From Flavobacteriales bacterium (GTDB lineage Bacteria; Bacteroidota; Bacteroidia; CAIKAF01): a stretch of 64,000 bases of DNA. The first letter of the stretch is position 1. Each line of letters opens with the position of its first letter. The notes below the pieces were generated by a model. It did no database searches. It was not told the DNA's origin and saw nothing but the letters and a program-made list of their open reading frames with translations. Both the position numbers and the translations under genes were made by a program. The stretch is from positions 1 through 64,000 of the forward strand of contig JAOABX010000008.1 of NCBI GenBank assembly GCA_026418175.1. The letters are read 5' to 3'. This document shows, in pieces, positions 1-64,000 of the stretch.

Positions 1-185
1 GTTCTGCTGAACCCAATCGTAAAAAAGTTGGTACTATTAACTGGAAACAAGTGGAGGAGATAGCCCGAATAAAAATGCCTGATCTGAATTGTTTCAAAAT
101 TGAAAGTGCTATGCGTATGGTAGCCGGAACAGCCAGAAGTATGGGTATCAATGTGGAAGGTGAGTTTCCAGCCAATGTTAAATAA
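1..185 (+). CDS. rplK: 50S ribosomal protein L11, C-terminal part
   Basis: The window opens inside this gene; codons run from base 3 to a TAA at 183-185, giving the last 60 residues. L11 sits at the GTPase-associated centre of the large subunit, binding 23S rRNA helices 43-44. The visible part is the RNA-binding C-terminal domain, including [13 protein letters not shown] and a tail ending in [13 protein letters not shown], both typical of L11. It lies 19 bases before rplA, the usual rplK-rplA order, so the two are surely cotranscribed. The start and N-terminal domain are outside the window. Confidence 0.95.
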
Positions 186-204
186 ATAATTTATCTACAA
201 TAGT

Positions 205-900
205 ATGGCACGTTTGTCAAAAAATATGAAAGCAGCTCTGTCTAAAATTGATGGAGAGAAATTTTATGAACTTGAAGATGCAGCCAAACTGTTAAAGGAA
301 ATTACCTTTACAAAGTTTGATGCTTCAGTTGATATTGCCGTTCGGTTAGGTGTTGATCCTCGTAAAGCCGACCAAATGGTAAGAGGTTCCGTGAAGCTTC
401 CGCATGGAATCGGAAAGAGCGTACGTGTTTTGGTTCTTTGCACACCCGATAAGCAAGAAGAAGCCAAAGCAGCAGGCGCTGATTATGTAGGGCTAGATGA
501 TTACATCGAGAAAATTAAAGGCGGATGGACTGATGTTGATGTAATTATTACTACTCCAGCAGTAATGGGTAAAGTAGGTGCTTTGGGTAAAATCCTCGGA
601 CCACGTGGGTTGATGCCTAATCCGAAAACCGGTACCGTTACTATGGATGTTGGTAAAGCCGTTGAAGAAGTAAAAGCCGGTAAGATTGATTTCAAGGTAG
701 ATAAGTACGGCATCGTACATACTACTATCGGACGTGTTTCTTTTGATAAGGAAAAAATTGTTGATAATGCTAAAGAATTTTTGTCAACAATAGCCAAACT
801 GAAACCGTCTTCGGCTAAGGGAACATACATTAAAAGTGTATCCCTTTCTTCAACCATGAGCCCGGGTATAAAAATAGAAACCAAGAGTATTCTTGGCTAA
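205..900 (+). CDS. rplA: 50S ribosomal protein L1
   Basis: L1 forms the mobile L1 stalk that helps release deacylated tRNA from the E site; in many bacteria it also represses its own mRNA. The 231-residue product has normal length and contains the L1 signature around [15 protein letters not shown] and the conserved [11 protein letters not shown] segment. The ATG at 205 is the first in frame after the rplK stop; no Shine-Dalgarno sequence precedes it, as is common in Bacteroidota. It is followed 20 bases later by rplJ. No separate promoter is visible in either short gap. Confidence 0.98.
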
Positions 901-920
901 TCCTTAAAAACAGTTCAGCA

Positions 921-1445
921 ATGACAAGAGAAGAAAAAAACCAAGTAATTGATGAATTAACAGCTGCACTGAAGGATGCTAACGTGGTTTATTTGGCCGA
1001 TACCGAAGGTATGACGGTTGAAGTAACCAATAAACTTCGTAGAGCATGCTTTGAAAAAAACATTCAATTACGGGTTGTGAAAAACACACTGTTAAAAAAA
1101 GCCATGGAGCGTTCTGAAAAGGACTTTTCAGGCCTTTACTCAGTGTTGCATGGAACCACAGCCGTTATGATTGCTGAAGCTAGCAACGCACCTGCAAAAC
1201 TCATCAAAGATTTTAGAAAAGGTGGAGAAAAGCCCGGATTTAAGGCTGCCTTCATTGAGTCAGATACCTATGTGGGTGAAGCAAACCTGGAGGTACTGGT
1301 TAATATTAAGTCTAGAGAAGAGCTTATCGGCGATATCGTTGCATTGCTTCAATCACCTGCCAAAAACGTTATTTCAGCCTTGCAAGGTAATGCAGGCCAA
1401 AAAGTGGCTGGTTTGGTGAAAGCTCTTGAAGAAAGAGGCAAATAA
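921..1445 (+). CDS. rplJ: 50S ribosomal protein L10
   Basis: L10 is the base of the L7/L12 stalk and anchors L7/L12 dimers to the ribosome. The product has 174 residues, normal for the family: an N-terminal rRNA-binding domain (MTREEKNQVIDEL at the start, VVKNTLLKKAM near residue 55) and a C-terminal helix ending in GLVKALEERGK that carries L7/L12. Only 20 bases separate it from rplA, so the long folded L10 leader known upstream of rplJ in Escherichia coli has no room here. It is followed 46 bases later by rplL. Confidence 0.98.
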   Translation: MTREEKNQVIDELTAALKDANVVYLADTEGMTVEVTNKLRRACFEKNIQLRVVKNTLLKKAMERSEKDFSGLYSVLHGTTAVMIAEASNAPAKLIKDFRKGGEKPGFKAAFIESDTYVGEANLEVLVNIKSREELIGDIVALLQSPAKNVISALQGNAGQKVAGLVKALEERGK

Positions 1446-1491
1446 AAATTTTTAAAATTAAATTAGTAACACGGTTTAAAACAAAACAAAA

Positions 1492-1872
1492 ATGGCAGAA
1501 GTTAAAGAATTAGCAGAACAATTGGTTAACCTTACTGTAAAGGAAGTTAACGAACTGGCTAAAATCCTAAAAGAAGAATACGGCATTGAGCCTGCAGCAG
1601 CGGCTGTAGCAGTAGCTGCAGTTGGTGGAGCGGGTGGCGGTGGTGCTGCCGCTGAAGAAAAAACATCTTTTGATGTAATTCTGAAGTCTGGCGGCGCTAA
1701 CAAATTAGCCGTAGTTAAGATTGTAAAAGATCTTACCGGATTGGGTCTGAAAGAAGCTAAAGACCTGGTAGATGGTGCTCCGAAACCTATTAAGGAGGGA
1801 GTTTCCAAAGAAGAAGCTGAATCTATTAAAACACAGTTGACTGAAGCCGGAGCTGAAGTTGAAGTTAAGTAA
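1492..1872 (+). CDS. rplL: 50S ribosomal protein L7/L12
   Basis: L7/L12 is the multicopy stalk protein that recruits translation factors. The 126-residue product shows the three expected parts: an N-terminal dimerisation helix ([18 protein letters not shown]), a flexible hinge very rich in Ala and Gly (about residues 36-55), and the C-terminal factor-binding domain with KTSFDVIL and [15 protein letters not shown]. The ATG at 1492 follows an A-rich stretch instead of a Shine-Dalgarno sequence. Two hairpins lie just after the stop, before rpoB. Confidence 0.98.
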
Positions 1873-1910
1873 TTTCAACCAGCTTCCTTTCATCAACGAA
1901 AGGATTTACA

Positions 1911-1969
1911 GACTCTGATTCCCTCGCCGGGAGTCAGGGTCTTATCCCTTTTTACAAGGGTGTGTTTTT
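1911..1969 (+). terminator. rplL-rpoB intergenic hairpins, probable attenuator
   Basis: A 13-pair hairpin with three G-U pairs (1911-1923 with 1929-1941, five-base loop) is followed directly by a second, smaller one (CCCTT at 1946-1950 with AAGGG at 1956-1960) and a T-rich run to 1969. Both lie in the 133-base gap between rplL and rpoB. In E. coli the same junction carries a partial terminator and an RNase III site that lower rpoB expression relative to ribosomal proteins. By position and form this is probably the equivalent, but the T-run is broken, so read-through is expected. Confidence 0.65.
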
Positions 1970-2005
1970 ATTAATGCCAGATTGCTAAATATTATATCGA
2001 AATCT

Positions 2006-5000
2006 ATGTCTGTATCCCCAGTAGCAAACACCAAAAACAAAAGGCATTCATTTGCCAAATTCGCCAACCAAATTGATTATCCGGATTTTCTGGAAATTCA
2101 ATTAAAATCATTTCAGGACTTTTTTCAGCTGGAAACAACGCCCGAAAATCGTGTTAACGAAGGGCTTTATGCTGTTTTTAGTGAAAATTTTCCTATAACG
2201 GATGCCAGAAATCAATTTGTTTTAGAGTTTCTGGATTATTTTATAGATCCTCCCCGCTATACTATTGATGAGTGTATTGAACGTGGATTAACTTACAGCG
2301 TTCCGCTTAAGGCTAAATTGAAATTATATTGTACCGATCCTGAACACGAGGATTTTGAAACCATCATTCAAGACGTTTATCTCGGTACAATTCCCTATAT
2401 GACACCTAAAGGCACATTTGTAATTAATGGTGCCGAACGGGTTATAGTATCCCAGCTTCACCGTTCTCCCGGAGTATTTTTTGGCCAAAGCCGACATGCC
2501 AATGGTACAAAGCTATATTCAGCACGTATCATTCCTTTTAAAGGGTCATGGATTGAATTTGCTACGGATATCAATAACGTAATGTATGCTTACATTGATC
2601 GTAAGAAAAAATTGCCTGTAACAACGTTATTCCGTGCCATAGGATATGAAACCGATAAGGATATCCTTGAAATATTTGACCTGGCCGATGAAATCAAAGT
2701 TAGCAAGGCTACATTGAAAAAAATTGTAGGCCGTAAGCTAGCTGCTCGTGTTTTAAAAACTTGGATTGAAGATTTTGTTGATGAAGATACAGGAGAGGTG
2801 GTTTCAATTGAACGAAACGAAATTATTGTTGATCGTGAAACCATCCTCGAAGAACAGCATATTGACCTGATTGTTGATTCTGGTGTAAAAACCATTATTC
2901 TGCATAAAGAAGATGTGAGTTCTGCAGATTTTGCCATTATTTATAATACTTTACAAAAAGATACTACCAACTCTGAAATTGAAGCGGTAGAATACATTTA
3001 TCGTGTATTGCGAAATGCTGACCCACCTGATGAAGAAACCGCCCGGGGTGTTCTTGAAAAGTTGTTCTTCTCTGACAAACGTTATGACCTGGGAGAGGTT
3101 GGACGTTACCGCATCAATAAGAAATTGGGATTAAATATAGAAAGCAATGTTCGTATCCTCACCAAAACGGACATTATTGCTATTGTTAAACATTTAATTC
3201 AGTTGATCAATTCTAAAGCCAATGTGGATGATATTGATCACTTGAGCAACCGTCGTGTGCGTACTGTAGGTGAGCAGTTGTATAATCAATTTGGAGTTGG
3301 GCTTGCTCGGATGGCTCGTACTATCCGTGAACGGATGAATGTTCGCGACAACGAGGTGTTTACACCCATTGACTTAATAAATGCTAAAACATTATCTTCC
3401 GTAATTAATTCATTCTTCGGAACAAACCAGTTGTCGCAGTTCATGGATCAAACCAATCCACTGGCTGAAATTACGCATAAACGTCGTTTATCTGCTCTTG
3501 GCCCCGGAGGTCTTTCTCGTGAACGTGCAGGCTTTGAGGTTCGCGACGTTCATTACACACATTACGGACGTTTATGTACAATCGAAACTCCCGAAGGTCC
3601 AAACATTGGTTTGATTTCTTCACTTTGCGTTTACGCTAAAATTAACAAACTTGGATTTATTGAAACGCCCTATCATGAAGTAAAAAATGGTAAGGTTAAT
3701 TTAAGTAGTGTAACTTATCTTAGTGCTGAAGAAGAAGAGGAAGCTACTATTGCACAAGCTACAACCAAAGTGGATAACAGTGGGAATTTCCTTGAAACTC
3801 GAATTAAAGCTCGTAAAGAAGCCGATTATCCGGTTGTTGAACCTACCGAGTTATCACTTATGGACGTAGCGCCTAATCAAATAGCTTCAATCGCTGCATC
3901 TTTAATTCCATTTTTGGAACATGATGATGCTAACCGTGCTTTGATGGGGTCAAACATGATGCGCCAGGCAGTACCACTTTTACAACCAGAAGCTCCTATT
4001 GTTGGAACAGGTTTGGAAGAACGCGTAGCCAGCGATTCACGTATTTTGATCAATGCAGAATACGATGGGGTGGTAGAATATGTAGATGCTGAAAAAATTA
4101 CGGTTCGTTATAACCGTGATGAGAAGCAAAAACTGGTTTCGTTTGACGACGATGTGGTAACCTACAAACTTATTAAGTTCAGAAAAACAAACCAAAATAC
4201 TTCTCAAAACCTTAAACCAATTGTTCGTAAAGGACAAAAAATTAAGAAAGGTCAGGTACTTTGTGAAGGTTTTGCAACACAAGATGGTGAACTGGCTTTG
4301 GGAAGAAATCTTTTGGTAGCGTTCATGCCTTGGAAAGGTTATAACTTCGAGGATGCAATTGTAATAAACGAAAAGATTGTTCGTGATGATATCTTTACTT
4401 CCATCCATATTGATGAGTTCATCATGGAAGTGAGAGATACCAAGATGGGATTGGAAGAATTAACTGCCGATATTCCAAATGTAAGTGAAGATGCTACTAA
4501 AGATTTGGATGAAAACGGATTGATTCGTATTGGTGCAGAGGTGGTTCCCGGCGATATCCTGATTGGAAAAATTACACCCAAAGGAGAATCAGATCCCACA
4601 CCAGAAGAAAAGTTGCTTCGAGCTATCTTTGGTGATAAGGCCGGGGATGTGAAAGATGCTTCATTAAAAGCTCCCCCTTCATTGTATGGGGTAGTAATTG
4701 ACAAAAAACTTTTCTCTAAATCCATTAAGGATAAACGTGCCAAAGCCGAAGAGAAAAAAGAAGTTGAAGCCCTTGATAAGGAATACGATAAAGAATTTGC
4801 TGCCTTAAAAGATAAATTGATAAATAAACTCATGGCCATTTTGGATGGCATGGTTTCAAATGGTATTTATAATAACCTTCGTGAAGAGGTCATTAAAAAA
4901 GGCACCAAATTCAATCGTAAATCATTTGAGAAAACAGACTTTATAGGTATCAATCCAGAAGGATGGACTAAGGATGAAGATGTAAATCGAATGATTAAGC

Positions 5001-5824
5001 AACTGCTTCACAATTATACAATTAAGTATAATGACCTACTGGGAGTTTATAAGCGTAAAAAATATAACCTTACCGTAGGAGATGAGTTGCCCTCAGGAAT
5101 TGTACAATTGGCCAAAGTTTACATTGCTAAGAAGCGTAAGCTGAAAGTAGGTGATAAATTGGCCGGCCGTCATGGCAACAAGGGAATTGTAGCAAAAATT
5201 GTTCGTCCGGAAGATATGCCGTTCTTAGAAGATGGAACTCCCATGGATATTGTACTCAATCCGTTGGGGGTACCTTCGCGAATGAACTTGGGGCAGATTT
5301 ATGAAACCATTCTGGGTTGGGCTGGATATAAGTTGGGTAAGAAATATGCTACACCAATATTTAACGGTGCTACCTTGGATGAAATTCAGGCTGAAATTGA
5401 GGCTGCCGGTTTGCCACGCTTAGGTAAAACCTACCTCCGCGACGGTGGTACCGGTGAACAATTTGATACACCAGCAACAGTTGGGGTAATCTACATGTTG
5501 AAATTATCTCATATGGTAGATGACAAGATGCATGCCCGTTCCATTGGTCCATATTCACTTATTACCCAGCAACCGTTGGGTGGTAAAGCGCAATTTGGAG
5601 GCCAGCGTTTCGGAGAAATGGAGGTTTGGGCTATCGAAGCTTTTGGTGCAGCCAACATCCTGCAGGAATTACTCACGGTTAAGAGTGATGACGTAATCGG
5701 ACGCGCTAAGACATACGAAGCTATTGTGAAAGGCGATAATCTTCCTATTCCAAGCATCCCCGAATCATTCAACGTATTGTTGCATGAATTAAGAGGACTT
5801 GGTCTTAAAATTACATTGGATTAA
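2006..5824 (+). CDS. rpoB: DNA-directed RNA polymerase subunit beta
   Basis: Beta subunit of RNA polymerase; with beta-prime it forms the catalytic cleft. About 1272 residues, consistent with Bacteroidota. The rifampicin-binding region is seen near residues 470-530 ([27 protein letters not shown]), followed by [21 protein letters not shown] and [13 protein letters not shown] chose the ATG at 2006. An in-frame TTG at 1982 would add eight residues, but it lies close to the attenuator hairpins and is a weaker start. rpoC follows after 31 bases. No truncation or frameshift is seen. Confidence 0.98.
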
Positions 5825-5855
5825 TTTTTAAACATTAACATCATCATATCCGGAT

Positions 5856-8800
5856 ATGATTAAAGATAGCAAATCAACAAACGATTTTTCAAAGATTACC
5901 ATTAGCCTGGCGTCACCCGAAGATATTTTGGATCGTTCCAGCGGTGAAGTAATTAAACCTGAAACTATTAATTATCGTACGTTTAAACCAGAACGAGACG
6001 GTTTGTTCTGCGAACGTATCTTCGGACCGGTTAAAGACTGGCAGTGTGGTTGTGGTAAATACAAGGGGATTCGTTACAAGGGCATTGTATGCGACCGTTG
6101 TGGTGTAGAAGTAACTGAAAAGAAAGTACGCAGAGAAAGAACCGGACATATTATGCTTACTGTGCCGGTTGCCCACATCTGGTATTTCCGTTCATTGCCA
6201 AACAAAATTGGATTATTGCTGGGACTTCCTACTAAAAAACTGGAAGCCATTATTTACTACGAAAAATATGTAGTGATTCAGCCCGGAATTAAAGCTGCGG
6301 ATGGTATAAATTATCTGGATTTTCTTTCTGAAGAAGAATATTTGGATATTTTAGAAAAGCTTCCGAAAGAAAATCAATACTTAGATGACAATGACCCCAA
6401 TAAGTTTATTGCCAAGATGGGGGGAGATGCATTGTATGATTTATTAGCTCGCCTTAATCTGGATGAATTATCGTACAATCTTCGTCATCAAGCTGATAAT
6501 GAAACTTCGCAACAACGTAAGCAAGAAGCATTAAAGCGTTTACAGGTTGTTGAATCATTCCGAGATGCTAATACTCGTATCGTGAATCGTCCGGAATGGA
6601 TGGTTATTAAAGTAATTCCTGTAATTCCACCAGATTTGCGTCCACTTGTTCCATTGGATGGAGGCCGTTTTGCTACATCTGACTTAAATGATTTATATCG
6701 TCGTGTTATTATTCGGAACAACCGTTTGAAACGTTTGATTGAAATCAAAGCTCCAGAAGTAATTCTACGTAATGAAAAACGTATGCTTCAGGAAGCTGTG
6801 GATGCTTTGTTTGATAATTCCAGAAAATCTAGCGCTGTAAAAACCGATGCAAACCGTCCGCTGAAATCACTTTCTGATAGCTTGAAAGGTAAACAAGGAC
6901 GTTTCCGTCAGAACCTGTTGGGTAAGCGTGTTGATTATTCTGCCCGTTCAGTAATTGTGGTTGGGCCAGAATTGAAGATGCATGAATGTGGTTTACCCAA
7001 AGATATGGCAGCTGAATTGTTTAAGCCATTTATAATTCGCAAACTCATACAGCGTGGTTTGGTGAAAACCGTAAAATCAGCTAAGAAAATAGTTGATCGT
7101 CGTGATTCTGTTATATGGGAAATCCTAGAGAATGTGTTGAAAGGGCATCCTGTACTTTTGAATCGTGCCCCAACACTTCACCGACTGGGTATTCAGGCTT
7201 TCCAACCTAAATTGATTGAAGGAAAAGCCATTCAGTTACACCCATTATCATGTACAGCATTTAACGCTGATTTTGATGGTGACCAAATGGCAGTGCATGT
7301 ACCGCTGGGTAATGCAGCTATTCTAGAAGCTCAATTACTCATGCTAGGTTCGCATAACATTTTGAACCCTGCTAATGGTGCTCCTATTGCCGTACCTTCG
7401 CAAGACATGGTATTGGGTTTGTATTACATTACTAAAGGCAGAAAATCAACACCTGATCATTTGGTGAAAGGAGAAGGAATGATTTTCTATGGCCCACAAG
7501 AAGTAATTATTGCTTACAATGAAAAGAAAGTAGATTTACATGCTTGGATAAAAGTAAAAGTAAATGTTCGCCAAGCTGATGGAACGCTTAAGAATGAATT
7601 AATTGAAACAACGGTAGGTCGTGTTATTTTCAATGAAGTTGTACCTGCCAATTATGGTTATATTAATCAGCTTCTTACAAAAAAATCCTTGCGTGATATC
7701 ATTGGTGATATCTTCAAAAACACCGACATGCCAACTACTGCCAAATTCCTTGATGATATCAAGAATTTGGGATACTACATGGCATTTAAGGGTGGACTTT
7801 CTTTCGTAATTGATGATATCATAATTCCGAAAGAAAAAGAGGAACTGATTGCCGATGCAATGGAGCAGGTGGAAGAAGTAATGAATAACTACAACATGGG
7901 ATTCATTACTAATAATGAACGTTACAATCAGATTATTGATATCTGGACGCATACCAATTCACGACTTACCCAGATTTTGATGAAACAAATCAGCGAAGAC
8001 AAGCAGGGCTTTAACCCCGTGTATATGATGCTTGATTCTGGGGCGAGGGGTTCAAAAGAGCAGATTCGTCAGCTTTGCGGAATGCGTGGATTGATGGCAA
8101 AACCACAAAAAAGTGGAGATACCGGGAATGAAATTATTGAAAACCCAATTCTTGCTAACTTTAAAGAAGGATTATCAATTCTTGAGTACTTTATTTCAAC
8201 TCACGGAGCCCGGAAAGGATTGGCCGATACCGCTCTTAAAACAGCCGATGCCGGTTATTTGACTCGAAGACTAGTTGACGTAGCTCAAGATGTGATTATT
8301 ACAGATGAAGATTGCGGCACATTGCGTGGATTGCAGATGACCGCTTTGAAGAATAATGATGAAATAGTAGAAACCCTCTACGATCGTATTTTGGGTCGTG
8401 TTTCCTTGCATGACGTTTATCATCCGAATACCGGTGAATTAATTGTAAAAGCCGGAAATGAAATTACTGAAGCCATTGCTCGTAAGATAGAAGAGTCGCC
8501 CATTGAAATGGTTGAAATTCGTTCAGTGCTTACTTGCGAAACACCTAAAGGAGTATGCGCAAAGTGTTATGGACGTAACCTTGCAACAGGCCGTATGGTT
8601 CAGGAGGGGGAAACAGTGGGAGTTATTGCCGCTCAATCAATTGGTGAGCCGGGTACTCAGCTTACACTTCGTACCTTCCACGTTGGGGGAGTAGCGGGTG
8701 GTTCATCTGCACAATCTAAAATTGAGGCGAAGTATGATGGTATTGTAGAAATTGATGAGTTACGTACTGTAACAAAGAAAGTAAATGGAGAGGAACAAAC

Positions 8801-10157
8801 CTTGGTTATTGGTCGTTCTGCTGAAATGCGGCTAGTAGATCCGAACACCCGAATTGTGCTTACAACGGCCAATATCCCTTACGGGTCATATTTGTATGTT
8901 CAACCTGAGCAATCCGTAAAAAAAGGTGACCTTATTTGTGAATGGGATCCATACAATGCCGTAATACTTTCAGAGTTTGATGGTAAAGTTGACTTTGAAA
9001 ACATTGAAGAAGGCGTTACTTATCGTGAAGAGCTGGATGAAACAACCGGTTTCCGTGAAAAAGTTGTAATTGAGCGTCGTGATAAGACCAAGAACCCTAC
9101 AATCCGAATTATGGATAAGAGCGGTGAGGTATTGCGAGCATACAACATTCCTGCAGGTGCGCATATTATCATTGAAGATAAGCAGAAAGTTAGTGCCGGT
9201 GATATTCTGGTGAAAATTCCTCGTTCATCCGGTAAAACAGGCGATATTACCGGAGGTCTTCCACGGGTAACAGAGTTGTTTGAAGCACGTAACCCGTCGA
9301 ACCCTGCGGTTGTAGCAGAGATCGATGGATTGGTTTCATTCGGTAAGATCAAGCGTGGTAACCGTGAAATTCAAATTGAATCAAGAACCGGTGAAGTACG
9401 CAAATATTTAGTTTCCTTATCGAAGCATATACTTGTACAGGAAAATGACTTTGTAAAAGCCGGTGAACCTTTAACGGATGGAGCGATTACACCGTCAGAT
9501 ATTCTTGCCATCAAAGGTCCTACCGCTGTTCAGGAATACTTGGTAAATGAAATACAAGAAGTTTACCGTTTACAGGGAGTAAAAATCAATGATAAGCATT
9601 TTGAAGTGATTGTTCGTCAGATGATGAAGAAAGTAGAAATCGTTGATTCGGGAGATACCAGCTTCCTGGAAGGTGAATTGGTTAATAAATTTGAATTTAC
9701 CACCAAAAACGATGAATTGTTTGGCAAGAAGGTAGTTGTTGATCCGGGTGATTCTACCGAGTTAAAAGCCGGTCAGATCATTACTGCCAGAAAACTGCGT
9801 GATGTAAACTCTCAGTTAAAACGTAAAGACTTGAAACTGGTAGAGGCCCGTGATGCGGTAGCTGCTACTTCAGTTCCTGTATTGCAAGGTATTACCCGTG
9901 CATCACTTCAAACTGATAGCTGGATATCTGCTGCTTCGTTCCAGGAAACTACCAAAGTGCTCAACGAGGCTGCTGTAAATGGAAAAGTTGACTACCTGGA
10001 AGGCCTGAAAGAAAACGTAATTGTAGGTCATTTGATTCCTGCCGGTACAGGCCTGAAGAAGTATCGCAATATCATTGTTGGCTCTAAGGAAGAAATGGAA
10101 GTCGCTACTTCCACTAAATCTAAAAAAGAAAAAGCCAGTGTAGAAGCTGGTGAATAA
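5856..10157 (+). CDS. rpoC: DNA-directed RNA polymerase subunit beta-prime
   Basis: Beta-prime subunit, 1433 residues. The catalytic magnesium-binding loop [12 protein letters not shown] lies near residue 470. The N-terminal zinc ribbon (CGCGKYKG with CDRCG, about residues 64-84) and the second zinc site ([13 protein letters not shown], about 894-906) are intact. The trigger-loop region is represented by [13 protein letters not shown] near residue 930. The C-terminal tail is charged and low in complexity. A strong intrinsic terminator follows, so the ribosomal-RNA polymerase operon ends here. Confidence 0.98.
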
Positions 10158-10172
10158 TTAGATACAGGTTTT

Positions 10173-10209
10173 TCAAAAAATGCCGTTCTTTGGAACGGCA
10201 TTTTTTTTT
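10173..10209 (+). terminator. intrinsic terminator after rpoC
   Basis: ATGCCGTTC (10180-10188), a TTTG loop, then the perfect complement GAACGGCAT (10193-10201) followed by eight T. The A-run before the stem makes it partly bidirectional. It closes the rplK-rpoC operon. Confidence 0.9.
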
Positions 10210-10221
10210 ATCCATTATACC

Positions 10222-11802
10222 ATGAATAGGCCGGCTATGATAGAAATGATCCATGAACAGGGTAATAAGCCCTGGGATGTGATTGTTATTGGAGGGGGTG
10301 CTACTGGGTTAGGTTGCGCAGTGGATGCTGTAACCCGTGGATACAAAACACTTCTCATTGAAAGGGCTGATTTTGCAAAATCTACTTCCGGAAAAAGTAC
10401 TAAGTTGGTACATGGGGGCGTACGATATCTGGCGCAGGGTGATATGAAATTGGTAAAAGAAGCGTTGACTGAACGCGGATTACTGGAAAAAAATGCGCGT
10501 CATTTAGTAAAAAATATTGAATTTATTATACCTGTATATTCCACATTCGATAAGCTGTTTTATGCAGCCGGACTGAAATTGTACGATTTTCTTTCGGGTT
10601 CCCTAAGTTTTGGTAATTCAACCTTACTGTCACCAGAACAAACGCTTTTAAAACTTCCAGGAATAAAACAAAATGGCCTTAAAGGAGGTATTAAATATCA
10701 TGATGGACAGTTTGATGATGCCCGACTGGCTGTAAACCTGATGCAAACAATTGGCGATAATCAGGGAATAGCTATTAACTACATGGAAGTAACAGGTTTA
10801 TTAAAATCAAATTCAGGCATTGTTCAAGGAGTAATTGTGAAAGACAGGCTGGAAGGAACAACATATGAATTACTAGCTAAAGTCGTTATCAATGCCACTG
10901 GAGTTTTCGCTGATACAATTCAGCAAATGGATGATCCGGATAAAAAGCCAAGCATTCGTTCCAGCCGAGGCGTGCATATTGTATTACCTAATCGGTTTTT
11001 GCCATCCTCGAATGCATTAATGATTCCTAAAACCAGCGATGGCCGGGTGTTATTTGCGGTTCCTTGGTACAATAAACTGGTAGTTGGAACAACAGATACA
11101 CCTGACGAAATAATCACTGATGAACCGGTAGCACTAGTGGATGAAATTGATTTTATTTTGGAAAATGCAGCTTCCTATCTTGCCGAAAAACCAACTTATC
11201 AAGATATTTTATCGGTTTTTGCTGGCCTAAGGCCATTGGCTGCATCAACCGGGACCGGGAAAAAAACTAAAGAAATTTCCAGAGGCCATCAAGTGGTGTA
11301 TTCAACTTCTGGCTTAATCACTGTATTGGGAGGCAAATGGACTACATATCGAAAAATGGCGGAAGATGCTATCAATTTGGCAAAACGGCTTGGAAATCTT
11401 CCTGATAAACCTTGTCAAACCAGAAATCTTTCTATTCATGGCAATGTATTTCATTTCAATTCCGAAGATCCCTTGCATATTTATGGTTCGGATGCAGATG
11501 AAATTCGTTCGTTGATGGCCTTGGAACCTTCGTGGAAAGTACCAATACATCCTTCGTTTACCTACACTATAGCAGAATTGGTATGGAGCATTCGGCATGA
11601 AATGCCACAAACTTTGGAAGATTTATTATCCCGCAGAACCCGTTGCTTATTGCTGGATGCAAAGGCTGCGTTAGAAATAGCCCCACAAGCAGCTCAAATT
11701 ATGGCGCAAGAACTAAACAAGGATGATGCATGGATAAAATTGCAATTACAACATTTTTCAGAAATTGCCTCCGGTTATCTAATATCTGAATTAAGTAAGT
11801 AA
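10222..11802 (+). CDS. glpD: Glycerol-3-phosphate dehydrogenase, FAD-dependent
   Basis: FAD-dependent oxidation of sn-glycerol 3-phosphate to dihydroxyacetone phosphate at the membrane, passing electrons to quinone. The 526-residue product starts with the dinucleotide-binding motif VIVIGGGATGLG and continues with TSGKSTKLVHGGVRYL, the FAD/substrate region typical of GlpD/GlpA. The reading frame opens at 10180, inside the rpoC terminator, so that start is excluded; ATG 10222 is preferred and ATG 10237 is possible. The 3' end overlaps the convergent trmH-like gene by 28 bases. No glycerol kinase or facilitator gene lies beside it. Confidence 0.9.
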   Translation: MNRPAMIEMIHEQGNKPWDVIVIGGGATGLGCAVDAVTRGYKTLLIERADFAKSTSGKSTKLVHGGVRYLAQGDMKLVKEALTERGLLEKNARHLVKNIEFIIPVYSTFDKLFYAAGLKLYDFLSGSLSFGNSTLLSPEQTLLKLPGIKQNGLKGGIKYHDGQFDDARLAVNLMQTIGDNQGIAINYMEVTGLLKSNSGIVQGVIVKDRLEGTTYELLAKVVINATGVFADTIQQMDDPDKKPSIRSSRGVHIVLPNRFLPSSNALMIPKTSDGRVLFAVPWYNKLVVGTTDTPDEIITDEPVALVDEIDFILENAASYLAEKPTYQDILSVFAGLRPLAASTGTGKKTKEISRGHQVVYSTSGLITVLGGKWTTYRKMAEDAINLAKRLGNLPDKPCQTRNLSIHGNVFHFNSEDPLHIYGSDADEIRSLMALEPSWKVPIHPSFTYTIAELVWSIRHEMPQTLEDLLSRRTRCLLLDAKAALEIAPQAAQIMAQELNKDDAWIKLQLQHFSEIASGYLISELSK

Positions 11803-12542
11803 TGTAAAATAATTCCCGCAGAAACTGCAACGTTTAATGAGTCTGGTGGGTTGTTGCTTAGCGTAGGAATTAATAAGTGTTGCGACACATAATTACTCCA
11901 TAAAGGGTCAATACCATGCGATTCGCTACCCATGATAATGCCACCGGGCTGGTTGGGTTTGAATTGTAACAGTGGCTTGCCAGAAAGAGAGGTAGCATAT
12001 AGCGGATAATTTGAATTTAATGCATGTATAGTCCATGATTTAATATCTTCAATTTTTTCAATTTGTACAGCCCCAAGTGAACCCATGCTGCTTTGCACAG
12101 TTTTAGGAGAAAACACATCCACGCAATGATTGGCTAAATACAGTTTTTTTATTCCAAACCAATGGGCGGTGCGAATTAATGTTCCCATGTTTCCAGGGTC
12201 TTTAATACCATCCAATATAAGCGACCATTCATTGTTGGGTGGAAACAATGAGTTTTTTATTACAGGCAATTGAAATACAGCTAAAATACCGGGAGGAGTA
12301 GTCAATGCAGATATTCGATCCATTGTTTCCCGGCTTACTTTATATTTTTCAACTTGACTTGATAAATGAAAGTTTAAATTTTCCGCTTCATGGGTTGTTA
12401 TCAAATAACGAATATTATAACCGTATTTTACCAGGTCTTGAACCGTTTTTAATCCTTCGGCTGCAAACAGATGATGCTGATTTCTATACTTAGCTTGTTG
12501 TAGTGAGCGAATTAATTGTTCAAGCGACTTACTTAGCTGCAT
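11775..12542 (-). CDS. TrmH/SpoU family RNA methyltransferase
   Basis: SPOUT-class RNA 2'-O-methyltransferase of the SpoU/TrmH family, using S-adenosylmethionine. The 255-residue protein has an N-terminal substrate-binding region (about 1-100) and a C-terminal knot domain with LILDGIKDPGNMGTLIRTA, IIMGSESHGID and SLNVAVSAGI, the three SpoU motifs. The frame could open 30 codons earlier, but that part is read from the 3' end of tamL and gives a fake hydrophobic leader, so ATG at 12542 is chosen. It lies 23 bases after tamL, probably in one transcript. Whether the substrate is tRNA or 23S rRNA cannot be told. Confidence 0.88.
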   Translation of the reverse strand: MQLSKSLEQLIRSLQQAKYRNQHHLFAAEGLKTVQDLVKYGYNIRYLITTHEAENLNFHLSSQVEKYKVSRETMDRISALTTPPGILAVFQLPVIKNSLFPPNNEWSLILDGIKDPGNMGTLIRTAHWFGIKKLYLANHCVDVFSPKTVQSSMGSLGAVQIEKIEDIKSWTIHALNSNYPLYATSLSGKPLLQFKPNQPGGIIMGSESHGIDPLWSNYVSQHLLIPTLSNNPPDSLNVAVSAGIILHYLLNSDIR

Positions 12543-12565
12543 GAAGCAATAAATAATAATTATAA

Positions 12566-15013
12566 TTAAAAAGGGTAACCAATTCCAATATTTACTCTTA
12601 CCTGGTTCAATTTTAGATTGGTTATTACCCATCGGTCAGCAAGGGGTTTGGTGGGGTCGCGAAATGGAACAGCAACATCTACCCGAAAGATAAAGAAGCC
12701 AAGATTTAGACGAACACCAGCCCCTCCGCCCAACGCAAATTCCCTATAAAACCGATTCCAGGCAAATTCTCCGTTTGGCCGGTCAGCATCTGCCCGAATT
12801 AACCAAATATTACCAGCATCTAAAAACAAAGCTGCTTCTAAAAACCGGTAGATTTTAAATCGATATTCTATATTGCCAAGTAGTTTAATGTCTCCAACTT
12901 GGTCTACGCGACCACTATCCAAACCGGCAAATGAACCTGGGCCTAGGGTGCGGGGTAACCATGCCCGCAGGTCATTTGCACCACCAATGAAGAAACTTTT
13001 TTCAAAAGGCAACACCAGGGAATTCCCATAAGGTAATCCCACCCCCGTAAATGCCCGAAAGGCAAGATTGTGTTTAGCATTGAAAATTTTATAATACCTG
13101 AAATCAAATTCTCCTCGAACATATTGGGCATAACGAATACCAAATAGCGTATGATAACCATCAACCAACGGATCTTTTCCAATGAAGGAAATTAGGTTCA
13201 GCAAATTACCACCTAACTGTGTATTAAAACGGAAAAACAGAAAGTCTTTAAACTGACTAACCTGCTGGCTATTGAAAAGAAAAGTATAAGAACCACCCCA
13301 AATAAAATGGTTTCTGAAACTATTTCTTACAAACTGGTCATTTACCGATTCAATGTAATTGATAAATGATGAATCCGGATCAATGGAAATAACACTAATT
13401 TCAATAGGATTATAGGCATGTTTGATAAACACATCGGAGCGATTTATAGATTGGTTCCACTCATAGCCAAAGTTAAACCCGCTGATGTATCGGGTAAAGT
13501 CTGGTCGTTGTTGGTAATTAAAAGAAAATCCAACCCGTGATTTAGGGCGAGACCATTTGGCCACCCGGTTTACAGGAATTGGAAATAAAAAGCGTGGGGT
13601 AATTAATGAAAGTTGTGCTCCAACTTCCAATGTGTTAAATGGATTTCCGCCGGTTTGTTTTAAGGTCGTTGAGTCTCCTTGAATAACATTGATTTCCATA
13701 CCACCATTCACACGAAATTCTAATAATTCAGCACCTTTAAATATGTTTCTGTTTTGGTAGCTTAATCCTACAGATATTCCCAGGTTTCCTTCGGTATTAG
13801 TTCCTTGTAACTCTGCTCCCAGATTTTGTTTAGGCGACGGGGTTAATTCAATAATACAATCAAGCCAGTCATAATCACCTTCCATAGTAATTTCTGGAAC
13901 ATACCGAATGTTGATGTATCTAAAGTTACGCAGGTCGGCAAAAGCTCGTTTGGTTTTTTCTTCATCTCGGATGCTGAATATTCCCCATCTAGAATAAAAA
14001 ATTGAACGGGATAAAATTTTCGGTTTAAATTTTAGCTTTTCGTTTGGATAAAATTCATAATCTCCAAATTTTTTGGGTTCTCCACGAATAGAATCTCGCT
14101 GGCCAAATTGAAAATTGGTAAATACCTTAATGTTTCGATACATGAATTTTCGGTGCTCACTGATGGTTCTAATCGAATCTCCGGATGAATAAGTGTAATC
14201 AGGATTTAAAATTTTCATTTTCAGTTTCATGTGAAATGATTTTTGAAGCGTATCTGCCTCATACCGGATAAATTCTTTTTTAAAAAGATAGTACCCTTCG
14301 TCCCTGAAAATACTAGTAAGCCGTTCGCGTTCTTTATCCAGTTTGTCGCGGTCATATTTCATCCCGGGCGTAAGCAAAGTTTTACTGGTAGAAGCATAAT
14401 AATCCAGCGAAGGATTGGGAATTTCTGTTTGAATGGAATCAATAAAATAGGCCGGCCCTCGGTTTACAAAATAATATACGGTAGCTTTTTTTCTTTTTAT
14501 GACTACTGAATCGCGAACTGTTGCTCTAAAGAAACCTTTGGATTGAGCATATAATTGCATTTGTTTTTTTGATTTTTCAATCCGGAATGAATCAAGAATT
14601 ACCGGGGCTTCGCCTATTTTTTGCAGCCATTCACCAAATAAAATTTTTTCTTTTTTAAGTTTCTTCTTTTTCTTTCCAGATGGCAGTTGGCTGTTATATT
14701 GTTTAATTTTTTCGTTTTTTAATCTGATTCGTTCGCGTTGTTTTTCTTTTTTCTTTGCAAGCTTAGTGGGATTGGGTAAATTATACATTTGCAAATAAAA
14801 CCGATAAATACCCAAAAATTTTGTATTGGGTTTTTGTTGAATGTAGCTGCGAATATCATCGCGTTCATTTTTGTTTTCGCCTTCTTGAATTACTACATTC
14901 CGTACTAATAGATACTCATTTTCCTTTAAACGTCGAGTAGGGCTACAAGCCACAACCAGCCATAAGGTAGCAACAGCAAACCCAAGAATATGAATAGGAT
15001 TGCGAAAAACCAT
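12566..15013 (-). CDS. tamL: TamL-like Omp85 lipoprotein (BamA/TamA family)
   Basis: Outer-membrane beta-barrel of the Omp85 superfamily, about 815 residues. The N-terminus has a signal sequence ending in a lipobox (LWLVVAC, Cys near residue 22), so the protein is predicted to be lipidated; a lipidated TamA relative, TamL, is known in Bacteroidota. A basic low-complexity stretch (around residues 80-130, rich in K and E) precedes POTRA-like repeats, and the C-terminal half carries the barrel, ending in the aromatic residue of the beta-signal (GIGYPF). The expected partner TamB is not beside it. The start is ATG 15013, 112 bases from the divergent fbaB. Confidence 0.85.
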
Positions 15014-15096
15014 GAAACTCAAATTCCTGCGAAAATACAAAGAAATCATAGGTTTTGTGTCCGTAAAGTATGAAACATCTGGTTTAAAAAAATTAT

Positions 15097-15104
15097 TAGC
15101 TTTG
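15097..15104 (+). promoter_or_regulatory. -7 promoter element for fbaB
   Basis: TAGCTTTG matches the Bacteroidota sigma-A consensus TAnnTTTG and lies 21 bases before the fbaB ATG. This excludes the longer reading frame that opens at 15000. No clear -33 TTG is seen. Confidence 0.6.
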
Positions 15105-15125
15105 CCCCCATTAAATTCTGAAATC

Positions 15126-16184
15126 ATGGCAATTGATAAAATTATTTCATTGTTAGGTGATCAAGCTGATTATTATTTAAATCATACCAGCAAAACCATA
15201 CCCAAAGAAATGCTTCATCAGGCAGGGCCTGATTTTATTGATACCCATTTCGGCCCCTCTAACCGGAATCCACAGGTTCTTCGTAATCTTCAAGCTATTT
15301 ACGGAACAGGACGTTTGGCTAATACAGGTTATGTTTCCATACTTCCTGTTGATCAAGGTATTGAACATTCTGCCGGAGCTTCGTTTGCTCCCAATCCCAT
15401 TTACTTTGACCCTGAAAATATTGTAAAGCTTGCCATAGAAGGTGGATGTAATGCAGTTGCTTCTACTTACGGTGTGCTGGCTGCTTGTTCCCGCAAGTAT
15501 GCTCATAAAATTCCTTTTGTAGTAAAGATTAATCATAACGAATTTATTTCGTACCCCAATCGTTTTGACCAAATTATGTTTGGTACTGTAGAAGATGCTT
15601 GGAATTTGGGTGCCGCTGCAGTAGGTGCTACAATTTATTTTGGTTCTGAGGAATCTTCACGTCAGATAGTGGAAGTGGCCCAAGCTTTTGAAAGAGCTCA
15701 TGAATTGGGAATGGCTACCATTTTGTGGTGCTATTTGAGAAATTCTTCCTTTAAAAAAGAAGGTACTGATTATCATACAGCTGCAGATCTTACAGCTCAA
15801 GCCAATCACTTGGGGGTTACTATTCAGGCGGATATTATTAAGCAAAAACTCCCTACGAACAACGGTGGCTACAAAGCATTGAATTTTGGAAAGACTCACG
15901 ATAAAGTATATACACAACTTACATCTGAACACCCCATTGATCTTTGCCGTTATCAGGTAGCTAATTGCTATATGGGGAAGGTAGGTTTAATAAATTCTGG
16001 CGGAGAATCAAAAGGTGCTTCTGATTTGGCAGAAGCCGTTACTACCGCTGTAATTAATAAGCGTGCCGGTGGCCATGGACTGATTTCCGGCCGTAAGGCA
16101 TTTCAAAAACCCATGAAGGAAGGGGTAGAACTTTTGCATGCAATACAGGATGTATATCTTTCAAATGAAATAACGATTGCTTAA
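15126..16184 (+). CDS. fbaB: Class I fructose-bisphosphate aldolase, FbaB type
   Basis: Glycolytic and gluconeogenic aldolase that cleaves fructose 1,6-bisphosphate to the two triose phosphates through a Schiff-base lysine, without metal. The 352-residue product closely follows E. coli FbaB (DhnA) along its whole length: [45 protein letters not shown] and [16 protein letters not shown]. The Schiff-base lysine is probably in the last of these, which I infer from the family. The frame runs to 15000, but [11 protein letters not shown] at 15126 aligns with the family start. accD follows after 27 bases. Confidence 0.93.
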
Positions 16185-16211
16185 ATTCGAGTTTGAATTA
16201 GCATAAGTAGT

Positions 16212-17069
16212 ATGTGGTTTAAACGTAATAAGGAAGGGATTCTAACTTCTACTTCCGAGAAAAAAGAAACTCCCGAAGGCTTATGGTATAAGTGCCCTTC
16301 GTGCAAAGAGATAATGCCTGCTGAAGATCACGAATCTGATTTATGGGTTTGTAAGTCGTGTGGATTTCATGAGCGAATTGGCTCTGAAGAGTATTTTCAT
16401 ATACTATTTGATGAAGGAAAATGTAAAAAACTGGATGTAAATCTTAAAGCTGTTGATGCTTTAGATTTTAAAGATACAAAAAAATATGCTGACCGCTTAA
16501 AAGATGCACGGGAAAGTACAGGATTAACGGATGCTATCCAATCAGCTACCGGAAAAATTAATGGCCGCGACATGGTAGTTTGTTGCATGGATTTTAGTTT
16601 TATTGGCGGTTCTATGGGAACGGTAGTGGGAGAAAAAATATCACGAGCTATTGACCATTGCATACGCCATAAAAAACCTTTAATTATTATTTCAAAATCC
16701 GGGGGGGCTCGCATGATGGAAAGTGCATATTCGCTTATGCAAATGGCCAAAACATCAGCTAAACTTACATTATTATCAAAAGCTAAATTACCGTATATTT
16801 CTGTTTGTACCGATCCTACAACGGGGGGTGTAACAGCATCATTTGCCATGTTGGGCGATGTAAATATTGCCGAACCTAAAGCATTGATAGGATTTGCCGG
16901 CCCACGGGTAGTAAAAGAAACCATTAAAACTGACTTACCTGAAGGGTTTCAGCGGTCTGAATTTTTATTGGAAAAAGGCTTTTTGGATTTTATTGTGGAA
17001 CGCAAACATCTTAAAGAAAAAATTTCGTTTGTGGTAGAGGCATTTATGAATGAAAAAAATAAAAAGTGA
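16212..17069 (+). CDS. accD: Acetyl-CoA carboxylase carboxyltransferase subunit beta
   Basis: Beta subunit of the carboxyltransferase that moves CO2 from biotin-BCCP to acetyl-CoA, the first step of fatty acid synthesis. The 285-residue product has the N-terminal zinc finger (CPSCKEIM, then [11 protein letters not shown], about residues 29-52) and the crotonase-fold domain with [20 protein letters not shown] and [16 protein letters not shown]. Length is normal. accA is not nearby. It ends in TGATG, sharing a base with the next start, so the two genes are translationally coupled. Confidence 0.95.
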
Positions 17070-17434
17070 TGGGAAAGCTGACCTTAATTGCCGGTGCAAG
17101 TACTGATCCCTCAAGATATTCATATAAAGCCGCCCATTTATTAAAACAATTTGGACATCCTATTTATCTAGTGGGGCGAACTCCTGGCGAAATAGCTGGA
17201 GAACCCATACACACTTATTGGCCTGAAAAACTTGATAATCTTAATACTATTACTTTATACATAAATCCTGTACATCAGGCGATTGTAGCTGATAAAATCA
17301 TCGCTTTAAAACCAAAACGGATTATTTTTAATCCGGGTGCTGAAAATGATGAATTAGCCTTCAGAGCCCAACGCGATGGTATTGAAGTAGAATACGCTTG
17401 TACCTTGGTGATGTTAAACACCGGACAATTCTGA
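17069..17434 (+). CDS. CoA-binding domain protein
   Basis: Small single-domain protein of 121 residues with the CoA_binding_2 (Rossmann) fold: LIAGASTDPSRYSYKAA at the start, HPIYLVGRTPGEIAGEP, then LYINPVHQ and KRIIFNPGAENDE. Proteins of this kind bind CoA or nucleotide in vitro, but their role is not known. It overlaps the accD stop by one base, which suggests coupling to acyl-CoA metabolism; this is an inference from position alone. The GTG at 17066 is an alternative start. Confidence 0.85.
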   Translation: MGKLTLIAGASTDPSRYSYKAAHLLKQFGHPIYLVGRTPGEIAGEPIHTYWPEKLDNLNTITLYINPVHQAIVADKIIALKPKRIIFNPGAENDELAFRAQRDGIEVEYACTLVMLNTGQF

Positions 17435-17471
17435 ATATGTAAAATAAATTTATTTTTTAATTTTAAGTTTT

Positions 17472-17479
17472 TACTTTTG
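17472..17479 (+). promoter_or_regulatory. -7 promoter element for tRNA-Cys
   Basis: TACTTTTG, a perfect TAnnTTTG match, lies 17 bases before the mature 5' end of tRNA-Cys. This spacing fits a short leader. Confidence 0.6.
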
Positions 17480-17496
17480 CAAAGTTATTATTATTA

Positions 17497-17567
17497 GGTC
17501 CTGTGGCCGAGGGGCTAGGCAGAGGTCTGCAAAACCTTTTACAGCGGTTCGAATCCGCTCGGGACCT
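17497..17567 (+). tRNA. tRNA-Cys (GCA)
   Basis: The cloverleaf folds by eye. The acceptor stem GGTCCTG (17497-17503) pairs with CGGGACC with one G-U. The anticodon loop is CTGCAAA with anticodon GCA. The T-arm is AGCGG-TTCGAAT-CCGCT. The discriminator base is U, the main identity base for cysteine. The CCA end is not encoded. It is a single tRNA gene with its own promoter element and terminator. Confidence 0.95.
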
Positions 17568-17572
17568 CAAAA

Positions 17573-17600
17573 AAAGAGCTGCCATTGGGCAGCTCTTTTT
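17573..17600 (+). terminator. intrinsic terminator after tRNA-Cys
   Basis: AGAGCTGCC (17575-17583), an ATTG loop and GGCAGCTCT (17588-17596), then a T-run. The A-run on the left side lets it also serve the convergent T9SS cargo gene that ends at 17620. Confidence 0.9.
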
Positions 17601-17619
17601 GTAATGGTTAATTCAAATA

Positions 17620-20337
17620 TTATTCGCTTATACAAGTCCATTTATCCTTGAATATTAAATTATTACTTTCATCAAATAATAAAATAAAATATACACCACT
17701 GGGTATCTGTAAATTATTTATAGTTATGATTTGATTATTAAAATCATCTTTTAACACAATTTGTTCACTTATTATTTTGCCAACAGAATTCATCATTACC
17801 AGGGTGCCTTTGTTAAATGGAATATTATCTAATTCTATTGAAAATTTTTGATTACCTGGATTAGGAAATACTTTTAAACTACCTATTCCATGCAGGTTTG
17901 TGCATGGATTTATCCAAGGGCCAAATGTTTCAAACTTACCATCTATATCAAATTGTGCTAATCTTAAATAAGTATTCTGGCCATTTTCAGGAATAAAAGT
18001 TACAGAATATGGTTTTAGTGTATTTGACCAACCGGCAGCAGGAATTCTACCAATAGTTTCCCACATTAATAAATCATTGGAGGTTTGAATTTCAAAATGA
18101 GAAGTATTAGATTCACTGAGAGTAGTCCAATTTACAGTTATTTGCTGCGAATTGTTACATATTAAATCAACTTCACCTAATTCGATGGGCAAAGGAGTGG
18201 TAACATAACCAATGGTAAATGGGCTAAAGGAAGAAATAGGTGCTGAAGAAACAATAGTGCCTGAAGCAGAGCTACCAGTGGTTCCACCATTTCCATGGTC
18301 TGCCCACATGGTTCCATTCCAGCGTGCTACACGCAAATCACCTAAGGTGGGCATGGGGCATGAACCACTTCCCCAAGTTAATTGTACGGTCTTTGAAGCA
18401 TTGCCATAATTTCTATCTAATCTCCAGTATTCACAACTATTAATTGAATCGAGTGTTGGGGCTAAAGTAGTTCCAAAAGCTGTTTTGGGATTAGATGGAA
18501 AAAATTCTGCAGTAAATGCATCGGCAGTTAGTAAAATATTATCAACTGCAAATGAAGGGTCAGTGCCAGTTCCATTACCGTTATTAGTCCAATTAAAACC
18601 TATTCTCACATTTGGATTATTATTGGCTGAAGCTGGCAATTGAACGTGATAACGTAAAAATCCACCTTGAAGTGTACCATTACATACCCCACCACAACAG
18701 TTAGTTTTAGGTAAATCTTCTAAAATAGCCCAACTAGAACCATCAAAATACCATAGGGTTGCATTATCATTGGTGCCCTCTCCAAATTCTATATAGTCAA
18801 ACGATAAAGTAATATTTGAATAACCCGTGAGGTTTATAGTGGGCGATTGAACTCTTTTGTTGGTGATAGCGCAAAGAGATAACATTGAACATGTTGTGGT
18901 GCTGCTTTCAAAATATGATGCTCCCAAATCTCCAAGATAAGTTGAGCCTAAATGAAGTGTACGATTATTAGCTCCACTACATCCAATACCACAACGAGTT
19001 GCATCCATTTGTTCTTCAGCACTTACATACCATTCATTAGCATATGCTTCATTGGTACCGGTTGAAACTACAGACCAAACACCATTCGGTGAAGAATATC
19101 CATTTGCCAACGTACCTGTACTACAACCTGTTCCAAAATCTTCGAACCATACATAAGCTGTGGAATCAAGTATAGCAATGGGTCGTAATGTATTATTTTT
19201 TCCAACTGGAAATTCAAAAGGTGCATTTCCAACTTTTTGTACAGGACCTCTTACAAAACTATTTCCAGATAATCCTGTATGCTTTGCAAATACATTAAAA
19301 ATTAGTCGATTAGCGGCAGATGAAATAATTCTACCATTTACAAATTCAACTATATTATCTACAGTTAAAGGGCGATTAAGAGTAACGGTTTGTGTAGGGG
19401 AAGATTTATTTATTCGTAAATTCCAAAGTTTAAATATTCCTGTACCTGAAATGGTTTGAGCACTAGAACCAGTTAATTCAAACATCCTTCCATGATCATG
19501 GTCATAAAGTACAGTGCCATCAATTGTAATATTTCCTTGAATAGAAAAACCATTTCCCCACAACCGTAAAATATTTCCGCTTCTAACAATGAAATTTCCA
19601 TCAACCGTTATTCGCGTTGCATTTGTTACATCAACTGTAAATGTAACAAAGTTAGTTCCACTACCTCCTATATCGAAATTCCCTTTAATTCGAGGGTAAT
19701 CTGTATTGCCTTGAAAATAACCTGCTACAGCTGGCACATACATAGAAGCAGTAAAATTTTCTATATATAAATTGGGATAATGCATTCCGCCAACTGTTAC
19801 AATACTGGGATTTGCTGTTCCATTTTTTTGGATTCTCCAGTGAGCGTTAGCTGGAATAGTTGAAATTCCACCCTGGTAATTATCCCTCCACACAACAGCA
19901 GAAGAACCGGAACGTTTAATATAAGTAGCATTTGGAGCTAATTCCCATCTTGCATTTGCATTGAAAACAGTATTGCTGGTTGTGGCATCAATCAATGTGC
20001 CGGCAACATACACATCTACACCTGGGCCATTGGCAATGGTTAATACTCCAATTGAAAGTTGAAATGTTCCCCCAACTTCAATATAAACCTGATCTACGGT
20101 TACATTGGCTGTCATTGATACAGTATGGCCATTTCGAATAATAATTGTATCAGAATTGGTGTTTGTAGGTGTAACTGTTGCTGCTACCCAGGGGCCAGAT
20201 AAAGAGGAAGAAGTTTCCCATGTGGCTGTAGTATTCCAATTCCCAGTGGCAACAGAGCGAAAAAAAGTTTGAGAAAAAATATTTAAAGACAATAAAATTG
20301 CTTGAATAAAAAATAATATATTAACAATATGTTTCAT
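17620..20337 (-). CDS. T9SS type A sorting domain protein, secreted beta-rich
   Basis: Secreted protein of 905 residues. It has a signal peptide (MKHIVNILFFIQAILLSLNIFSQ), then a parallel beta-helix-like region rich in NG, GN and TV repeats (about 50-400), a jelly-roll-like middle (about 420-650), and a C-terminal type A sorting domain with LKVFPNPGNQKFSIEL and SGVYFILLFDE, recognised by the type IX secretion machine. The upstream frame opens 27 codons earlier, but ATG 20337 begins a normal signal peptide. Neighbours are unrelated. No enzymatic motif was seen, so adhesion or a surface role is only a guess. The tail ends in WTCISE, which lacks the usual basic end. Confidence 0.85.
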   Translation of the reverse strand: MKHIVNILFFIQAILLSLNIFSQTFFRSVATGNWNTTATWETSSSLSGPWVAATVTPTNTNSDTIIIRNGHTVSMTANVTVDQVYIEVGGTFQLSIGVLTIANGPGVDVYVAGTLIDATTSNTVFNANARWELAPNATYIKRSGSSAVVWRDNYQGGISTIPANAHWRIQKNGTANPSIVTVGGMHYPNLYIENFTASMYVPAVAGYFQGNTDYPRIKGNFDIGGSGTNFVTFTVDVTNATRITVDGNFIVRSGNILRLWGNGFSIQGNITIDGTVLYDHDHGRMFELTGSSAQTISGTGIFKLWNLRINKSSPTQTVTLNRPLTVDNIVEFVNGRIISSAANRLIFNVFAKHTGLSGNSFVRGPVQKVGNAPFEFPVGKNNTLRPIAILDSTAYVWFEDFGTGCSTGTLANGYSSPNGVWSVVSTGTNEAYANEWYVSAEEQMDATRCGIGCSGANNRTLHLGSTYLGDLGASYFESSTTTCSMLSLCAITNKRVQSPTINLTGYSNITLSFDYIEFGEGTNDNATLWYFDGSSWAILEDLPKTNCCGGVCNGTLQGGFLRYHVQLPASANNNPNVRIGFNWTNNGNGTGTDPSFAVDNILLTADAFTAEFFPSNPKTAFGTTLAPTLDSINSCEYWRLDRNYGNASKTVQLTWGSGSCPMPTLGDLRVARWNGTMWADHGNGGTTGSSASGTIVSSAPISSFSPFTIGYVTTPLPIELGEVDLICNNSQQITVNWTTLSESNTSHFEIQTSNDLLMWETIGRIPAAGWSNTLKPYSVTFIPENGQNTYLRLAQFDIDGKFETFGPWINPCTNLHGIGSLKVFPNPGNQKFSIELDNIPFNKGTLVMMNSVGKIISEQIVLKDDFNNQIITINNLQIPSGVYFILLFDESNNLIFKDKWTCISE

Positions 20338-20438
20338 AAATCTTATGCTTACAAAAAATAAAGATAATAAGATAATAAAAACATTACAATTAAATCTTGT
20401 GATTATACACATACACAATTAATTAAACTTTATTCCGG

Positions 20439-20446
20439 TATTTTTG
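20439..20446 (+). promoter_or_regulatory. -7 promoter element for crtD-cruF
   Basis: TATTTTTG, a perfect TAnnTTTG match, covers the TTG at 20444 that would otherwise be the first possible start of the next gene. Transcription would then begin near 20452, so the true start must lie further on. Confidence 0.55.
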
Positions 20447-20470
20447 TTTAGTAAAAAAGAATACAAAAAC

Positions 20471-21928
20471 TTGAAAGCAGCAATTATTGGTTCGGGTATT
20501 GGAGGAATTGCCACCGCCATACGGTTTAAAGCAAAAGGCTATGATGTTGATGTATTTGAACGAAATAATTTTTATGGCGGTAAACTTTCAGAGGAATGGA
20601 TTAACGGATATCGGTTTGATGCAGGGCCTTCGTTGTTTACCATGCCTCAGTTTGTGGAAGAATTGTTTGAATTATTGGGCGAAAATCCTCAAGAGCATTT
20701 TCCTTACTATCGGCTAGAAACAATTTGTAATTATTTCTGGGAAGATGGAACCCGATTCTCTGCCACAGCAGATTTAGATGTTTTCGCTAAAAATATTGAA
20801 AGTACGTTTGGTGAACCCCAAACGCAAGTGAAAAGATACTTATCAGATTGCAAACAATTATATGAATTAACTGCTGATTTGTTTATACATAGTTCATTTC
20901 ATCGGTTGGATACATTTTTATCCAATCGTTTTTTCTCGAAGCTTATTCATATTCCTAAGTTACGAGCGTTCCATTCGCTGAATCAAGAGAATGAAAGGTA
21001 TTTTAAACATCCTAAAATCATTCAGCTGTTTAATCGCTATGCAACCTATAATGGATCTTCGCCTTACATAGCACCCGGCACATTAAAAGTGATACCCAGC
21101 TTAGAATATTTTTACGGCGCCTATTTACCCGAAAAAGGGATGATTCAAATACCTAATGCTTTAGTTGCATTGGCAAAACGTCATGGAGTGAGATTTTATT
21201 TGAATGCTCCGGTGGAAGAAATTTTGCATAATGGAAGAAGAGTAACCGGTATTCGGGTTCATGGAGAATCTAAAAATTATGACCTTGTGGTAAGCAATGC
21301 AGATGTTGTTACGACGTATGATAAACTCATTAAAAATGTACGTGGTCCAAAACGGATATATTCCCAAGAGCGAAGCTCATCGGCATTGGTTTTTAACTGG
21401 GGTATAAAACGAACTTTTCCTGAATTAGATGTACATAATATATTTTTTAGTGACGATTATTTTTCAGAATTTAATGCCTTGTTTAAAACCAAAACCTTGT
21501 GGCATGATCCTACGGTTTATATTTTTATAAGCTGCAAAAAGGTACAAGGCGATGCACCGGAAGGTTGCGAAAACTGGTTTACCATGATTAATGCTCCACA
21601 TATTGCCGGACAGGATTGGGATCAACTCATACAACAAGCAAGAAAACATATTTTGGGCAAACTTACCCGAATATTAGGTACTCCCATTGAACCACTAATA
21701 GAAGCGGAATGGATTTTTGATCCCAGGCAAATCGAAAATCGAACATCATCGTATTTGGGCTCATTATATGGCACAAGTTCAAACAGTATGATGGCTGCAT
21801 TTAACCGACATCCGAACTTTACTTCACGATTAAAAAATCTCTATTTTGTAGGTGGTAGTGTGCATCCAGGAGGTGGAATTCCACTTTGTTTATCATCGGC
21901 TAAAATTGTAAGTCAAATTATTTCATGA
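20471..21928 (+). CDS. crtD: Phytoene desaturase family protein, probable CrtD
   Basis: FAD-dependent carotenoid desaturase of the CrtI/CrtD family, about 485 residues. The FAD-binding motif AAIIGSGIGGIATAI is at the very N-terminus, GGKLSEEW and RFDAGPSLFTMP follow, and the C-terminal FAD motif GGSVHPGGGIPLCLSSAKI is intact. The TTG at 20471 gives a start that matches the family (M-K-A-A-I-I-G) and lies just after the promoter element. Its 3' end overlaps cruF by four bases, and CrtD (3,4-desaturation of 1-hydroxy carotenoids) commonly works after CruF. The choice of CrtD over CrtI rests on that pairing. Confidence 0.8.
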   Translation: MKAAIIGSGIGGIATAIRFKAKGYDVDVFERNNFYGGKLSEEWINGYRFDAGPSLFTMPQFVEELFELLGENPQEHFPYYRLETICNYFWEDGTRFSATADLDVFAKNIESTFGEPQTQVKRYLSDCKQLYELTADLFIHSSFHRLDTFLSNRFFSKLIHIPKLRAFHSLNQENERYFKHPKIIQLFNRYATYNGSSPYIAPGTLKVIPSLEYFYGAYLPEKGMIQIPNALVALAKRHGVRFYLNAPVEEILHNGRRVTGIRVHGESKNYDLVVSNADVVTTYDKLIKNVRGPKRIYSQERSSSALVFNWGIKRTFPELDVHNIFFSDDYFSEFNALFKTKTLWHDPTVYIFISCKKVQGDAPEGCENWFTMINAPHIAGQDWDQLIQQARKHILGKLTRILGTPIEPLIEAEWIFDPRQIENRTSSYLGSLYGTSSNSMMAAFNRHPNFTSRLKNLYFVGGSVHPGGGIPLCLSSAKIVSQIIS

Positions 21929-22626
21929 GTGCAACGGAATCCTTTTTACAGGAAATCAAAGAACGTTTATACCACTTTACTTGGAGCCCTTCCCGGGTCA
22001 TGGCGTATATTACCATTATTTATATAGTAGGATTAATTGGATTGTCTTTGCCCATTACCCGTCCGTTGTTTGTGTTTTTGGTACCTTTTAATATTTTGAT
22101 GTCTGTTGGATTACTTTTATTGTTTCATTCGCCGTGGAATTGGCAGTTTGTAGCGGTAATGGCCGGTATCGGTGTAGCTGGTTTTTTCGCAGAATACTTG
22201 GGGGTGCAAACTGGTTTATTATTCGGTTCGTACCATTACAAAGGAGGACTAGGAACCAAATGGTTAAGTATTCCGTTGATATTAGCCCCCAATTGGATGT
22301 ATATGATTTATACTACTGGATACATCGCTCAGCGCTTTTTTTCAAATTATGTTGTAAGAATAATTGTAGGAGCGATGCTCATGGTTGTGTATGATCTTTT
22401 TTTAGAACCCTCGGCTATGGAGTATCATTTTTGGCAGTGGGAAACGGGGTATGTCCCTCTACAGAATTATGTAGGCTGGCTAGGCATATCATTATTGTTT
22501 CAGGCAGTTTTTCAATGGTTTGTACCTTCGCTGTATAATAAGATAGCCATTGGTATTTACATCATACAATTTCTTTTTTTTGTATCACTTTTTGTAATAA
22601 ACATTTTAAAATCTATTGCTTTTTAG
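21925..22626 (+). CDS. cruF: Carotenoid 1'-hydratase, CruF type
   Basis: Integral membrane protein of 233 residues with about seven hydrophobic segments and the CruF/DUF422 features: FFAEYLGVQTGLLFGSYHY and a polar loop VVYDLFLEPSAMEYHFW. CruF hydrates the psi-end of carotenoids at C-1'. With CrtD this gives the 1'-hydroxy-3',4'-didehydro end of pigments such as myxol, saproxanthin or flexixanthin types; which pigment is made cannot be read here. The ATG overlaps the crtD stop (ATGA). Other crt genes (crtB, crtY, crtZ) are absent from the window. Confidence 0.82.
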   Translation: MSATESFLQEIKERLYHFTWSPSRVMAYITIIYIVGLIGLSLPITRPLFVFLVPFNILMSVGLLLLFHSPWNWQFVAVMAGIGVAGFFAEYLGVQTGLLFGSYHYKGGLGTKWLSIPLILAPNWMYMIYTTGYIAQRFFSNYVVRIIVGAMLMVVYDLFLEPSAMEYHFWQWETGYVPLQNYVGWLGISLLFQAVFQWFVPSLYNKIAIGIYIIQFLFFVSLFVINILKSIAF

Positions 22627-22644
22627 TTAAAAAGGCTATTTTTG
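22616..22644 (+). promoter_or_regulatory. sigma-A type promoter for the OmpA-family gene
   Basis: TTG at 22616-22618, 18 bases of spacer, then TATTTTTG at 22637-22644. This is the most complete -33/-7 pair seen in the window. The -33 lies inside the end of cruF. The 5' untranslated region would be about 70 bases. Confidence 0.6.
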
Positions 22645-22722
22645 TCATTTAAGATACGCTTTTAAAGCTGTATCGTGAGATTGTGTGTATATAAATAATT
22701 GATTTAACCAACGATAAAACTT

Positions 22723-24774
22723 ATGCAATTAAAAAAGTACATCGTTTTTACCCTGGTATTTGCTTTTACAGGAACCCTTACCTGGTCACAATGCAACAGC
22801 CCGATTACTGCAAAAGCTGACTATGCTTACACTACCAATTCATTTTTTCAGGCTATTGAATTGTATGAAAAGGCATTGAAAAAAGTTAAAAAAGACAAGG
22901 GGCTTAAATTTTGTATTCAATATACAGTGGCTAAGTGTTACCTAAAACTGAATGATTATAAAAAAGCAGAAGCCCAGTTTAAAAAAATTATGAAGGGCGA
23001 AGTTTCAGAAGCCATGGCATATTATCAGTATGGAATGTTGCTCAAAAACCAAGGACGTTATGAAGAGGCCAAAGTACAGTTTGAAAAATATGTGCAAAAA
23101 GTACCCGATGATTACAAAGGCAAAGAAGCGGTAACATCCTGCGAAAATGCAATCAAATGGATTAATGATCCTACGTGTTATCAGGTTGAAAATGTAAAGG
23201 CCTTTAATACCAAGAGTTGGGAATTTTCTCCAATTTATGCAAACAAAAAACAAACCCAGTTGTATTTTACCTCCAATCGTGAAAAATCCATGGGTAAAGA
23301 AAGCCCAATATGGGGAATGGCAAATGAAGATTTTTGGGTATCAAACAAAGACAAATCCGGCAAATGGTCCACACCAACAGGAGTTCCCATACTAAGTACA
23401 ACGTTTAGTGAAGGTGCCGGTGTGTTTGATGCTAAGTACAGTACTTTATATTTTACTCGTTGTTTTGGGGATAAGAAAAATGGATCAGGTTGCCAGATTT
23501 ACAGCGCACGTCGTCAGGGACCTGATAAGTGGAATGAACCAGTGAAATTAGAACTTGCTCCTGATTCATTTACTACCGGACATCCGGCCCTAACACCCGA
23601 CGGTAAATACATGATATTTTCATCCAATATGCCAGGTGGCGAAGGTGGTATGGATTTATGGATTGCAGAATATAGTAAGAAAGAAAAAACCTTCGTAAAT
23701 CCTAAAAATCTTGGCCCTTCTATAAATTCTTTTTTTGAAGAAGTGTATCCTTTTGTAAAAGAAGACGGTAAATTGTATTTTTCTTCAAACCGTCCTTCAG
23801 GCATGGGAGGATTGGATATATACAAGTGCGATAAAAAAGGGGAGTTGCAATGGGGTAAACCTGAAAATATGATGTATCCCATGAATTCAGAAGGTGATGA
23901 TTTTGGAATTGTTTTCGAGGCTGGAAAAGAAGCCGGATTTCTAACTTCCAATCGTAAAGGAGGAAAGGGATTTGACGATATTTATGCTTTTACCATTCCT
24001 AAAGCAACTATTACTTTAAGTGGAACAGTGCGTGATAAAGATACCAAAGCTGTAATTCCGGATGCAACTGTTACTTTTGAGGATTCACAAGGTAATAAGT
24101 TTGAAACGAAAACGGATGCTACCGGTTATTATAAAAAGGAAATTCCTTTTGGCGCTGCTTATGATATGACGGCCAGTAAGAAAGATTATTATAACGATAT
24201 TAACAGGGCTTCGACCATGGGATTAGATCCACTAAAAACATGTAAAGACACCACCATTGTAGCCGATTTTTACTTGAAAACTCAAAAAGTGGATTTGGAG
24301 TTTGAAATTCAGTTTGTGTTTGACAAAGCCGAGTGGTTTAAAGAATATAATGATACACTAAACAAAATTATTGTTATTCTGAAAGATAACCCTACCATGG
24401 TTGCCGAATTAGGAGCTCATACGGATGCTCGCGGTAACGATAAATATAATGAGGATTTGGCGCAACGTCGTGCCAATGCCGTTGTAAAATATCTGGTGGA
24501 TAATGGAATTGATCCCAAACGCCTTCAGGCTAAAGGATATGGAGAGTCTCAACCTCGTACCTTGCAGCGTGATATGAAAGGTGCTGAGTCAGGATATATT
24601 TTCCCCAAAGGTACCGTACTGACTGAAGAATATATTAACAGTTTGAAGAAAGAGGAAAACGGAGAAAAGAAATTTGAAGATGCGCATCGTTTGAACCGTC
24701 GTGTAACGGTGAAGAAGATCAGCGACGATTATAAACCACCGGTGAAGAAAGAAGAGAAAGAAGACGGAGAATAG
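22723..24774 (+). CDS. OmpA-family protein with TPR, beta-propeller and CRD (PorE-like)
   Basis: Envelope protein of 683 residues with a signal peptide (about 1-22). Domains in order: TPR repeats (about 30-150), PD40/WD40-like beta-propeller repeats (about 165-430, with YFTSNRE and MIFSSNMPGGEGGMDLW), a carboxypeptidase-regulatory-like domain (about 430-520, LSGTVRDKDTK) and a C-terminal OmpA domain that binds peptidoglycan (GAHTDARGNDKYNEDLAQRR). This layout is that of PorE, which ties the type IX secretion machine to the cell wall, though other OmpA proteins of the phylum share it. The tail is Lys/Glu-rich. It has its own promoter and terminator. Confidence 0.85.
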   Translation: MQLKKYIVFTLVFAFTGTLTWSQCNSPITAKADYAYTTNSFFQAIELYEKALKKVKKDKGLKFCIQYTVAKCYLKLNDYKKAEAQFKKIMKGEVSEAMAYYQYGMLLKNQGRYEEAKVQFEKYVQKVPDDYKGKEAVTSCENAIKWINDPTCYQVENVKAFNTKSWEFSPIYANKKQTQLYFTSNREKSMGKESPIWGMANEDFWVSNKDKSGKWSTPTGVPILSTTFSEGAGVFDAKYSTLYFTRCFGDKKNGSGCQIYSARRQGPDKWNEPVKLELAPDSFTTGHPALTPDGKYMIFSSNMPGGEGGMDLWIAEYSKKEKTFVNPKNLGPSINSFFEEVYPFVKEDGKLYFSSNRPSGMGGLDIYKCDKKGELQWGKPENMMYPMNSEGDDFGIVFEAGKEAGFLTSNRKGGKGFDDIYAFTIPKATITLSGTVRDKDTKAVIPDATVTFEDSQGNKFETKTDATGYYKKEIPFGAAYDMTASKKDYYNDINRASTMGLDPLKTCKDTTIVADFYLKTQKVDLEFEIQFVFDKAEWFKEYNDTLNKIIVILKDNPTMVAELGAHTDARGNDKYNEDLAQRRANAVVKYLVDNGIDPKRLQAKGYGESQPRTLQRDMKGAESGYIFPKGTVLTEEYINSLKKEENGEKKFEDAHRLNRRVTVKKISDDYKPPVKKEEKEDGE

Positions 24775-24791
24775 TTTTTAATTAAATAATG

Positions 24792-24825
24792 AAAGAGCAT
24801 CCTGTATGCAGGATGCTCTTTTTTT
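24792..24825 (+). terminator. intrinsic terminator after the OmpA-family gene
   Basis: A perfect 13-pair stem (24792-24804 with 24809-24821) with a TATG loop, then T residues to 24825. Confidence 0.92.
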
Positions 24826-24839
24826 ATACGATATAAACC

Positions 24840-26006
24840 ATGGATACAAAATACGAGAAAAGAGGAGTTTCAGCCGATAAATCAGAAGTGCATCAGGCTA
24901 TAAAAAATTTGGATAAAGGGATTTTTCCAAATGCCTTTTGCAAAATCTTGCCGGATATTGTAGCTAATGATCCGGACTATTGCAACATTATGCATGCAGA
25001 TACAGCCGGTACCAAAACCTCGCTAGCATACATTTATTGGCGAGAAACGGGAGATAATAGTGTTTGGAAAGGAATTATTCAAGATTCCATTGTAATGAAC
25101 CTCGATGATATGGCATGTGCAGGAATTACCAATCATATCATTCTTTCAAGCACAATTGGTAGAAATAAAAATAAAATTCCAGGCGAAGTTTTAATACATT
25201 TAATTGAAGGAACACGGTATTTTATTCAAAAAATGGAAGCGCATGGAATTAGCCTCACGTTAGCAGGAGGTGAAACCGCTGATGTTGGAGACATTGTTCG
25301 AACGCTCGATGTAGGTTTTACAGCATTTGCACGTATCCCACGAAGTGAAGTGCTAGATATTCAGATACAACCTGGAGATGTAATTGTGGGATTTGCTTCC
25401 TTCGGACAAGCAGTGTATGAAGATGAGTACAACGGAGGCATGGGAAGTAATGGACTTACTTCTGCCCGCCACGATGTTTTTTCGCATGAATATTTTACAA
25501 AATATCCTGAAAGTTTTGACCCTGAAGTAGATGAATCGTTGGTGTATGCAGGTAATTTAAAATTAACTGACATTGAGCCAGAAACCGGAATTACTTATGG
25601 CAAATTGGTACTTTCTCCCACTCGAACATATCTACCACTCATTCACCAGCTTCTGCAAAAATACCGGAGCCATATTCATGGAATTATTCATTGCACCGGA
25701 GGAGCTCAAACGAAAGTAATGAAGTTTGTGAATAATATACACGTGATAAAAGATAACTTGTTTCCTATTCCTCCGCTTTTTAAAACGATTATGGAACAGG
25801 CCAATACAGAACCCCGTGAATTATACAAAGTATTTAATATGGGCCATCGGCTTGAGGTTTATACTTCTGCCGATGTTGCTTCAGCCATGATAAAATTGGC
25901 CGCAACGTTTGGTATAGATGCTCAGGTAATAGGCCGATGCGAAGCTTCTGATAAAAAGAAACTAACCATTCAGTCTGAATTAGGTGAATTTGTTTACGAA
26001 GATTAA
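24840..26006 (+). CDS. purM: Phosphoribosylformylglycinamidine cyclo-ligase
   Basis: ATP-dependent closure of the imidazole ring in purine synthesis (FGAM to AIR). The 388-residue product shows the PurM/AIR synthase fold: [17 protein letters not shown] at the N-terminus, [29 protein letters not shown] and [14 protein letters not shown]. It is somewhat longer than the E. coli enzyme (345), as in other Bacteroidota. The ATG lies 14 bases after the preceding terminator and no promoter element is evident. The stop TAATG shares a base with prfA, so the two are coupled. Confidence 0.93.
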
Positions 26007-27091
26007 TGATGAACGATATGCTGGAAAAATTGGAAATGATTTACAAACGATGGGAAGATTTGGCTGAACGTCTTTCTGACCCAGAGCTAATCGCCAACGT
26101 AAAAGAATTTGTAAAGGTCAATAAAGAATACAAAGACCTTCAGCCCATTGTTGATGCATATAAAAAATACAAAACCATTTGCGCAAACATTGAATCTGCC
26201 AAACAAGTTCTGGAAACCGAAAAAGACGAAGAATTTAGAAGTTTAGCCAAAATGGAACTTGACGAATTATTGCCTGCTAAAGAAAAAATGGAAGAAGAAA
26301 TACGAATCTTGCTCATTCCAAAAGACCCGCAGGATAGTAAGAATGCCATCTTAGAAATTCGTGCCGGTACGGGAGGTGACGAGGCTAGTATTTTTGCCGG
26401 CGATTTATTGCGAATGTATTTAAAATATGCTGAAAAAAAAGGATGGAAAACCAATATACTTTCTGAAAGTGAAGGAACAGTGGGTGGATACAAAGAAGTG
26501 GTAGTAGAAATTGAGGGGCAGGATGTATATGGAACCCTGAAATTTGAAAGTGGGGTACACCGGGTACAACGCGTGCCTGATACCGAAGCCAGTGGAAGAG
26601 TCCATACCAGTGCAGCCACTGTGGCGGTATTGCCCGAAGCCGACGAAGTGGATTTTGAATTGAAAGAATCGGATGTAAAAATGGATACAGCCCGCAGTGG
26701 TGGAGCCGGTGGTCAGAATGTAAATAAAGTGGAAACAAAGGTAATTCTTACCCACATACCCACCGGAACTGTGGTGATGTGCCAAACAGAGCGTACCCAG
26801 CTTAAAAATCGTGAAAAAGCAATGAATATGTTGCGAACCAAACTCTATGAGGAAGAAGTTCGTAAACAAGAGGAAGCCATTGCCAGAAAGCGTAAAACAT
26901 TGGTTAGTACCGGTGACCGCAGTGCAAAAATTAGAACTTACAATTATCCGCAAGGCCGTGTTACTGACCACCGTATCGGATTAACCGTGTATAATTTACA
27001 CGATGTGATGAATGGCGATCTGCAAGAGTTTATTGATGCCTTACAGTTTGCAGAAAATGCTGAAAAATTGAAAGAAGGAGCTACTGTTTAG
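26006..27091 (+). CDS. prfA: Peptide chain release factor 1
   Basis: Class I release factor that reads UAA and UAG and triggers peptide release. The 361-residue protein has the catalytic GGQ loop ([11 protein letters not shown]) and the RF1-type PxT codon-reading motif, here PDT in [12 protein letters not shown], instead of the SPF of RF2. Full length, no frameshift. It overlaps purM by one base and pyrF follows after 18 bases. A second ATG three bases in (26009) is equally possible as the start. No hemK/prmC is beside it. Confidence 0.96.
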
Positions 27092-27109
27092 AAAAATAAT
27101 AATGTGTAA

Positions 27110-27913
27110 ATGAATAAGCAACAACTTATAGCAACCATTCGGCAACGAAAAAGTTTTCTTTGTGTAGGGTTGGATAGCGATATTCAAAAAATACCTTCTT
27201 TTTTATTGCAAACAGAAGACCCAGTGTTTGAATTTAATCGGCGTATTATTGATGCTACCCGTGATTATTGCGTAGCCTATAAACTCAATACAGCTTTTTA
27301 CGAATCGTTGGGAGCTGATGGTTGGCGCATTATGGATAAAACTTTTCATTATATAGGCAAATCACATTTTACCATTGCCGACGCCAAACGGGGCGATATT
27401 GGGAATACTTGTGATATGTATGCACGGGCTTTTTTTGAGCAGATGCAATGCAATGCAATTACACTATCTCCTTATATGGGGCGTGATTCAGTAGAATCTT
27501 TTTTGAAATATCCCGAAAAATTTTCAATTGTGTTGGGTTTGACATCCAATCCAAGTGCAAAGGATTTTCAATACCTGCTGTTGCAAGATGATAAAATGTT
27601 GTATAAGCATATTATTCAAACAGCAGCTACTTGGGGAACATCAGATAATATGATGTTTGTAGTTGGTGCAACCCGGGCAGAGTGGTTAAGAGAAATTCGG
27701 GCTATTACTCCAAATCATTTTCTGTTGGTACCGGGAGTTGGAGCACAGGGTGGTTCGCTGGAAGAAGTGGTAAAGTATGGGATGAACGAGGAAGTAGGAT
27801 TGCTTGTTAATTCCAGCCGGGCAATTATTTATGCATCTTCAGACAATGATTTTGACACAAGAGCAGCAGAAGAGGCTGCCAAGTTGCAGCAGGAAATGAT
27901 GCAATGGATATAA
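27110..27913 (+). CDS. pyrF: Orotidine 5'-phosphate decarboxylase
   Basis: Last step of UMP synthesis. The 267-residue enzyme belongs to the longer type 2 family. The catalytic D-x-K-x-x-D lies in IADAKRGDIGNT, and the substrate-binding segments CVGLDSD, ITLSPYMGRDS and VPGVGAQGG are present. It is probably the last gene of purM-prfA-pyrF. After the stop comes a GC-rich inverted-repeat element, not a simple terminator. Confidence 0.94.
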   Translation: MNKQQLIATIRQRKSFLCVGLDSDIQKIPSFLLQTEDPVFEFNRRIIDATRDYCVAYKLNTAFYESLGADGWRIMDKTFHYIGKSHFTIADAKRGDIGNTCDMYARAFFEQMQCNAITLSPYMGRDSVESFLKYPEKFSIVLGLTSNPSAKDFQYLLLQDDKMLYKHIIQTAATWGTSDNMMFVVGATRAEWLREIRAITPNHFLLVPGVGAQGGSLEEVVKYGMNEEVGLLVNSSRAIIYASSDNDFDTRAAEEAAKLQQEMMQWI

Positions 27914-27946
27914 TTATCTTCTACTTTTATTAGAACTGAATCATAG

Positions 27947-28257
27947 ATGATGCTGCTAAAGCGGCTGTCCGTTACAAGTACTCAGGCCAGCCACAGGTTG
28001 CTAAGTGGGCAGTCAGTATCTTCCTGCCGTCAGCTCTGCTGCCCACAGCATCATGGGCTTAGTCTTTGGGAACTTTTCACTTTCATCCGTAGCAGAAAAA
28101 AATATACAAAGCATTGAGGCAGCGGGTGAAGCGGTATGTAGCATAGGGTGCAAATTAGCTGCACTTAGGCGAGCAGGCGACTGGCAATAAGCCCGCACAG
28201 CCTTAGTGCAGCTTGTTTGCAAATAAGCTACATAGGAGCGGAACACGCGGTTGCCTC
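27947..28257. repeat. GC-rich structured element of unknown type
   Basis: About 310 bases between the convergent ends of pyrF and a minus-strand gene. They are clearly richer in G and C than the surroundings and consist of nested inverted repeats: ATGATGCTG (27947-27955) with CAGCATCAT (28046-28054); GTGGGCAG (from about 28006) with CTGCCCAC; and a long imperfect hairpin of about 33 bases per arm (28135-28168 with 28203-28234), extended by GAGGCAGC (28116-28123) with GTTGCCTC (28250-28257). Open frames cross it on both strands, but none has a plausible product. It may be a dispersed repeat, a MITE-like element or a structured RNA. I do not recognise it. Confidence 0.55.
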
Positions 28258-28300
28258 CCACAAATAATTAAATACACAGACAACTAATGTGGGGATAATT

Positions 28301-28864
28301 TTAGTTGCTCTTAATATTAATAGTTTTGTTTAACAAGCGGATTAATTTGTCTGTTTCTTCATCTGATAACTGTAATCCAAACCGGTATTCATCTTTCTTT
28401 TCGCCAAATGCAATGCAGCCTCCAGTTACTACCCAAAAAGAGTTGTAGAAGGCCGCATTGATGCTGCCCGGTTTTTCGTCAACTTTTCGAAATGGATTTT
28501 TTCCTTTGGCAACAAAATGATGAGGTTTACCGGCTTTACCATGAATATCCCTTCGAATCATGAACTTGTTATTGTTAATGTATATTACTTCCGTACCATA
28601 TTTTCTAAAGTAATAAGCATAAGCAATGCGATAGGCAAAATACGCCCAGAAAAACAAATAAATTACCATGAATAATTTTTCGTCGCTGCTGTATCCAGGA
28701 AAAAAAAGCTGGGAAATAATGATGATACCTGCCGTGAACCATAACAACAGCCAAATTTGAAGAAGCCGAATTTTTTTTTTGTCTTTGGGTGACGTAGCTC
28801 GGATATAAACTGTTAAATCATCGTCAGTTCGCTTAAATGCAATACGGTCGCTAAGATGTTCCAT
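28301..28864 (-). CDS. Hypothetical membrane protein
   Basis: 187 residues. Two adjacent hydrophobic segments (about 36-54, LLLWFTAGIIIISQLFF, and 63-85) form a hairpin, with soluble ends on both sides. The C-terminal half (about 90-180) is charged and looks beta-rich, ending in LSDEETDKLIRLLNK; it may be a PH-like domain, but this is a guess. It starts four bases after the stop of the subtilisin-like protease gene, so it is probably the second gene of that transcript. I recognise no family. Confidence 0.7.
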   Translation of the reverse strand: MEHLSDRIAFKRTDDDLTVYIRATSPKDKKKIRLLQIWLLLWFTAGIIIISQLFFPGYSSDEKLFMVIYLFFWAYFAYRIAYAYYFRKYGTEVIYINNNKFMIRRDIHGKAGKPHHFVAKGKNPFRKVDEKPGSINAAFYNSFWVVTGGCIAFGEKKDEYRFGLQLSDEETDKLIRLLNKTINIKSN

Positions 28865-28868
28865 GAAA

Positions 28869-31577
28869 TTATTGTTTAATGAATTGCCAAGTAGTTATAC
28901 CTTCTTGATGTTTTACCGAGAGCAAATATATACCGTTAGTCAGTGAGCTAACATCGAGGCGAATGATTTGTTCTGAAACTGGTTGTTTTTGTACCATTAC
29001 TTGGCGACCAGAAATTTCATGAATCATGATAAGTAATTCATCGGATGCTGTAAGCTGATATCCATTAATCAATAATTCAGAAGTTGCAGGATTTGGGTAA
29101 ACTTTGGGTTTTGGGCTGTTCAATTGTTCAGCCATTCCGGTATAACAATCATCAATAGACATTCCGGCATGTATGGCATAGGCCCTTCTGCTTACGGCAT
29201 GATTAGGCCCTAAGGCAGAAACGCTAAACCAATTTTCTTCAGGGGGACCTTGCAAAGTTAGCCATAATTGACTTTGGGGGGTGGTAGTAACTGAATCCAT
29301 ATAAAAATTACCAAGCTTATATACAATATATCCCCAAGCATTGGGTACATCAGGCCAGTCTAATAGTATATTTTCATCACAAATACTATCTATTTTTAAT
29401 GAATCTGCTGTTGGCATTACAGAAAAAAAAGAATCTGAAACATCATTCAATGTATCTTGTTCAATGCGAATAAGGTATTTTCCGCTTGGGGTATTGGGTA
29501 CTGTCCAATCAAAATATCGCTGGGTGGAAGAAATATTGTTTTGGATGAATTGCCAGGTAATTCCACCGTTTGAAGAATAGCTAAGCTGAAAATCAGAAGA
29601 TAGACTGTTGTATGCATCCCAGCGAATACGAGCTATTTCACCGGGTACCCATTGTTCTGAACCGGTTGGGTGTGTAAGCACTAATTCGTTTTGAACGAAT
29701 TCATATACTATAACAAATGCCTGTTTTTCAAAAGGAATATGTGTACCGGATACACGAAGGTTCCAAATGCCTGGTTGAGGATTGATGACAGTGATTTGTT
29801 CAACATTGTTTAACGTATCAATTTGCCGTGTGGCTGGTTGTTGAAGTTGGGTAGCATTGGGTGTACTGTTTAAAACCCAGGGTAGATAAGTTAGTGAAGA
29901 GGGATTGGTTAATTCGAGGTCTAAATTATTTACCAAGGCGTATTGGCTTAATACCGAAGCAGGTATATCATTCCAATACAACATCACCCGTAATTCATAG
30001 GTTCCAGGAGGTACGATAAGAAATGTATCAATCACTTGTCCATGTGCTATAGAATCTTCCCAATAATTGCCTTGCTCCAAGAGTTGGTAAGCTCTTCGGG
30101 CATTCACACGTCCAAATCCAAATTGAAAATCGGGGCCATGATTCCCCAAATCATCGCAGGTGTTTAATAAGGCAGCTTTTATTAGAGCTGATGAAGGCAA
30201 ATTATTTCCATGTAAATTTTTATATCCTTCATACAACAAGGCCAAAGTGCCCGCCACACCCGGACAGGCATGCGAACTTCCTGATTTCATTACATAGTTG
30301 TTTTCTTCCGGGTAGTCGGTGGTTGAAATAACATTTGTACCCACAGCTACACACTCTGGTTTAATTCTTCCATCGGTGGCTGGCCCTCGTGAACTGCTGC
30401 CAACCAGTAAATCGCCGTTAGTAACATTGCCCACAGAAATTACATTTTTGGCTTGTTTGTGGCCTCCGGTAATGGTGCCCCAACTATTTCCTGCACCAAA
30501 TCCACAATTGTTATTTCCAGTATTTCCGGCTGAAAATACATGCATCAATGAAGGATAATCGGTAATTTGCTGGTCCATTAATTGAGCAAAAGCAGTATAT
30601 CCGGCATTGCAGCCATCGCTTTGCGAAGTAGAAGTAATGGTGATTTGTTCATTTACATAAGCATTAGGGAAATCAAATAATGCCAGCCCACTGGAAGGAT
30701 TGGTAGTGTAAGTATGTACTTTTAAAAATGCTCCGGGAGCCATGCCTGCATAGCGTGGATCTCGGTTACCGGCTCCAATTAATGTGCCGGCGATATGATT
30801 AGCGTGATCTATAAAAGCAGGTGAAGGAGTAGCCGCTGTTTGGTCGGTACGGTTTTTATAATCAATATGTAGCCCCACGTCGCCATCGTCATTTAACATC
30901 ATTCGAATACCTTGCCCGGTTAAAGGGAGTCCACTATTATTTTGATGTTGCAATACGTTAGTGCGTAGGCTGTTTTTAGCTTCATCATTTTCATCGGAAT
31001 GTTTTTGGGGCGCAATATCCACATAATAGATGAAAGGAGATTGGATGACAGAATAAAAATCATGTTTGGGTATTTTTACATACAATCCATGTATGGCATC
31101 AATTCTACCAAGTATTTGCATCGAAGGATATGCCTGTTTGAATATTCTTTGAATGCTGTCTAATAAAACATCAGGTCGAATATGAATCCAGTATTCTCCA
31201 TTGAACTGGTGCTCCTCAGTAATAAGTGAACTTATCTTGTACTCGGTTTTAAAGGGTAGGAGAAATTGGATACCGGCTTGCAATAATTTTTTCTTTTGTA
31301 GGCTGTCGGTTGAAATTGCCACCAAGTATGTGTTTTTTGAAAGGTATTGTAGCGGTTGTAATCCGGCTATTGATTTATTGATTTGGGAAAAGGCAATAAA
31401 ATCAGCAAACTGAACGATATAAAGTTGGTCTGTTTGTAGTTGATCACTATTAAACAATAGATTTTCAGATTGTATCAAAGCAGGTGCTAATAGATGATTT
31501 TTTAAATAGATGGGATGCTGCCCAAAACTGACAATAAGTAAATAAAAAAATACTAACAATGTTGTAAAACATTTCAT
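28869..31577 (-). CDS. S8 family serine protease with T9SS sorting domain
   Basis: Secreted subtilase of about 902 residues. After a signal peptide and an N-terminal prodomain-like region (to about 190) comes the catalytic domain. The Asp is in LNDDGDVG (about 230-233), the His in DHANHIAGT (about 261), the oxyanion Asn in FSAGNTGNN (about 352) and the Ser in SGSSHACPG (about 435), so it should be active. A P-domain-like beta region, a fibronectin-like region (HPTGSEQWVPGE) and a type A T9SS C-terminal domain (PKVYPNPATSELLINGY) follow. The reading frame has a TTG at 31586; ATG 31577 is preferred. Confidence 0.9.
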   Translation of the reverse strand: MKCFTTLLVFFYLLIVSFGQHPIYLKNHLLAPALIQSENLLFNSDQLQTDQLYIVQFADFIAFSQINKSIAGLQPLQYLSKNTYLVAISTDSLQKKKLLQAGIQFLLPFKTEYKISSLITEEHQFNGEYWIHIRPDVLLDSIQRIFKQAYPSMQILGRIDAIHGLYVKIPKHDFYSVIQSPFIYYVDIAPQKHSDENDEAKNSLRTNVLQHQNNSGLPLTGQGIRMMLNDDGDVGLHIDYKNRTDQTAATPSPAFIDHANHIAGTLIGAGNRDPRYAGMAPGAFLKVHTYTTNPSSGLALFDFPNAYVNEQITITSTSQSDGCNAGYTAFAQLMDQQITDYPSLMHVFSAGNTGNNNCGFGAGNSWGTITGGHKQAKNVISVGNVTNGDLLVGSSSRGPATDGRIKPECVAVGTNVISTTDYPEENNYVMKSGSSHACPGVAGTLALLYEGYKNLHGNNLPSSALIKAALLNTCDDLGNHGPDFQFGFGRVNARRAYQLLEQGNYWEDSIAHGQVIDTFLIVPPGTYELRVMLYWNDIPASVLSQYALVNNLDLELTNPSSLTYLPWVLNSTPNATQLQQPATRQIDTLNNVEQITVINPQPGIWNLRVSGTHIPFEKQAFVIVYEFVQNELVLTHPTGSEQWVPGEIARIRWDAYNSLSSDFQLSYSSNGGITWQFIQNNISSTQRYFDWTVPNTPSGKYLIRIEQDTLNDVSDSFFSVMPTADSLKIDSICDENILLDWPDVPNAWGYIVYKLGNFYMDSVTTTPQSQLWLTLQGPPEENWFSVSALGPNHAVSRRAYAIHAGMSIDDCYTGMAEQLNSPKPKVYPNPATSELLINGYQLTASDELLIMIHEISGRQVMVQKQPVSEQIIRLDVSSLTNGIYLLSVKHQEGITTWQFIKQ

Positions 31578-31592
31578 ACAAGCCAATCGTAA

Positions 31593-31604
31593 TGTAAATT
31601 TACA
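31593..31604. promoter_or_regulatory. 12-base perfect palindrome between divergent genes
   Basis: TGTAAATTTACA, in the 42-base gap between the subtilase gene (minus) and the unknown secreted protein (plus). It is placed as an operator for a dimeric regulator might be. No promoter consensus was seen on either strand here. Confidence 0.4.
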
Positions 31605-31619
31605 AAAAACTATAGTGCT

Positions 31620-32675
31620 ATGATTAGGGACGTAATCAGAAACGCCATTGCCTTAGAGAATATACTACTTATTTTATTTTCTTTTAATCAAATCATTTAT
31701 TATGCACAACCTACATGCGACATTCACCCAGCATCCAGCCTTACTTTAAAATTTTTTTGTGATAGTTTGATTACCAGAAGTTCTTCTCAATTTACATATC
31801 AATTGAAAAATGAGCAGGGTGCTATTGTATATTACATCAGTATTCAGAAACCCAGCGGAAATCCGTCATCCTCAGATTCTGTTTTTTCTTTTTTGCATCA
31901 ACAATACCAAAAACCTTGGAATAATTTAGTGTTTTCGCAAAAAACAACTTCCTGTAACTTTTTACCTTCCAATCGTATATTCAAATTTCAAGTAAAAGGT
32001 ATTGCAGAAGGGAATAATGCATCTTATGTTCGCGAAATGGCATATGTAAAAACCTTGAAATATGATCTTGTGTTTGATATTATTTATGCTGCCGGCACAA
32101 ACTACCGAACATGGAATGATGCAATTCTTCAAAGTATAAAGGATGATCAAAATCTTGAATATACGCATGAAGAAACAAATTTTAATATCAAGACATCCAT
32201 CCCATATCTAAAAATTCAGCAAGATTTATTAGATAATTATTTGAAGAGAATCATCATCTTCATTACACTGAATGGGCAGCCCGATATAGAAAATTATAAA
32301 AACAAACCGTATCTGATATTACAGGATATTACACATAAGCCTCATGCATTAATACATATTCATGACAGTTTAAAGAAAGAAGTAGAAATAAATCCGAATA
32401 CGCTGTTGATAGATTCAGGCATTAAAAAAGATTTACCCATGTTGTTTTCATCACGAGAAGCATACTTTTTACGCTATAAAACAAAATTGATTGATCGCCT
32501 TCGTATTGTGGGTGATCAGCAAGTGGAGGAATGGTTAATTGAAACCGATCGTGGAATTAAATTACATATTGGTTTTTACTTTCCATGCGAAATTGGATTA
32601 TCCGATTGTTTTCAAGAAAATCCACTTTATTACAAAGTTTTTGAATCTTTGTTGAAAGATATATCTATTAAATAA
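31620..32675 (+). CDS. Hypothetical exported protein
   Basis: 351 residues with a hydrophobic N-terminal stretch (about 10-29, ALENILLILFSFNQIIYYAQ) that looks like a signal peptide ending near AQPTCD. The rest is soluble and mixed in structure, with three cysteines near the N-terminus and two at the end (PCEIGLSDC) that could form disulfides. I recognise no family or motif. It precedes trmD by six bases and is divergent from the subtilase gene, from which it is separated by a palindrome. Cotranscription with trmD is likely but says little about function. Confidence 0.7.
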   Translation: MIRDVIRNAIALENILLILFSFNQIIYYAQPTCDIHPASSLTLKFFCDSLITRSSSQFTYQLKNEQGAIVYYISIQKPSGNPSSSDSVFSFLHQQYQKPWNNLVFSQKTTSCNFLPSNRIFKFQVKGIAEGNNASYVREMAYVKTLKYDLVFDIIYAAGTNYRTWNDAILQSIKDDQNLEYTHEETNFNIKTSIPYLKIQQDLLDNYLKRIIIFITLNGQPDIENYKNKPYLILQDITHKPHALIHIHDSLKKEVEINPNTLLIDSGIKKDLPMLFSSREAYFLRYKTKLIDRLRIVGDQQVEEWLIETDRGIKLHIGFYFPCEIGLSDCFQENPLYYKVFESLLKDISIK

Positions 32676-32681
32676 TCAACA

Positions 32682-33356
32682 ATGCATATTGATATCATCA
32701 CAGTTTTGCCGGAATTATTACATAGCCCGCTACATCATTCCATTATGCAGCGAGCACAAGATAAGGGCTTGGTAAATATCAATACCATTGCATTGCGTGA
32801 TTATGGATTGGGTGCTTACAAACAAGTGGATGATTATCCATACGGAGGAGGTGGTGGAATGGTGATGCGTTTAGAGCCATTGGCAGCTTGCATGGATGAT
32901 TTGATGAAAAAACGAAGCTATGACGAAATCATTTATCTTACCCCAGATGGAGAAACCCTAAATCAATCCATGGCCAACGGTCTCAGTCTAAAACATAATT
33001 TGTTATTGATATGTGGCCATTACAAAGGCATAGATCAACGAATACGGGATGTGTATGTTACCAAAGAAATCAGTATAGGTGATTATGTACTCAGCGGCGG
33101 GGAGTTAGCTGCTTGTGTATTGGTAGATGCCGTAGTGCGATTAATACCCGGTGTACTTAGTGATGAAATGTCTGCTTTAAGCGATAGTTTTCAGGATAGA
33201 TTATTAGCTCCGCCGGTTTATACCCGCCCGGAAGAATGGCGGGGCTTAAAAGTACCGGATGTTTTACTTAGCGGAAATGATAAATTAATTGCTGAATGGC
33301 GTTTGGAACAATCAATCAAACGAACCAAAGAAAAACGGCCGGATTTAATGGAATAG
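32682..33356 (+). CDS. trmD: tRNA (guanine-37-N1)-methyltransferase
   Basis: Makes m1G37 next to the anticodon, which prevents +1 frameshifts. The 224-residue protein has the SPOUT trefoil-knot motifs [22 protein letters not shown] and [13 protein letters not shown]. Length is normal. It is separated from its usual partners rpsP, rimM and rplS, none of which are in the window. Six bases separate it from the preceding unknown gene. The 3' end is convergent with the M1 peptidase gene, and a weak AT-rich hairpin (33377-33383 with 33398-33404) lies between. Confidence 0.96.
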
Positions 33357-33404
33357 ATGTTAATGTAATAACTTAATGATAATTTTATTTATTTGATATT
33401 ATCA

Positions 33405-35747
33405 CTATTTTTTACTTCGTTGCATTGGATTAGGTGGAGTTTGCCCCATCCCTTTTTCCTTTACTTTAAATAAATCAATGCGTGATTTAATTTCTGTCTG
33501 CGGCCAGTAGTTGTTTTTTTCATCAATATCGGCTGTTTCACGAAATGGATCCAGTTGTATAGATACTACTGGTTTATTTTTGATGAATGTTTTAACTACT
33601 TTTTGTTCATTCTTTCGCCACACATAGGCACTGATGCGGTCAATTTCTGATGTTCCATCTGCATAATTCCATTGAATTATCAACGGCATAACCAATCCGC
33701 CCTTATTGCTTAAGAATAATTCATAGATGAATTTGTTTTCATAGGCTTTAAATTCTGCTTCACTAAGTACTTCGTAGTTTTCAAAGTAATTTTCAACAAA
33801 GGTAAAACTGCTGTCATTTTCCGGATTGTAGTAATAATAAAAGTCACGAAGGCTGGTATCAGTATCTACCAAAAATTTCATACCACTTTGTTTATTTCGT
33901 AAACGAGTAATATGGATGAATTTGTCGCGATAATTGGGCTTGATAAGGACAGTATCAATGTTTACCGGCAGAGTATCTTTGCGATTTAATTGATACGTTT
34001 TTACGCTGTCTAAAGAAATATCTACCGGTTGTATATCAAAAAACCAACCTCTCCAAAACCAGTCTAAGTCAACACCGGAGGCATCTTCCATGGTACGGAA
34101 AAAATCAGCTGGAGTGGGGTGTTTGTATGCCCATCGCTTGGCATATTGTTTAAATGCAAAATCAAATAATTCGCGACCCATGATGGTTTCGCGAAGAATA
34201 TTCAGTGCTGTAGCTGGTTTTCCGTAGGCATTTGCGCCAAAGTTGATAATATTTTCACTGTTGGTCATGATAGGTTCTAATTGATCTTTGGGCAGGCGCA
34301 TGTAGTCTACAATTTTATGTGCCGGGCCACGGGATGAAGGATAATTATTATCAAATTCCTGTTCGGTAAGAAATTGAACAAAGGTGTTTAATCCCTCATC
34401 CATCCAGCTCCACTGCCGTTCATCACTGTTAATAATCATAGGGAAGAAGTTATGCCCCACTTCATGAATGATGACGCTTATCATGCCGTATTTGGTTCGC
34501 TCACTATAAGTGCCGTCAGGTTCTGTACGTCCATAATTAAAGCAAATCATGGGATATTCCATGCCGTTGGATGCTTCTACACTTATTGCTACCGGATATT
34601 GATAGGGTACAGTGTATTTGGAATACGTACGTATGGTGTGGGCAACCACTTTGGTGGAGTATTTACGGTATAATCCGTAGGCTTCTTTCGGATAAAAACT
34701 CATACACATTACCCGTTTACCATAATTTTCTATACCCATGGCATCCCAGATGAATTTTCGAGAACTACCCCAGGCAAAATCACGTACGTTTTCTGCTTTA
34801 AATTCCCAGGTTTTAAACCGATCTTTTACAGGATTCTTTTCTTTGGCTTTAGCTTCTTCCAATGTAATTATTTCGATGGGTTCTGTTGCAGTTTGTGATT
34901 TGTTCCAGCGTTCCAGTTCAGTTTTGTTCAGCACTTCTTTAATGTTTACACACGTGCCGGTTGAAGCCACTACATGGTCAGCAGGAACGGTCATTCGTAC
35001 TCTGTAATTTCCAAACGGTAAGGCAAATTCTCCTCGTCCTGTAAATTGTTTGTTGTTCCAACCTTGAAAATCGCTATACACGCAAAGGCGTGGAAACCAT
35101 TGGGTAATTGTAAATAATGCATTGCCATCGTCCATCATTTCGTAGCCTCCTCGGCCACCAATTTTCATGCGTTCTGGAATTTTGTATTTCCACTTCACAC
35201 GGAATGATATTTTTGATTTGGGGGCTAGTGGTTCAAGCAGATCAATTCGCATCATGGTATAGTTAATGGTGTAGGGTAGTGGATTGCCTTTGGTATCAGA
35301 TACACCTAGTATTTGAACTCCATAGCCATTCAACATAATTTTTGGATCCAGTCGTTCGATGGAGGAAGTGGTCGCAGGTTTAGCCATGCGGTTGGAATCA
35401 AAAAAGTTGCTTTCTGCTTCCGGATGATGCTGGTTTTCGTCTAATTGTAGCCAAAGGTAATCAAGTGCATCGGGTGAATTATTGAAATAAGTGATTACTT
35501 CTTCACCTTCCAACATCAAGTTGATTTCATCTAAACGACACTGAATATCATAGTCTGCTCGTTGTTGCCAGTATTCATGTCCGGGAGCTCCTGATGCTGT
35601 ACGAAAAGAGTTGGGATCAGGCAAGATGGTACCCAGTTGTTCAAATTTATTACCGTGATTAGAACCTGGATTATTTTGAATATTCTGGCCATTAATTACT
35701 AAACATGCAAAAGCGCAACAGGCAGGCAATAAAAGGTGTTTTTTCAT
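33405..35747 (-). CDS. M1 family metallopeptidase (aminopeptidase)
   Basis: Exported zinc aminopeptidase of about 780 residues. It has a signal peptide, an N-terminal beta domain and the catalytic domain, with the zinc motif HEVGH (about 428-432) and the third ligand Glu about 19 residues on (WMDEGLN), plus the GAMEN-like exopeptidase motif NGMEYPM (about 394-400). The C-terminal part (about 560-780) is beta-rich. ATG 35747 is chosen over the in-frame TTG 35753. It lies nine bases after hupE-like, so both are in one operon. The substrate is unknown. Confidence 0.9.
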   Translation of the reverse strand: MKKHLLLPACCAFACLVINGQNIQNNPGSNHGNKFEQLGTILPDPNSFRTASGAPGHEYWQQRADYDIQCRLDEINLMLEGEEVITYFNNSPDALDYLWLQLDENQHHPEAESNFFDSNRMAKPATTSSIERLDPKIMLNGYGVQILGVSDTKGNPLPYTINYTMMRIDLLEPLAPKSKISFRVKWKYKIPERMKIGGRGGYEMMDDGNALFTITQWFPRLCVYSDFQGWNNKQFTGRGEFALPFGNYRVRMTVPADHVVASTGTCVNIKEVLNKTELERWNKSQTATEPIEIITLEEAKAKEKNPVKDRFKTWEFKAENVRDFAWGSSRKFIWDAMGIENYGKRVMCMSFYPKEAYGLYRKYSTKVVAHTIRTYSKYTVPYQYPVAISVEASNGMEYPMICFNYGRTEPDGTYSERTKYGMISVIIHEVGHNFFPMIINSDERQWSWMDEGLNTFVQFLTEQEFDNNYPSSRGPAHKIVDYMRLPKDQLEPIMTNSENIINFGANAYGKPATALNILRETIMGRELFDFAFKQYAKRWAYKHPTPADFFRTMEDASGVDLDWFWRGWFFDIQPVDISLDSVKTYQLNRKDTLPVNIDTVLIKPNYRDKFIHITRLRNKQSGMKFLVDTDTSLRDFYYYYNPENDSSFTFVENYFENYEVLSEAEFKAYENKFIYELFLSNKGGLVMPLIIQWNYADGTSEIDRISAYVWRKNEQKVVKTFIKNKPVVSIQLDPFRETADIDEKNNYWPQTEIKSRIDLFKVKEKGMGQTPPNPMQRSKK

Positions 35748-35756
35748 AATCAATCA

Positions 35757-36347
35757 TCATTCAAACAAGGCCGGTATTCGTTCTGCCATTATTAGCATAG
35801 CAACTCCTGAAACAGCAGAAGTGATATAAAATTTCCATCTTTCTGGCCTTATACCGGCAACACGGGTTAAAAATAAAGAAAATAACATTATTCCAATTAC
35901 AATAATTGCTTGTCCGGCTTCAATTCCAAGATTAAAAAATAACAAGGGTAGTACAATGGATGTTTCATTGCCCAGCATTGAACGAAGTAAGGTTGAAAAC
36001 CCCATGCCATGTATAAAACCAAAAATCAGGGCCATGCTATAAGATAAATAGATGTTTTGATTTGTAATATTAGTAATTTGACGAAGGTGGTTAAAACAGG
36101 TAATTACAATGGTTACAGGAATCATGAATTCAATCAGGGGTGAAGGAATTCTGAGTATGTTAAATACACTCAATGCTAGTGTAATGGAATGGCCAATAGT
36201 AAAAGCCGAAATAAGAATGAAAATTTTTTTCCAGTCTTTTAGTTCATACACTCCACATAATGCCAGCAAAAAAAGCATGTGGTCATATCCATTCCAGTCA
36301 GCAATGTGTTCCATACCTGTACCAAACCAAAGTGAAAATTCATCCAT
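35757..36347 (-). CDS. HupE/UreJ family membrane protein
   Basis: 196 residues with about six membrane segments. The family metal-site motif is present near the start (MEHIADWNGYDHMLF, H-x(5)-G-x-D-H), and the second motif appears as FGFIHGMGFS. HupE/UreJ proteins are linked to nickel or cobalt uptake in hydrogenase and urease clusters, but neither enzyme is encoded here; instead it is cotranscribed with a zinc peptidase and divergent from a DUF6702 gene. ATG 36347 is 20 bases from that gene. A TTG at 36368 would be a longer start overlapping it. Confidence 0.82.
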   Translation of the reverse strand: MDEFSLWFGTGMEHIADWNGYDHMLFLLALCGVYELKDWKKIFILISAFTIGHSITLALSVFNILRIPSPLIEFMIPVTIVITCFNHLRQITNITNQNIYLSYSMALIFGFIHGMGFSTLLRSMLGNETSIVLPLLFFNLGIEAGQAIIVIGIMLFSLFLTRVAGIRPERWKFYITSAVSGVAMLIMAERIPALFE

Positions 36348-36367
36348 ACGTTGTATTTTTACATGCA

Positions 36368-36886
36368 ATGAAAAACAAGTTTACACTTTTTTGGTTGATC
36401 TTGAGTTTTATTTTTTGCACGCAGCAATTGCATGCTGAACACTTTTTTCATCCATACTATGTAAGTATTACTGAAATTAGAATTGATACCCGCGAACAAA
36501 CCCTGCAAGTGAGTTGCAGAATGTTTATGGATGATTTAGAAGAGGCAATATCTAAACTGTATGATTTAAAAGTTGATATACTGACTTCCATTCGATTTCA
36601 ATCATTAAATGATGTTTTTTTTCAGTACATAAGGCAGCACTTATCCATACAAATAGGGGGAGTTTTTCAACAACCTCAAATGCTTGGTTATGAAATAGAA
36701 GAAGAAGCTGTTTGGTGTTATTTAGAATTAAAAAATATGAAAGAAACAGGACCAATAAAAATAATAAATACAATATTGTATGATTTCATTCCTAGCCAAA
36801 CGAATATAATACACTGCTATTATAATGGCGTTCGAAAAAGCTTAAAACTAGTAAACCCCGAATCAAAAGCGATGTTTGAGTATTAA
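36368..36886 (+). CDS. DUF6702 family exported protein
   Basis: 172 residues with a signal peptide (MKNKFTLFWLILSFIFCTQQLHA), then HFFHPYYVSITEIRID, the conserved opening of DUF6702 proteins, and a single soluble domain. The function of the family is unknown. The frame opens at 36260 inside hupE on the other strand, but the ATG at 36368 gives a clean signal peptide. Only 20 bases separate it from the hupE start, so the promoters of both genes must overlap coding sequence; TATTTTTA at 36354-36361 could be its -7 element. Confidence 0.75.
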   Translation: MKNKFTLFWLILSFIFCTQQLHAEHFFHPYYVSITEIRIDTREQTLQVSCRMFMDDLEEAISKLYDLKVDILTSIRFQSLNDVFFQYIRQHLSIQIGGVFQQPQMLGYEIEEEAVWCYLELKNMKETGPIKIINTILYDFIPSQTNIIHCYYNGVRKSLKLVNPESKAMFEY

Positions 36887-36914
36887 GAAAAATAAATCCT
36901 AAATTATTTTAAAT

Positions 36915-36941
36915 GAACAAGAATGAATCATATTCTTGTTC
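36915..36941. promoter_or_regulatory. 10-base-arm inverted repeat upstream of the TonB-plug barrel gene
   Basis: GAACAAGAAT (36915-36924), seven bases, then the exact complement ATTCTTGTTC (36932-36941). It is not followed by a T-run, so it is a poor terminator. It lies 10 bases before TAAACTTG (36952-36959), a near match to the -7 element, so it covers the -33 region and fits an operator better. Confidence 0.5.
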
Positions 36942-36973
36942 TGCAACATGTTAAACTTGCTCAAAATTTATAC

Positions 36974-39379
36974 ATGAATAAACTTTACAAAATATTTCTA
37001 TATGCAGGTATTTTTTTGCAGAGTAACTTGTTTGCTCAGTATGCTATTACTGGCAAAGTAACCACATGGGATGGAGCTGTTGCAGAATTTGCCAATGTGT
37101 TAGTAGTAAATATTGCTGATACATCACAGTTTGTAGGAACAGTTGCTGATATCAATGGAAAATTCGAATTTTCTGGTATTCGGTTTCAGCAGGTATATAT
37201 CAAAGCATCCCTAATAGGGTATGCTTCTGCACGTAGTGAGGCTATTTTATTACCTCACCATGAATTTGTTAACTTGATATTGATACCAGTAGCTACTGAT
37301 ATTGAAGAAATCAGCATTGTAGCATTTAAACCCAAAATAGAAATTGAGGCTGGTAAAACAACACTTAATGTAGATAATTCAACCATCAGTACCGGACTGA
37401 ATGCAATGGAACTGATTCGAAGAATACCTGGTGTTTTTGTGGATAATGATGGTAATATTTCTATCAAAGGAAAAAGCGGTGTGAATATTTACATTGATGA
37501 TAAACCTACCTATATGAGTGGTAGAGAATTAAAAAATCTACTCAACAGTTTACAGGCATCCAATATTGAAAAAATAGAAGTGATGAATCAGCCGGGTGCA
37601 GCCTATGACGCGCAGGGGAATGCAGGAATTTTAAACATTAAACTGAAAAAGAAAATGAACTTAGGGTTTAATGGTACCCTGGATGCATTTTATGGCCAAG
37701 GCATTTATCCAAAAGCAGGAGGCTCATTTACATTTAATTATGGTAAGGGCAAATGGAACTTTAATGGTTCTTATGCCTATAATTACAGGAAGGGGTTAAT
37801 GGAAACCAGTATGGAACGTGCCATAGGCAATGCCTCGTATGCAAGAAGATACACTGGCGTATCACAGGATCATTCACACATGGCAAAATTGGGATTTGAT
37901 TACGATATCAACAAAAAACGGAGTATAGGCTCATATGGAAATTTTACCGGAACACATAACGATTGGAAGGGAGGGGGTAGGGCCATTTTTTCAGATGCGT
38001 TGAATACTGTAGTTGATTCAGTAAATATTACGGAGGACTATACGCCCTGGTCATCTTACAATATTCAGTTAAATATAAATAGTCAGTGGAAGATAGATAC
38101 CAATGGACAAAAATTAATGTTGAATGTGGATGGAGGAACATTTCGGGAAAATACACGAGGCGATTACCGTTTTTTTTACTTGTTAGGCAACGGCGATACA
38201 GCGCGAACAGTTCCAAATGTATGGTACACCCAAACACCTCAACTATATCTTGTTTCTGGTAAGCTGGATTATATTCATCCTAATTTGCTAGGATTTCAGG
38301 TTGAAGCAGGGTTAAAAAGCAGTTACGTAAGCAACGATGGACCTGTGGAATTCAAAACACGCGATTCATTGAATAATGAAGTGGTTATCACTAATCAAAC
38401 CAATCATTTTTTGTATTTGGAAAACATCAATGCCATCTATATTTCCATAAAACGAAATTTTAAAAAGTGGAATTTTCATGCTGGTCTGCGTGGTGAGCAT
38501 AGCAACATTACTGGCAAGCAAATCATTACTTCTCAGTTAAACAAACAACAATACTTCAGTTTATTTCCTACAGCCGGCATATCATATATACCCAATGAAA
38601 ATCATAACTTATCGTTATTATATTCCCGTCGAATAGACCGTCCATCTTATGGAGAATTGAATCCGTTTGTATATGTTTTGGATAATTTTAGCAGCTACCA
38701 AGGTAATCCCAACTTAAAGCCTGAATTTTCTGAAAATTTTGAATTAAATTATACATTATTTCAAGCATTATCATTCAACACAACCTATAGTTTAATTACG
38801 GATGCATCCAGCGAAATATTTTTTGTGGATTCCCTCAACCCGGAACGATTGATATTTTCATCAGGAAACATTGGAAGGGTACATAATTTTTCTTCAGGTG
38901 TAACACTTTCAATGTCTGTTGGAAATTGGTTGTTTATGATGGTAAGTGGCAATGCAATATACAATAACTTTAAAGATACATTATTAAACATTGCTAATGA
39001 AGGATGGTATGGGATGTTCAGCGGATATATTGAATTTTATCTTCCGATGAAATTTACTATGGAATTAAATGGTTATGTTATGACATCCATGCCTGATGGG
39101 CAGCAATTATCTAAACCAATGGGTGAAGTTAGTGCCGGAATCTCTAAATCATTACTTAAAGATCAGATGAAAATAAAATTCAATGTGAGTGATATTTTTC
39201 GGACCACACAATGGCGGGCATTTGGGATATCACCAAGTGGAGAAAGTTTTTATAGTACATACTGGTGGGATAGTCGGGTATTTACTTTTTCTATAAGCTA
39301 TAAACTGGGTGCCGGCAATCGCGAATTTACCACTAAAAAAGATAGTTTATTTGACCGCGTAGGAGGAGGAAGAAACTAA
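36974..39379 (+). CDS. TonB-plug outer membrane beta-barrel protein
   Basis: Outer membrane protein of 801 residues: signal peptide (MNKLYKIFLYAGIFLQSNLFAQ), carboxypeptidase-regulatory-like domain (about 25-105, ITGKVTTWDGAV), a plug-like domain (about 120-220, ELIRRIPGVFVDNDGNISIKG) and a long barrel of the OMP_b-brl_3 type (about 230-790). It lacks the long C-terminal signature of classical SusC proteins, and no SusD partner is near. The substrate is unknown; siderophore, metal or peptide uptake are possible. ATG 36974 is preferred over 36923. The 3' end is two bases from the convergent XRE gene. Confidence 0.85.
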   Translation: MNKLYKIFLYAGIFLQSNLFAQYAITGKVTTWDGAVAEFANVLVVNIADTSQFVGTVADINGKFEFSGIRFQQVYIKASLIGYASARSEAILLPHHEFVNLILIPVATDIEEISIVAFKPKIEIEAGKTTLNVDNSTISTGLNAMELIRRIPGVFVDNDGNISIKGKSGVNIYIDDKPTYMSGRELKNLLNSLQASNIEKIEVMNQPGAAYDAQGNAGILNIKLKKKMNLGFNGTLDAFYGQGIYPKAGGSFTFNYGKGKWNFNGSYAYNYRKGLMETSMERAIGNASYARRYTGVSQDHSHMAKLGFDYDINKKRSIGSYGNFTGTHNDWKGGGRAIFSDALNTVVDSVNITEDYTPWSSYNIQLNINSQWKIDTNGQKLMLNVDGGTFRENTRGDYRFFYLLGNGDTARTVPNVWYTQTPQLYLVSGKLDYIHPNLLGFQVEAGLKSSYVSNDGPVEFKTRDSLNNEVVITNQTNHFLYLENINAIYISIKRNFKKWNFHAGLRGEHSNITGKQIITSQLNKQQYFSLFPTAGISYIPNENHNLSLLYSRRIDRPSYGELNPFVYVLDNFSSYQGNPNLKPEFSENFELNYTLFQALSFNTTYSLITDASSEIFFVDSLNPERLIFSSGNIGRVHNFSSGVTLSMSVGNWLFMMVSGNAIYNNFKDTLLNIANEGWYGMFSGYIEFYLPMKFTMELNGYVMTSMPDGQQLSKPMGEVSAGISKSLLKDQMKIKFNVSDIFRTTQWRAFGISPSGESFYSTYWWDSRVFTFSISYKLGAGNREFTTKKDSLFDRVGGGRN

Positions 39380-39381
39380 AA

Positions 39382-39789
39382 TTATTCTAACAATTCAAAA
39401 TCATCAAAGGATTCTGCTTCCGAAGATTTATTCTCTGATTTAGGCTTTCTTCGCTCCACTTTTACTTCAGTTTTAAATAATGGCTCCGGTTTAAACTTTA
39501 GCAATTCGGTAAGGTCTGTACGCAATGCATGGGCAATTTCCATCAACGTATCAATAGTAAAATTATGTTTCCCGCTCAACCATTTACTAATCTCTGATGG
39601 CGATTTTCCCATCAGGGCTGCAAATTCTGATTTGCTGATTCCTTTATTTTTTAGCAGAGCTTCAATATTGTTAGCCAGGTTGAATTTGGTTTCTACCCTG
39701 ATCTTTTCTATTTCCTGCATCTCTTGTAAAAGGTTTTTCAACAGATTACCTTTAAAGAGATTTTTACCAGATTTATTATTCTTAATCAT
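39382..39789 (-). CDS. XRE family helix-turn-helix regulator
   Basis: 135 residues with a Cro/CI-type helix-turn-helix in the middle (about 38-95: LANNIEALLKNKGISKSEFA, MGKSPSEISKWLSGKHNF, MEIAHALRTDLTEL). A basic N-terminal arm precedes it and a charged, Glu-rich tail (about 105-135, SEAESFDDFELLE) follows. It resembles HigA-type antitoxin domains, but no toxin gene is adjacent. The start lies 27 bases from a TACCTTTG promoter element, and the shared region with the divergent phasin-like gene holds three palindromes. Regulation of itself and of that gene is a good inference. Confidence 0.85.
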   Translation of the reverse strand: MIKNNKSGKNLFKGNLLKNLLQEMQEIEKIRVETKFNLANNIEALLKNKGISKSEFAALMGKSPSEISKWLSGKHNFTIDTLMEIAHALRTDLTELLKFKPEPLFKTEVKVERRKPKSENKSSEAESFDDFELLE

Positions 39790-39815
39790 ACACGTTTATA
39801 AACCTAAATCTTTGC

Positions 39816-39823
39816 CAAAGGTA
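39816..39823 (-). promoter_or_regulatory. -7 promoter element for the XRE regulator
   Basis: CAAAGGTA on the plus strand, that is TACCTTTG read toward the regulator gene, 27 bases before its ATG. A TGTCA motif (39840-39844) and the first ACTT-NN-AAGT palindrome (39854) lie upstream of it. Confidence 0.6.
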
Positions 39824-39853
39824 TAAAATCAGTCATCCATGTCAGTTTATTTT

Positions 39854-39987
39854 ACTTAAAAGTTAAAAAACATGACAAGTTTCTGACAAAAAGTCAAGAA
39901 TGTCAGTTGTTTGGCAGTATTGTCATAATAGTATTTAACTTATAAGTAAAATTTATTATTGATTATCAATTATTTAAACTTAAAAGT
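39854..39987. promoter_or_regulatory. three ACTT-NN-AAGT palindromes, probable operators
   Basis: ACTTAAAAGT at 39854-39863, ACTTATAAGT at 39938-39947 and ACTTAAAAGT at 39978-39987. Each has inverted ACTT/AAGT half-sites with a two-base AT centre. Between and beside them lie TGACA or TGTCA pentamers (39840, 39873, 39884, 39901, 39921) in both orientations. All are in the 292-base gap between the XRE regulator and the phasin-like gene. The last palindrome lies just upstream of TTTG (39992) and TATTTTTTG (40011-40019), a near-consensus promoter toward the phasin-like gene. Confidence 0.6.
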
Positions 39988-40081
39988 GAAATTTGGCACA
40001 GGTGTTTTTTTATTTTTTGCATGGCTTTTGAAAGTGTCATGCCAGCAAACATTTATTATTAACCAAATAAAAAAAACAATT

Positions 40082-40411
40082 ATGGAACAATCATTGAAAA
40101 ATTTCCTGTATGCCGGTGTTGAATTAGCCGCTGCTATGTCTGAAAAGTTTGAAGCCAGTGTGAATGAACTGGTAAAAAAAGGTAAAATCTCTGCTGAAGA
40201 AGGAAAGAAAATGGTAGATGAGTTTTTGAGCAAAAGCGAATCCAAAGCAGCTGATTTTGAATCGAAAGTAAAAGAATTTACAAGCAAATTCAAGAAGAAA
40301 ACTGAGGAAGAGCAATTGGAAGAATTAAAAAAACAGGTAGCAGAATTAGAAGCTAAATTGGGTAAAAACAAACCAGCTCCAAAAGCAACAACTGCTGCTT
40401 CAAGTAAGTAA
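40082..40411 (+). CDS. Phasin-family-like coiled-coil protein
   Basis: 109 residues, very rich in Lys, Glu and Ala. A short amphipathic start (MEQSLKNFLYAGVELAAAMS) is followed by a helical, coiled-coil-forming body with SVNELVKKGKISAEEGKKM, typical of phasin/PhaI-like proteins, and an Ala/Pro/Thr tail (KPAPKATTAASSK). Phasins coat polyhydroxyalkanoate granules, but no PHA synthase is in the window, so the name shows fold and not role. The ATG at 40082 is preferred over the longer frame that opens at 39959 inside the operator region. A strong terminator follows. Confidence 0.75.
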   Translation: MEQSLKNFLYAGVELAAAMSEKFEASVNELVKKGKISAEEGKKMVDEFLSKSESKAADFESKVKEFTSKFKKKTEEEQLEELKKQVAELEAKLGKNKPAPKATTAASSK

Positions 40412-40449
40412 TTTGAGCAAGCATAGTTTAGATTTAGATTAGATTAGAA

Positions 40450-40482
40450 GAACGGGTTCCATCAAAAGGAGCCCGTTTTGTT
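40450..40482 (+). terminator. intrinsic terminator after the phasin-like gene
   Basis: AACGGGTTCC (40451-40460) pairs with GGAGCCCGTT (from 40468, one G-U pair), loop ATCAAAA, then TTTG. It ends the one-gene transcript. Confidence 0.8.
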
Positions 40483-40552
40483 TATTATAAATATTTTAGA
40501 AAAAAGTTCCATTTTTATTTTCGATAACTATTTAAGCACACCCTATTTTTGA

Positions 40553-40560
40553 TACTTTTG
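40553..40560 (+). promoter_or_regulatory. -7 promoter element for ubiB
   Basis: TACTTTTG, a TAnnTTTG match 31 bases before the ubiB ATG. A second match, TATTTTTG at 40544-40551, overlaps it by one turn. Which one is used cannot be told. Confidence 0.5.
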
Positions 40561-40591
40561 CACGGCTAGCCATCAAACAGGCTTCCAACCC

Positions 40592-42280
40592 ATGATTTTT
40601 AAGCAAACATTTCGAAATATCCGGCGTATCCGGGAAATTATTGCCATACTGATAAAGTATGGGTTTGAAGACATTGTAACCAATTCAACCCTTCGAACAT
40701 TTGTTACTGAAAAGCGACGCCTCACCTGGATGCGGTATGAAAAGCCGGTATTTGAATATACCCGTTGGGAACGCATTCGCATGGTAGTAGAAGAATTAGG
40801 TCCCACGTTTATAAAATTAGCACAAGTGCTTAGCAACAGGCCGGATATGTTGCCGGAGCCTTTAATAGAAGAATTTGAAAAATTACAAGACAGGGTACCA
40901 CCATTTGCGTATGAAGAAGTTCGTCGTATTATACGTAAAGAGATGGGATGTGAAATTGAAGATATTTTTGATGAGTTTGTCGAAACACCCATCGCATCCG
41001 CTTCTATTGGACAAGTGCATAAAGCCCGGTTAAAAACTGGTGAATTGGTAGTAGTTAAAGTACAACGTCCGGAAGTACAGGAAGTAATTGAACGTGATTT
41101 GGCCATTGTGCATGAAGTGGTACGTCGAACTGATCGATATTTAAGAAAACAGGGAATTTTAAATGCTTCGGATATTGTCAAGGTATATGAAAAAACCATG
41201 CAGCGGGAACTTGACTACCGAAACGAAGCCCGAAACATTAATAAATTTCGAAAACTTTACGGCAAAAACAGCAATTTATATATCCCCAAAGCCTATAAAG
41301 AATATACCACACAACGCATGATGGTGTTGGAGTATGCCGATGGATGCAAAATTACTAATGTAGACCAGTTGCGTGAATGGGGATTAAACCCTCATCGTAT
41401 CGTAGAAAATGGAATGAGCATATACCTGGAAATGATTTTTGAAAAAGGGGTGTTTCATGCTGATCCACATCCAGGAAATGTGCTGGTGCGACGAGATGGG
41501 GTGATACTACTTCTTGACTTTGGCATGACCGGGCATTTGATGAAAAAAGATAAATATGCATTTGCCAACGTTTTTATTTCAATAGCAAAAGGTGATGCAC
41601 GCCAAGCTGCCGAATACATGCGTAAACTTGCCATTGAAGACCAAGTAGAAGACTTTCGATCGTTGGAATATGACATGCATGAGTTAATTGAAGACTTTAG
41701 TAATTTGGATGTGAGTGAAGGAAGCATTGCAGATATTACCCAGCGGTTGCAAAAGATTATGTTGAATTATCAAATGCAGGTGCCGGGTGATATATTTATG
41801 ATTTTCCGAGCTTTGGCCATTTTGGAAGGCATTGGTAAAATTATGCACCCCAACTTTAAAACCTTTGAATTTATTAAGCCTTGGGGAGCCAAAGTTGTAG
41901 CAGATCAATTACGACCGGATAATATTCTTAGCGAATTAGAAAACCGGTATTTTAACCTTACCGCTTTTCTTACCACACTACCCATTGAAATTAAAGCCAT
42001 TTTACAGGCAACCCGTAAAGGCAAATTGCATTTTGAAGTGGAATTGCAAGGGTATGGTTACCTTCTGAAAAAAATGGATCAAGTAACCAACCGAATTTCT
42101 ATAACATTTATAGTTGTAGCTTTGGTGATTGGTTCTTCCATAATGGCTACAGTGCCATTTCCGCAGGAGATGGTTACACCCTACGGTTTAAATTATTTTT
42201 CGTTAGCCGGCTTCCTCATTGCCGGAGGCCTTTTTCTTATCTTGATTTATCTTATTATACGGGTTAGAAAGTATAAGTAA
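40592..42280 (+). CDS. ubiB: UbiB/AarF/ABC1 family atypical kinase
   Basis: Atypical protein-kinase-like ATPase of the ABC1/ADCK/UbiB family, 562 residues. Family motifs are the N-terminal VVEELGPTFIKLAQVLSNRPDMLP, the Ala-rich nucleotide loop SASIGQVHKARL, HADPHPGNV and the DFG-like LLLDFGMTG. Two membrane segments form the C-terminus (about 500-560). In Proteobacteria UbiB is needed for ubiquinone; Bacteroidota make menaquinone, so the role is probably in lipid or quinone handling generally. Its own promoter and the terminator before it make it a separate unit from the phasin-like gene. Confidence 0.88.
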   Translation: MIFKQTFRNIRRIREIIAILIKYGFEDIVTNSTLRTFVTEKRRLTWMRYEKPVFEYTRWERIRMVVEELGPTFIKLAQVLSNRPDMLPEPLIEEFEKLQDRVPPFAYEEVRRIIRKEMGCEIEDIFDEFVETPIASASIGQVHKARLKTGELVVVKVQRPEVQEVIERDLAIVHEVVRRTDRYLRKQGILNASDIVKVYEKTMQRELDYRNEARNINKFRKLYGKNSNLYIPKAYKEYTTQRMMVLEYADGCKITNVDQLREWGLNPHRIVENGMSIYLEMIFEKGVFHADPHPGNVLVRRDGVILLLDFGMTGHLMKKDKYAFANVFISIAKGDARQAAEYMRKLAIEDQVEDFRSLEYDMHELIEDFSNLDVSEGSIADITQRLQKIMLNYQMQVPGDIFMIFRALAILEGIGKIMHPNFKTFEFIKPWGAKVVADQLRPDNILSELENRYFNLTAFLTTLPIEIKAILQATRKGKLHFEVELQGYGYLLKKMDQVTNRISITFIVVALVIGSSIMATVPFPQEMVTPYGLNYFSLAGFLIAGGLFLILIYLIIRVRKYK

Positions 42281-42339
42281 AAGCATAGATTCGATATATT
42301 CATCTGTTTTTATAATTTTATCGCATAAATTCTATCTAT

Positions 42340-42549
42340 ATGTCATCACATACTGAGCATCATTCACAAAAAGAAAATGCAACAGTTTTCATTGTTGTTG
42401 TTTTAATGTTTATCATCATTGCTCCTGTAATTGGTGCTATTGGTAAAGCAAGCAACTGCAGCAAGAATTGTGAAAAGCACAAAACCGAGCAACACGATTC
42501 ACATCATAATGTATCAGAAACCCATGAAGAACATCATGGAGGCCATTAA
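42340..42549 (+). CDS. Small His-rich membrane protein
   Basis: 69 residues: a short polar N-terminus with SHTEHHSQKEN, one membrane segment (about 15-33, TVFIVVVLMFIIIAPVIGA) and a tail with two cysteines (NCSKNC) and about ten histidines (HDSHHN, EEHHGGH). His and Cys in the tail suggest metal binding, but this is inference. It lies 59 bases after ubiB and ends convergent to the head-GIN gene. No family was recognised, and it may be unannotated in many genomes. The composition and membrane segment are consistent with a real gene. Confidence 0.6.
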   Translation: MSSHTEHHSQKENATVFIVVVLMFIIIAPVIGAIGKASNCSKNCEKHKTEQHDSHHNVSETHEEHHGGH

Positions 42550-42558
42550 AAAGTAAGG

Positions 42559-43272
42559 TTATTGCTGAATTACACTTCCTGATCCTGTATCTGTTATGTT
42601 GGTTATAGGGTTGCCTTTATAATATACATTGCCAGAGCCTGTGAGTGTTACGTTCAGTGTATCCATCACGTTTACTTTGCTATGGCCCGATCCTGTGTTT
42701 AATACATCAGCTAATTGAGCTATTAAATCAAAACATTCGGTATGGCCTGAACCTGTGTTGGTAACGTCTAAATAATTCGCCATGCCTTGCACTATAATTT
42801 TTCCTAATCCGGTATTAAGTGTTGAAAGAATATTTGCATCTGCACTAATATCAATAATACCGCTTCCTGAATTTTTCAAGGCAATCTGCGGCTGAGACAT
42901 CGTTTGCATGGTTTCTATTTTTCCGGAAGAAGTGTTTTGTATTGATTGAATTACGGAGGGTGTATAAACTCTTACTTCCATGGTAGCATTACAAATGGAT
43001 TGATTTTCATCTACGCGGATGATAAGTGTATTATTTTCTACAGAGGTAAGAATTCGTTCTTCAATATTTTCGTCGGCAAAAACTACTACCCGCTGTATGG
43101 TATCTGAAATAATGGACACATTGGCTTCGCTTTCGAGTCGAACACCGGTAAATGAGTTGGTTAATGTACGTTCTACCGTAATCAAATTCCCGTTTCCTTT
43201 TATATCACATAAAAATCCACAGGAGGTTAAAATCAACGTAAGAGTGATACATATCGGAAGTAATTGCTTCAT
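42559..43272 (-). CDS. Head GIN domain lipoprotein (DUF2807)
   Basis: Envelope lipoprotein of 237 residues. The signal peptide ends in the lipobox LTSCG (Cys near 18). The rest is the DUF2807 head-GIN beta-helix: an N-terminal sheet (FTGVRLESEANVSI, VFADENIEERI) and then repeated rungs NTSSG, NSGSG, NTGLG, NTGSGH, NTGSGH, LTGSG and DTGSG, one per turn. The function of the family is unknown, with a likely structural role at the cell surface. It is the last gene of a three-gene minus-strand run with DUF2147 and a lipoprotein; the gap to the previous gene is five bases. Confidence 0.85.
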   Translation of the reverse strand: MKQLLPICITLTLILTSCGFLCDIKGNGNLITVERTLTNSFTGVRLESEANVSIISDTIQRVVVFADENIEERILTSVENNTLIIRVDENQSICNATMEVRVYTPSVIQSIQNTSSGKIETMQTMSQPQIALKNSGSGIIDISADANILSTLNTGLGKIIVQGMANYLDVTNTGSGHTECFDLIAQLADVLNTGSGHSKVNVMDTLNVTLTGSGNVYYKGNPITNITDTGSGSVIQQ

Positions 43273-43277
43273 GAGGT

Positions 43278-43736
43278 TTATGGTTTATAACGTTTCCAGG
43301 TTTCAGTACGGCCAAGGATTGAAAACCCACAAATACTTCCCCGCAAATCAATTTCATCCGGTGAAATAATGGTGATTTTTCCACAGTACGTTTTTCCGTC
43401 GTTGGGGTCATATACACGCCCGTCTTTAAAAACTCCATTGCCTGCATATGTAAAGTCTTTCATAAATCGTAATCCCATGATCGGCTGATTTCTCAGGGTG
43501 GGATCTGGATTTTTATCATCTGTTTCGGGGAGGCCTGTTTTGGGATCATTCGGCTCTTTCAGCCATACCACTTTGCCATAATATTTGGTTCCAATTTTTT
43601 CAATTTTTACATGCGATTTTTCATCCTTTGGAATCCAAATTCCCAACAATAAATCCGGATTATCAATTCCTTGAGCATAACTGTTTCCAACCCATAATAA
43701 CAAGGTTGCAATAATCGTATTTAAAAATCTTTTCAT
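43278..43736 (-). CDS. DUF2147 family exported protein
   Basis: 152 residues with a signal peptide (MKRFLNTIIATLLLWVGNSYA). DUF2147 features are the opening LLGIWIPKDEKSHVKIEK, a YYGKVVWLKEPNDP turn and the end DGKTYCGKITI, RGSICGFSILGRTETWKRYKP with two cysteines. The family is a calycin-like barrel of unknown role. ATG 43736 is preferred over the in-frame start eight codons earlier, which would overlap the upstream gene. Four bases separate it from that gene and five from the head-GIN gene. Confidence 0.88.
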   Translation of the reverse strand: MKRFLNTIIATLLLWVGNSYAQGIDNPDLLLGIWIPKDEKSHVKIEKIGTKYYGKVVWLKEPNDPKTGLPETDDKNPDPTLRNQPIMGLRFMKDFTYAGNGVFKDGRVYDPNDGKTYCGKITIISPDEIDLRGSICGFSILGRTETWKRYKP

Positions 43737-43740
43737 CCAT

Positions 43741-44256
43741 TTATTTCTTTTCAGCAGCACTAAATTTAAGCTTCATATTCATTAACATTTCATAACCCAA
43801 CGTATCCATTTCGGTCATGTTGGCATCAATGATTATGAATAACGAATTTTCTGAAAAATACTTGTGTATATCTGCTTTTTCAGTGGCAACAGGTTTTAGT
43901 ATTGTGCTTTCTTTCGGAACAGGAGATAGGCTGGCCAGTTTGGTCATATTGTTTTTATCGCTGAAAAAATTTACCACCAGGTTCTCAAAGTTATTGAAGT
44001 TACGGCCTCCCTGCATGTTCAATTCGATGCTTTCAATAGTTACATCATTGATTTTGCTGCGGTCGGCATGATTTGTTTTAAATAATTCATCAAGGTTTAA
44101 TGGCACTTCTGCTTGAAAAGAATTGGGGCCCGGCGTAACCGGAGCTTCGAGTTTAAGTGGAACATTTGAAAAATCGTAAGTAAATTCAACTAACGTAGGT
44201 TTGTTACAGGATGATAAACTAATAGCAGCAACAAAAAGAATTACTATCTTTTTCAT
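43741..44256 (-). CDS. Hypothetical lipoprotein
   Basis: 171 residues. The signal peptide ends in LSSCN, a lipobox (Cys 17), so it is predicted to be lipidated. The mature part is a single soluble domain with FTYDFSNVPLKLEAPVTPG, VTIESIELNMQGG and NLVVNFFSDKNN, which looks beta-sandwich-like. No family recognised. It is first of the lipoprotein-DUF2147-head-GIN run. The gap to the TRAP permease gene is only 46 bases, so read-through from the TRAP operon may also transcribe it. Confidence 0.7.
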   Translation of the reverse strand: MKKIVILFVAAISLSSCNKPTLVEFTYDFSNVPLKLEAPVTPGPNSFQAEVPLNLDELFKTNHADRSKINDVTIESIELNMQGGRNFNNFENLVVNFFSDKNNMTKLASLSPVPKESTILKPVATEKADIHKYFSENSLFIIIDANMTEMDTLGYEMLMNMKLKFSAAEKK

Positions 44257-44302
44257 GTTTTTATTTTTTTACAAAATAAACAAAAATGATGGGAATAATC
44301 TG

Positions 44303-45571
44303 TTATTGATTATCTACCCAAAGAATTATTTCAGGGAAAAACGTAACGATGATTAGTGACAAAAAAATCATCAGCATAAAAGGCAATGTGGCTTTAACAA
44401 CTTTTCCGAAAGGCTGATTAAATACGCCGGAAGATACAAATAAGTTTACTCCAACGGGTGGGGTTAGATAGCCAATTTCCAAAGCCAAAGTGAAAATGAT
44501 ACCAAAATGAATAATATTTACATCATACATCCGGGCGGTAGGTAAAAGCAAGGGAGCCATAATTAGAATGGCAGAAATGGCATCCATAAATAAACCCACA
44601 ATAAGTAACATCAAGATAGAAATTAATAGAAACATCATTTTGCCGGTGATAAATCCGGATAATTTTTCAAGTAATAAAGAAGGTACGTCTTGCAGAATTA
44701 AAAACCTGTTGAATACAGCTGCCATGGCAATAATTATGAATATAGTACCCATGATAATAACCGAATCATACAGGGTATTTGCAATATCTTTTATGGATGA
44801 TTTTCTAAAATACAACAATTCTACAAGAATAGCATAAACAGCTCCTACCGACGCAGCTTCTGTTACATTGTATATTCCACCGTAAATGCCGCCAATTATC
44901 AAAATAGGCATCAATAATGCCGGGATGCTTTTAACAAAGCTGGTACTCAGGTTGGGAGCTGAAAACGGAACTGTTTGTAACGGATATTTACGTGCAATAA
45001 TTAATGCCAGAGTCATAAGAAATATAGCGGTTACAATTCCGGGAACCAATCCGGCAATGAATAATTTATTTACATCGGCACCTGTCATGATAGAAAAAAT
45101 AATCATGGGAATACTCGGCGGAATAATAATTCCTAACGAGCCGGAAGCGGTTATACTACCTAAGGCCAGGGTGTTAGGATAACTATAACGCAACATGGCA
45201 GGATACATAATTGATCCAATGGCAAGTAGTGTAACCGGTGATGAGCCGGAAATAGCAGCAAAAATGACACATGCAAATATAGCCCCCACAGTAAGACCTC
45301 CTTTCATCCAGCCAAATAATGCCATCATCAAATCAATGAGGCGTTTGGCAATTTCGCCTTTCGACATTACAGCACCGGCAAAAACGTACAATGGAATAGA
45401 TAATAAGGCCGGTTTATTCACTGTATCAAACATGTCTTTGGTGATTGAAAATAACTCTACATCCCCTATTAAATAAAAAAGTGATAAGCTGAGCGTTCCA
45501 ATAATTAAAAATAATTGAGAACCTGTAAGAACCAATATCAACAAGAGCAATAATACAATGAACAATTCCAT
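44303..45571 (-). CDS. dctM: TRAP transporter large permease (DctM)
   Basis: Large membrane subunit of a TRAP (tripartite ATP-independent periplasmic) transporter, 422 residues with about 11-12 membrane segments. Family motifs include FAGAVMSKGEIAKRLID, GSSPVTLLAIGSIMYPAM and TPPVGVNLFVSSG near the C-terminus. It uses an ion gradient to take in organic anions delivered by the binding protein. Four bases separate it from dctQ. It is the last gene of the tatT-dctP-dctQ-dctM run. The substrate cannot be read from the sequence. Confidence 0.93.
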   Translation of the reverse strand: MELFIVLLLLLILVLTGSQLFLIIGTLSLSLFYLIGDVELFSITKDMFDTVNKPALLSIPLYVFAGAVMSKGEIAKRLIDLMMALFGWMKGGLTVGAIFACVIFAAISGSSPVTLLAIGSIMYPAMLRYSYPNTLALGSITASGSLGIIIPPSIPMIIFSIMTGADVNKLFIAGLVPGIVTAIFLMTLALIIARKYPLQTVPFSAPNLSTSFVKSIPALLMPILIIGGIYGGIYNVTEAASVGAVYAILVELLYFRKSSIKDIANTLYDSVIIMGTIFIIIAMAAVFNRFLILQDVPSLLLEKLSGFITGKMMFLLISILMLLIVGLFMDAISAILIMAPLLLPTARMYDVNIIHFGIIFTLALEIGYLTPPVGVNLFVSSGVFNQPFGKVVKATLPFMLMIFLSLIIVTFFPEIILWVDNQ

Positions 45572-45575
45572 GGCC

Positions 45576-46109
45576 TTACAATATTTGTTTATTTACAAAA
45601 TCTGTTTCCAGGCGTTTCCCTTGAAGTACATCCAACCAAAGGAAAATAGTGAAAAGAAAACGTACCGAAGAAATAACAAAACTGATTGGAATTATCATAA
45701 TAACCCACCACATGGGTATTCCTAGTACGGGGTCTTTATCATTAAACTCCATACTAAGGATGGTGTACTTGTAACTTAATAGCGCAAAGATAAAAATAAC
45801 AATGGCTGCGATGAAGTTTATAAACATATTCATCATGCATTTTGTCCGAATGGAAACTTTTGATTTTACAAATTCTACTTCAATATGCCTGATTTTAGAA
45901 GTAGCTATTTGAAATCCAATAAACCCCAACCAAATCATTAAATAGGTGCCCAACCGATCTACACCATACAAAGGAAGATTAAATGCGTACCGCGAAACGG
46001 TTCCAGCAAAAACTACCAATACAATACTTAATATGATGACAACGGAAATTACTTTTTCAAGCCTTTCAAACCAACCATTTAGCTTTAAATACCATGTGGT
46101 AATCTTCAT
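45576..46109 (-). CDS. dctQ: TRAP transporter small permease (DctQ)
   Basis: Small membrane subunit, 177 residues with four membrane segments and the DctQ features VFAGTVSRYAFN and GVDRLGTYLMIWLGFIGF. It forms a complex with DctM. Four bases before dctM and five after dctP, so the three are one unit. Confidence 0.9.
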   Translation of the reverse strand: MKITTWYLKLNGWFERLEKVISVVIILSIVLVVFAGTVSRYAFNLPLYGVDRLGTYLMIWLGFIGFQIATSKIRHIEVEFVKSKVSIRTKCMMNMFINFIAAIVIFIFALLSYKYTILSMEFNDKDPVLGIPMWWVIMIIPISFVISSVRFLFTIFLWLDVLQGKRLETDFVNKQIL

Positions 46110-46114
46110 ACCGA

Positions 46115-47137
46115 TTACTTTTTGCCTTCTTTGTATTCTTTGATTTTATCGCGAACTAATTTAATAATATGTGAGCCAATCTTTTTCTCAAGTGCTTTAT
46201 ATACTGGTTCAGATGCTTTTTTAAACTCATCGCGTTGAGCTTTGGTTAAATTGGTAACCGTTATGCCCAAATCAGGAAATGAACTTAATACGGCTGCGTC
46301 TTCTGTACGCACGGCATTGCGTGATTTGTTTTGCAGTGCCAATCTATCTGTTTTTATTGCAACTGCTTCTTTTAAATTTTCGGGCAGTTTATCAAAGAAC
46401 TTTTTGGAGATAATTACAGCACCCGGCTGATAGATATGTTTGGTTACGGTATAATACTTTACCGTATTAATCCATCCTGTGGAAAGAGAAAATACAGGTG
46501 TTTGATCATACCCATCTACCATTCCGGTTTTTAGTGCCATCAATACATCGGGGGTTGCCATGGGAACTGCAGTTGCTCCCATAGTTTTGTAAAAATTAAT
46601 ATATACATCTGATTCCTGAGATCGCATTTTTAGGCCTTTTAAATCGTTTGGAGATGTAATTGCTTTATTTTTCGTACCAAAACTTCTCCATCCATTAGTA
46701 CCCCACATGATTAGAACAACCCCTTTTTCTTCAAAATATTTCGAAATAGTTTCAAAGAGGTTATCCATTACGTAATCTGCTTCCTGGTCACTTTCAAATA
46801 AAAACGGGAGTTCTAATGTTTCAAGTTCTGGTATGCCCAAAGCTTCGGCAATAGCAGCTGTACTAAATGCTCCTGCTTCAAGACTTCCCATGGCTATGCT
46901 TTTTATCATTTCTACTTCTCCGCCAAGCTGCCCTCCCAAATACTTTTTAAAGGTGATTTGCCCGCCAGCTTTACTTTCAACTTTTTTTATGTATTCATTG
47001 ATTCCTTCTTCCCAAGGGCTATCTGGTGGGATTACACTTCCGATTCGGATTTTGTAAGTGTTTTGTGAAAAAGCAGATAGACTAATGACGCTAACTAAAA
47101 ACAGGAAGGCAAAAATGCGTTTTGCTATATTTATCAT
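46115..47137 (-). CDS. dctP: TRAP transporter solute-binding protein (DctP)
   Basis: Periplasmic binding protein of 340 residues with a signal peptide (MINIAKRIFAFLFLVSVISLSAFSQ). DctP signatures are IRIGSVIPPDSPW, the ligand loop LPFLFESDQEAD and NGWRSFGTKNKAIT with DLKGLKMRSQES, which carries the conserved Arg that binds a carboxylate in most family members. The ligand is therefore probably an organic acid, but C4-dicarboxylate, keto acid or sugar acid cannot be separated. tatT lies 29 bases upstream. Confidence 0.92.
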   Translation of the reverse strand: MINIAKRIFAFLFLVSVISLSAFSQNTYKIRIGSVIPPDSPWEEGINEYIKKVESKAGGQITFKKYLGGQLGGEVEMIKSIAMGSLEAGAFSTAAIAEALGIPELETLELPFLFESDQEADYVMDNLFETISKYFEEKGVVLIMWGTNGWRSFGTKNKAITSPNDLKGLKMRSQESDVYINFYKTMGATAVPMATPDVLMALKTGMVDGYDQTPVFSLSTGWINTVKYYTVTKHIYQPGAVIISKKFFDKLPENLKEAVAIKTDRLALQNKSRNAVRTEDAAVLSSFPDLGITVTNLTKAQRDEFKKASEPVYKALEKKIGSHIIKLVRDKIKEYKEGKK

Positions 47138-47166
47138 TTGTAAATAATTATTAATGGTTAATCAAT

Positions 47167-47988
47167 TTAATCAAATAGTTCAGCCTGATTGGCTTTCAAT
47201 TCTTTGGCCTTATTCTGAGCATTTAAATTTTCAGGATAAATCTCGGGCCATTGACTAATATCTGTCGCCAAAACTTCATCCAATAATTGATTAAACAATT
47301 GTTTATTTTTTATTTTGGCATGGGTACAGTATGCTTCGGCATATAAAACTTTGGTTTCAAGATAATTAGGAGCAACAGCCACTGCTTTATCAAACATTTC
47401 TTTCGATTTTACCGGGTCTTGCTCGCCTGTAATACTCGGAACCAATGCAAAATATCCTCCAAAGAAGCGATATACTCCTCCATAATTAAATTCTGGTGCA
47501 GTAGCCAGCACATGATCCCACAAATAGCGTACACGGCCTTTAACCGCCAGTTTTTTACCAAATGGAGCAAATTTTGCATATCGTGCAAGATTTGCAGCAA
47601 CCCAATATAATCCTTCAATATCTTCTTTGCTGATTTTTTTTATAGCATCTTCTTCTTTTTTGGTAGAAGCCATAGCTTCTGTATAAGCTTTCACCTTACT
47701 GAGAGCTTTTTCTCCTGCATCCACTCCTTTTAGATAAATATCGAGTTTGGTATTTTTATCCTGTTCGGCTTCACCTTTGAAGTAATAGCAGCGTGATAAG
47801 TAAACAGCCACTTCATAGTTTACATCTTTTGCCAATATGCTTTCACAAAGCTTAATGCATTCTTCCAGTTTTTCTTTTTTATGTCTTTCTGCAAAAAGGG
47901 CTTTGATTTGGTCTATTTCGGCATTTTGAGCCCAACCAATTGAAGTTACAGATACTGCAAATACAAATAGAAAAATGTGTTTTTTCAT
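47167..47988 (-). CDS. TRAP transporter TatT component family protein
   Basis: 273 residues with a signal peptide (MKKHIFLFVFAVSVTSIGWAQ) and an all-helical body with TPR-like repeats (about 40-70, 150-200, 210-245). RVRYLWDHVLATAPEFNYGG and YRFFGGYFALVPS match the TatT T-component seen beside DctP in Treponema, where it forms a trimer that binds the solute-binding protein. Here it is the first gene of the TRAP operon. The Treponema protein is a lipoprotein; this one has no lipobox, so it should be free in the periplasm. The family call is by motif and gene order. Confidence 0.8.
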   Translation of the reverse strand: MKKHIFLFVFAVSVTSIGWAQNAEIDQIKALFAERHKKEKLEECIKLCESILAKDVNYEVAVYLSRCYYFKGEAEQDKNTKLDIYLKGVDAGEKALSKVKAYTEAMASTKKEEDAIKKISKEDIEGLYWVAANLARYAKFAPFGKKLAVKGRVRYLWDHVLATAPEFNYGGVYRFFGGYFALVPSITGEQDPVKSKEMFDKAVAVAPNYLETKVLYAEAYCTHAKIKNKQLFNQLLDEVLATDISQWPEIYPENLNAQNKAKELKANQAELFD

Positions 47989-48068
47989 GATGTGTGCTTT
48001 TAATTCAACAAATTGTTTTATGCTGTGTAATTATCAAACATTCAAATTAAACAAAATGTTCATGTTGC

Positions 48069-48076
48069 CAAAAATA
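48069..48076 (-). promoter_or_regulatory. -7 promoter element for the TRAP operon
   Basis: CAAAAATA on the plus strand, that is TATTTTTG toward tatT, 81 bases before its ATG and in the gap after the DUF1501 stop. It makes the TRAP operon independent of the DUF1800-DUF1501 genes upstream. Confidence 0.5.
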
Positions 48077-48098
48077 ATGATTCTAATGAAATTTATTG

Positions 48099-49277
48099 CT
48101 AAAAAAAATTCAATGTGGGAAAAGAACGCTTCAGAATTTTATCGGGAGGTACATTCAGCTTTTTTTGAAGAATAGTGGCATATATACTTCGAAAGTCAAC
48201 GGTATGAATTAAGTCTCCATCGTCTAGTTTTTGCAAATCAGGGCTTTCATTCAAAATTCCGGCATTTTTTAATTGGCCGTTGATGATGAATATGTTATTG
48301 GCTGTACCATGGTCAGTTCCTCCGCTAGCATTCTGCGCCACTCTTCTGCCAAATTCGCTAAATGTTAGAATGGTAACATCGTTAAGTTTGTTATTATTTT
48401 TCAAATCCATCACAAAGGGATATATGGCATCATTGTATTGTTTAAGAAGTTGGGCTTGTGTTCGCAATTGGGCAATATGTGTATCAAAACCACCTATTTC
48501 GCAGTAATAAACAGATGATTGTGTATTTGAAATAATTAGCTCTGCAATGGTTTTCAGATGTTTACCTAACTCAGTTCCTGGATATTCTTCCCGGCTTTGA
48601 TAAATTTTACTTTGTGCGTAAATATAATTGGCAGCTGATTCTGAATCTGCCAGTGTTTTATATAAATAATTTAAATTTTCATTGGTTGAGTCGTAAGGTA
48701 TTTTTTGGGTATTAAGCAACTTGAAAGCTTGATAAAATGTTTCTGGTTTAGCAACGGCCAATGCATTGAACGTTTCTCCTTTCATTGCCAGGCTTAATGT
48801 ATCATCCACTTCCATGGCGGTATAAATAGGTTTTCCAGCATTACACTGAGCATCCAGGTATCTTCCAAGCCAGCCGCTTTGCCAATACTCATCAGCATTA
48901 CTGGCAGTGTGCCAAATATCCATGCTTCGAAAATGTGACCTATCAGGATTAGGATAACCAACATTATTAATTATGCTTAACCACCCTTGATTGTAAAGTT
49001 CACGAATTCCTTCCAGCGAGGGATGCAAACCCATTTCATCAGTAAGTTTTAAAACCTGATTTTCTGCAATAGCTATCGAAGGCCTATTTTTGTAATACAA
49101 ATCGTTTTTGTAAGGAATTACTGTATTTAATCCGTCATTTCCTCCAGAAAGCTGAATAACCACCAAAATCTGGCCATTGGTTTGTTCAGTGTTTCCTTGA
49201 AATGCTTTTACAAAACCGGGAATAAACAGGCTGGTACTGGCAAGTCCGGTATTTTTTATAAATGATCTTCGGTTCAT
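48099..49277 (-). CDS. DUF1501 family protein with Tat signal
   Basis: 392 residues. The N-terminus NRRSFIKNTGL carries a twin-arginine signal, so it is exported folded. Family motifs are QLSGGNDGLNTVIPY, NPDRSHFRSMDIWHTA, GGFDTHIAQ and TFSEFGRRVAQNASGGTDHG. DUF1501 has an alkaline-phosphatase/sulfatase-like fold of unknown activity. It directly follows a DUF1800 gene (15 bases), a pairing found in many bacteria, so the two probably act together in the envelope. It is followed by the TRAP operon promoter. Confidence 0.92.
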   Translation of the reverse strand: MNRRSFIKNTGLASTSLFIPGFVKAFQGNTEQTNGQILVVIQLSGGNDGLNTVIPYKNDLYYKNRPSIAIAENQVLKLTDEMGLHPSLEGIRELYNQGWLSIINNVGYPNPDRSHFRSMDIWHTASNADEYWQSGWLGRYLDAQCNAGKPIYTAMEVDDTLSLAMKGETFNALAVAKPETFYQAFKLLNTQKIPYDSTNENLNYLYKTLADSESAANYIYAQSKIYQSREEYPGTELGKHLKTIAELIISNTQSSVYYCEIGGFDTHIAQLRTQAQLLKQYNDAIYPFVMDLKNNNKLNDVTILTFSEFGRRVAQNASGGTDHGTANNIFIINGQLKNAGILNESPDLQKLDDGDLIHTVDFRSIYATILQKKLNVPPDKILKRSFPTLNFF

Positions 49278-49292
49278 ATACTTTTTCTTGAT

Positions 49293-50672
49293 TTAACACA
49301 ATTGGTATTCGGGTTGCCTGAGTAATTGCAACACAAAATGGAAAATAAGTTCTTCCCTGTATTCTGTTGTTTTTATTTCTAAAGCTTCAGCCAAATTATT
49401 ACGAGGTTGAATGAAGTAGTTAGTTAGCATTTTCTTGATTTGATCTTCGGGAACTGAGGCCATCATGGCAAAAAGATATTTCATATCAGTTTTTGCTTCA
49501 AACTGACGAAAGCGGTTTCCCAGACGCTGGGTTTCTGCCTGGTCTTTGTCTTGTATTTCTATATTTGAATTTAGCAGAATAGCATCTCCTAGTTTAAGTC
49601 GAAAGAGTAGGGTGGAGGTGTCAATCCAGGGCTTACCATCTTTCCATCCTGCTACGTTGGGTGGGTGCCCCAAAACCTGCCCCAAAATTCGTTGCGCAAA
49701 CAACATGGCCTTATCATCTTTGAATTCGATTCCGAAAGCTCTTCGAATTCCGCAAATCAATTCCAACGGAGATTTAATTTTGGTCCCTATATTTTCTTCC
49801 TCATAAAACCATTCAGATTCTATTACTTCGCGTATCAAACGACTGATATCATAACCGCTGTTATAAAATACTTCAGCTAGTGTTTCGATTTTTTTCTCAT
49901 CCGGATGCTCATTTATAAAATATAAGTAAAATTTTCGGGTGATGAATGTGGCGGTACGTCGGTCATTGAGAAGTATATTGATAATATCTTCTCCGGTAAA
50001 ATTTCCTGTTTTCCCAAGAAATTGCTTTTCTCCGAAGTCGTGATCCTTTTCATCTACATAAAAATTTCCTTCTTCATCATACCTCCAACCGGTAAACGCC
50101 CGTGCTGCTTCTTTAATATCTTGTTCAGTATAATTTCCTCTTCCCAGGGTATATAATTCCAATAATTCCCGGGCAAAATTTTCATTGGGATGATCCTTCT
50201 TGTTATTTACATTGCTTAAAAATTCAAGCATGGCCGGGTCTTTTGCGATGGCATGCAAAAGTTCTTTATAATTACCCAATGCCATTTTTCTGAGTTTGTT
50301 AATATGTAATTGCATGGCATACGCATAAGGCACAAAACATGCAAAATGATCGTGCCAGAAAAGTGCCATTTTTTCTCGCAATTGCTCTTTGCTGAATGTA
50401 AGTATATTTACCCAGGCAATATTCAAATCCATCAGCTCTTCCAGATTGATTTTTCTGAATGCTATTCGCTGAGCTTTGCTGAGCCGGCCTTTTTTCCTCC
50501 ATAATGAAGCCTTTGGTTTACTCGCAATATCCAGAGGTTCAAAGGAGTAAGAACGATGAAATATTTCTGTTATTAGTTCCTTTTTATTTAGTTTTTCAAG
50601 CCTTGGAAACTCACTAATATCGGGGCCGAACCCAAAGCGCCAGCTAACATGTGCGATATGCCGAATATCCAT
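49293..50672 (-). CDS. DUF1800 family protein
   Basis: 459 residues, helical. Family motifs are KMALFWHDHFACF, NENFARELLELYTLG with EAARAFTGW, and near the end LGHPPNVAGWKDG with STLLFRLKL. The role is unknown. No signal peptide is visible, though its usual partner DUF1501 (the next gene) has a Tat signal, so it may leave the cell with the partner or stay inside. ATG 50672 begins MDIRHIAHVSWRFGFGP, the usual family opening. Confidence 0.9.
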   Translation of the reverse strand: MDIRHIAHVSWRFGFGPDISEFPRLEKLNKKELITEIFHRSYSFEPLDIASKPKASLWRKKGRLSKAQRIAFRKINLEELMDLNIAWVNILTFSKEQLREKMALFWHDHFACFVPYAYAMQLHINKLRKMALGNYKELLHAIAKDPAMLEFLSNVNNKKDHPNENFARELLELYTLGRGNYTEQDIKEAARAFTGWRYDEEGNFYVDEKDHDFGEKQFLGKTGNFTGEDIINILLNDRRTATFITRKFYLYFINEHPDEKKIETLAEVFYNSGYDISRLIREVIESEWFYEEENIGTKIKSPLELICGIRRAFGIEFKDDKAMLFAQRILGQVLGHPPNVAGWKDGKPWIDTSTLLFRLKLGDAILLNSNIEIQDKDQAETQRLGNRFRQFEAKTDMKYLFAMMASVPEDQIKKMLTNYFIQPRNNLAEALEIKTTEYREELIFHFVLQLLRQPEYQLC

Positions 50673-51118
50673 ATTGGAGCAGTATTTGATTTTATTTCAA
50701 TAAAGAAGTGAATAAAGCTTTATATTTTACCGGAAAAGATTGTGCCAAAGAAGAAAATTTGTAATACTTAGAATAAATCCAATGTTAATTTAGTCTCAAA
50801 ACATGCTTTCCTATAGGATATTTGCATTTTTTTGGATTATATCATATTATGTAAGTCTTCGAGAAATCAAAAGTTTATACCGGCACTTCTTTATGATATC
50901 TATTTTTTTAATCATAATCAGGAATCATGTTGCTTCTTTTGAAATATAGAATTGTTTTTTACGAAATGTTAATATAACGTTTTTACGATTACGTTCATTG
51001 TTCTTGGGCTGACAACAAGATAGGAGCTAAGGGGATGAAGTTTCTACCAATACATAAATAAGATATTGTTGATTGAGGCTTTTAATAAGGATAAGATATA
51101 AAAACCTAATAGCATAGG
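50673..51118. other. AT-rich intergenic region
   Basis: About 445 bases without a convincing gene. It contains a 48-codon frame (50803-50949, +, hydrophobic) with no ribosome binding site, which I do not call, a short inverted repeat AACGT/ACGTT near 50990, and at the right end a weak hairpin that serves the gene ending at 51119. No promoter consensus for the DUF1800 gene was found. Confidence 0.5.
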
Positions 51119-51120
51119 TT
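51096..51120 (-). terminator. weak terminator after the GT-C gene
   Basis: AACCTA (51103-51108) with TAGGTT (51115-51120), followed on the minus strand by TTTTTAT. The stem has only six pairs and overlaps the stop codon, so it is weak. Confidence 0.45.
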
Positions 51121-52654
51121 AATTATTAAATTTTGGATTTTTGAAAATGGTCATAATTTCTAATCCATCCACCGTTAAAGAATAAATTTTTTCTGTATAA
51201 TCATATACCGGATGAAACCGATAATTGGTTACAAAGTATTTGCACGATAAATAATCTGTTAGTTTTAACTTTTGTAGTTCTTCGTTAGTAAACCAAGCCA
51301 AATTGTATAAACCGGGAGGTGTTTCATACTGTACTACAATTGGTTTTTCTTTTAATTCATAAATTAGGAATTCCCAAGCATACCTATAGCTTAATCCCCA
51401 ATAATCCATCTCATAACGAAGGTGGATGTTTTTACCGGCCAATGCATTAAAATATACATATTGATGAGGGTTGTTTTTAATCATAAAATAACCGGTTACA
51501 AGTATTTGCCAAGTGAAAGCCCCATAAAAAAAAGTTTTAGTTAAAAATTCTATTTTTCCTGTTGGTGTTCTTTTAATAACCTTTTTTATTAACATCAGCA
51601 TTATAAGTATCATGGCCGGATAAATGAAAAATAAATGTCGCCATTCATCATAAATATGTGAACCTAAAACAATCACCATAAGCCAGGGTATAAAAATCCA
51701 AACAATCAACAAAGCTTCTTTCCATTGTGATTTTAAGAATATTCCTGGTTTTTTTATAAAATCAATAATTGATATGAAAGTGCCGGAAAGAAAAAGGATA
51801 GTCCATAATATTGGAACCGAAATACCTATCCAAACGGGTACATAATACCAAGGCAAATCAGCCGGTTTGATGTATTTTCCCATAAACAGTACCGGGTCAT
51901 CAAATGGAAAATGGCTCATCATTTTAAACGCTTCTTGCACATGAAATATGGGGTTAGGCCATAGCACAGGAACACACAGATACACACAAAGCGGATAAAG
52001 GATAATATATAATCCCAGCCATTTAAGTTGAAGCAACCGCAAATTTCCGTTTAATATATTCAACAGAAAAAAACTTCCTATTATAAAAGGAACCATTATT
52101 CCCAATATACGCATACCGAATAATGCTCCTGAAAACAAAGAAAGCAACAATAAGTTACGGGCTCTAGGTTTTTGAATAAATCCAATTCCATAATACATGC
52201 TGATAATAAAAAATGAAAGGAAGGGAATGTCTTTAGAATTGTAGAACCCATGGGCATAAATTCGGGGTGTCAAAATTAAAATTAATATGCCTAGTAAGGC
52301 TAGTCGCCAGTTACCAACAATGCGTAGAGCCAGCAAATACAAATAAACAGCCCCAATCCAAAAAATTAAGAAATTGAGCAAATGACGGGAATAATAAATG
52401 GTACGGCCGGATGTTAAATGCAACCATTTTTCAGGTAAAACATTTAATAATTCACAAGTGGAATTGTGATATTTGTTTTGAATGTTAAATAACTCGGCAC
52501 TTTTTCCGGTTACATAATCATAACATAACAAGCCCATTTCACGTTGCATAGGCTCGTCCCAAGAAATACCATATTTTTTAAAATTCAATATTCCAATTAA
52601 TAAAAATATTCCAAAAAAAACTGCAGGAAATAACTTGTATGTTTTTACTTTCAT
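51119..52654 (-). CDS. GT-C type membrane glycosyltransferase
   Basis: 511 residues with about 11 membrane segments. The first outside loop carries ISWDEPMQREMG, the acidic motif of PMT/ArnT-like GT-C transferases that use polyprenyl-phosphate sugars, and GFYNSKDIPFL lies in the next region. The C-terminal part (about 420-511) is soluble. The acceptor is unknown; lipid A, cell-wall glycan or protein are all possible. ATG 52654 is chosen over TTG 52660. It stands alone, divergent from the ECF sigma operon. Confidence 0.82.
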   Translation of the reverse strand: MKVKTYKLFPAVFFGIFLLIGILNFKKYGISWDEPMQREMGLLCYDYVTGKSAELFNIQNKYHNSTCELLNVLPEKWLHLTSGRTIYYSRHLLNFLIFWIGAVYLYLLALRIVGNWRLALLGILILILTPRIYAHGFYNSKDIPFLSFFIISMYYGIGFIQKPRARNLLLLSLFSGALFGMRILGIMVPFIIGSFFLLNILNGNLRLLQLKWLGLYIILYPLCVYLCVPVLWPNPIFHVQEAFKMMSHFPFDDPVLFMGKYIKPADLPWYYVPVWIGISVPILWTILFLSGTFISIIDFIKKPGIFLKSQWKEALLIVWIFIPWLMVIVLGSHIYDEWRHLFFIYPAMILIMLMLIKKVIKRTPTGKIEFLTKTFFYGAFTWQILVTGYFMIKNNPHQYVYFNALAGKNIHLRYEMDYWGLSYRYAWEFLIYELKEKPIVVQYETPPGLYNLAWFTNEELQKLKLTDYLSCKYFVTNYRFHPVYDYTEKIYSLTVDGLEIMTIFKNPKFNN

Positions 52655-52771
52655 ACCCAAGGTTCGTAGTTCGAAGGTACCTATTTGTAATTGAAATTAA
52701 AAGATTTGAGAAACGGATTAAACCATTTGTAAATTATAGAGTCATAAATAACGAAAATTACAATGTAGCAC

Positions 52772-53314
52772 ATGGGCGAACCTGAAGAACAAGAATTATT
52801 ACATTTACTTAGGAATCCGCTTACAAAAGAAAAGGGGCTTCGTTTGCTCATTGAAACTTATCAGCAACGTTTGTATCAACTCATTCGACGCATGGTGATT
52901 TCTCATGACGATACCGATGAAATTCTTCAATTAATTTTTATCAAAGTATGGAAAGGAATACCCGGGTTTAGAGGTGATTCTGGGCTTTATACATGGATTT
53001 ATCGGATTGCTATTCACGAAGTACTCAATTTTTTAAACCAAAAAAAGAAAAGAGCTTGGATAAACGATAAGATTGTGATGCCTGGTAATAAAGATGATGT
53101 TTGGATTGGTTTTACCGGCGATGAATTACAGAAAAAATTGTTAGAGGCAATGCAATTGTTACCAGAAAAACAGCGGGCTGTTTTTAATCTTCGATATTTT
53201 GAAGAAATACCATACGAACAGTTGGCTGTTATTACCGGCACGTCAGTAGGGGCATTAAAAGCGTCATACCATCTTGCAGTTAAAAAAATTCAAGAATATT
53301 TTTTAAATCATTAA
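52772..53314 (+). CDS. ECF-type sigma factor
   Basis: RNA polymerase sigma factor of the extracytoplasmic function group, 180 residues. Region 2 is YQQRLYQLIRRMV with DDTDEILQLIFIKVWKG and the -10-reading FRGDSGLYTWIYRIA; region 4 is LPEKQRAVFNLRYFEEIPYE with a helix-turn-helix TGTSVGALKASYHLA. It is followed in the same direction by a single-pass membrane protein (probably its antagonist) and a Spy-like periplasmic protein, which fits envelope-stress sensing. No TAnnTTTG element is seen upstream, so it may read its own promoter. Confidence 0.92.
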   Translation: MGEPEEQELLHLLRNPLTKEKGLRLLIETYQQRLYQLIRRMVISHDDTDEILQLIFIKVWKGIPGFRGDSGLYTWIYRIAIHEVLNFLNQKKKRAWINDKIVMPGNKDDVWIGFTGDELQKKLLEAMQLLPEKQRAVFNLRYFEEIPYEQLAVITGTSVGALKASYHLAVKKIQEYFLNH

Positions 53315-53342
53315 ACCTTTTATTATTAAATGAATCAAACAA

Positions 53343-53807
53343 ATGGTAATGGATAACAACGAATTAAATATTCCAGGGCTCAAACCAAAGCCCAACTTGT
53401 TTGAAATGCCGGAAGGGTATTCAAATGAGTTGGAAGAAAAGTTAATGGCACAGACCCTTAATCAACATCAACTAACCCTTAAAAAAGAGAGAAAAATCAA
53501 ATTGTATGCTTGGGGTACGTCGTTAGCTGCTTCAGTATTCTTTGCTATTTGGATGATTTATTCTGTGTATTTTAAGAATAATATTTCAAATGTTTCTGAT
53601 CATTTATGGACTGAAGAAGATGAATGGGTAGATGCATTTTCAGCCGGAGGTGAATATGAACTAATAGATGAAGATTTTGTGCAATTAACTACACTGCTTT
53701 TAGAAGAAAAAGAAAAAGAATCTGCTGTTCAGGCCATTGAATCTTGGCTATTACAAGAAGAAGTAGAGGAAGAAGTGGTGGTAGAAGTTTTAATTACAGA
53801 GGTATAA
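53343..53807 (+). CDS. Probable anti-sigma factor, single-pass membrane protein
   Basis: 154 residues: a short cytoplasmic N-terminus with NIPGLKPKPNLFEMPEGY, one membrane segment (about 53-76, SLAASVFFAIWMIYSVYF) and a periplasmic part that is strikingly acidic, ending in a Glu/Val-rich tail (EEVEEEVVVEVLITEV). No zinc or ASD domain was seen, so the anti-sigma call rests on position directly after the ECF sigma gene (28 bases) and on topology. ATG 53349 is an equal start. Confidence 0.6.
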   Translation: MVMDNNELNIPGLKPKPNLFEMPEGYSNELEEKLMAQTLNQHQLTLKKERKIKLYAWGTSLAASVFFAIWMIYSVYFKNNISNVSDHLWTEEDEWVDAFSAGGEYELIDEDFVQLTTLLLEEKEKESAVQAIESWLLQEEVEEEVVVEVLITEV

Positions 53808-53824
53808 TTTTAAACTTCAGAAGT

Positions 53825-54301
53825 ATGAAAACAAAAATGAGTTTAGTAATTTTAATTTTCACAACAGCGTTTGCAGCATTAGCGCAATTACCTGGAAAGG
53901 GAAAAAAAGAAGAGATTAAGGCAGAACGCCGGGCTTTTATAGACCGATTTGTTGGTTTATCTGGTACAGAGGCTGAAAAGTTTTGGAAACTAGAAGAAGA
54001 ATTACATGTAAAACTTCACGAAATTAGAAAAACCATGCGTCAGGAGTTCAAAGCTATAAAAGATAAAGGTATTGAAAATGCCACAGATACCGAATTAAAA
54101 CGCGCCATGGATAATCGCTTGAAATATGAACAAAAAATGCTTGACTTACGCCAAGAATACCATACACGTTTTATTGATTTGATTGGCGTAAAAAAAACTG
54201 CTAAGTTTTATGAAGGTGAACGAGAATTTAAAAAACAACTTTTAAAGAAGCTTAAAGATAGTGGCCGAGAATTTGGCCCTCCGGATGAAGACGAAGATTA
54301 A
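53825..54301 (+). CDS. Spy/CpxP-like periplasmic protein
   Basis: 158 residues with a signal peptide (MKTKMSLVILIFTTAFAALAQ). The mature part is highly charged and helical: AERRAFIDRFVGLSGTEAEKF, LKLHEIRKTMR-type heptads, and YEQKMLDLRQEYHTRFIDLIG, the LTxxQ-like pattern of Spy/CpxP relatives, which bind unfolded proteins in the periplasm. A tail of acidic residues ends it. It follows the probable anti-sigma gene by 17 bases and has a terminator, so the three-gene operon looks like sigma, sensor and output. Confidence 0.7.
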   Translation: MKTKMSLVILIFTTAFAALAQLPGKGKKEEIKAERRAFIDRFVGLSGTEAEKFWKLEEELHVKLHEIRKTMRQEFKAIKDKGIENATDTELKRAMDNRLKYEQKMLDLRQEYHTRFIDLIGVKKTAKFYEGEREFKKQLLKKLKDSGREFGPPDEDED

Positions 54302-54305
54302 TCAA

Positions 54306-54331
54306 TGAAAGCCCCTTATGGGGCTTTTTTT
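54306..54331 (+). terminator. intrinsic terminator after the Spy-like gene
   Basis: AAAGCCCC (54308-54315), TTAT loop, GGGGCTTT (54320-54327), then T residues. Confidence 0.92.
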
Positions 54332-54415
54332 ATTCTTTTTGATTAAATAAAAATTGACGCCATTCAAAATTCTAGAATTTATAGGGTAAAGGATGGACAA
54401 CATTTTATCGCAAAT

Positions 54416-54990
54416 TTATTCGGGTTGATTCCAGGCAATTTCAACGGATGACTCTAAAATACTGTATGCGTTGCTAAAAAGGCTTATACTATCGTTGCAA
54501 GCTTTTAAAAACCGATGTACAATTCGCACATTGTTCAATTCTTTTTTTGACAAAGCTTCAGGAGCCATACATGACGTAACAATTTCAAACAAATGATTGT
54601 AGGCATCATTACCACTGACTAACTGGATTTTATATATAATGGACCACAGAAGGTAATTTATTTTCGGACGAAGTGTCAGTAATTGCTTGTTGCTGGTAAC
54701 GCTATCCGGATTCAAATATTACGGGTGAAAACAGATTCAACTTCAAATGTTCGAATTCTTGAATTTTTTCAATGGCAAGCAATGAAAATGGAAGCTTGAT
54801 TAAACTGGTCGAATAGAAATAATTTTTTGGAATTGTTCCAAATGTGTACGTGTTGAGTTATGGATGTGTTTGTGAATGATTGTGTTGTCTATTGGTAAGT
54901 AACTTGAATCCAGTATTTCGTGTAATCTGGAATTAGATGTTTTAGTTCAGTTTTTTTTTATTCAATTATGAATCTATTAGATTTTGAGCC
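54416..54990 (-). pseudogene. Serine hydrolase (class A beta-lactamase-like) pseudogene
   Basis: Three pieces in two frames on the minus strand join into one family pattern. First LIPDYTKYWIQVTY (near 54948-54900). Then, after a frameshift and across a TAA at 54858-54860, LNTYTFGTIPKNYFYSTSLIKLPF, in which S-L-I-K (codons 54806 to 54795) is the SxxK motif, continuing IEKIQEFEHLKLNLFSP to a TAG at 54702-54704. After a second frameshift comes IIYKIQLVSGNDAYNHLFEI (SDN motif as SGN) and VRIVHRFLKACN, ending at 54416. The C-terminal third, including the KTG motif, is missing. Homologs in the phylum are exported serine hydrolases. The 5' limit is uncertain. Confidence 0.75.
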
Positions 54991-55027
54991 ATTGATTGAA
55001 GCATCAAAATAAACATGAAGACTATGT

Positions 55028-56227
55028 TCAGTCAATTAATTTTTCATCTTCTTGAAGGAGGTGTTGACGAATAAAAATGGAATAAAACAAGCAAAAGAAA
55101 ACCACACCACTTTGCCGGTTCAGGATGTTTTCGCCCAGCATAATAATAGAAGAAAGTACTAAGAATGAGAGAAAAAGTAAATTGTGGTATTTCCAAGCAA
55201 CAATCAATCCGGCTATGAGGATGAGAATCAAAAAAAGAAAGCCCGGTAAGCCAAGCGATAAAAGATAGTCAAGGTATTGGTTATGGGTGTTATAAGCATG
55301 GTTTTTAAAAACTAAATCATTGCCATAGCATTCATTTAATTTTTTTTGCGTTTCAGTAGGCCCAAAGCCCAAAGGCAGAGCTATCGGAATCAGTGAAATA
55401 GCACATTTACTAATTACCGTACGAACTTTGAGGGAATTACTGGCTGTTTGATCTTTTTTGAATGAAACAAATTCAGCTGTGCGTGGATTAACAGAAAACA
55501 TACCCCCCAGTAATGCAAGTAAGGTTATCATTGTTACAACCTTCCAAACAATAGATAGTTGTTTATTTAGAAAAATCATCATTACCCATGAAGCAGCACC
55601 AGCAATCCATACCAACCGGGCTGCCAGAAAATATGTAAAAAAGAATAAAATGATAGCAATGACAATGTGCAGATGATTGATTGATTTACTGAAATTAGGA
55701 TATGCATAAAAAAGAAATAATATAGAATAAACAGCCATAAGGGAAAGATAAGTAGGATGAATGTGAATCAGCTGATTGATTTCGTTTCGATATCTGAATA
55801 TAAAATCATGCTGTTCGATTGCTGTTATTTTAAATCCGAACAATAAAAAATAAATACTGGTAGCAACAGCTAATGCTGCCATACTATATGCCAATATTCG
55901 ATGAAACAAAAGAAGATGAATAGATGGTACAATTTTTTTTAAAAACAAAATGCATAGTGGAAATACCCAAAAACTATGTGCTTTTTCTACCGCGAACCAA
56001 TCTGTTTTATTTTGACTTACCCATGCTTGTATGAGTAATAAAAAAAAAGGAGAAGCGAGCAACATTCCCCAGAAATATTTTTTATCATCGGTTTTTTTAA
56101 AATCTAAGAGAAACAAGGAGAGTACCCCCCAAATTGCAATTAAATACGTTACCCATTGCTGTGGGATAATGGGTATAGCAGCTAATAAATAAGTAAATAT
56201 TCGATGGATGTTAACTATAAACTGCAT
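55028..56227 (-). CDS. O-antigen ligase-like membrane protein
   Basis: 399 residues with about 11 membrane segments and a large polar loop (about 270-320) carrying LGFGPTETQKKL and HAYNTHNQYLDYLLSLGLPG, the pattern of the O-antigen ligase/polymerase family (Wzy_C). Such proteins join undecaprenyl-linked glycan to lipid A core or polymerise it. It overlaps the start of the upstream glycosyltransferase gene by 13 bases and is the last gene of the minus-strand run that begins at 60134. Confidence 0.85.
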   Translation of the reverse strand: MQFIVNIHRIFTYLLAAIPIIPQQWVTYLIAIWGVLSLFLLDFKKTDDKKYFWGMLLASPFFLLLIQAWVSQNKTDWFAVEKAHSFWVFPLCILFLKKIVPSIHLLLFHRILAYSMAALAVATSIYFLLFGFKITAIEQHDFIFRYRNEINQLIHIHPTYLSLMAVYSILFLFYAYPNFSKSINHLHIVIAIILFFFTYFLAARLVWIAGAASWVMMIFLNKQLSIVWKVVTMITLLALLGGMFSVNPRTAEFVSFKKDQTASNSLKVRTVISKCAISLIPIALPLGFGPTETQKKLNECYGNDLVFKNHAYNTHNQYLDYLLSLGLPGFLFLILILIAGLIVAWKYHNLLFLSFLVLSSIIMLGENILNRQSGVVFFCLFYSIFIRQHLLQEDEKLID

Positions 56228-57339
56228 ATTATGCCGGCATGTTTTTCTAAAAAAGCAGCCATTTCCTGATGAAAACGCTGGCGATTAAACTTTAATGCCT
56301 GTTGTCTGATTTTATTAGGATCAAATTGGCTTTGTTGATTTTCAAATCTGTATATAGCATCAACGATGCTTTTTACGGTTTGGTGATGAAAGAAAATGCC
56401 GTTCTTTTCATTGTGTACGGTTTCCAATACGCCGCCTTTTCCAAATGCAATTACCGGAGTGCCGCAGGCCATGGCTTCTACAGGGGTAATACCAAAATCT
56501 TCTTCGGCGGCAAAAACAAAAGCCTTGGCACGTTGTAAATAATATCGAAGTACTTCGTAGGTGTCGTACTTTATCATTTCAATGTTGGAAGTTGAAATGC
56601 TTTTTATTTTTTTCCAATCAGGCCCATTGCCAATGATGATGAGTTTTTTATCCGGCATTTCAGAAAATGCTTTAGCAATAAGGTCAATTCGTTTGTAGGG
56701 CACTAACCTAGATGCTGTAACGTAATACGATTCTTTTTGTCCAGAAGGAACAAAAAAGTCGGTATTTACCGGTGGATAAATAACAGTTGATTCTTTATGA
56801 TAATTTTTTTTAATCCGATTTTGAATATACTTTGAATTAGCGATAAAGAAATCCACATCTGTTGAAGTTGCAAAGTCCCAGTTGCGAATATTTCGCATCA
56901 GGGGTTTGGCAGCCAGACGCTTCCAGCCTTTGTTTAGCCCATGATCGCTAATATATTGCTGACGCATGTCCCAAATATATCGCATGGGCGTATGGCAATA
57001 TGAAATATGGATTTGCCCAGGGTGTTTATGTACACTTTTTGCTACTGAATGTGAAGATGAAATAATTACATCAAACCCCTGGGTGCGAAAAGCACGAATG
57101 GCTCGGGGAAACAATGGAAAAAAATATTTGTAATTTTCTTTAATGCCTGGAATCAATTGTAAAAATGAGGTATGCGGTTTTTTCCCAAAAATAAATTCTT
57201 CCCGGTCTTCGTCAGACAGAAAGTCCATCAAAGTAAATAGGGTTATATTCTGGTTGCGAAGTAGATACAAGATTTCCCGGAGCACTTTTTCTGAACCTCC
57301 GGGGGTAATTAGCCAATCGTGTATAACTGCAATTCGCAT
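56215..57339 (-). CDS. Glycosyltransferase family 4 (WbaZ-like)
   Basis: 374 residues with a GT-B fold: N-terminal VIHDWLITPGGSEKVLREIL, YCHTPMRYIWD in the middle, and the GT4 donor motif AEEDFGITPVEAMACGTPVI. GT4 enzymes move sugars from nucleotide donors with retention of configuration; WbaZ relatives work on O-antigen or exopolysaccharide. The gap to the upstream glycosyltransferase gene is 36 bases. Donor and acceptor are unknown. Confidence 0.9.
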   Translation of the reverse strand: MRIAVIHDWLITPGGSEKVLREILYLLRNQNITLFTLMDFLSDEDREEFIFGKKPHTSFLQLIPGIKENYKYFFPLFPRAIRAFRTQGFDVIISSSHSVAKSVHKHPGQIHISYCHTPMRYIWDMRQQYISDHGLNKGWKRLAAKPLMRNIRNWDFATSTDVDFFIANSKYIQNRIKKNYHKESTVIYPPVNTDFFVPSGQKESYYVTASRLVPYKRIDLIAKAFSEMPDKKLIIIGNGPDWKKIKSISTSNIEMIKYDTYEVLRYYLQRAKAFVFAAEEDFGITPVEAMACGTPVIAFGKGGVLETVHNEKNGIFFHHQTVKSIVDAIYRFENQQSQFDPNKIRQQALKFNRQRFHQEMAAFLEKHAGIICSL

Positions 57340-57375
57340 GGTATGTTATTCGCGTGCTAAAAGTACAAGTAAAAA

Positions 57376-58392
57376 TCACAATTTCTGCAAAGCGCGCCAT
57401 AATTGAAGCCCTTGAACTGCCATGGTGAATTTTTGATGAGGAGCCGGCGATTTGATATATGATAAATTATATGTATTGATACGTTCTGCCAGGGTAGCTG
57501 CAGCATTTGATTGATGTATTTCAAAAAATTCTGCCCGACCGGAATACAATTCCCGATGAACAGGAATGTTTGAAATGAGTACTGGGCATCCATGCTGTAT
57601 AGCTTCAAGCACAGGCAGGTTGTACCCTTCATAAAATGATGCGCTTATTAATACCGATGCTTTGCTGTAAAGTAGGCTTAGTTCTTCTTCTTGAATATTA
57701 TTTAAAAGCTGAATACGTGGATGCGTTTTTAATTTATAAATCAGGGCTTTGTCTGTATGAAAGTTAGAAGAAAATCCACCTACAATGACCCATTGCCAAT
57801 CATTAGAACACTTTAGAAATGCATCCAACATCAACCGATAGTTTTTTCGCGGTTGAATGGTTCCCACAGAAAGTATAAATTTTTCTCTGGTGTGTGTGTT
57901 TGAAACAATTTCAGCAGTATTATATATTACCTGGATGTTAGAAGAAGGTATTTTAAAACTACAACAAATTTCATCTGCCATAGTTTCGCTTACTGTAAAG
58001 ATTCGAATTGCTTTGTTAGCAATTTTCGGAATAAGCCAATTATAATATGCTGAAAACAGAGGATGAAATGTATTTGGATAATGCCGAAATGCTAAATCGT
58101 GAATAGTAATAACCTGTGGTTGATAATTTAATGGAGCTGTATTGCAAAAATTTATCAGCAACGGATGATTTTGTTTTTTCAAGTATGCGGGAAGTGACCA
58201 TTGTTCCCAAGCGTGTCCAAAAAATTTTCCGGTTTGTATAGTCTTCCAGTCGGTTGATATAATTGATTTTGATGGAGTAACAATTTTAATATCATCATCC
58301 TGTTGCATCAAGTATTTACTGAACCTCCGGGCAAATTGTTGAACACCGGTAATAGGTTGCGTAAGGAAACGACCATTAATACGTATCACCAT
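57376..58392 (-). CDS. Glycosyltransferase family 4
   Basis: 338 residues, GT-B fold: RFLTQPITGVQQFARRFS at the N-terminus, VITIHDLAFRHYPNTFHP, SVGTIQPRKNYRLMLDAF and the donor motif SFYEGYNLPVLEAIQHGCP. It shares seven bases with the end of the steroid-reductase-like gene, so the two are coupled. Together with the next glycosyltransferase and the ligase it should build a surface glycan. Confidence 0.9.
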   Translation of the reverse strand: MVIRINGRFLTQPITGVQQFARRFSKYLMQQDDDIKIVTPSKSIISTDWKTIQTGKFFGHAWEQWSLPAYLKKQNHPLLINFCNTAPLNYQPQVITIHDLAFRHYPNTFHPLFSAYYNWLIPKIANKAIRIFTVSETMADEICCSFKIPSSNIQVIYNTAEIVSNTHTREKFILSVGTIQPRKNYRLMLDAFLKCSNDWQWVIVGGFSSNFHTDKALIYKLKTHPRIQLLNNIQEEELSLLYSKASVLISASFYEGYNLPVLEAIQHGCPVLISNIPVHRELYSGRAEFFEIHQSNAAATLAERINTYNLSYIKSPAPHQKFTMAVQGLQLWRALQKL

Positions 58393-59153
58393 AGAAACGG
58401 AAATACGGCTTTACGTTGTTGGGGATAATCGGCAAATTTTTCTTTGTACCACTTGTGGTGAGCAATAGCCCTAGGTACCAGATTTGCAAATGTCCATACA
58501 AAAAATACCAACCCCGGAATACTCCAAGTTAGAATAGCAAAGCCCAGCCACTCAATAATTTCACCCAACAGATTCGGGCAACTAATATATTCAAATAGCC
58601 ATCCATGTGGAATCTTATAATCGGTTTCACCGGGCTTTCTTAAATTAATCAACCGTGTATCTGCTATCCAATTTATAGCCATACCAGTAAAAAAAATAAT
58701 GAATCCTAGAATAAATCTTGGATCATACAACCATGCTATGGTGTAGGAAGAAAACCAGGTAAAATGCATACCTAGCAGTGAACCGTTCATTATGTTGAAT
58801 CCAATAGCCATTAATGCAATTACAAGCGGCATTTTTTTTCCTTGAGTACGAATACGCAACGGAAAAATAAAACTCCGATTGAGGTAATGTAATGTAAACA
58901 ATGCAACCATAATCCACGAGGGCCATGAAAGCTGAAATCCAATTTGTGTAAAGTAGCTATATAAGACCAACAAAACAGTGAATTCCATAATAAACCATCC
59001 CAATTTATTATCAATCATTGGTCCCCATCCTTCACGAGTATGCCTACCGTAAGGTGCAGTTTTAATAAACAGGTAAAAAAAAGTAATAATTCCAATACCC
59101 ATCCAAATTAGGGAAATCCAAAGGTAGTTTTCGTAACTTATTAATGCTTTCAT
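58386..59153 (-). CDS. Steroid 5-alpha-reductase family membrane protein (DUF1295)
   Basis: 255 residues with about six membrane segments and the C-terminal family block: IPHGWLFEYISCPNLLGEII, WLGFAILTW, FANLVPRAIAHHKWYKEKF and YPQQRKAVFPFLW. Relatives reduce the delta-4 double bond of 3-oxo steroids with NADPH, or act on other enones. It lies three bases after the SDR gene and overlaps the next glycosyltransferase, so it shares a transcript with both. Bacteroidota generally do not make sterols, so a polyprenoid or imported sterol substrate is more likely; this is inference. Confidence 0.85.
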   Translation of the reverse strand: MKALISYENYLWISLIWMGIGIITFFYLFIKTAPYGRHTREGWGPMIDNKLGWFIMEFTVLLVLYSYFTQIGFQLSWPSWIMVALFTLHYLNRSFIFPLRIRTQGKKMPLVIALMAIGFNIMNGSLLGMHFTWFSSYTIAWLYDPRFILGFIIFFTGMAINWIADTRLINLRKPGETDYKIPHGWLFEYISCPNLLGEIIEWLGFAILTWSIPGLVFFVWTFANLVPRAIAHHKWYKEKFADYPQQRKAVFPFLW

Positions 59154-59156
59154 GGC

Positions 59157-60134
59157 TTAAATATAGCCGTTTTGTTTAAACCATTGCATGGTGTCGTTCA
59201 CGGTTTCTTGAAGTGGTCGGGGTGAAAAGCCAAGTTCACGCTTTGCTTTTTCAGAACTTATTTTAGTATTTCCATGCCGAAGAATATGTAATGATTCCTT
59301 TGTAAATAAAGGTTCTTTGCCGGTGATAAGCGAAAATAGTTGTACAAAGGGTAACAAGGCATACGCCACCCAAAAAGGTAGAATAATAGCTTTTCGTTTT
59401 TTTCCCGTGGCAAGATTCACCATTCGAATCATGTCCAACATCGTAATATATTCTCCCGACATTAAATAACATTCTCCTGTTCGGCCTTTCTCCAAAGATT
59501 GTATAATTGCAGTGGCCACATCCCGGTTATCAACAAAATCAAATCCTCCACGAAAAATAGCCGGAACCCTTCCTTGGTAAATATCAATGAATGCTTGCCC
59601 CTGTAATGATGGTTTATGATCGGGCGGTCCTATCAGCGAAGTTGGATTGATTACAACTACATCCAGTCCTTTGTTTACATAACTTAAAGCTAACAATTGG
59701 CTGTCGCGTTTTGACCGATCGTATGAAAATGCATTGTCATGGGCCAGTTCCCTGGTTTCATCAAGTACTTCATGCAAAGGTTCCGGATGAAAAGCATGAA
59801 TAGAAGAGAGGTGAATAAATCGCTTTACACCACATTTCAATGCTGTGTCAAGTAACCGTTTTGTGCCTTCCACATTGGTTTGATGAACCTTACCATCTGG
59901 ATCTCCGTTCAGTGAAATGATTGCAGCGCAATGAATGACAGCATCGCAATCTTCCAATAATTTTTCTAACACCGGGTAATCCATCATGGACCCCTGAATA
60001 AAAGTAGCCTGAATACCTTCTAAAGCTCGTGTATCCTTATGTATTAAAAGTTTTAGTGTATCGCCACGCCTTTCCAATTGTCGGGCAATTTCAGAACCCA
60101 AGTGGCCGGACGCCCCGGTAATAGCAATTTTCAT
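59157..60134 (-). CDS. NAD(P)-dependent SDR, 3-beta-HSD/dihydroflavonol reductase-like
   Basis: Extended short-chain dehydrogenase of 325 residues. The cofactor motif is MKIAITGASGHLGSEIA; IHCAAIISLNGD and the catalytic YxxxK in SYDRSKRDSQ are present, followed by NPTSLIGPPDHKPS. The dihydroflavonol reductase/3-beta-hydroxysteroid dehydrogenase branch is indicated by NVEGTKRLLDTA and overall pattern. It heads the minus-strand operon with a TAnnTTTG promoter, and the next gene is a steroid-5-alpha-reductase relative, a pairing that suggests reactions on a shared lipid. Confidence 0.88.
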   Translation of the reverse strand: MKIAITGASGHLGSEIARQLERRGDTLKLLIHKDTRALEGIQATFIQGSMMDYPVLEKLLEDCDAVIHCAAIISLNGDPDGKVHQTNVEGTKRLLDTALKCGVKRFIHLSSIHAFHPEPLHEVLDETRELAHDNAFSYDRSKRDSQLLALSYVNKGLDVVVINPTSLIGPPDHKPSLQGQAFIDIYQGRVPAIFRGGFDFVDNRDVATAIIQSLEKGRTGECYLMSGEYITMLDMIRMVNLATGKKRKAIILPFWVAYALLPFVQLFSLITGKEPLFTKESLHILRHGNTKISSEKAKRELGFSPRPLQETVNDTMQWFKQNGYI

Positions 60135-60165
60135 AAAAGGGTTTTTAAAACGTTTTTAAATTACC

Positions 60166-60173
60166 CAAACCTA
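60166..60173 (-). promoter_or_regulatory. -7 promoter element for the SDR-glycan operon
   Basis: CAAACCTA on the plus strand, that is TAGGTTTG toward the SDR gene, 32 bases before its ATG. It is back to back with the element at 60212. Confidence 0.6.
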
Positions 60174-60211
60174 ACTAAAATTCTTTTTCCGAATAAATCT
60201 GTTAAAAGTGT

Positions 60212-60219
60212 TAACTTTG
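60212..60219 (+). promoter_or_regulatory. -7 promoter element for fnr-fdx
   Basis: TAACTTTG, a TAnnTTTG match 21 bases before the ATG at 60241. It excludes the longer reading frame that opens at 60208. Confidence 0.6.
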
Positions 60220-60240
60220 CATACCTTTTTAGTCTATTCT

Positions 60241-61245
60241 ATGATTCAAACTGATATCTGCATTGTTGGAGCCGGACCTGTTGGGCTCTTTGCAGTATTT
60301 GAAGCCGGCTTGTTAAAAATGCGTTGTCATTTGGTTGATGCATTACCGCAAGTAGGTGGCCAGCTTTCTGAAATTTATCCCAAAAAGCCAATATATGATA
60401 TTCCAGGCTATCCGGAAATTTTGGCCGGTGATTTAATTACTAACCTGATGAAACAAATTGAACCGTTCAAGCCTACTTTTACCTTGGGTGAACGGGTTGA
60501 TTCTTTTGTGCGTAACGATGATGGAACCATTATTGTAACAACCAACGAAGGCACAACAATTTCATCCAAAGTATTGGTGATAGCTGCCGGATTGGGCTGC
60601 TTTGAGCCCCGTAAGCCGGAAGTAAAAGATTTGGAAAAATTTGAAGGGAAAGGTATAAGTTACATGATTTTAGATCCTGAAAAATATCGGGGTAAACGGG
60701 TAGTGCTGGCTGGCGGTGGTGATTCTGCCTTGGATTGGGCCATTCACTTATCGGAAATTTGTGGGGAATTATCACTGGTGCATCGTAGCGAAACATTCCG
60801 CGGCGCACCTGATTCAGCGGCCAAAGTATTTGAATTAGCCAAAAAGGGTAAATTAAATTTGATATTAAATTCAAATGTTACAGCTGTTAGCGGTAATGGA
60901 CATTTGGAATCTGTAACGATCACGAATAACCAACAAGAAAACACCCAACTCTTTGTAGATAATTTTATTCCATTGTTTGGTTTAACTCCTAAACTTGGCC
61001 CAATAGCCGAATGGGGGTTGAATATTGACAAAAATTCCATAGTTGTAAATGTGGAAGATTATTCTACAAACATTCCGGCAGTTTACGCTATCGGCGATAT
61101 CAATACTTATCCCGGTAAATTGAAATTAATTCTGTGCGGATTTCATGAAGCAGCACTGATGGCTCAAAGTGCTTTTCGTTATGTATATCCTGACCAAAAA
61201 CTGAGTTTTAAATACACTACCGTTAACGGGGTAAATGCCTTTTGA
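60241..61245 (+). CDS. Ferredoxin--NADP+ reductase (thioredoxin-reductase-like)
   Basis: Flavoprotein of 334 residues, TrxR-like FNR (YumC type). FAD motif CIVGAGPVGLFA at the N-terminus, GGQLSEIYPKKPIYDIPGYP, NADPH motif VLAGGGDSALDWA, and the C-terminal AVYAIGDINTYPGK. It lacks the CxxC of thioredoxin reductases, as expected for an FNR. The next gene is a [2Fe-2S] ferredoxin that overlaps by one base, so they form an electron-transfer pair. Which oxygenase or reductase they feed is not shown here. Confidence 0.9.
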   Translation: MIQTDICIVGAGPVGLFAVFEAGLLKMRCHLVDALPQVGGQLSEIYPKKPIYDIPGYPEILAGDLITNLMKQIEPFKPTFTLGERVDSFVRNDDGTIIVTTNEGTTISSKVLVIAAGLGCFEPRKPEVKDLEKFEGKGISYMILDPEKYRGKRVVLAGGGDSALDWAIHLSEICGELSLVHRSETFRGAPDSAAKVFELAKKGKLNLILNSNVTAVSGNGHLESVTITNNQQENTQLFVDNFIPLFGLTPKLGPIAEWGLNIDKNSIVVNVEDYSTNIPAVYAIGDINTYPGKLKLILCGFHEAALMAQSAFRYVYPDQKLSFKYTTVNGVNAF

Positions 61246-61577
61246 TGAAAGACCTAATTGAAGTAACTATTATCGACAAAGACGGAACATCAAATACCTT
61301 ACAAATTCCTACAGGTATTTCGCTTAGCTTGATGGAAGTATTAAAAGGAGAGGGCTATCCGATTTTGGCTACTTGTGGTGGAATGGCACTTTGTGCTACC
61401 TGCCATGTACAAGTTATTAAAGGTTATGAAAAGTTACATCAACCCGAAGACCAGGAGTGGGCTATGCTTGATACATTACCTAATTATACACCGCAAAGCC
61501 GCTTGTCGTGCCAGCTTAAAATTGACGAAACCATGGATGGTATGGAATTCCGTGTGATGGGTGAAGATAATGTGTAG
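61245..61577 (+). CDS. [2Fe-2S] ferredoxin
   Basis: 110 residues. The cluster ligands are C-x5-C-x2-C in ATCGGMALCATCHV, with the last Cys in SRLSCQLKI, the pattern of adrenodoxin/Isc-type ferredoxins. It takes electrons from the FNR encoded just upstream. ATG 61245 lies in TGATG, sharing the reductase stop; the TTG at 61242 would be a less likely start. No terminator with a clear hairpin follows. Confidence 0.92.
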   Translation: MKDLIEVTIIDKDGTSNTLQIPTGISLSLMEVLKGEGYPILATCGGMALCATCHVQVIKGYEKLHQPEDQEWAMLDTLPNYTPQSRLSCQLKIDETMDGMEFRVMGEDNV

Positions 61578-61649
61578 GCAATAATTTTTTTTCACCATCG
61601 TTTTTTTACTAATTTCCTTAACAATATTTCATAAAGTGAATGGAATCAC

Positions 61650-61657
61650 TATTTTTG
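61650..61657 (+). promoter_or_regulatory. -7 promoter element for the hypothetical lipoprotein
   Basis: TATTTTTG, a TAnnTTTG match 17 bases before the ATG at 61675. It excludes the GTG start at 61636. Confidence 0.5.
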
Positions 61658-61674
61658 AGGTGAAACATAAGCCT

Positions 61675-62418
61675 ATGAATAGCAAACATCTACTTGTATT
61701 TTCGCTGGGGATTTTGATAATACTAGGTTGGACATCATGTTCAAAAACTACCATTTACACCGGCAGCAGCCAAACCGGTGTGTTTTATAATAAACTTGCA
61801 TTGGGTATTCCTGGGGCAGGTAATTCAGGATATAGCCCCAAGCGTAGATACAAAGATGGTAAGCAAATCGTTCCGTTACCCATATATCATACAGTAGGAG
61901 GTTCGTTCCTTATGGGAATCGATAAAGATATTCAATATGGCTATCCCGGTGGAGGAATTCATTATGACTTGCGTCTTACAGCGGCTAAATGGAGTAATGA
62001 GGGAACATTTTCCATTAACTTTCCGCTCACCGTGGCAGTAACTTATCACAACGATTTTGTACAATATCCTAATCCGGCACTGGTGCCTCAAAAGAAAACA
62101 AATTTCACTGCGGAAGTACCCATTAACTTTACTTTTAATTTTGGACATTGCACAACACCCAAATCTCTTCAAAATTTTGGTGTTTTTTTTGGAGTAGGGT
62201 ATGCATTTGCATACTTGCCCAGCGGACGTACCGGTACTTACATATTTCCACAGGGTACAACGTACAATCTACCCATTGGTCACGGCCCGCATGCTCGGGT
62301 AGGTATTCGCTTCAGAACCGGATCACTGTCTTGGCAAACCTTTGGAAGTTTTCTTTATAACATTTATACGCCTTCTCACTTAGCCGGTGTAGGGTTAGGA
62401 CTTACATTCGGTAAATAA
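61675..62418 (+). CDS. Hypothetical outer-membrane lipoprotein
   Basis: 247 residues. The signal sequence (MNSKHLLVFSLGILIILGWTSC) ends in a Cys that may be lipidated (TSC; the -3 position is a Trp, so the lipobox is imperfect). The mature part is beta-rich and Gly/Tyr/Phe-rich, with alternating hydrophobic stretches (GTFSINFPLTVAVTYHNDF, FTAEVPINFTFNFG, LAGVGLGLTFGK), suggesting a small outer-membrane barrel. No family recognised. It is separated from fdx by 97 bases and a promoter. Confidence 0.65.
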   Translation: MNSKHLLVFSLGILIILGWTSCSKTTIYTGSSQTGVFYNKLALGIPGAGNSGYSPKRRYKDGKQIVPLPIYHTVGGSFLMGIDKDIQYGYPGGGIHYDLRLTAAKWSNEGTFSINFPLTVAVTYHNDFVQYPNPALVPQKKTNFTAEVPINFTFNFGHCTTPKSLQNFGVFFGVGYAFAYLPSGRTGTYIFPQGTTYNLPIGHGPHARVGIRFRTGSLSWQTFGSFLYNIYTPSHLAGVGLGLTFGK

Positions 62419-62527
62419 TTTGAATAAATTAAATGTATAGAGATTAAATATGTTTATTGATTAGTTAAAATAAACGTATTGTTTTCGTTTAATAAAGTTT
62501 TTGATTAGTTTCCCAATACTTTATTAT

Positions 62528-63781
62528 TTAGTGTTCGTTGTACACTATCCGATATAAGTTATATAATAATAAATAATCTAACCCATTAAACAGAGCTCCC
62601 TGCTGGTCTTTTGAGCCGTTGCGGTGATTAGGATGAAACCAACGGTTTTCACCACTCCATCCGGGAGTATTTGTACAATGGGTTGACATAAAACAAGGGC
62701 CATGGCTTGGTGCATTATGAAGCATTTCTTCAAACATGGATTGATAGAAAACCAAATTACGCTTTCTAAATAAAGCATCTACTAATAAATAAATTTCCAT
62801 ACCAGCACCTTCACACCATTGTGTAAAGCGATTATACGAGGGATAACCAATTACACTACACAAGGCTAATTGCATACCCATATTTACTTCGGTTTGCGTA
62901 GGATTATTTTTTTCATAGGGAATTTGCATCAAGGTTGACCAAATAGGCCTTCCGTTTATTAAAGACCCCCAGTTATGATAATTTTTTCCGGTAATTATTT
63001 TGCCAATACGGGCAATTGCAAACGCATATCCGGTGGCAGAATAACCGATAGGTACCCGGTTCCCATTGGGATCTAAAATTTGCCAATCGGTATTCCGGAA
63101 ATAGCTAATGATTTGGTGGCATTTAGTTTTTATTTTTTCTTTTAATGCTATGCCGTCAAGCGATGAAGTGAGTGTATCCGGTAGTAATTGATTAGAAATA
63201 GCTGCTGCCCAAAGTATATATATCGCTTGGTCTTGACTCATCATATTACCATCTTCTATGCCGGTACGGCAAACTTCGCCTGATTTTACGCAATGCATGC
63301 CCTGCAATTTTGCTGCCAGGGCAGTAGGAACATCATCTCGCAATAAAAAACCGTCTTCCCTCGGATTTTGTCCATACTTTAATTTTGAAGCTTTATCCAA
63401 ACGTGATAACGCATACCAGGCTTTTGAAAGTTCATCGCGTATCAGCGATACATTTTTTTGTTCTTTCCATTGTAAATAGTATTCAGTACTAAGCCAAGCC
63501 GCATAGTGTGCCCAATGAACAGTTCCATCCATCCATTCGGCCAAACCATTTTTACCGGGAATCATACCATTTCCGCCACACAAAACCTGCATTTGCCATG
63601 CATTGTCACAATTCATTTCCGGCCAAATTCTAGCAGCTGGCAGGCATCCGCCTTTGCCGGTATCAACTACCAAAAAACGGGTGTACAATCGTTCTTGATA
63701 TTGAATTGCTTTTTCTCCGGGAGTTTGCGAAAGCAATTTCCCGATGAACATATATGTTAGAATGATGAAAAAAATTCGCAT
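62528..63781 (-). CDS. Hypothetical exported protein
   Basis: 417 residues with a signal peptide (MRIFFIILTYMFIGKLLSQ). The mature part is helical with Trp/Tyr-rich motifs (NAWQMQVLCGGNGMIPG, WMDGTVHWAHYAAWL, HGPCFMSTHCTNTPGW) and about ten cysteines. The alternating helices recall (alpha/alpha)6 toroid folds of some glycosidases and lyases, but no catalytic motif was identified. I do not recognise the family. A TTCAC-N6-GTGAA palindrome lies 12 bases upstream. The 109-base convergent gap to the preceding lipoprotein gene holds only a weak hairpin (TAAACG/CGTTTA, 62471-62491). Confidence 0.65.
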   Translation of the reverse strand: MRIFFIILTYMFIGKLLSQTPGEKAIQYQERLYTRFLVVDTGKGGCLPAARIWPEMNCDNAWQMQVLCGGNGMIPGKNGLAEWMDGTVHWAHYAAWLSTEYYLQWKEQKNVSLIRDELSKAWYALSRLDKASKLKYGQNPREDGFLLRDDVPTALAAKLQGMHCVKSGEVCRTGIEDGNMMSQDQAIYILWAAAISNQLLPDTLTSSLDGIALKEKIKTKCHQIISYFRNTDWQILDPNGNRVPIGYSATGYAFAIARIGKIITGKNYHNWGSLINGRPIWSTLMQIPYEKNNPTQTEVNMGMQLALCSVIGYPSYNRFTQWCEGAGMEIYLLVDALFRKRNLVFYQSMFEEMLHNAPSHGPCFMSTHCTNTPGWSGENRWFHPNHRNGSKDQQGALFNGLDYLLLYNLYRIVYNEH

Positions 63782-64000
63782 TACAATATCTTTTCACAAA
63801 ATAGTGAATAAAGTAATATATTAAAAGTGCTTGTTCTATAAGAGGAAGAAAAACACATTCAACTACCAGTTTATTGGGAAATATTTTTTTGTATTTGTTT
63901 TGTTATACTAATTGCGTTACATCATAGACTTTGTACTTAAAAGTAGCGAACTATCACCATAACTAAGAAATCTGTAATTGTTTTGCAGGGCTTCATGGTA
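63782..64000. other. AT-rich end region with regulatory-looking motifs
   Basis: No coding sequence is supported in the last 219 bases. They contain the inverted repeat TTCAC/GTGAA (63793-63808) upstream of the minus-strand gene and a fourth copy of ACTTAAAAGT (63935-63944), close to TAGACTTTG (63925-63933), a possible promoter pointing out of the window to the right. Confidence 0.45.

Follow-up and report, generated by a model that had tools for sequence, protein, structure and literature searches.

A GC-rich hairpin block downstream of pyrF in a Flavobacteriales genome is probably an old and decayed copy of a modular mobile element

The window, a stretch of 64,000 nt of Flavobacteriales DNA that was analysed as a whole, carries at positions 27947-28257 a GC-rich block between two convergent genes, as a preliminary description of this DNA had stated. 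In the following, G000 denotes the genome to which the window belongs and G001 that of a sister species in the same genus; A and B are the two hairpin modules of the block, TIR stands for terminal inverted repeat, and Flavo-1 is the Rfam family RF01705. The features of the locus are:

27110-27913, plus strand: pyrF (orotidine 5'-phosphate decarboxylase), the left neighbour (PF00215, E 1.1e-24)
27913-27933, plus strand: possible remnant of a left terminal repeat (local alignment p 0.34, no better than chance)
27951-28095, minus strand (the reading strand of Flavo-1): module A, an imperfect hairpin (nhmmer and blastn against 80 distinct full copies outside G000; architecture; covariation)
28096-28115, no strand: AT-rich spacer (A-run) between modules A and B (sequence and position)
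28116-28258, plus strand: module B, long form, with the outer frame GAGGCAGCGGGTGAAGCGG ... GCGGAACACGCGGTTGCCTC enclosing an apical hairpin
28149-28221, plus strand: apical hairpin of module B, whose 22-nt arms (28149-28170 and 28200-28221) are 86% complementary according to a repeat search
28284-28299, minus strand: possible remnant of a right terminal repeat, CTAATGTGGGGATAAT (weak; local alignment p 0.023)
28301-28864, minus strand: ORF of 187 aa, the convergent right neighbour, without Pfam match; the same neighbour is present in G001

The GC content of the block is 0.511, as compared with 0.373 for the whole window, and lies in the top 0.1% among 311-nt stretches. The preliminary description was right about the enrichment and went too far in calling the block richer in G and C than everything around it: the stretch 26500-26724, located more than 1 kb upstream within the ORF 26006-27091, reaches 51-53% in 150-nt windows and is the only one in the neighbourhood that is as GC-rich. 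The minimum free energy of the block is −121.5, whereas 160 sampled stretches of the window averaged −66.7, the most stable of them having −107.4. In a shuffling test the fold had a z score of −3.3 on the plus strand and of −3.6 on the minus strand, and none of 100 dinucleotide shuffles attained the native stability on either strand. Instead of the at least three hairpins that had been proposed, the predicted fold contains two large ones (about 27953-28094 and about 28116-28257); arms of about 33 bases are obtained only if bulges are allowed, the longest ungapped arm having 22 nt at 86%.

That the block might be a dispersed repeat was borne out, since G000 contains some five copies of A and three of B, and the congener dozens. 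In G000 a second B (C9:5049-5202) is 88-89% identical to that of the window (89% over 146 nt), and a search with a sister copy as query retrieved additional A copies at C9:5481-5608, C26:6527-6691 and C79:113035-113162 and a partial B at C27:20141-20229; C80 contains a degraded A copy. Module B of the window is 85-86% identical to two sister copies (L009 and L012). Full A copies number three in G000 and, in the pooled loci, 80 distinct ones outside G000, one of which (L116) is from another MAG. A search of G001 yielded 184 candidates, and all 40 that were scored were matches. The element is rare in its own genome and very abundant in the sister species; in both (massively in G001) the modules are dispersed in intergenic regions, singly or as A...B pairs. 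No match at a comparable level was found in two other members of the genus, G002 having one weak match of 30 nt and G003 one of 23 nt, and plasmid and phage collections searched with the element gave no match. A pattern scan of named genomes found, among the matches listed, Bacteroidota judging by the names (Algicola sp. being ambiguous); most of these matches are from 'uncultured Flavobacteriales bacterium R1_Bin_METABAT__303_1', which from its matching copies would be the species of G001. The copy L116 is of the sister type and was found in a differently labelled MAG (CALJNV01, labelled Bacteroidales) from the same study as the sister; it possibly reflects horizontal transfer or a binning error.

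A typical unit in G001 begins with CCCAAAATTGTCATTAG, which is followed after about 12-30 nt by A, an optional middle part, B in its short or long form and, after a further 20-30 nt or so, the inverted end CTAATGACAATTTTGGG. The optional middle is composed of tandem TTTGAAGATGAG and a GTCATTGCGAG...CAATGACG repeat; in L023, L027, L038 and L141 of G001 the tandem TTTGAAGATGAG and this second palindromic repeat lie between A and B. With up to two mismatches the TIR motif was found 128 times in G001 as against twice for a reversed control pattern. Of 74 testable copies, 36 have a left TIR no more than 80 nt from A, as compared with 0 of 62 background stretches; for a right TIR within 600 nt of A the counts are 35 of 45 copies and 1 of 28 background stretches, and for a B that starts within 600 nt after A they are 27 of 45 and 0 of 28. 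Both inverted ends CCCAAAATTGTCATTAG were found at 21 of 45 testable sister A copies. The three matches of the TIR motif in G000 are not at any A copy. Since roughly one in two testable A copies from the sister has no left TIR within 80 nt, and since subtype A2, to which the window copy belongs, has one in just one of five copies, another route of spreading is possible.

The 5-bp flanks of 31 TIR-TIR intervals, which are from sister-type elements, agree at 64.5% of positions, as compared with 55.5% when the right flanks were shuffled among elements (p 0.002), and exact 5-mer duplications occur in six of the 31 intervals, where 1.5 are expected. No duplication signal was found in these intervals at flank lengths of 3, 4 and 6 to 9. 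The confinement of the signal to k = 5 indicates a 5-bp AT-rich target duplication that is partly decayed.

In G000 a unit of 264 bp (C6:54576-54839; L079) has perfect TIRs CCCAAAATTGTCATTAG, an exact TTAAT duplication and an unrelated interior without A or B. An identical end at a contig edge (C20:30290-30361; L083) suggests a multi-copy IS1380-type unit that is absent from the assembly. In G005, which belongs to another genus of the same family, identical ends bracket elements of about 389 bp and about 803 bp. The longer of the two harbors a decayed transposase, one of whose three pieces matches IS1380 (NF033539, E 5.2e-12; PF13701, E 1.3e-9), the remaining two being without transposase match. 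At a contig edge of G001 an IS1380-like C-terminus runs directly into the variant end CTAATGCATAATTTGGG, which likewise closes some composite units. A search of G000 (80 contigs, one of which ends in the repeat) for a PF13701/IS1380 transposase gave no match.

Two sites of the window are empty when compared with the sister:

44286-44302, no strand: empty site, 17 nt in the window, where the insert of the sister is about 397 nt long and carries A and a short B (L190:596-992)
60186-60197, no strand: empty site, 12 nt in the window, where the sister has an insert of 269 nt in which A is the only module (L166:4542-4810)

The first is in a gap between co-directional ORFs (boundaries 44256 and 44303), the second between divergent ORFs (boundaries 60134 and 60208). 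The contig alignment revealed two further empty sites, stretches with A in the sister being located past positions 63812 and 40511 of the window, which has none there. The pyrF site, on the other hand, is occupied in both species: the window has subtype A2 and a long B there, and the sister has subtype A1 together with an IS1380-like piece and a short B, in a gap that measures about 930 nt. The occurrence of differing module subtypes at the same site can be read to indicate that the insertion took place before the two species diverged and was followed by decay and by exchange of modules with other copies; the exchange is deduced from this one locus, where the orthologous sister copy differs in its A subtype and has a short B. 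The shared occupancy could also stem from two independent insertions.

In our view 27947-28262 is probably what decay has left of an old copy of a mobile element that is modular, non-coding and non-autonomous and comprises modules A and B. The mobile non-coding element considered in the preliminary description is supported by the TIRs and 5-bp duplications in the sister and by the window sites that are empty relative to it. An IS1380-type DDE transposase would move the TIR-bounded units in trans, the hairpin modules would travel within them as cargo or passengers, apical stems would be exchanged between copies, and A-only copies may have taken a second route. Today the element at pyrF is most likely inert and at most a structured block between convergent genes. 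With IS1380 transposons and MITEs it has in common, in the sister, the inverted ends CCCAAAATTGTCATTAG and the AT-rich 5-bp duplications, the ends being shared with the decayed IS1380-type element of G005. It differs from IS1380 MITEs in that its interior consists of paired structured hairpin modules and further repeats rather than of a shortened transposase gene, and in that the copy in the window has no demonstrable ends (for p values see the features listed above). A literature search for IS1380-derived MITEs in Bacteroidetes found no papers.

Module A has a counterpart in Rfam. When module A of the sister copy L037 was scanned alone, its minus strand aligned with all 76 positions of RF01705 at 21.8 bits, the best Rfam match, which is below the Flavo-1 gathering score of 42 bits; the window region gave only chance-level matches to Rfam and no match to Flavo-1 up to E 5. 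In an Rfam scan of eight loci with the A-box pattern, seven had a Flavo-1 match that coincides with the box but lies on the opposite strand and stays under the gathering score, and the eighth, the sister-type copy L116, gave no Flavo-1 match. Module B was also considered as Flavo-1 and rejected, a long B (L016) having 40 Rfam matches up to E 10, none of them to RF01705.

In the Flavo-1 orientation the core of A reads G-N-A / G-U / G-N-A facing G-N-A / A-C / G-N-A and thus contains two 3x3 GNA/GNA internal loops that are 2 bp apart beneath a variable apical stem; at the N positions three or four different bases are found. The strict pattern fits 79 of 83 A copies. Among the four misfits is the copy in the window, a decayed A2 in which one of the four GNA triplets is gone. 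Half of 28 canonical Flavo-1 loci fit the strict version and the other 14 do not; the 2-bp spacer in those that fit is GT/AC in 10 and AC/GT, GC/GC, AT/AT and GT/GC in one each. Across the A copies covariation is strong: 18 of 34 consensus pairs show double changes versus 7.6 in shuffles (123 cells versus 20), the shuffles ignoring the relatedness of the copies. Judged by the core that they share, module A is related to Flavo-1, so that the earlier proposal of an unusual structured RNA was half right in pointing to what proved to be a relative of a candidate RNA. The two differ in that the apical stem of A is far longer and in that A is part of a composite mobile unit with B. A core that resembles the apical hairpin of B (CTAAGGCGAGGAGGCG...CAGCCGTAG) is enclosed by another, Flavo-1-like outer frame in L062 and L065 of G001, which gives the impression that outer frames and apical stems can be swapped.

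REP, BIME and REPIN sequences are, like the modules described here, dispersed, intergenic, imperfect palindromes of modular build that sometimes form inverted pairs, and loops of the GNA type are stable in single-stranded DNA. A possible, if tentative, alternative is that the hairpin modules are themselves mobile as single-stranded DNA via a hairpin-recognising enzyme and that the IS1380 units hitchhike. It would fit that A is found alone without TIRs (in the L166 insert and in most A2 copies), that the mismatched GNA loops are conserved with their N positions free, and that Flavo-1 is itself dispersed, RF01705 matches being present in 75 of 198 relatives (in 47 above the cut-off), several with at least 22 copies, while no ends of the above kind were visible by eye in 28 canonical loci. 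The modules here are about 145 nt long, however, as compared with 20-40 nt for the RAYT-mobilised REP/BIME/REPIN sequences, and a search for a Y1 transposase (PF01797; RAYT protein query) found none in G000, G001 and G002.

Nor does a general link to RAYT emerge among the relatives. The co-occurrence of RAYT and Flavo-1 is not significant (31 genomes with both, p 0.12), RAYT is present in just 10 of 26 genomes with at least five Flavo-1 matches, and the covariance model detected Flavo-1 at 1 of 20 RAYT loci taken from 30 (L333-L362), the others of which were inspected solely with a regular expression that is positive in 15 of 30 Flavo-1 loci. At 27 Y1 loci, isolated single A-box words were seen in L243, L248 and L255, never a box pair as in A, and RAYT was rejected as mobiliser. 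A RAYT partner is thus not supported, with one suggestive exception: in G073 a canonical Flavo-1 copy of 64.2 bits is located at the end of a RAYT-like gene (C88; L294:1978-2618) that has no Pfam match at 0.001 and has relatives in 68 of 198 genomes, a single case met while pairs of Flavo-1 copies were inspected. A transposon between paired copies (L293-L296) was not apparent there, the genes being ordinary-looking besides the RAYT-like gene and an IS200-like one. Movement of TIR-bounded units by an IS1380-type transposase is still the reading that we prefer for the element.

It is unlikely that the block serves as a bidirectional terminator or mRNA-end stabiliser common to pyrF and the 187-aa ORF. 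The gene ends at the pyrF site are convergent in both species and the fold is very stable on both strands, as one would expect of such a function, but the large hairpins have no T-run directly after them, as an intrinsic terminator would, and the only terminator-like site inside the block is weak (28041-28058, 5 pairs; two were found in the region versus 0.6 expected). Moreover, members of the family are also located in divergent and co-directional gaps.

Less likely still is a functional structured RNA of the Flavo-1 kind, either an sRNA or a cis element, that is kept for its RNA fold. Flavo-1 is classed in Rfam as a small RNA gene without known function, and where Weinberg et al. (2010; PMC2864571) deal with the family, which was originally described as a candidate RNA, it is given as a probable RNA that is probably not cis-regulatory. 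The strong covariation of the A copies agrees with this. Flavo-1 is multi-copy, however, and has no obvious strand bias: the 28 canonical loci, from five genomes, show no uniform orientation or context (convergent in 8 cases, sense in 7, antisense in 6, divergent in 5, within an ORF in 1 and unplaced in 1, counts that rest on crude ORF-based gene calls), and the part of a transcriptome study that concerns Flavo-1 (PMC9723704) reports hits that are indistinctly sense or antisense, many of them outside transcribed regions, and leaves their placement unexplained. The presence of the module varies between the sister species, and the window copy no longer resembles Flavo-1 detectably; a genome scan with RF01705 gave no match in G000, G001 and 14 control genomes. 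A decayed protein-coding gene, finally, to which an 82-aa ORF inside the element (minus strand, 28013-28261) could point, has next to no probability, that ORF having no match in Pfam to a known gene and the variation within the family consisting of compensatory stem changes and indels.

A Flavo-1-related module that is present or absent depending on the sister species, target duplications around the units in which it is carried, dispersal in many copies and the absence of a strand bias together suggest that the Flavo-1 family is mobile DNA. More speculatively, Flavo-1 and its relatives could be phylum-wide mobile DNA hairpins rather than RNA, in which the constant GNA/GNA core, with its N positions variable, would be the recognition structure for a single-stranded-DNA enzyme and the apical hairpin an exchangeable cargo; in this genus A...B pairs would in addition have been captured into IS1380-type units, which multiplied to at least dozens of copies. 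With the present findings the unexplained Flavo-1 family becomes testable; if it is mobile DNA, the annotation changes across Bacteroidota genomes. The element also offers a system in which recombination among hairpin modules, IS ends and cargo stems can be studied.

In several Flavobacterium species (L148, L117, L122, L136, L157, L170, L178 and L185) the A-box is located directly 3' of what is apparently one gene. The DNA upstream is near-identical at these loci and encodes the C-terminus ...TSVIDNL, which indicates that some A-box copies are kept at one position.

Follow-up and report, generated by a model that had tools for sequence, protein, structure and literature searches.

Three conserved palindromes between divergent XRE regulator and phasin-like genes of a Flavobacteriales bacterium are probable operator sites of a local switch

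The region between an XRE-family regulator gene and a divergent phasin-like gene in a Flavobacteriales bacterium (GCA_026418175.1, contig JAOABX010000008.1) carries three short palindromes of the form ACTT-NN-AAGT, which raises the question of what binds them and which of the two genes they serve. A preliminary description of the 64,000-nucleotide stretch analysed here (the window) had proposed that they form an operator set through which the XRE protein controls both itself and the phasin-like gene. The features of the locus are collected in Table 1.

Table 1. Features of the XRE/phasin-like locus, in window positions
Feature	Position	Strand	Basis or remark
XRE-family (HTH_3) regulator, 135 aa	39382..39789	-	Pfam HTH_3 PF01381 and ORF
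TACCTTTG, -7 box (TAnnTTTG type) of XRE promoter	39816..39823 (39823-39816)	-	sequence
Five-pentamer TGACA/TGTCA cluster	39840..39925	.	sixth pentamer at 40035
Operator site 1 (predicted), TTTACTTAAAAGTTAA	39851-39866	.	core ACTTAAAAGT 39854-39863
Operator site 2 (predicted), TTAACTTATAAGTAAA	39935-39950	.	core ACTTATAAGT 39938-39947
TTGATTATCAATTATTTA containing TATCAATTATTTA, matching IHF/HU-type consensus WATCAANNNNTTR	39959..39976	+	between sites 2 and 3
Operator site 3 (predicted), TAAACTTAAAAGTGAA	39975-39990	.	core ACTTAAAAGT 39978-39987; 1 mismatch to the 16-mer
Conserved promoter-like element of phasin-like gene, TGCATGGCTTTTGA	40018..40031	+	six-genome alignment
Phasin-like coiled-coil protein, 109 aa	40082..40411	+	NCBIfam phasin-related domain, below cut-off
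Intrinsic terminator-like hairpin 3′ of phasin-like gene	40449..40479	+	sequence
UbiB/ABC1 atypical kinase	40592..42280	+	Pfam ABC1 2.7e-84

A sequence search recovered ACTTWWAAGT at 39854, 39938 and 39978, as originally placed, and revealed that the core extends to a 16-bp palindrome, TTNACTTNNAAGTNAA. Such a 10-mer had been stated to be expected well under once per window; the calculated expectation is 0.55. The window holds a fourth copy at 63935. Among 2000 dinucleotide shuffles of 39790-40081, 1983 contained no ACTTWWAAGT, 17 contained one and none contained more, which agrees with the earlier contention that three copies in 134 bases are not due to chance. Furthermore, with arms of any sequence allowed, no other part of the 64 kb has three copies of a single 4-N2-4 palindrome inside 150 bp. 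The region is, however, AT-rich (only 25% GC) and approximately 5% of its shuffles contain at least three copies of some 4-N2-4 palindrome, so that the number of copies is by itself no more than suggestive; the strong support comes from conservation and the 16-bp extension. Genome-wide, ACTTWWAAGT is not over-represented, being found in 20 places versus 91 for a reversed-string control.

Four genomes, two from one genus (G000 and G001) and two from a second genus of the same family (G006 and G010), have the XRE and phasin-like genes side by side in divergent orientation. All three palindromes are present in each of the four, and alignment of the divergent region bears out their conservation: the arms are invariant in 24/24 columns, versus 93/244 columns outside the sites (Fisher 5e-10, a value in which independence is overstated as the genomes are related). 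With genomes this few and this closely related, the conservation statistics are descriptive. The site spacings of 84/40, 84/42, 83/43 and 83/43 bp amount to approximately eight helical turns for the first interval and four for the second. Between the two genera site 1 differs in its center (ACTTAAAAGT versus ACTTTTAAGT), the arms being constant. The linked XRE genes accordingly possess a palindromic sequence in their own promoter region, conserved where the two genes are adjacent.

Perfect 16-mers in G000, G006 and G010 all lie in this single intergenic region, G001 has one extra within an open frame, and none is found in four genomes of the family without the XRE gene. A whole-genome regulon was considered and rejected, the other one-mismatch sites in G000 and G001 lying mostly in open frames. 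The sole near-match shared by orthologous places of these two genomes (L113 on contig C24 and L122 on C68, respectively) falls in coding sequence. Apparently the XRE protein would have no further target in the genome.

The XRE protein matches PF01381 with 52 bits (cut-off 23; 7e-14), which places it in the HTH_3 family. All six XRE proteins share an identical recognition helix, GKSPSEISKW, and a wider search of the family and order revealed no further close copies among 16 genomes. In the predicted structure the HTH core is confident (blocks with pLDDT 78-89), the tails are not, and the Foldseek neighbors of the model are HTH_3 regulators, including the controller proteins C.BclI and C.AhdI. 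Because the end of the gene abuts a convergent TonB-type receptor gene, the regulator is monocistronic and solitary. No toxin-like ORF adjoins it in either the linked or the unlinked arrangement, as would be found with a type II antitoxin of the HigA kind, nor are there restriction-modification genes beside it, the neighbors being the TonB-type receptor, the phasin-like gene and ubiB. The TAnnTTTG sequence of its promoter (-12 to -5) corresponds to the sigmaA -7 consensus of F. psychrophilum (PMC9723704). Site 1 does lie upstream of this box, as first described; the core ends 30, 30, 31 and 19 bp from it in G000, G001, G006 and G010, respectively, from which the core in G000 is placed at about -52 to -43.

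Whether the other gene encodes a phasin is doubtful. Its product fell below every curated cut-off consulted (NF047773 phasin-related, 27.7 bits versus 35, 1.7e-06; Pfam Phasin, E 0.38; TIGR01837), and PHA synthase (PF07167) was absent from 15/15 genomes, the source and 14 relatives, while a Caulobacter control gave a match. The protein is predicted to be helical, the fold having low confidence (pLDDT 62) and no usable PDB match. Downstream, the order phasin-like gene then ubiB/ABC1 (40082-42280) is kept in many Bacteroidota genomes. This frequent neighbor may point to a lipid or quinone setting for the phasin-like protein; a literature search on phasin and ubiB yielded nothing useful.

Upstream of the gene, GCA..G..TTTG within TGCATGGCTTTTGA is invariant in the six-genome alignment, and the same element, with the consensus TGCAYRG-N2-TTTGM, recurs in three further loci (L014-L016). 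It may be read as an element of sigma54-like spacing or else as a -7 box that is degenerate. A sigma54-dependent promoter would carry GG at -24 followed, ten bases on, by GC at -12; TGCATGGCTTTTGA has the right spacing but departs from that promoter type in having a single G in place of the GG and in reading TTGA. Sigma54 is encoded in the genome, where the canonical pattern TGGCAYR-N4-TTGC occurs in four places. Of six genomes, three match the full IHF/HU-type consensus in the interval that separates site 2 from site 3. A search of Rfam gave no match across 39300-40700.

The distribution of the regulator provides a further line of evidence. In two other members of the genus of G000 and G001 (G002 and G003) the XRE gene lies elsewhere, beside an ORF that we read as recX-like. 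Upstream of the phasin-like gene of these genomes sites 1 and 2 are kept, 82 bp apart and with at most one mismatch each, and site 3 is lost; the site arms are conserved in 14/16 columns versus 56/139 for the surroundings (p 3e-4, independence again being overstated as the genomes are related). The region upstream of their XRE gene contains no site, even allowing three mismatches, so autoregulation would not be universal. All six genomes with a close XRE gene therefore have palindromes, four of them three exact sites and the other two a pair of sites, neither with more than one mismatch; among class members that lack a close XRE gene, 0/24 phasin loci have the motif. Since the palindromes track the XRE gene and persist before the unlinked phasin-like gene, XRE is the candidate binder and the phasin-like gene a probable true target; the simplest reading would tie autoregulation to the linked arrangement. 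The latter is probably the older, being found in both genera, and the slight decay of the phasin-side sites in G002 and G003 possibly reflects slow loss after unlinking. The XRE locus is also borne by JACSSC010000026.1 (L080), titled Candidatus Competibacteraceae; as the locus is that of Bacteroidota, the title is probably a mislabel.

The pentamers behave differently. Five TGACA/TGTCA pentamers had been counted in the divergent region; 39790-40081 contains six (39840, 39873, 39884, 39901, 39921 and 40035), a number never reached in shuffles. Four or five of them at once are also found upstream of phasin-like genes in several families without XRE (L011-L016, L030), and because they are conserved where the regulator is absent they are unlikely to be its half-sites, contrary to their inclusion in its system. 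In several of those loci the pentamers are followed by TTTGGCAY and a GCAYRG-N3-TTG element. TGTCA-N4-TGTCA is found nowhere else in the genome. The cluster probably serves another, uncharacterized regulator, and the pentamers look like sites of an older one acting on the phasin-like gene.

The preliminary description knew of no such pairing of regulator and target, yet there is a precedent: in the passages of PMC11332829 concerned, Ralstonia eutropha H16_B1672, also of the XRE family, binds PphaP1 with a KD of about 175 nM and acts there as a repressor in reporter assays. The pairing is thus not new. As proposed here, an XRE-family protein sits at a phasin promoter; homology between the two regulators is established no further than the HTH family, R. 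eutropha is a true PHA producer, and those same passages mention neither a palindrome nor a divergent gene pair. PhaR is likewise described, for example in passages of PMC3570403, as repressing a phasin gene and itself, the arrangement suggested for XRE. PhaR binds PHB, whereas here no PHA synthase was found. We take it to belong to a different protein family.

Controller (C) proteins of restriction-modification systems are similar in being small, HTH_3-type and autoregulated, in using short AT-centered palindromes and in their near fold, and their consensus GACTTATAGTC (PMC4321490) strikingly resembles the site 2 core ACTTATAAGT. C sites are, however, typically about 4 bp apart, while here the centers are 40-84 bp apart; with no restriction-modification genes present, this is a resemblance rather than membership. 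In Bacteroidales, XRE proteins encoded in toxin-antitoxin-like operons of three genes (L084-L092, L094-L096) share approximately 41-49% identity over the matched HTH part and have a similar recognition helix, but the protein described here is solitary, has a different acidic tail and a recognition helix that starts differently. In these operons a toxin-like gene comes first, the XRE gene second and a conserved gene (~145 aa) third, and no ACTT palindrome is found. The first and third genes gave no match in Pfam; the third is, to our eye, reminiscent of SecB-like chaperones.

Three readings compete with operators through which XRE represses both genes. That the palindromes are functionless products of AT-rich DNA has the low GC content and the any-arm shuffle triples in its favor, but arms invariant across two genera, conserved spacing and a 16-bp extension limited to the locus disfavor it so strongly that we regard it as very improbable. 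The palindromes might instead belong to another regulator of the phasin-like gene, with XRE a bystander, which would suit their persistence before that gene in G002 and G003 although XRE lies elsewhere; this is unlikely, as both genomes do encode XRE with an identical recognition helix and the motif never accompanies the phasin-like genes of XRE-less genomes.

A less remote alternative is that XRE binds the sites and activates the phasin-like gene, or both activates and represses in the manner of C proteins, the sites being upstream activating elements. In three of four genomes the cores precede the -33 region, at about -52 to -43 relative to the XRE start, and an operator just upstream of -33 would equally suit an activator; moreover, the structurally similar C proteins both activate and repress, according to passages of PMC3115060. 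In G010, by comparison, the core is 11 bp closer and overlaps the -33 region, a better fit to repression, and the regulator of the sole XRE-phasin precedent found is a repressor in the passages cited above. Activation is thus possible, though the weaker candidate; the favored mechanism is that XRE dimers, bound to sites in helical phase, repress both genes.

The original proposal of an operator set consequently holds for the palindromes, which follow the XRE gene, and not for the pentamers, which lie outside the system. From sites that are conserved, co-occur with the XRE gene and are confined to this locus, we infer binding by the adjacent XRE protein, cooperativity, repression in preference to activation, and a signal. 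That protein likely uses the three palindromes as its operators, a local and probably cooperative set for both genes, most likely repressing. One XRE dimer would probably occupy each 16-bp palindrome, site 1 lying just upstream of XRE's own promoter and sites 2 and 3 upstream of that of the phasin-like gene; the eight- and four-turn spacings would put the dimers on the same face of the helix and so allow cooperation. In effect the regulator would likely limit itself and keep the phasin-like gene down as well. A more elaborate scheme, which we consider a long shot, has a solitary, possibly antitoxin-derived XRE clamping the DNA that separates a sigma54-like promoter from an upstream cluster of TGTCA enhancers, with sites 2 and 3 flanking the IHF/HU-like site, and so gating a phasin-like protein that has a lipid or quinone role alongside UbiB in cells devoid of PHA synthase.

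The favored repressor reading describes an ordinary local switch, in which the palindromes are very probably the regulator's own sites; operator and locus are new as far as the searches show. For an uncharacterized XRE family of uncultivated, Flavobacteriales-type bacteria it yields a testable operator sequence and a target; the genomes in which XRE is linked, unlinked or absent constitute a natural experiment tying the regulator to the phasin-like gene beside ubiB.
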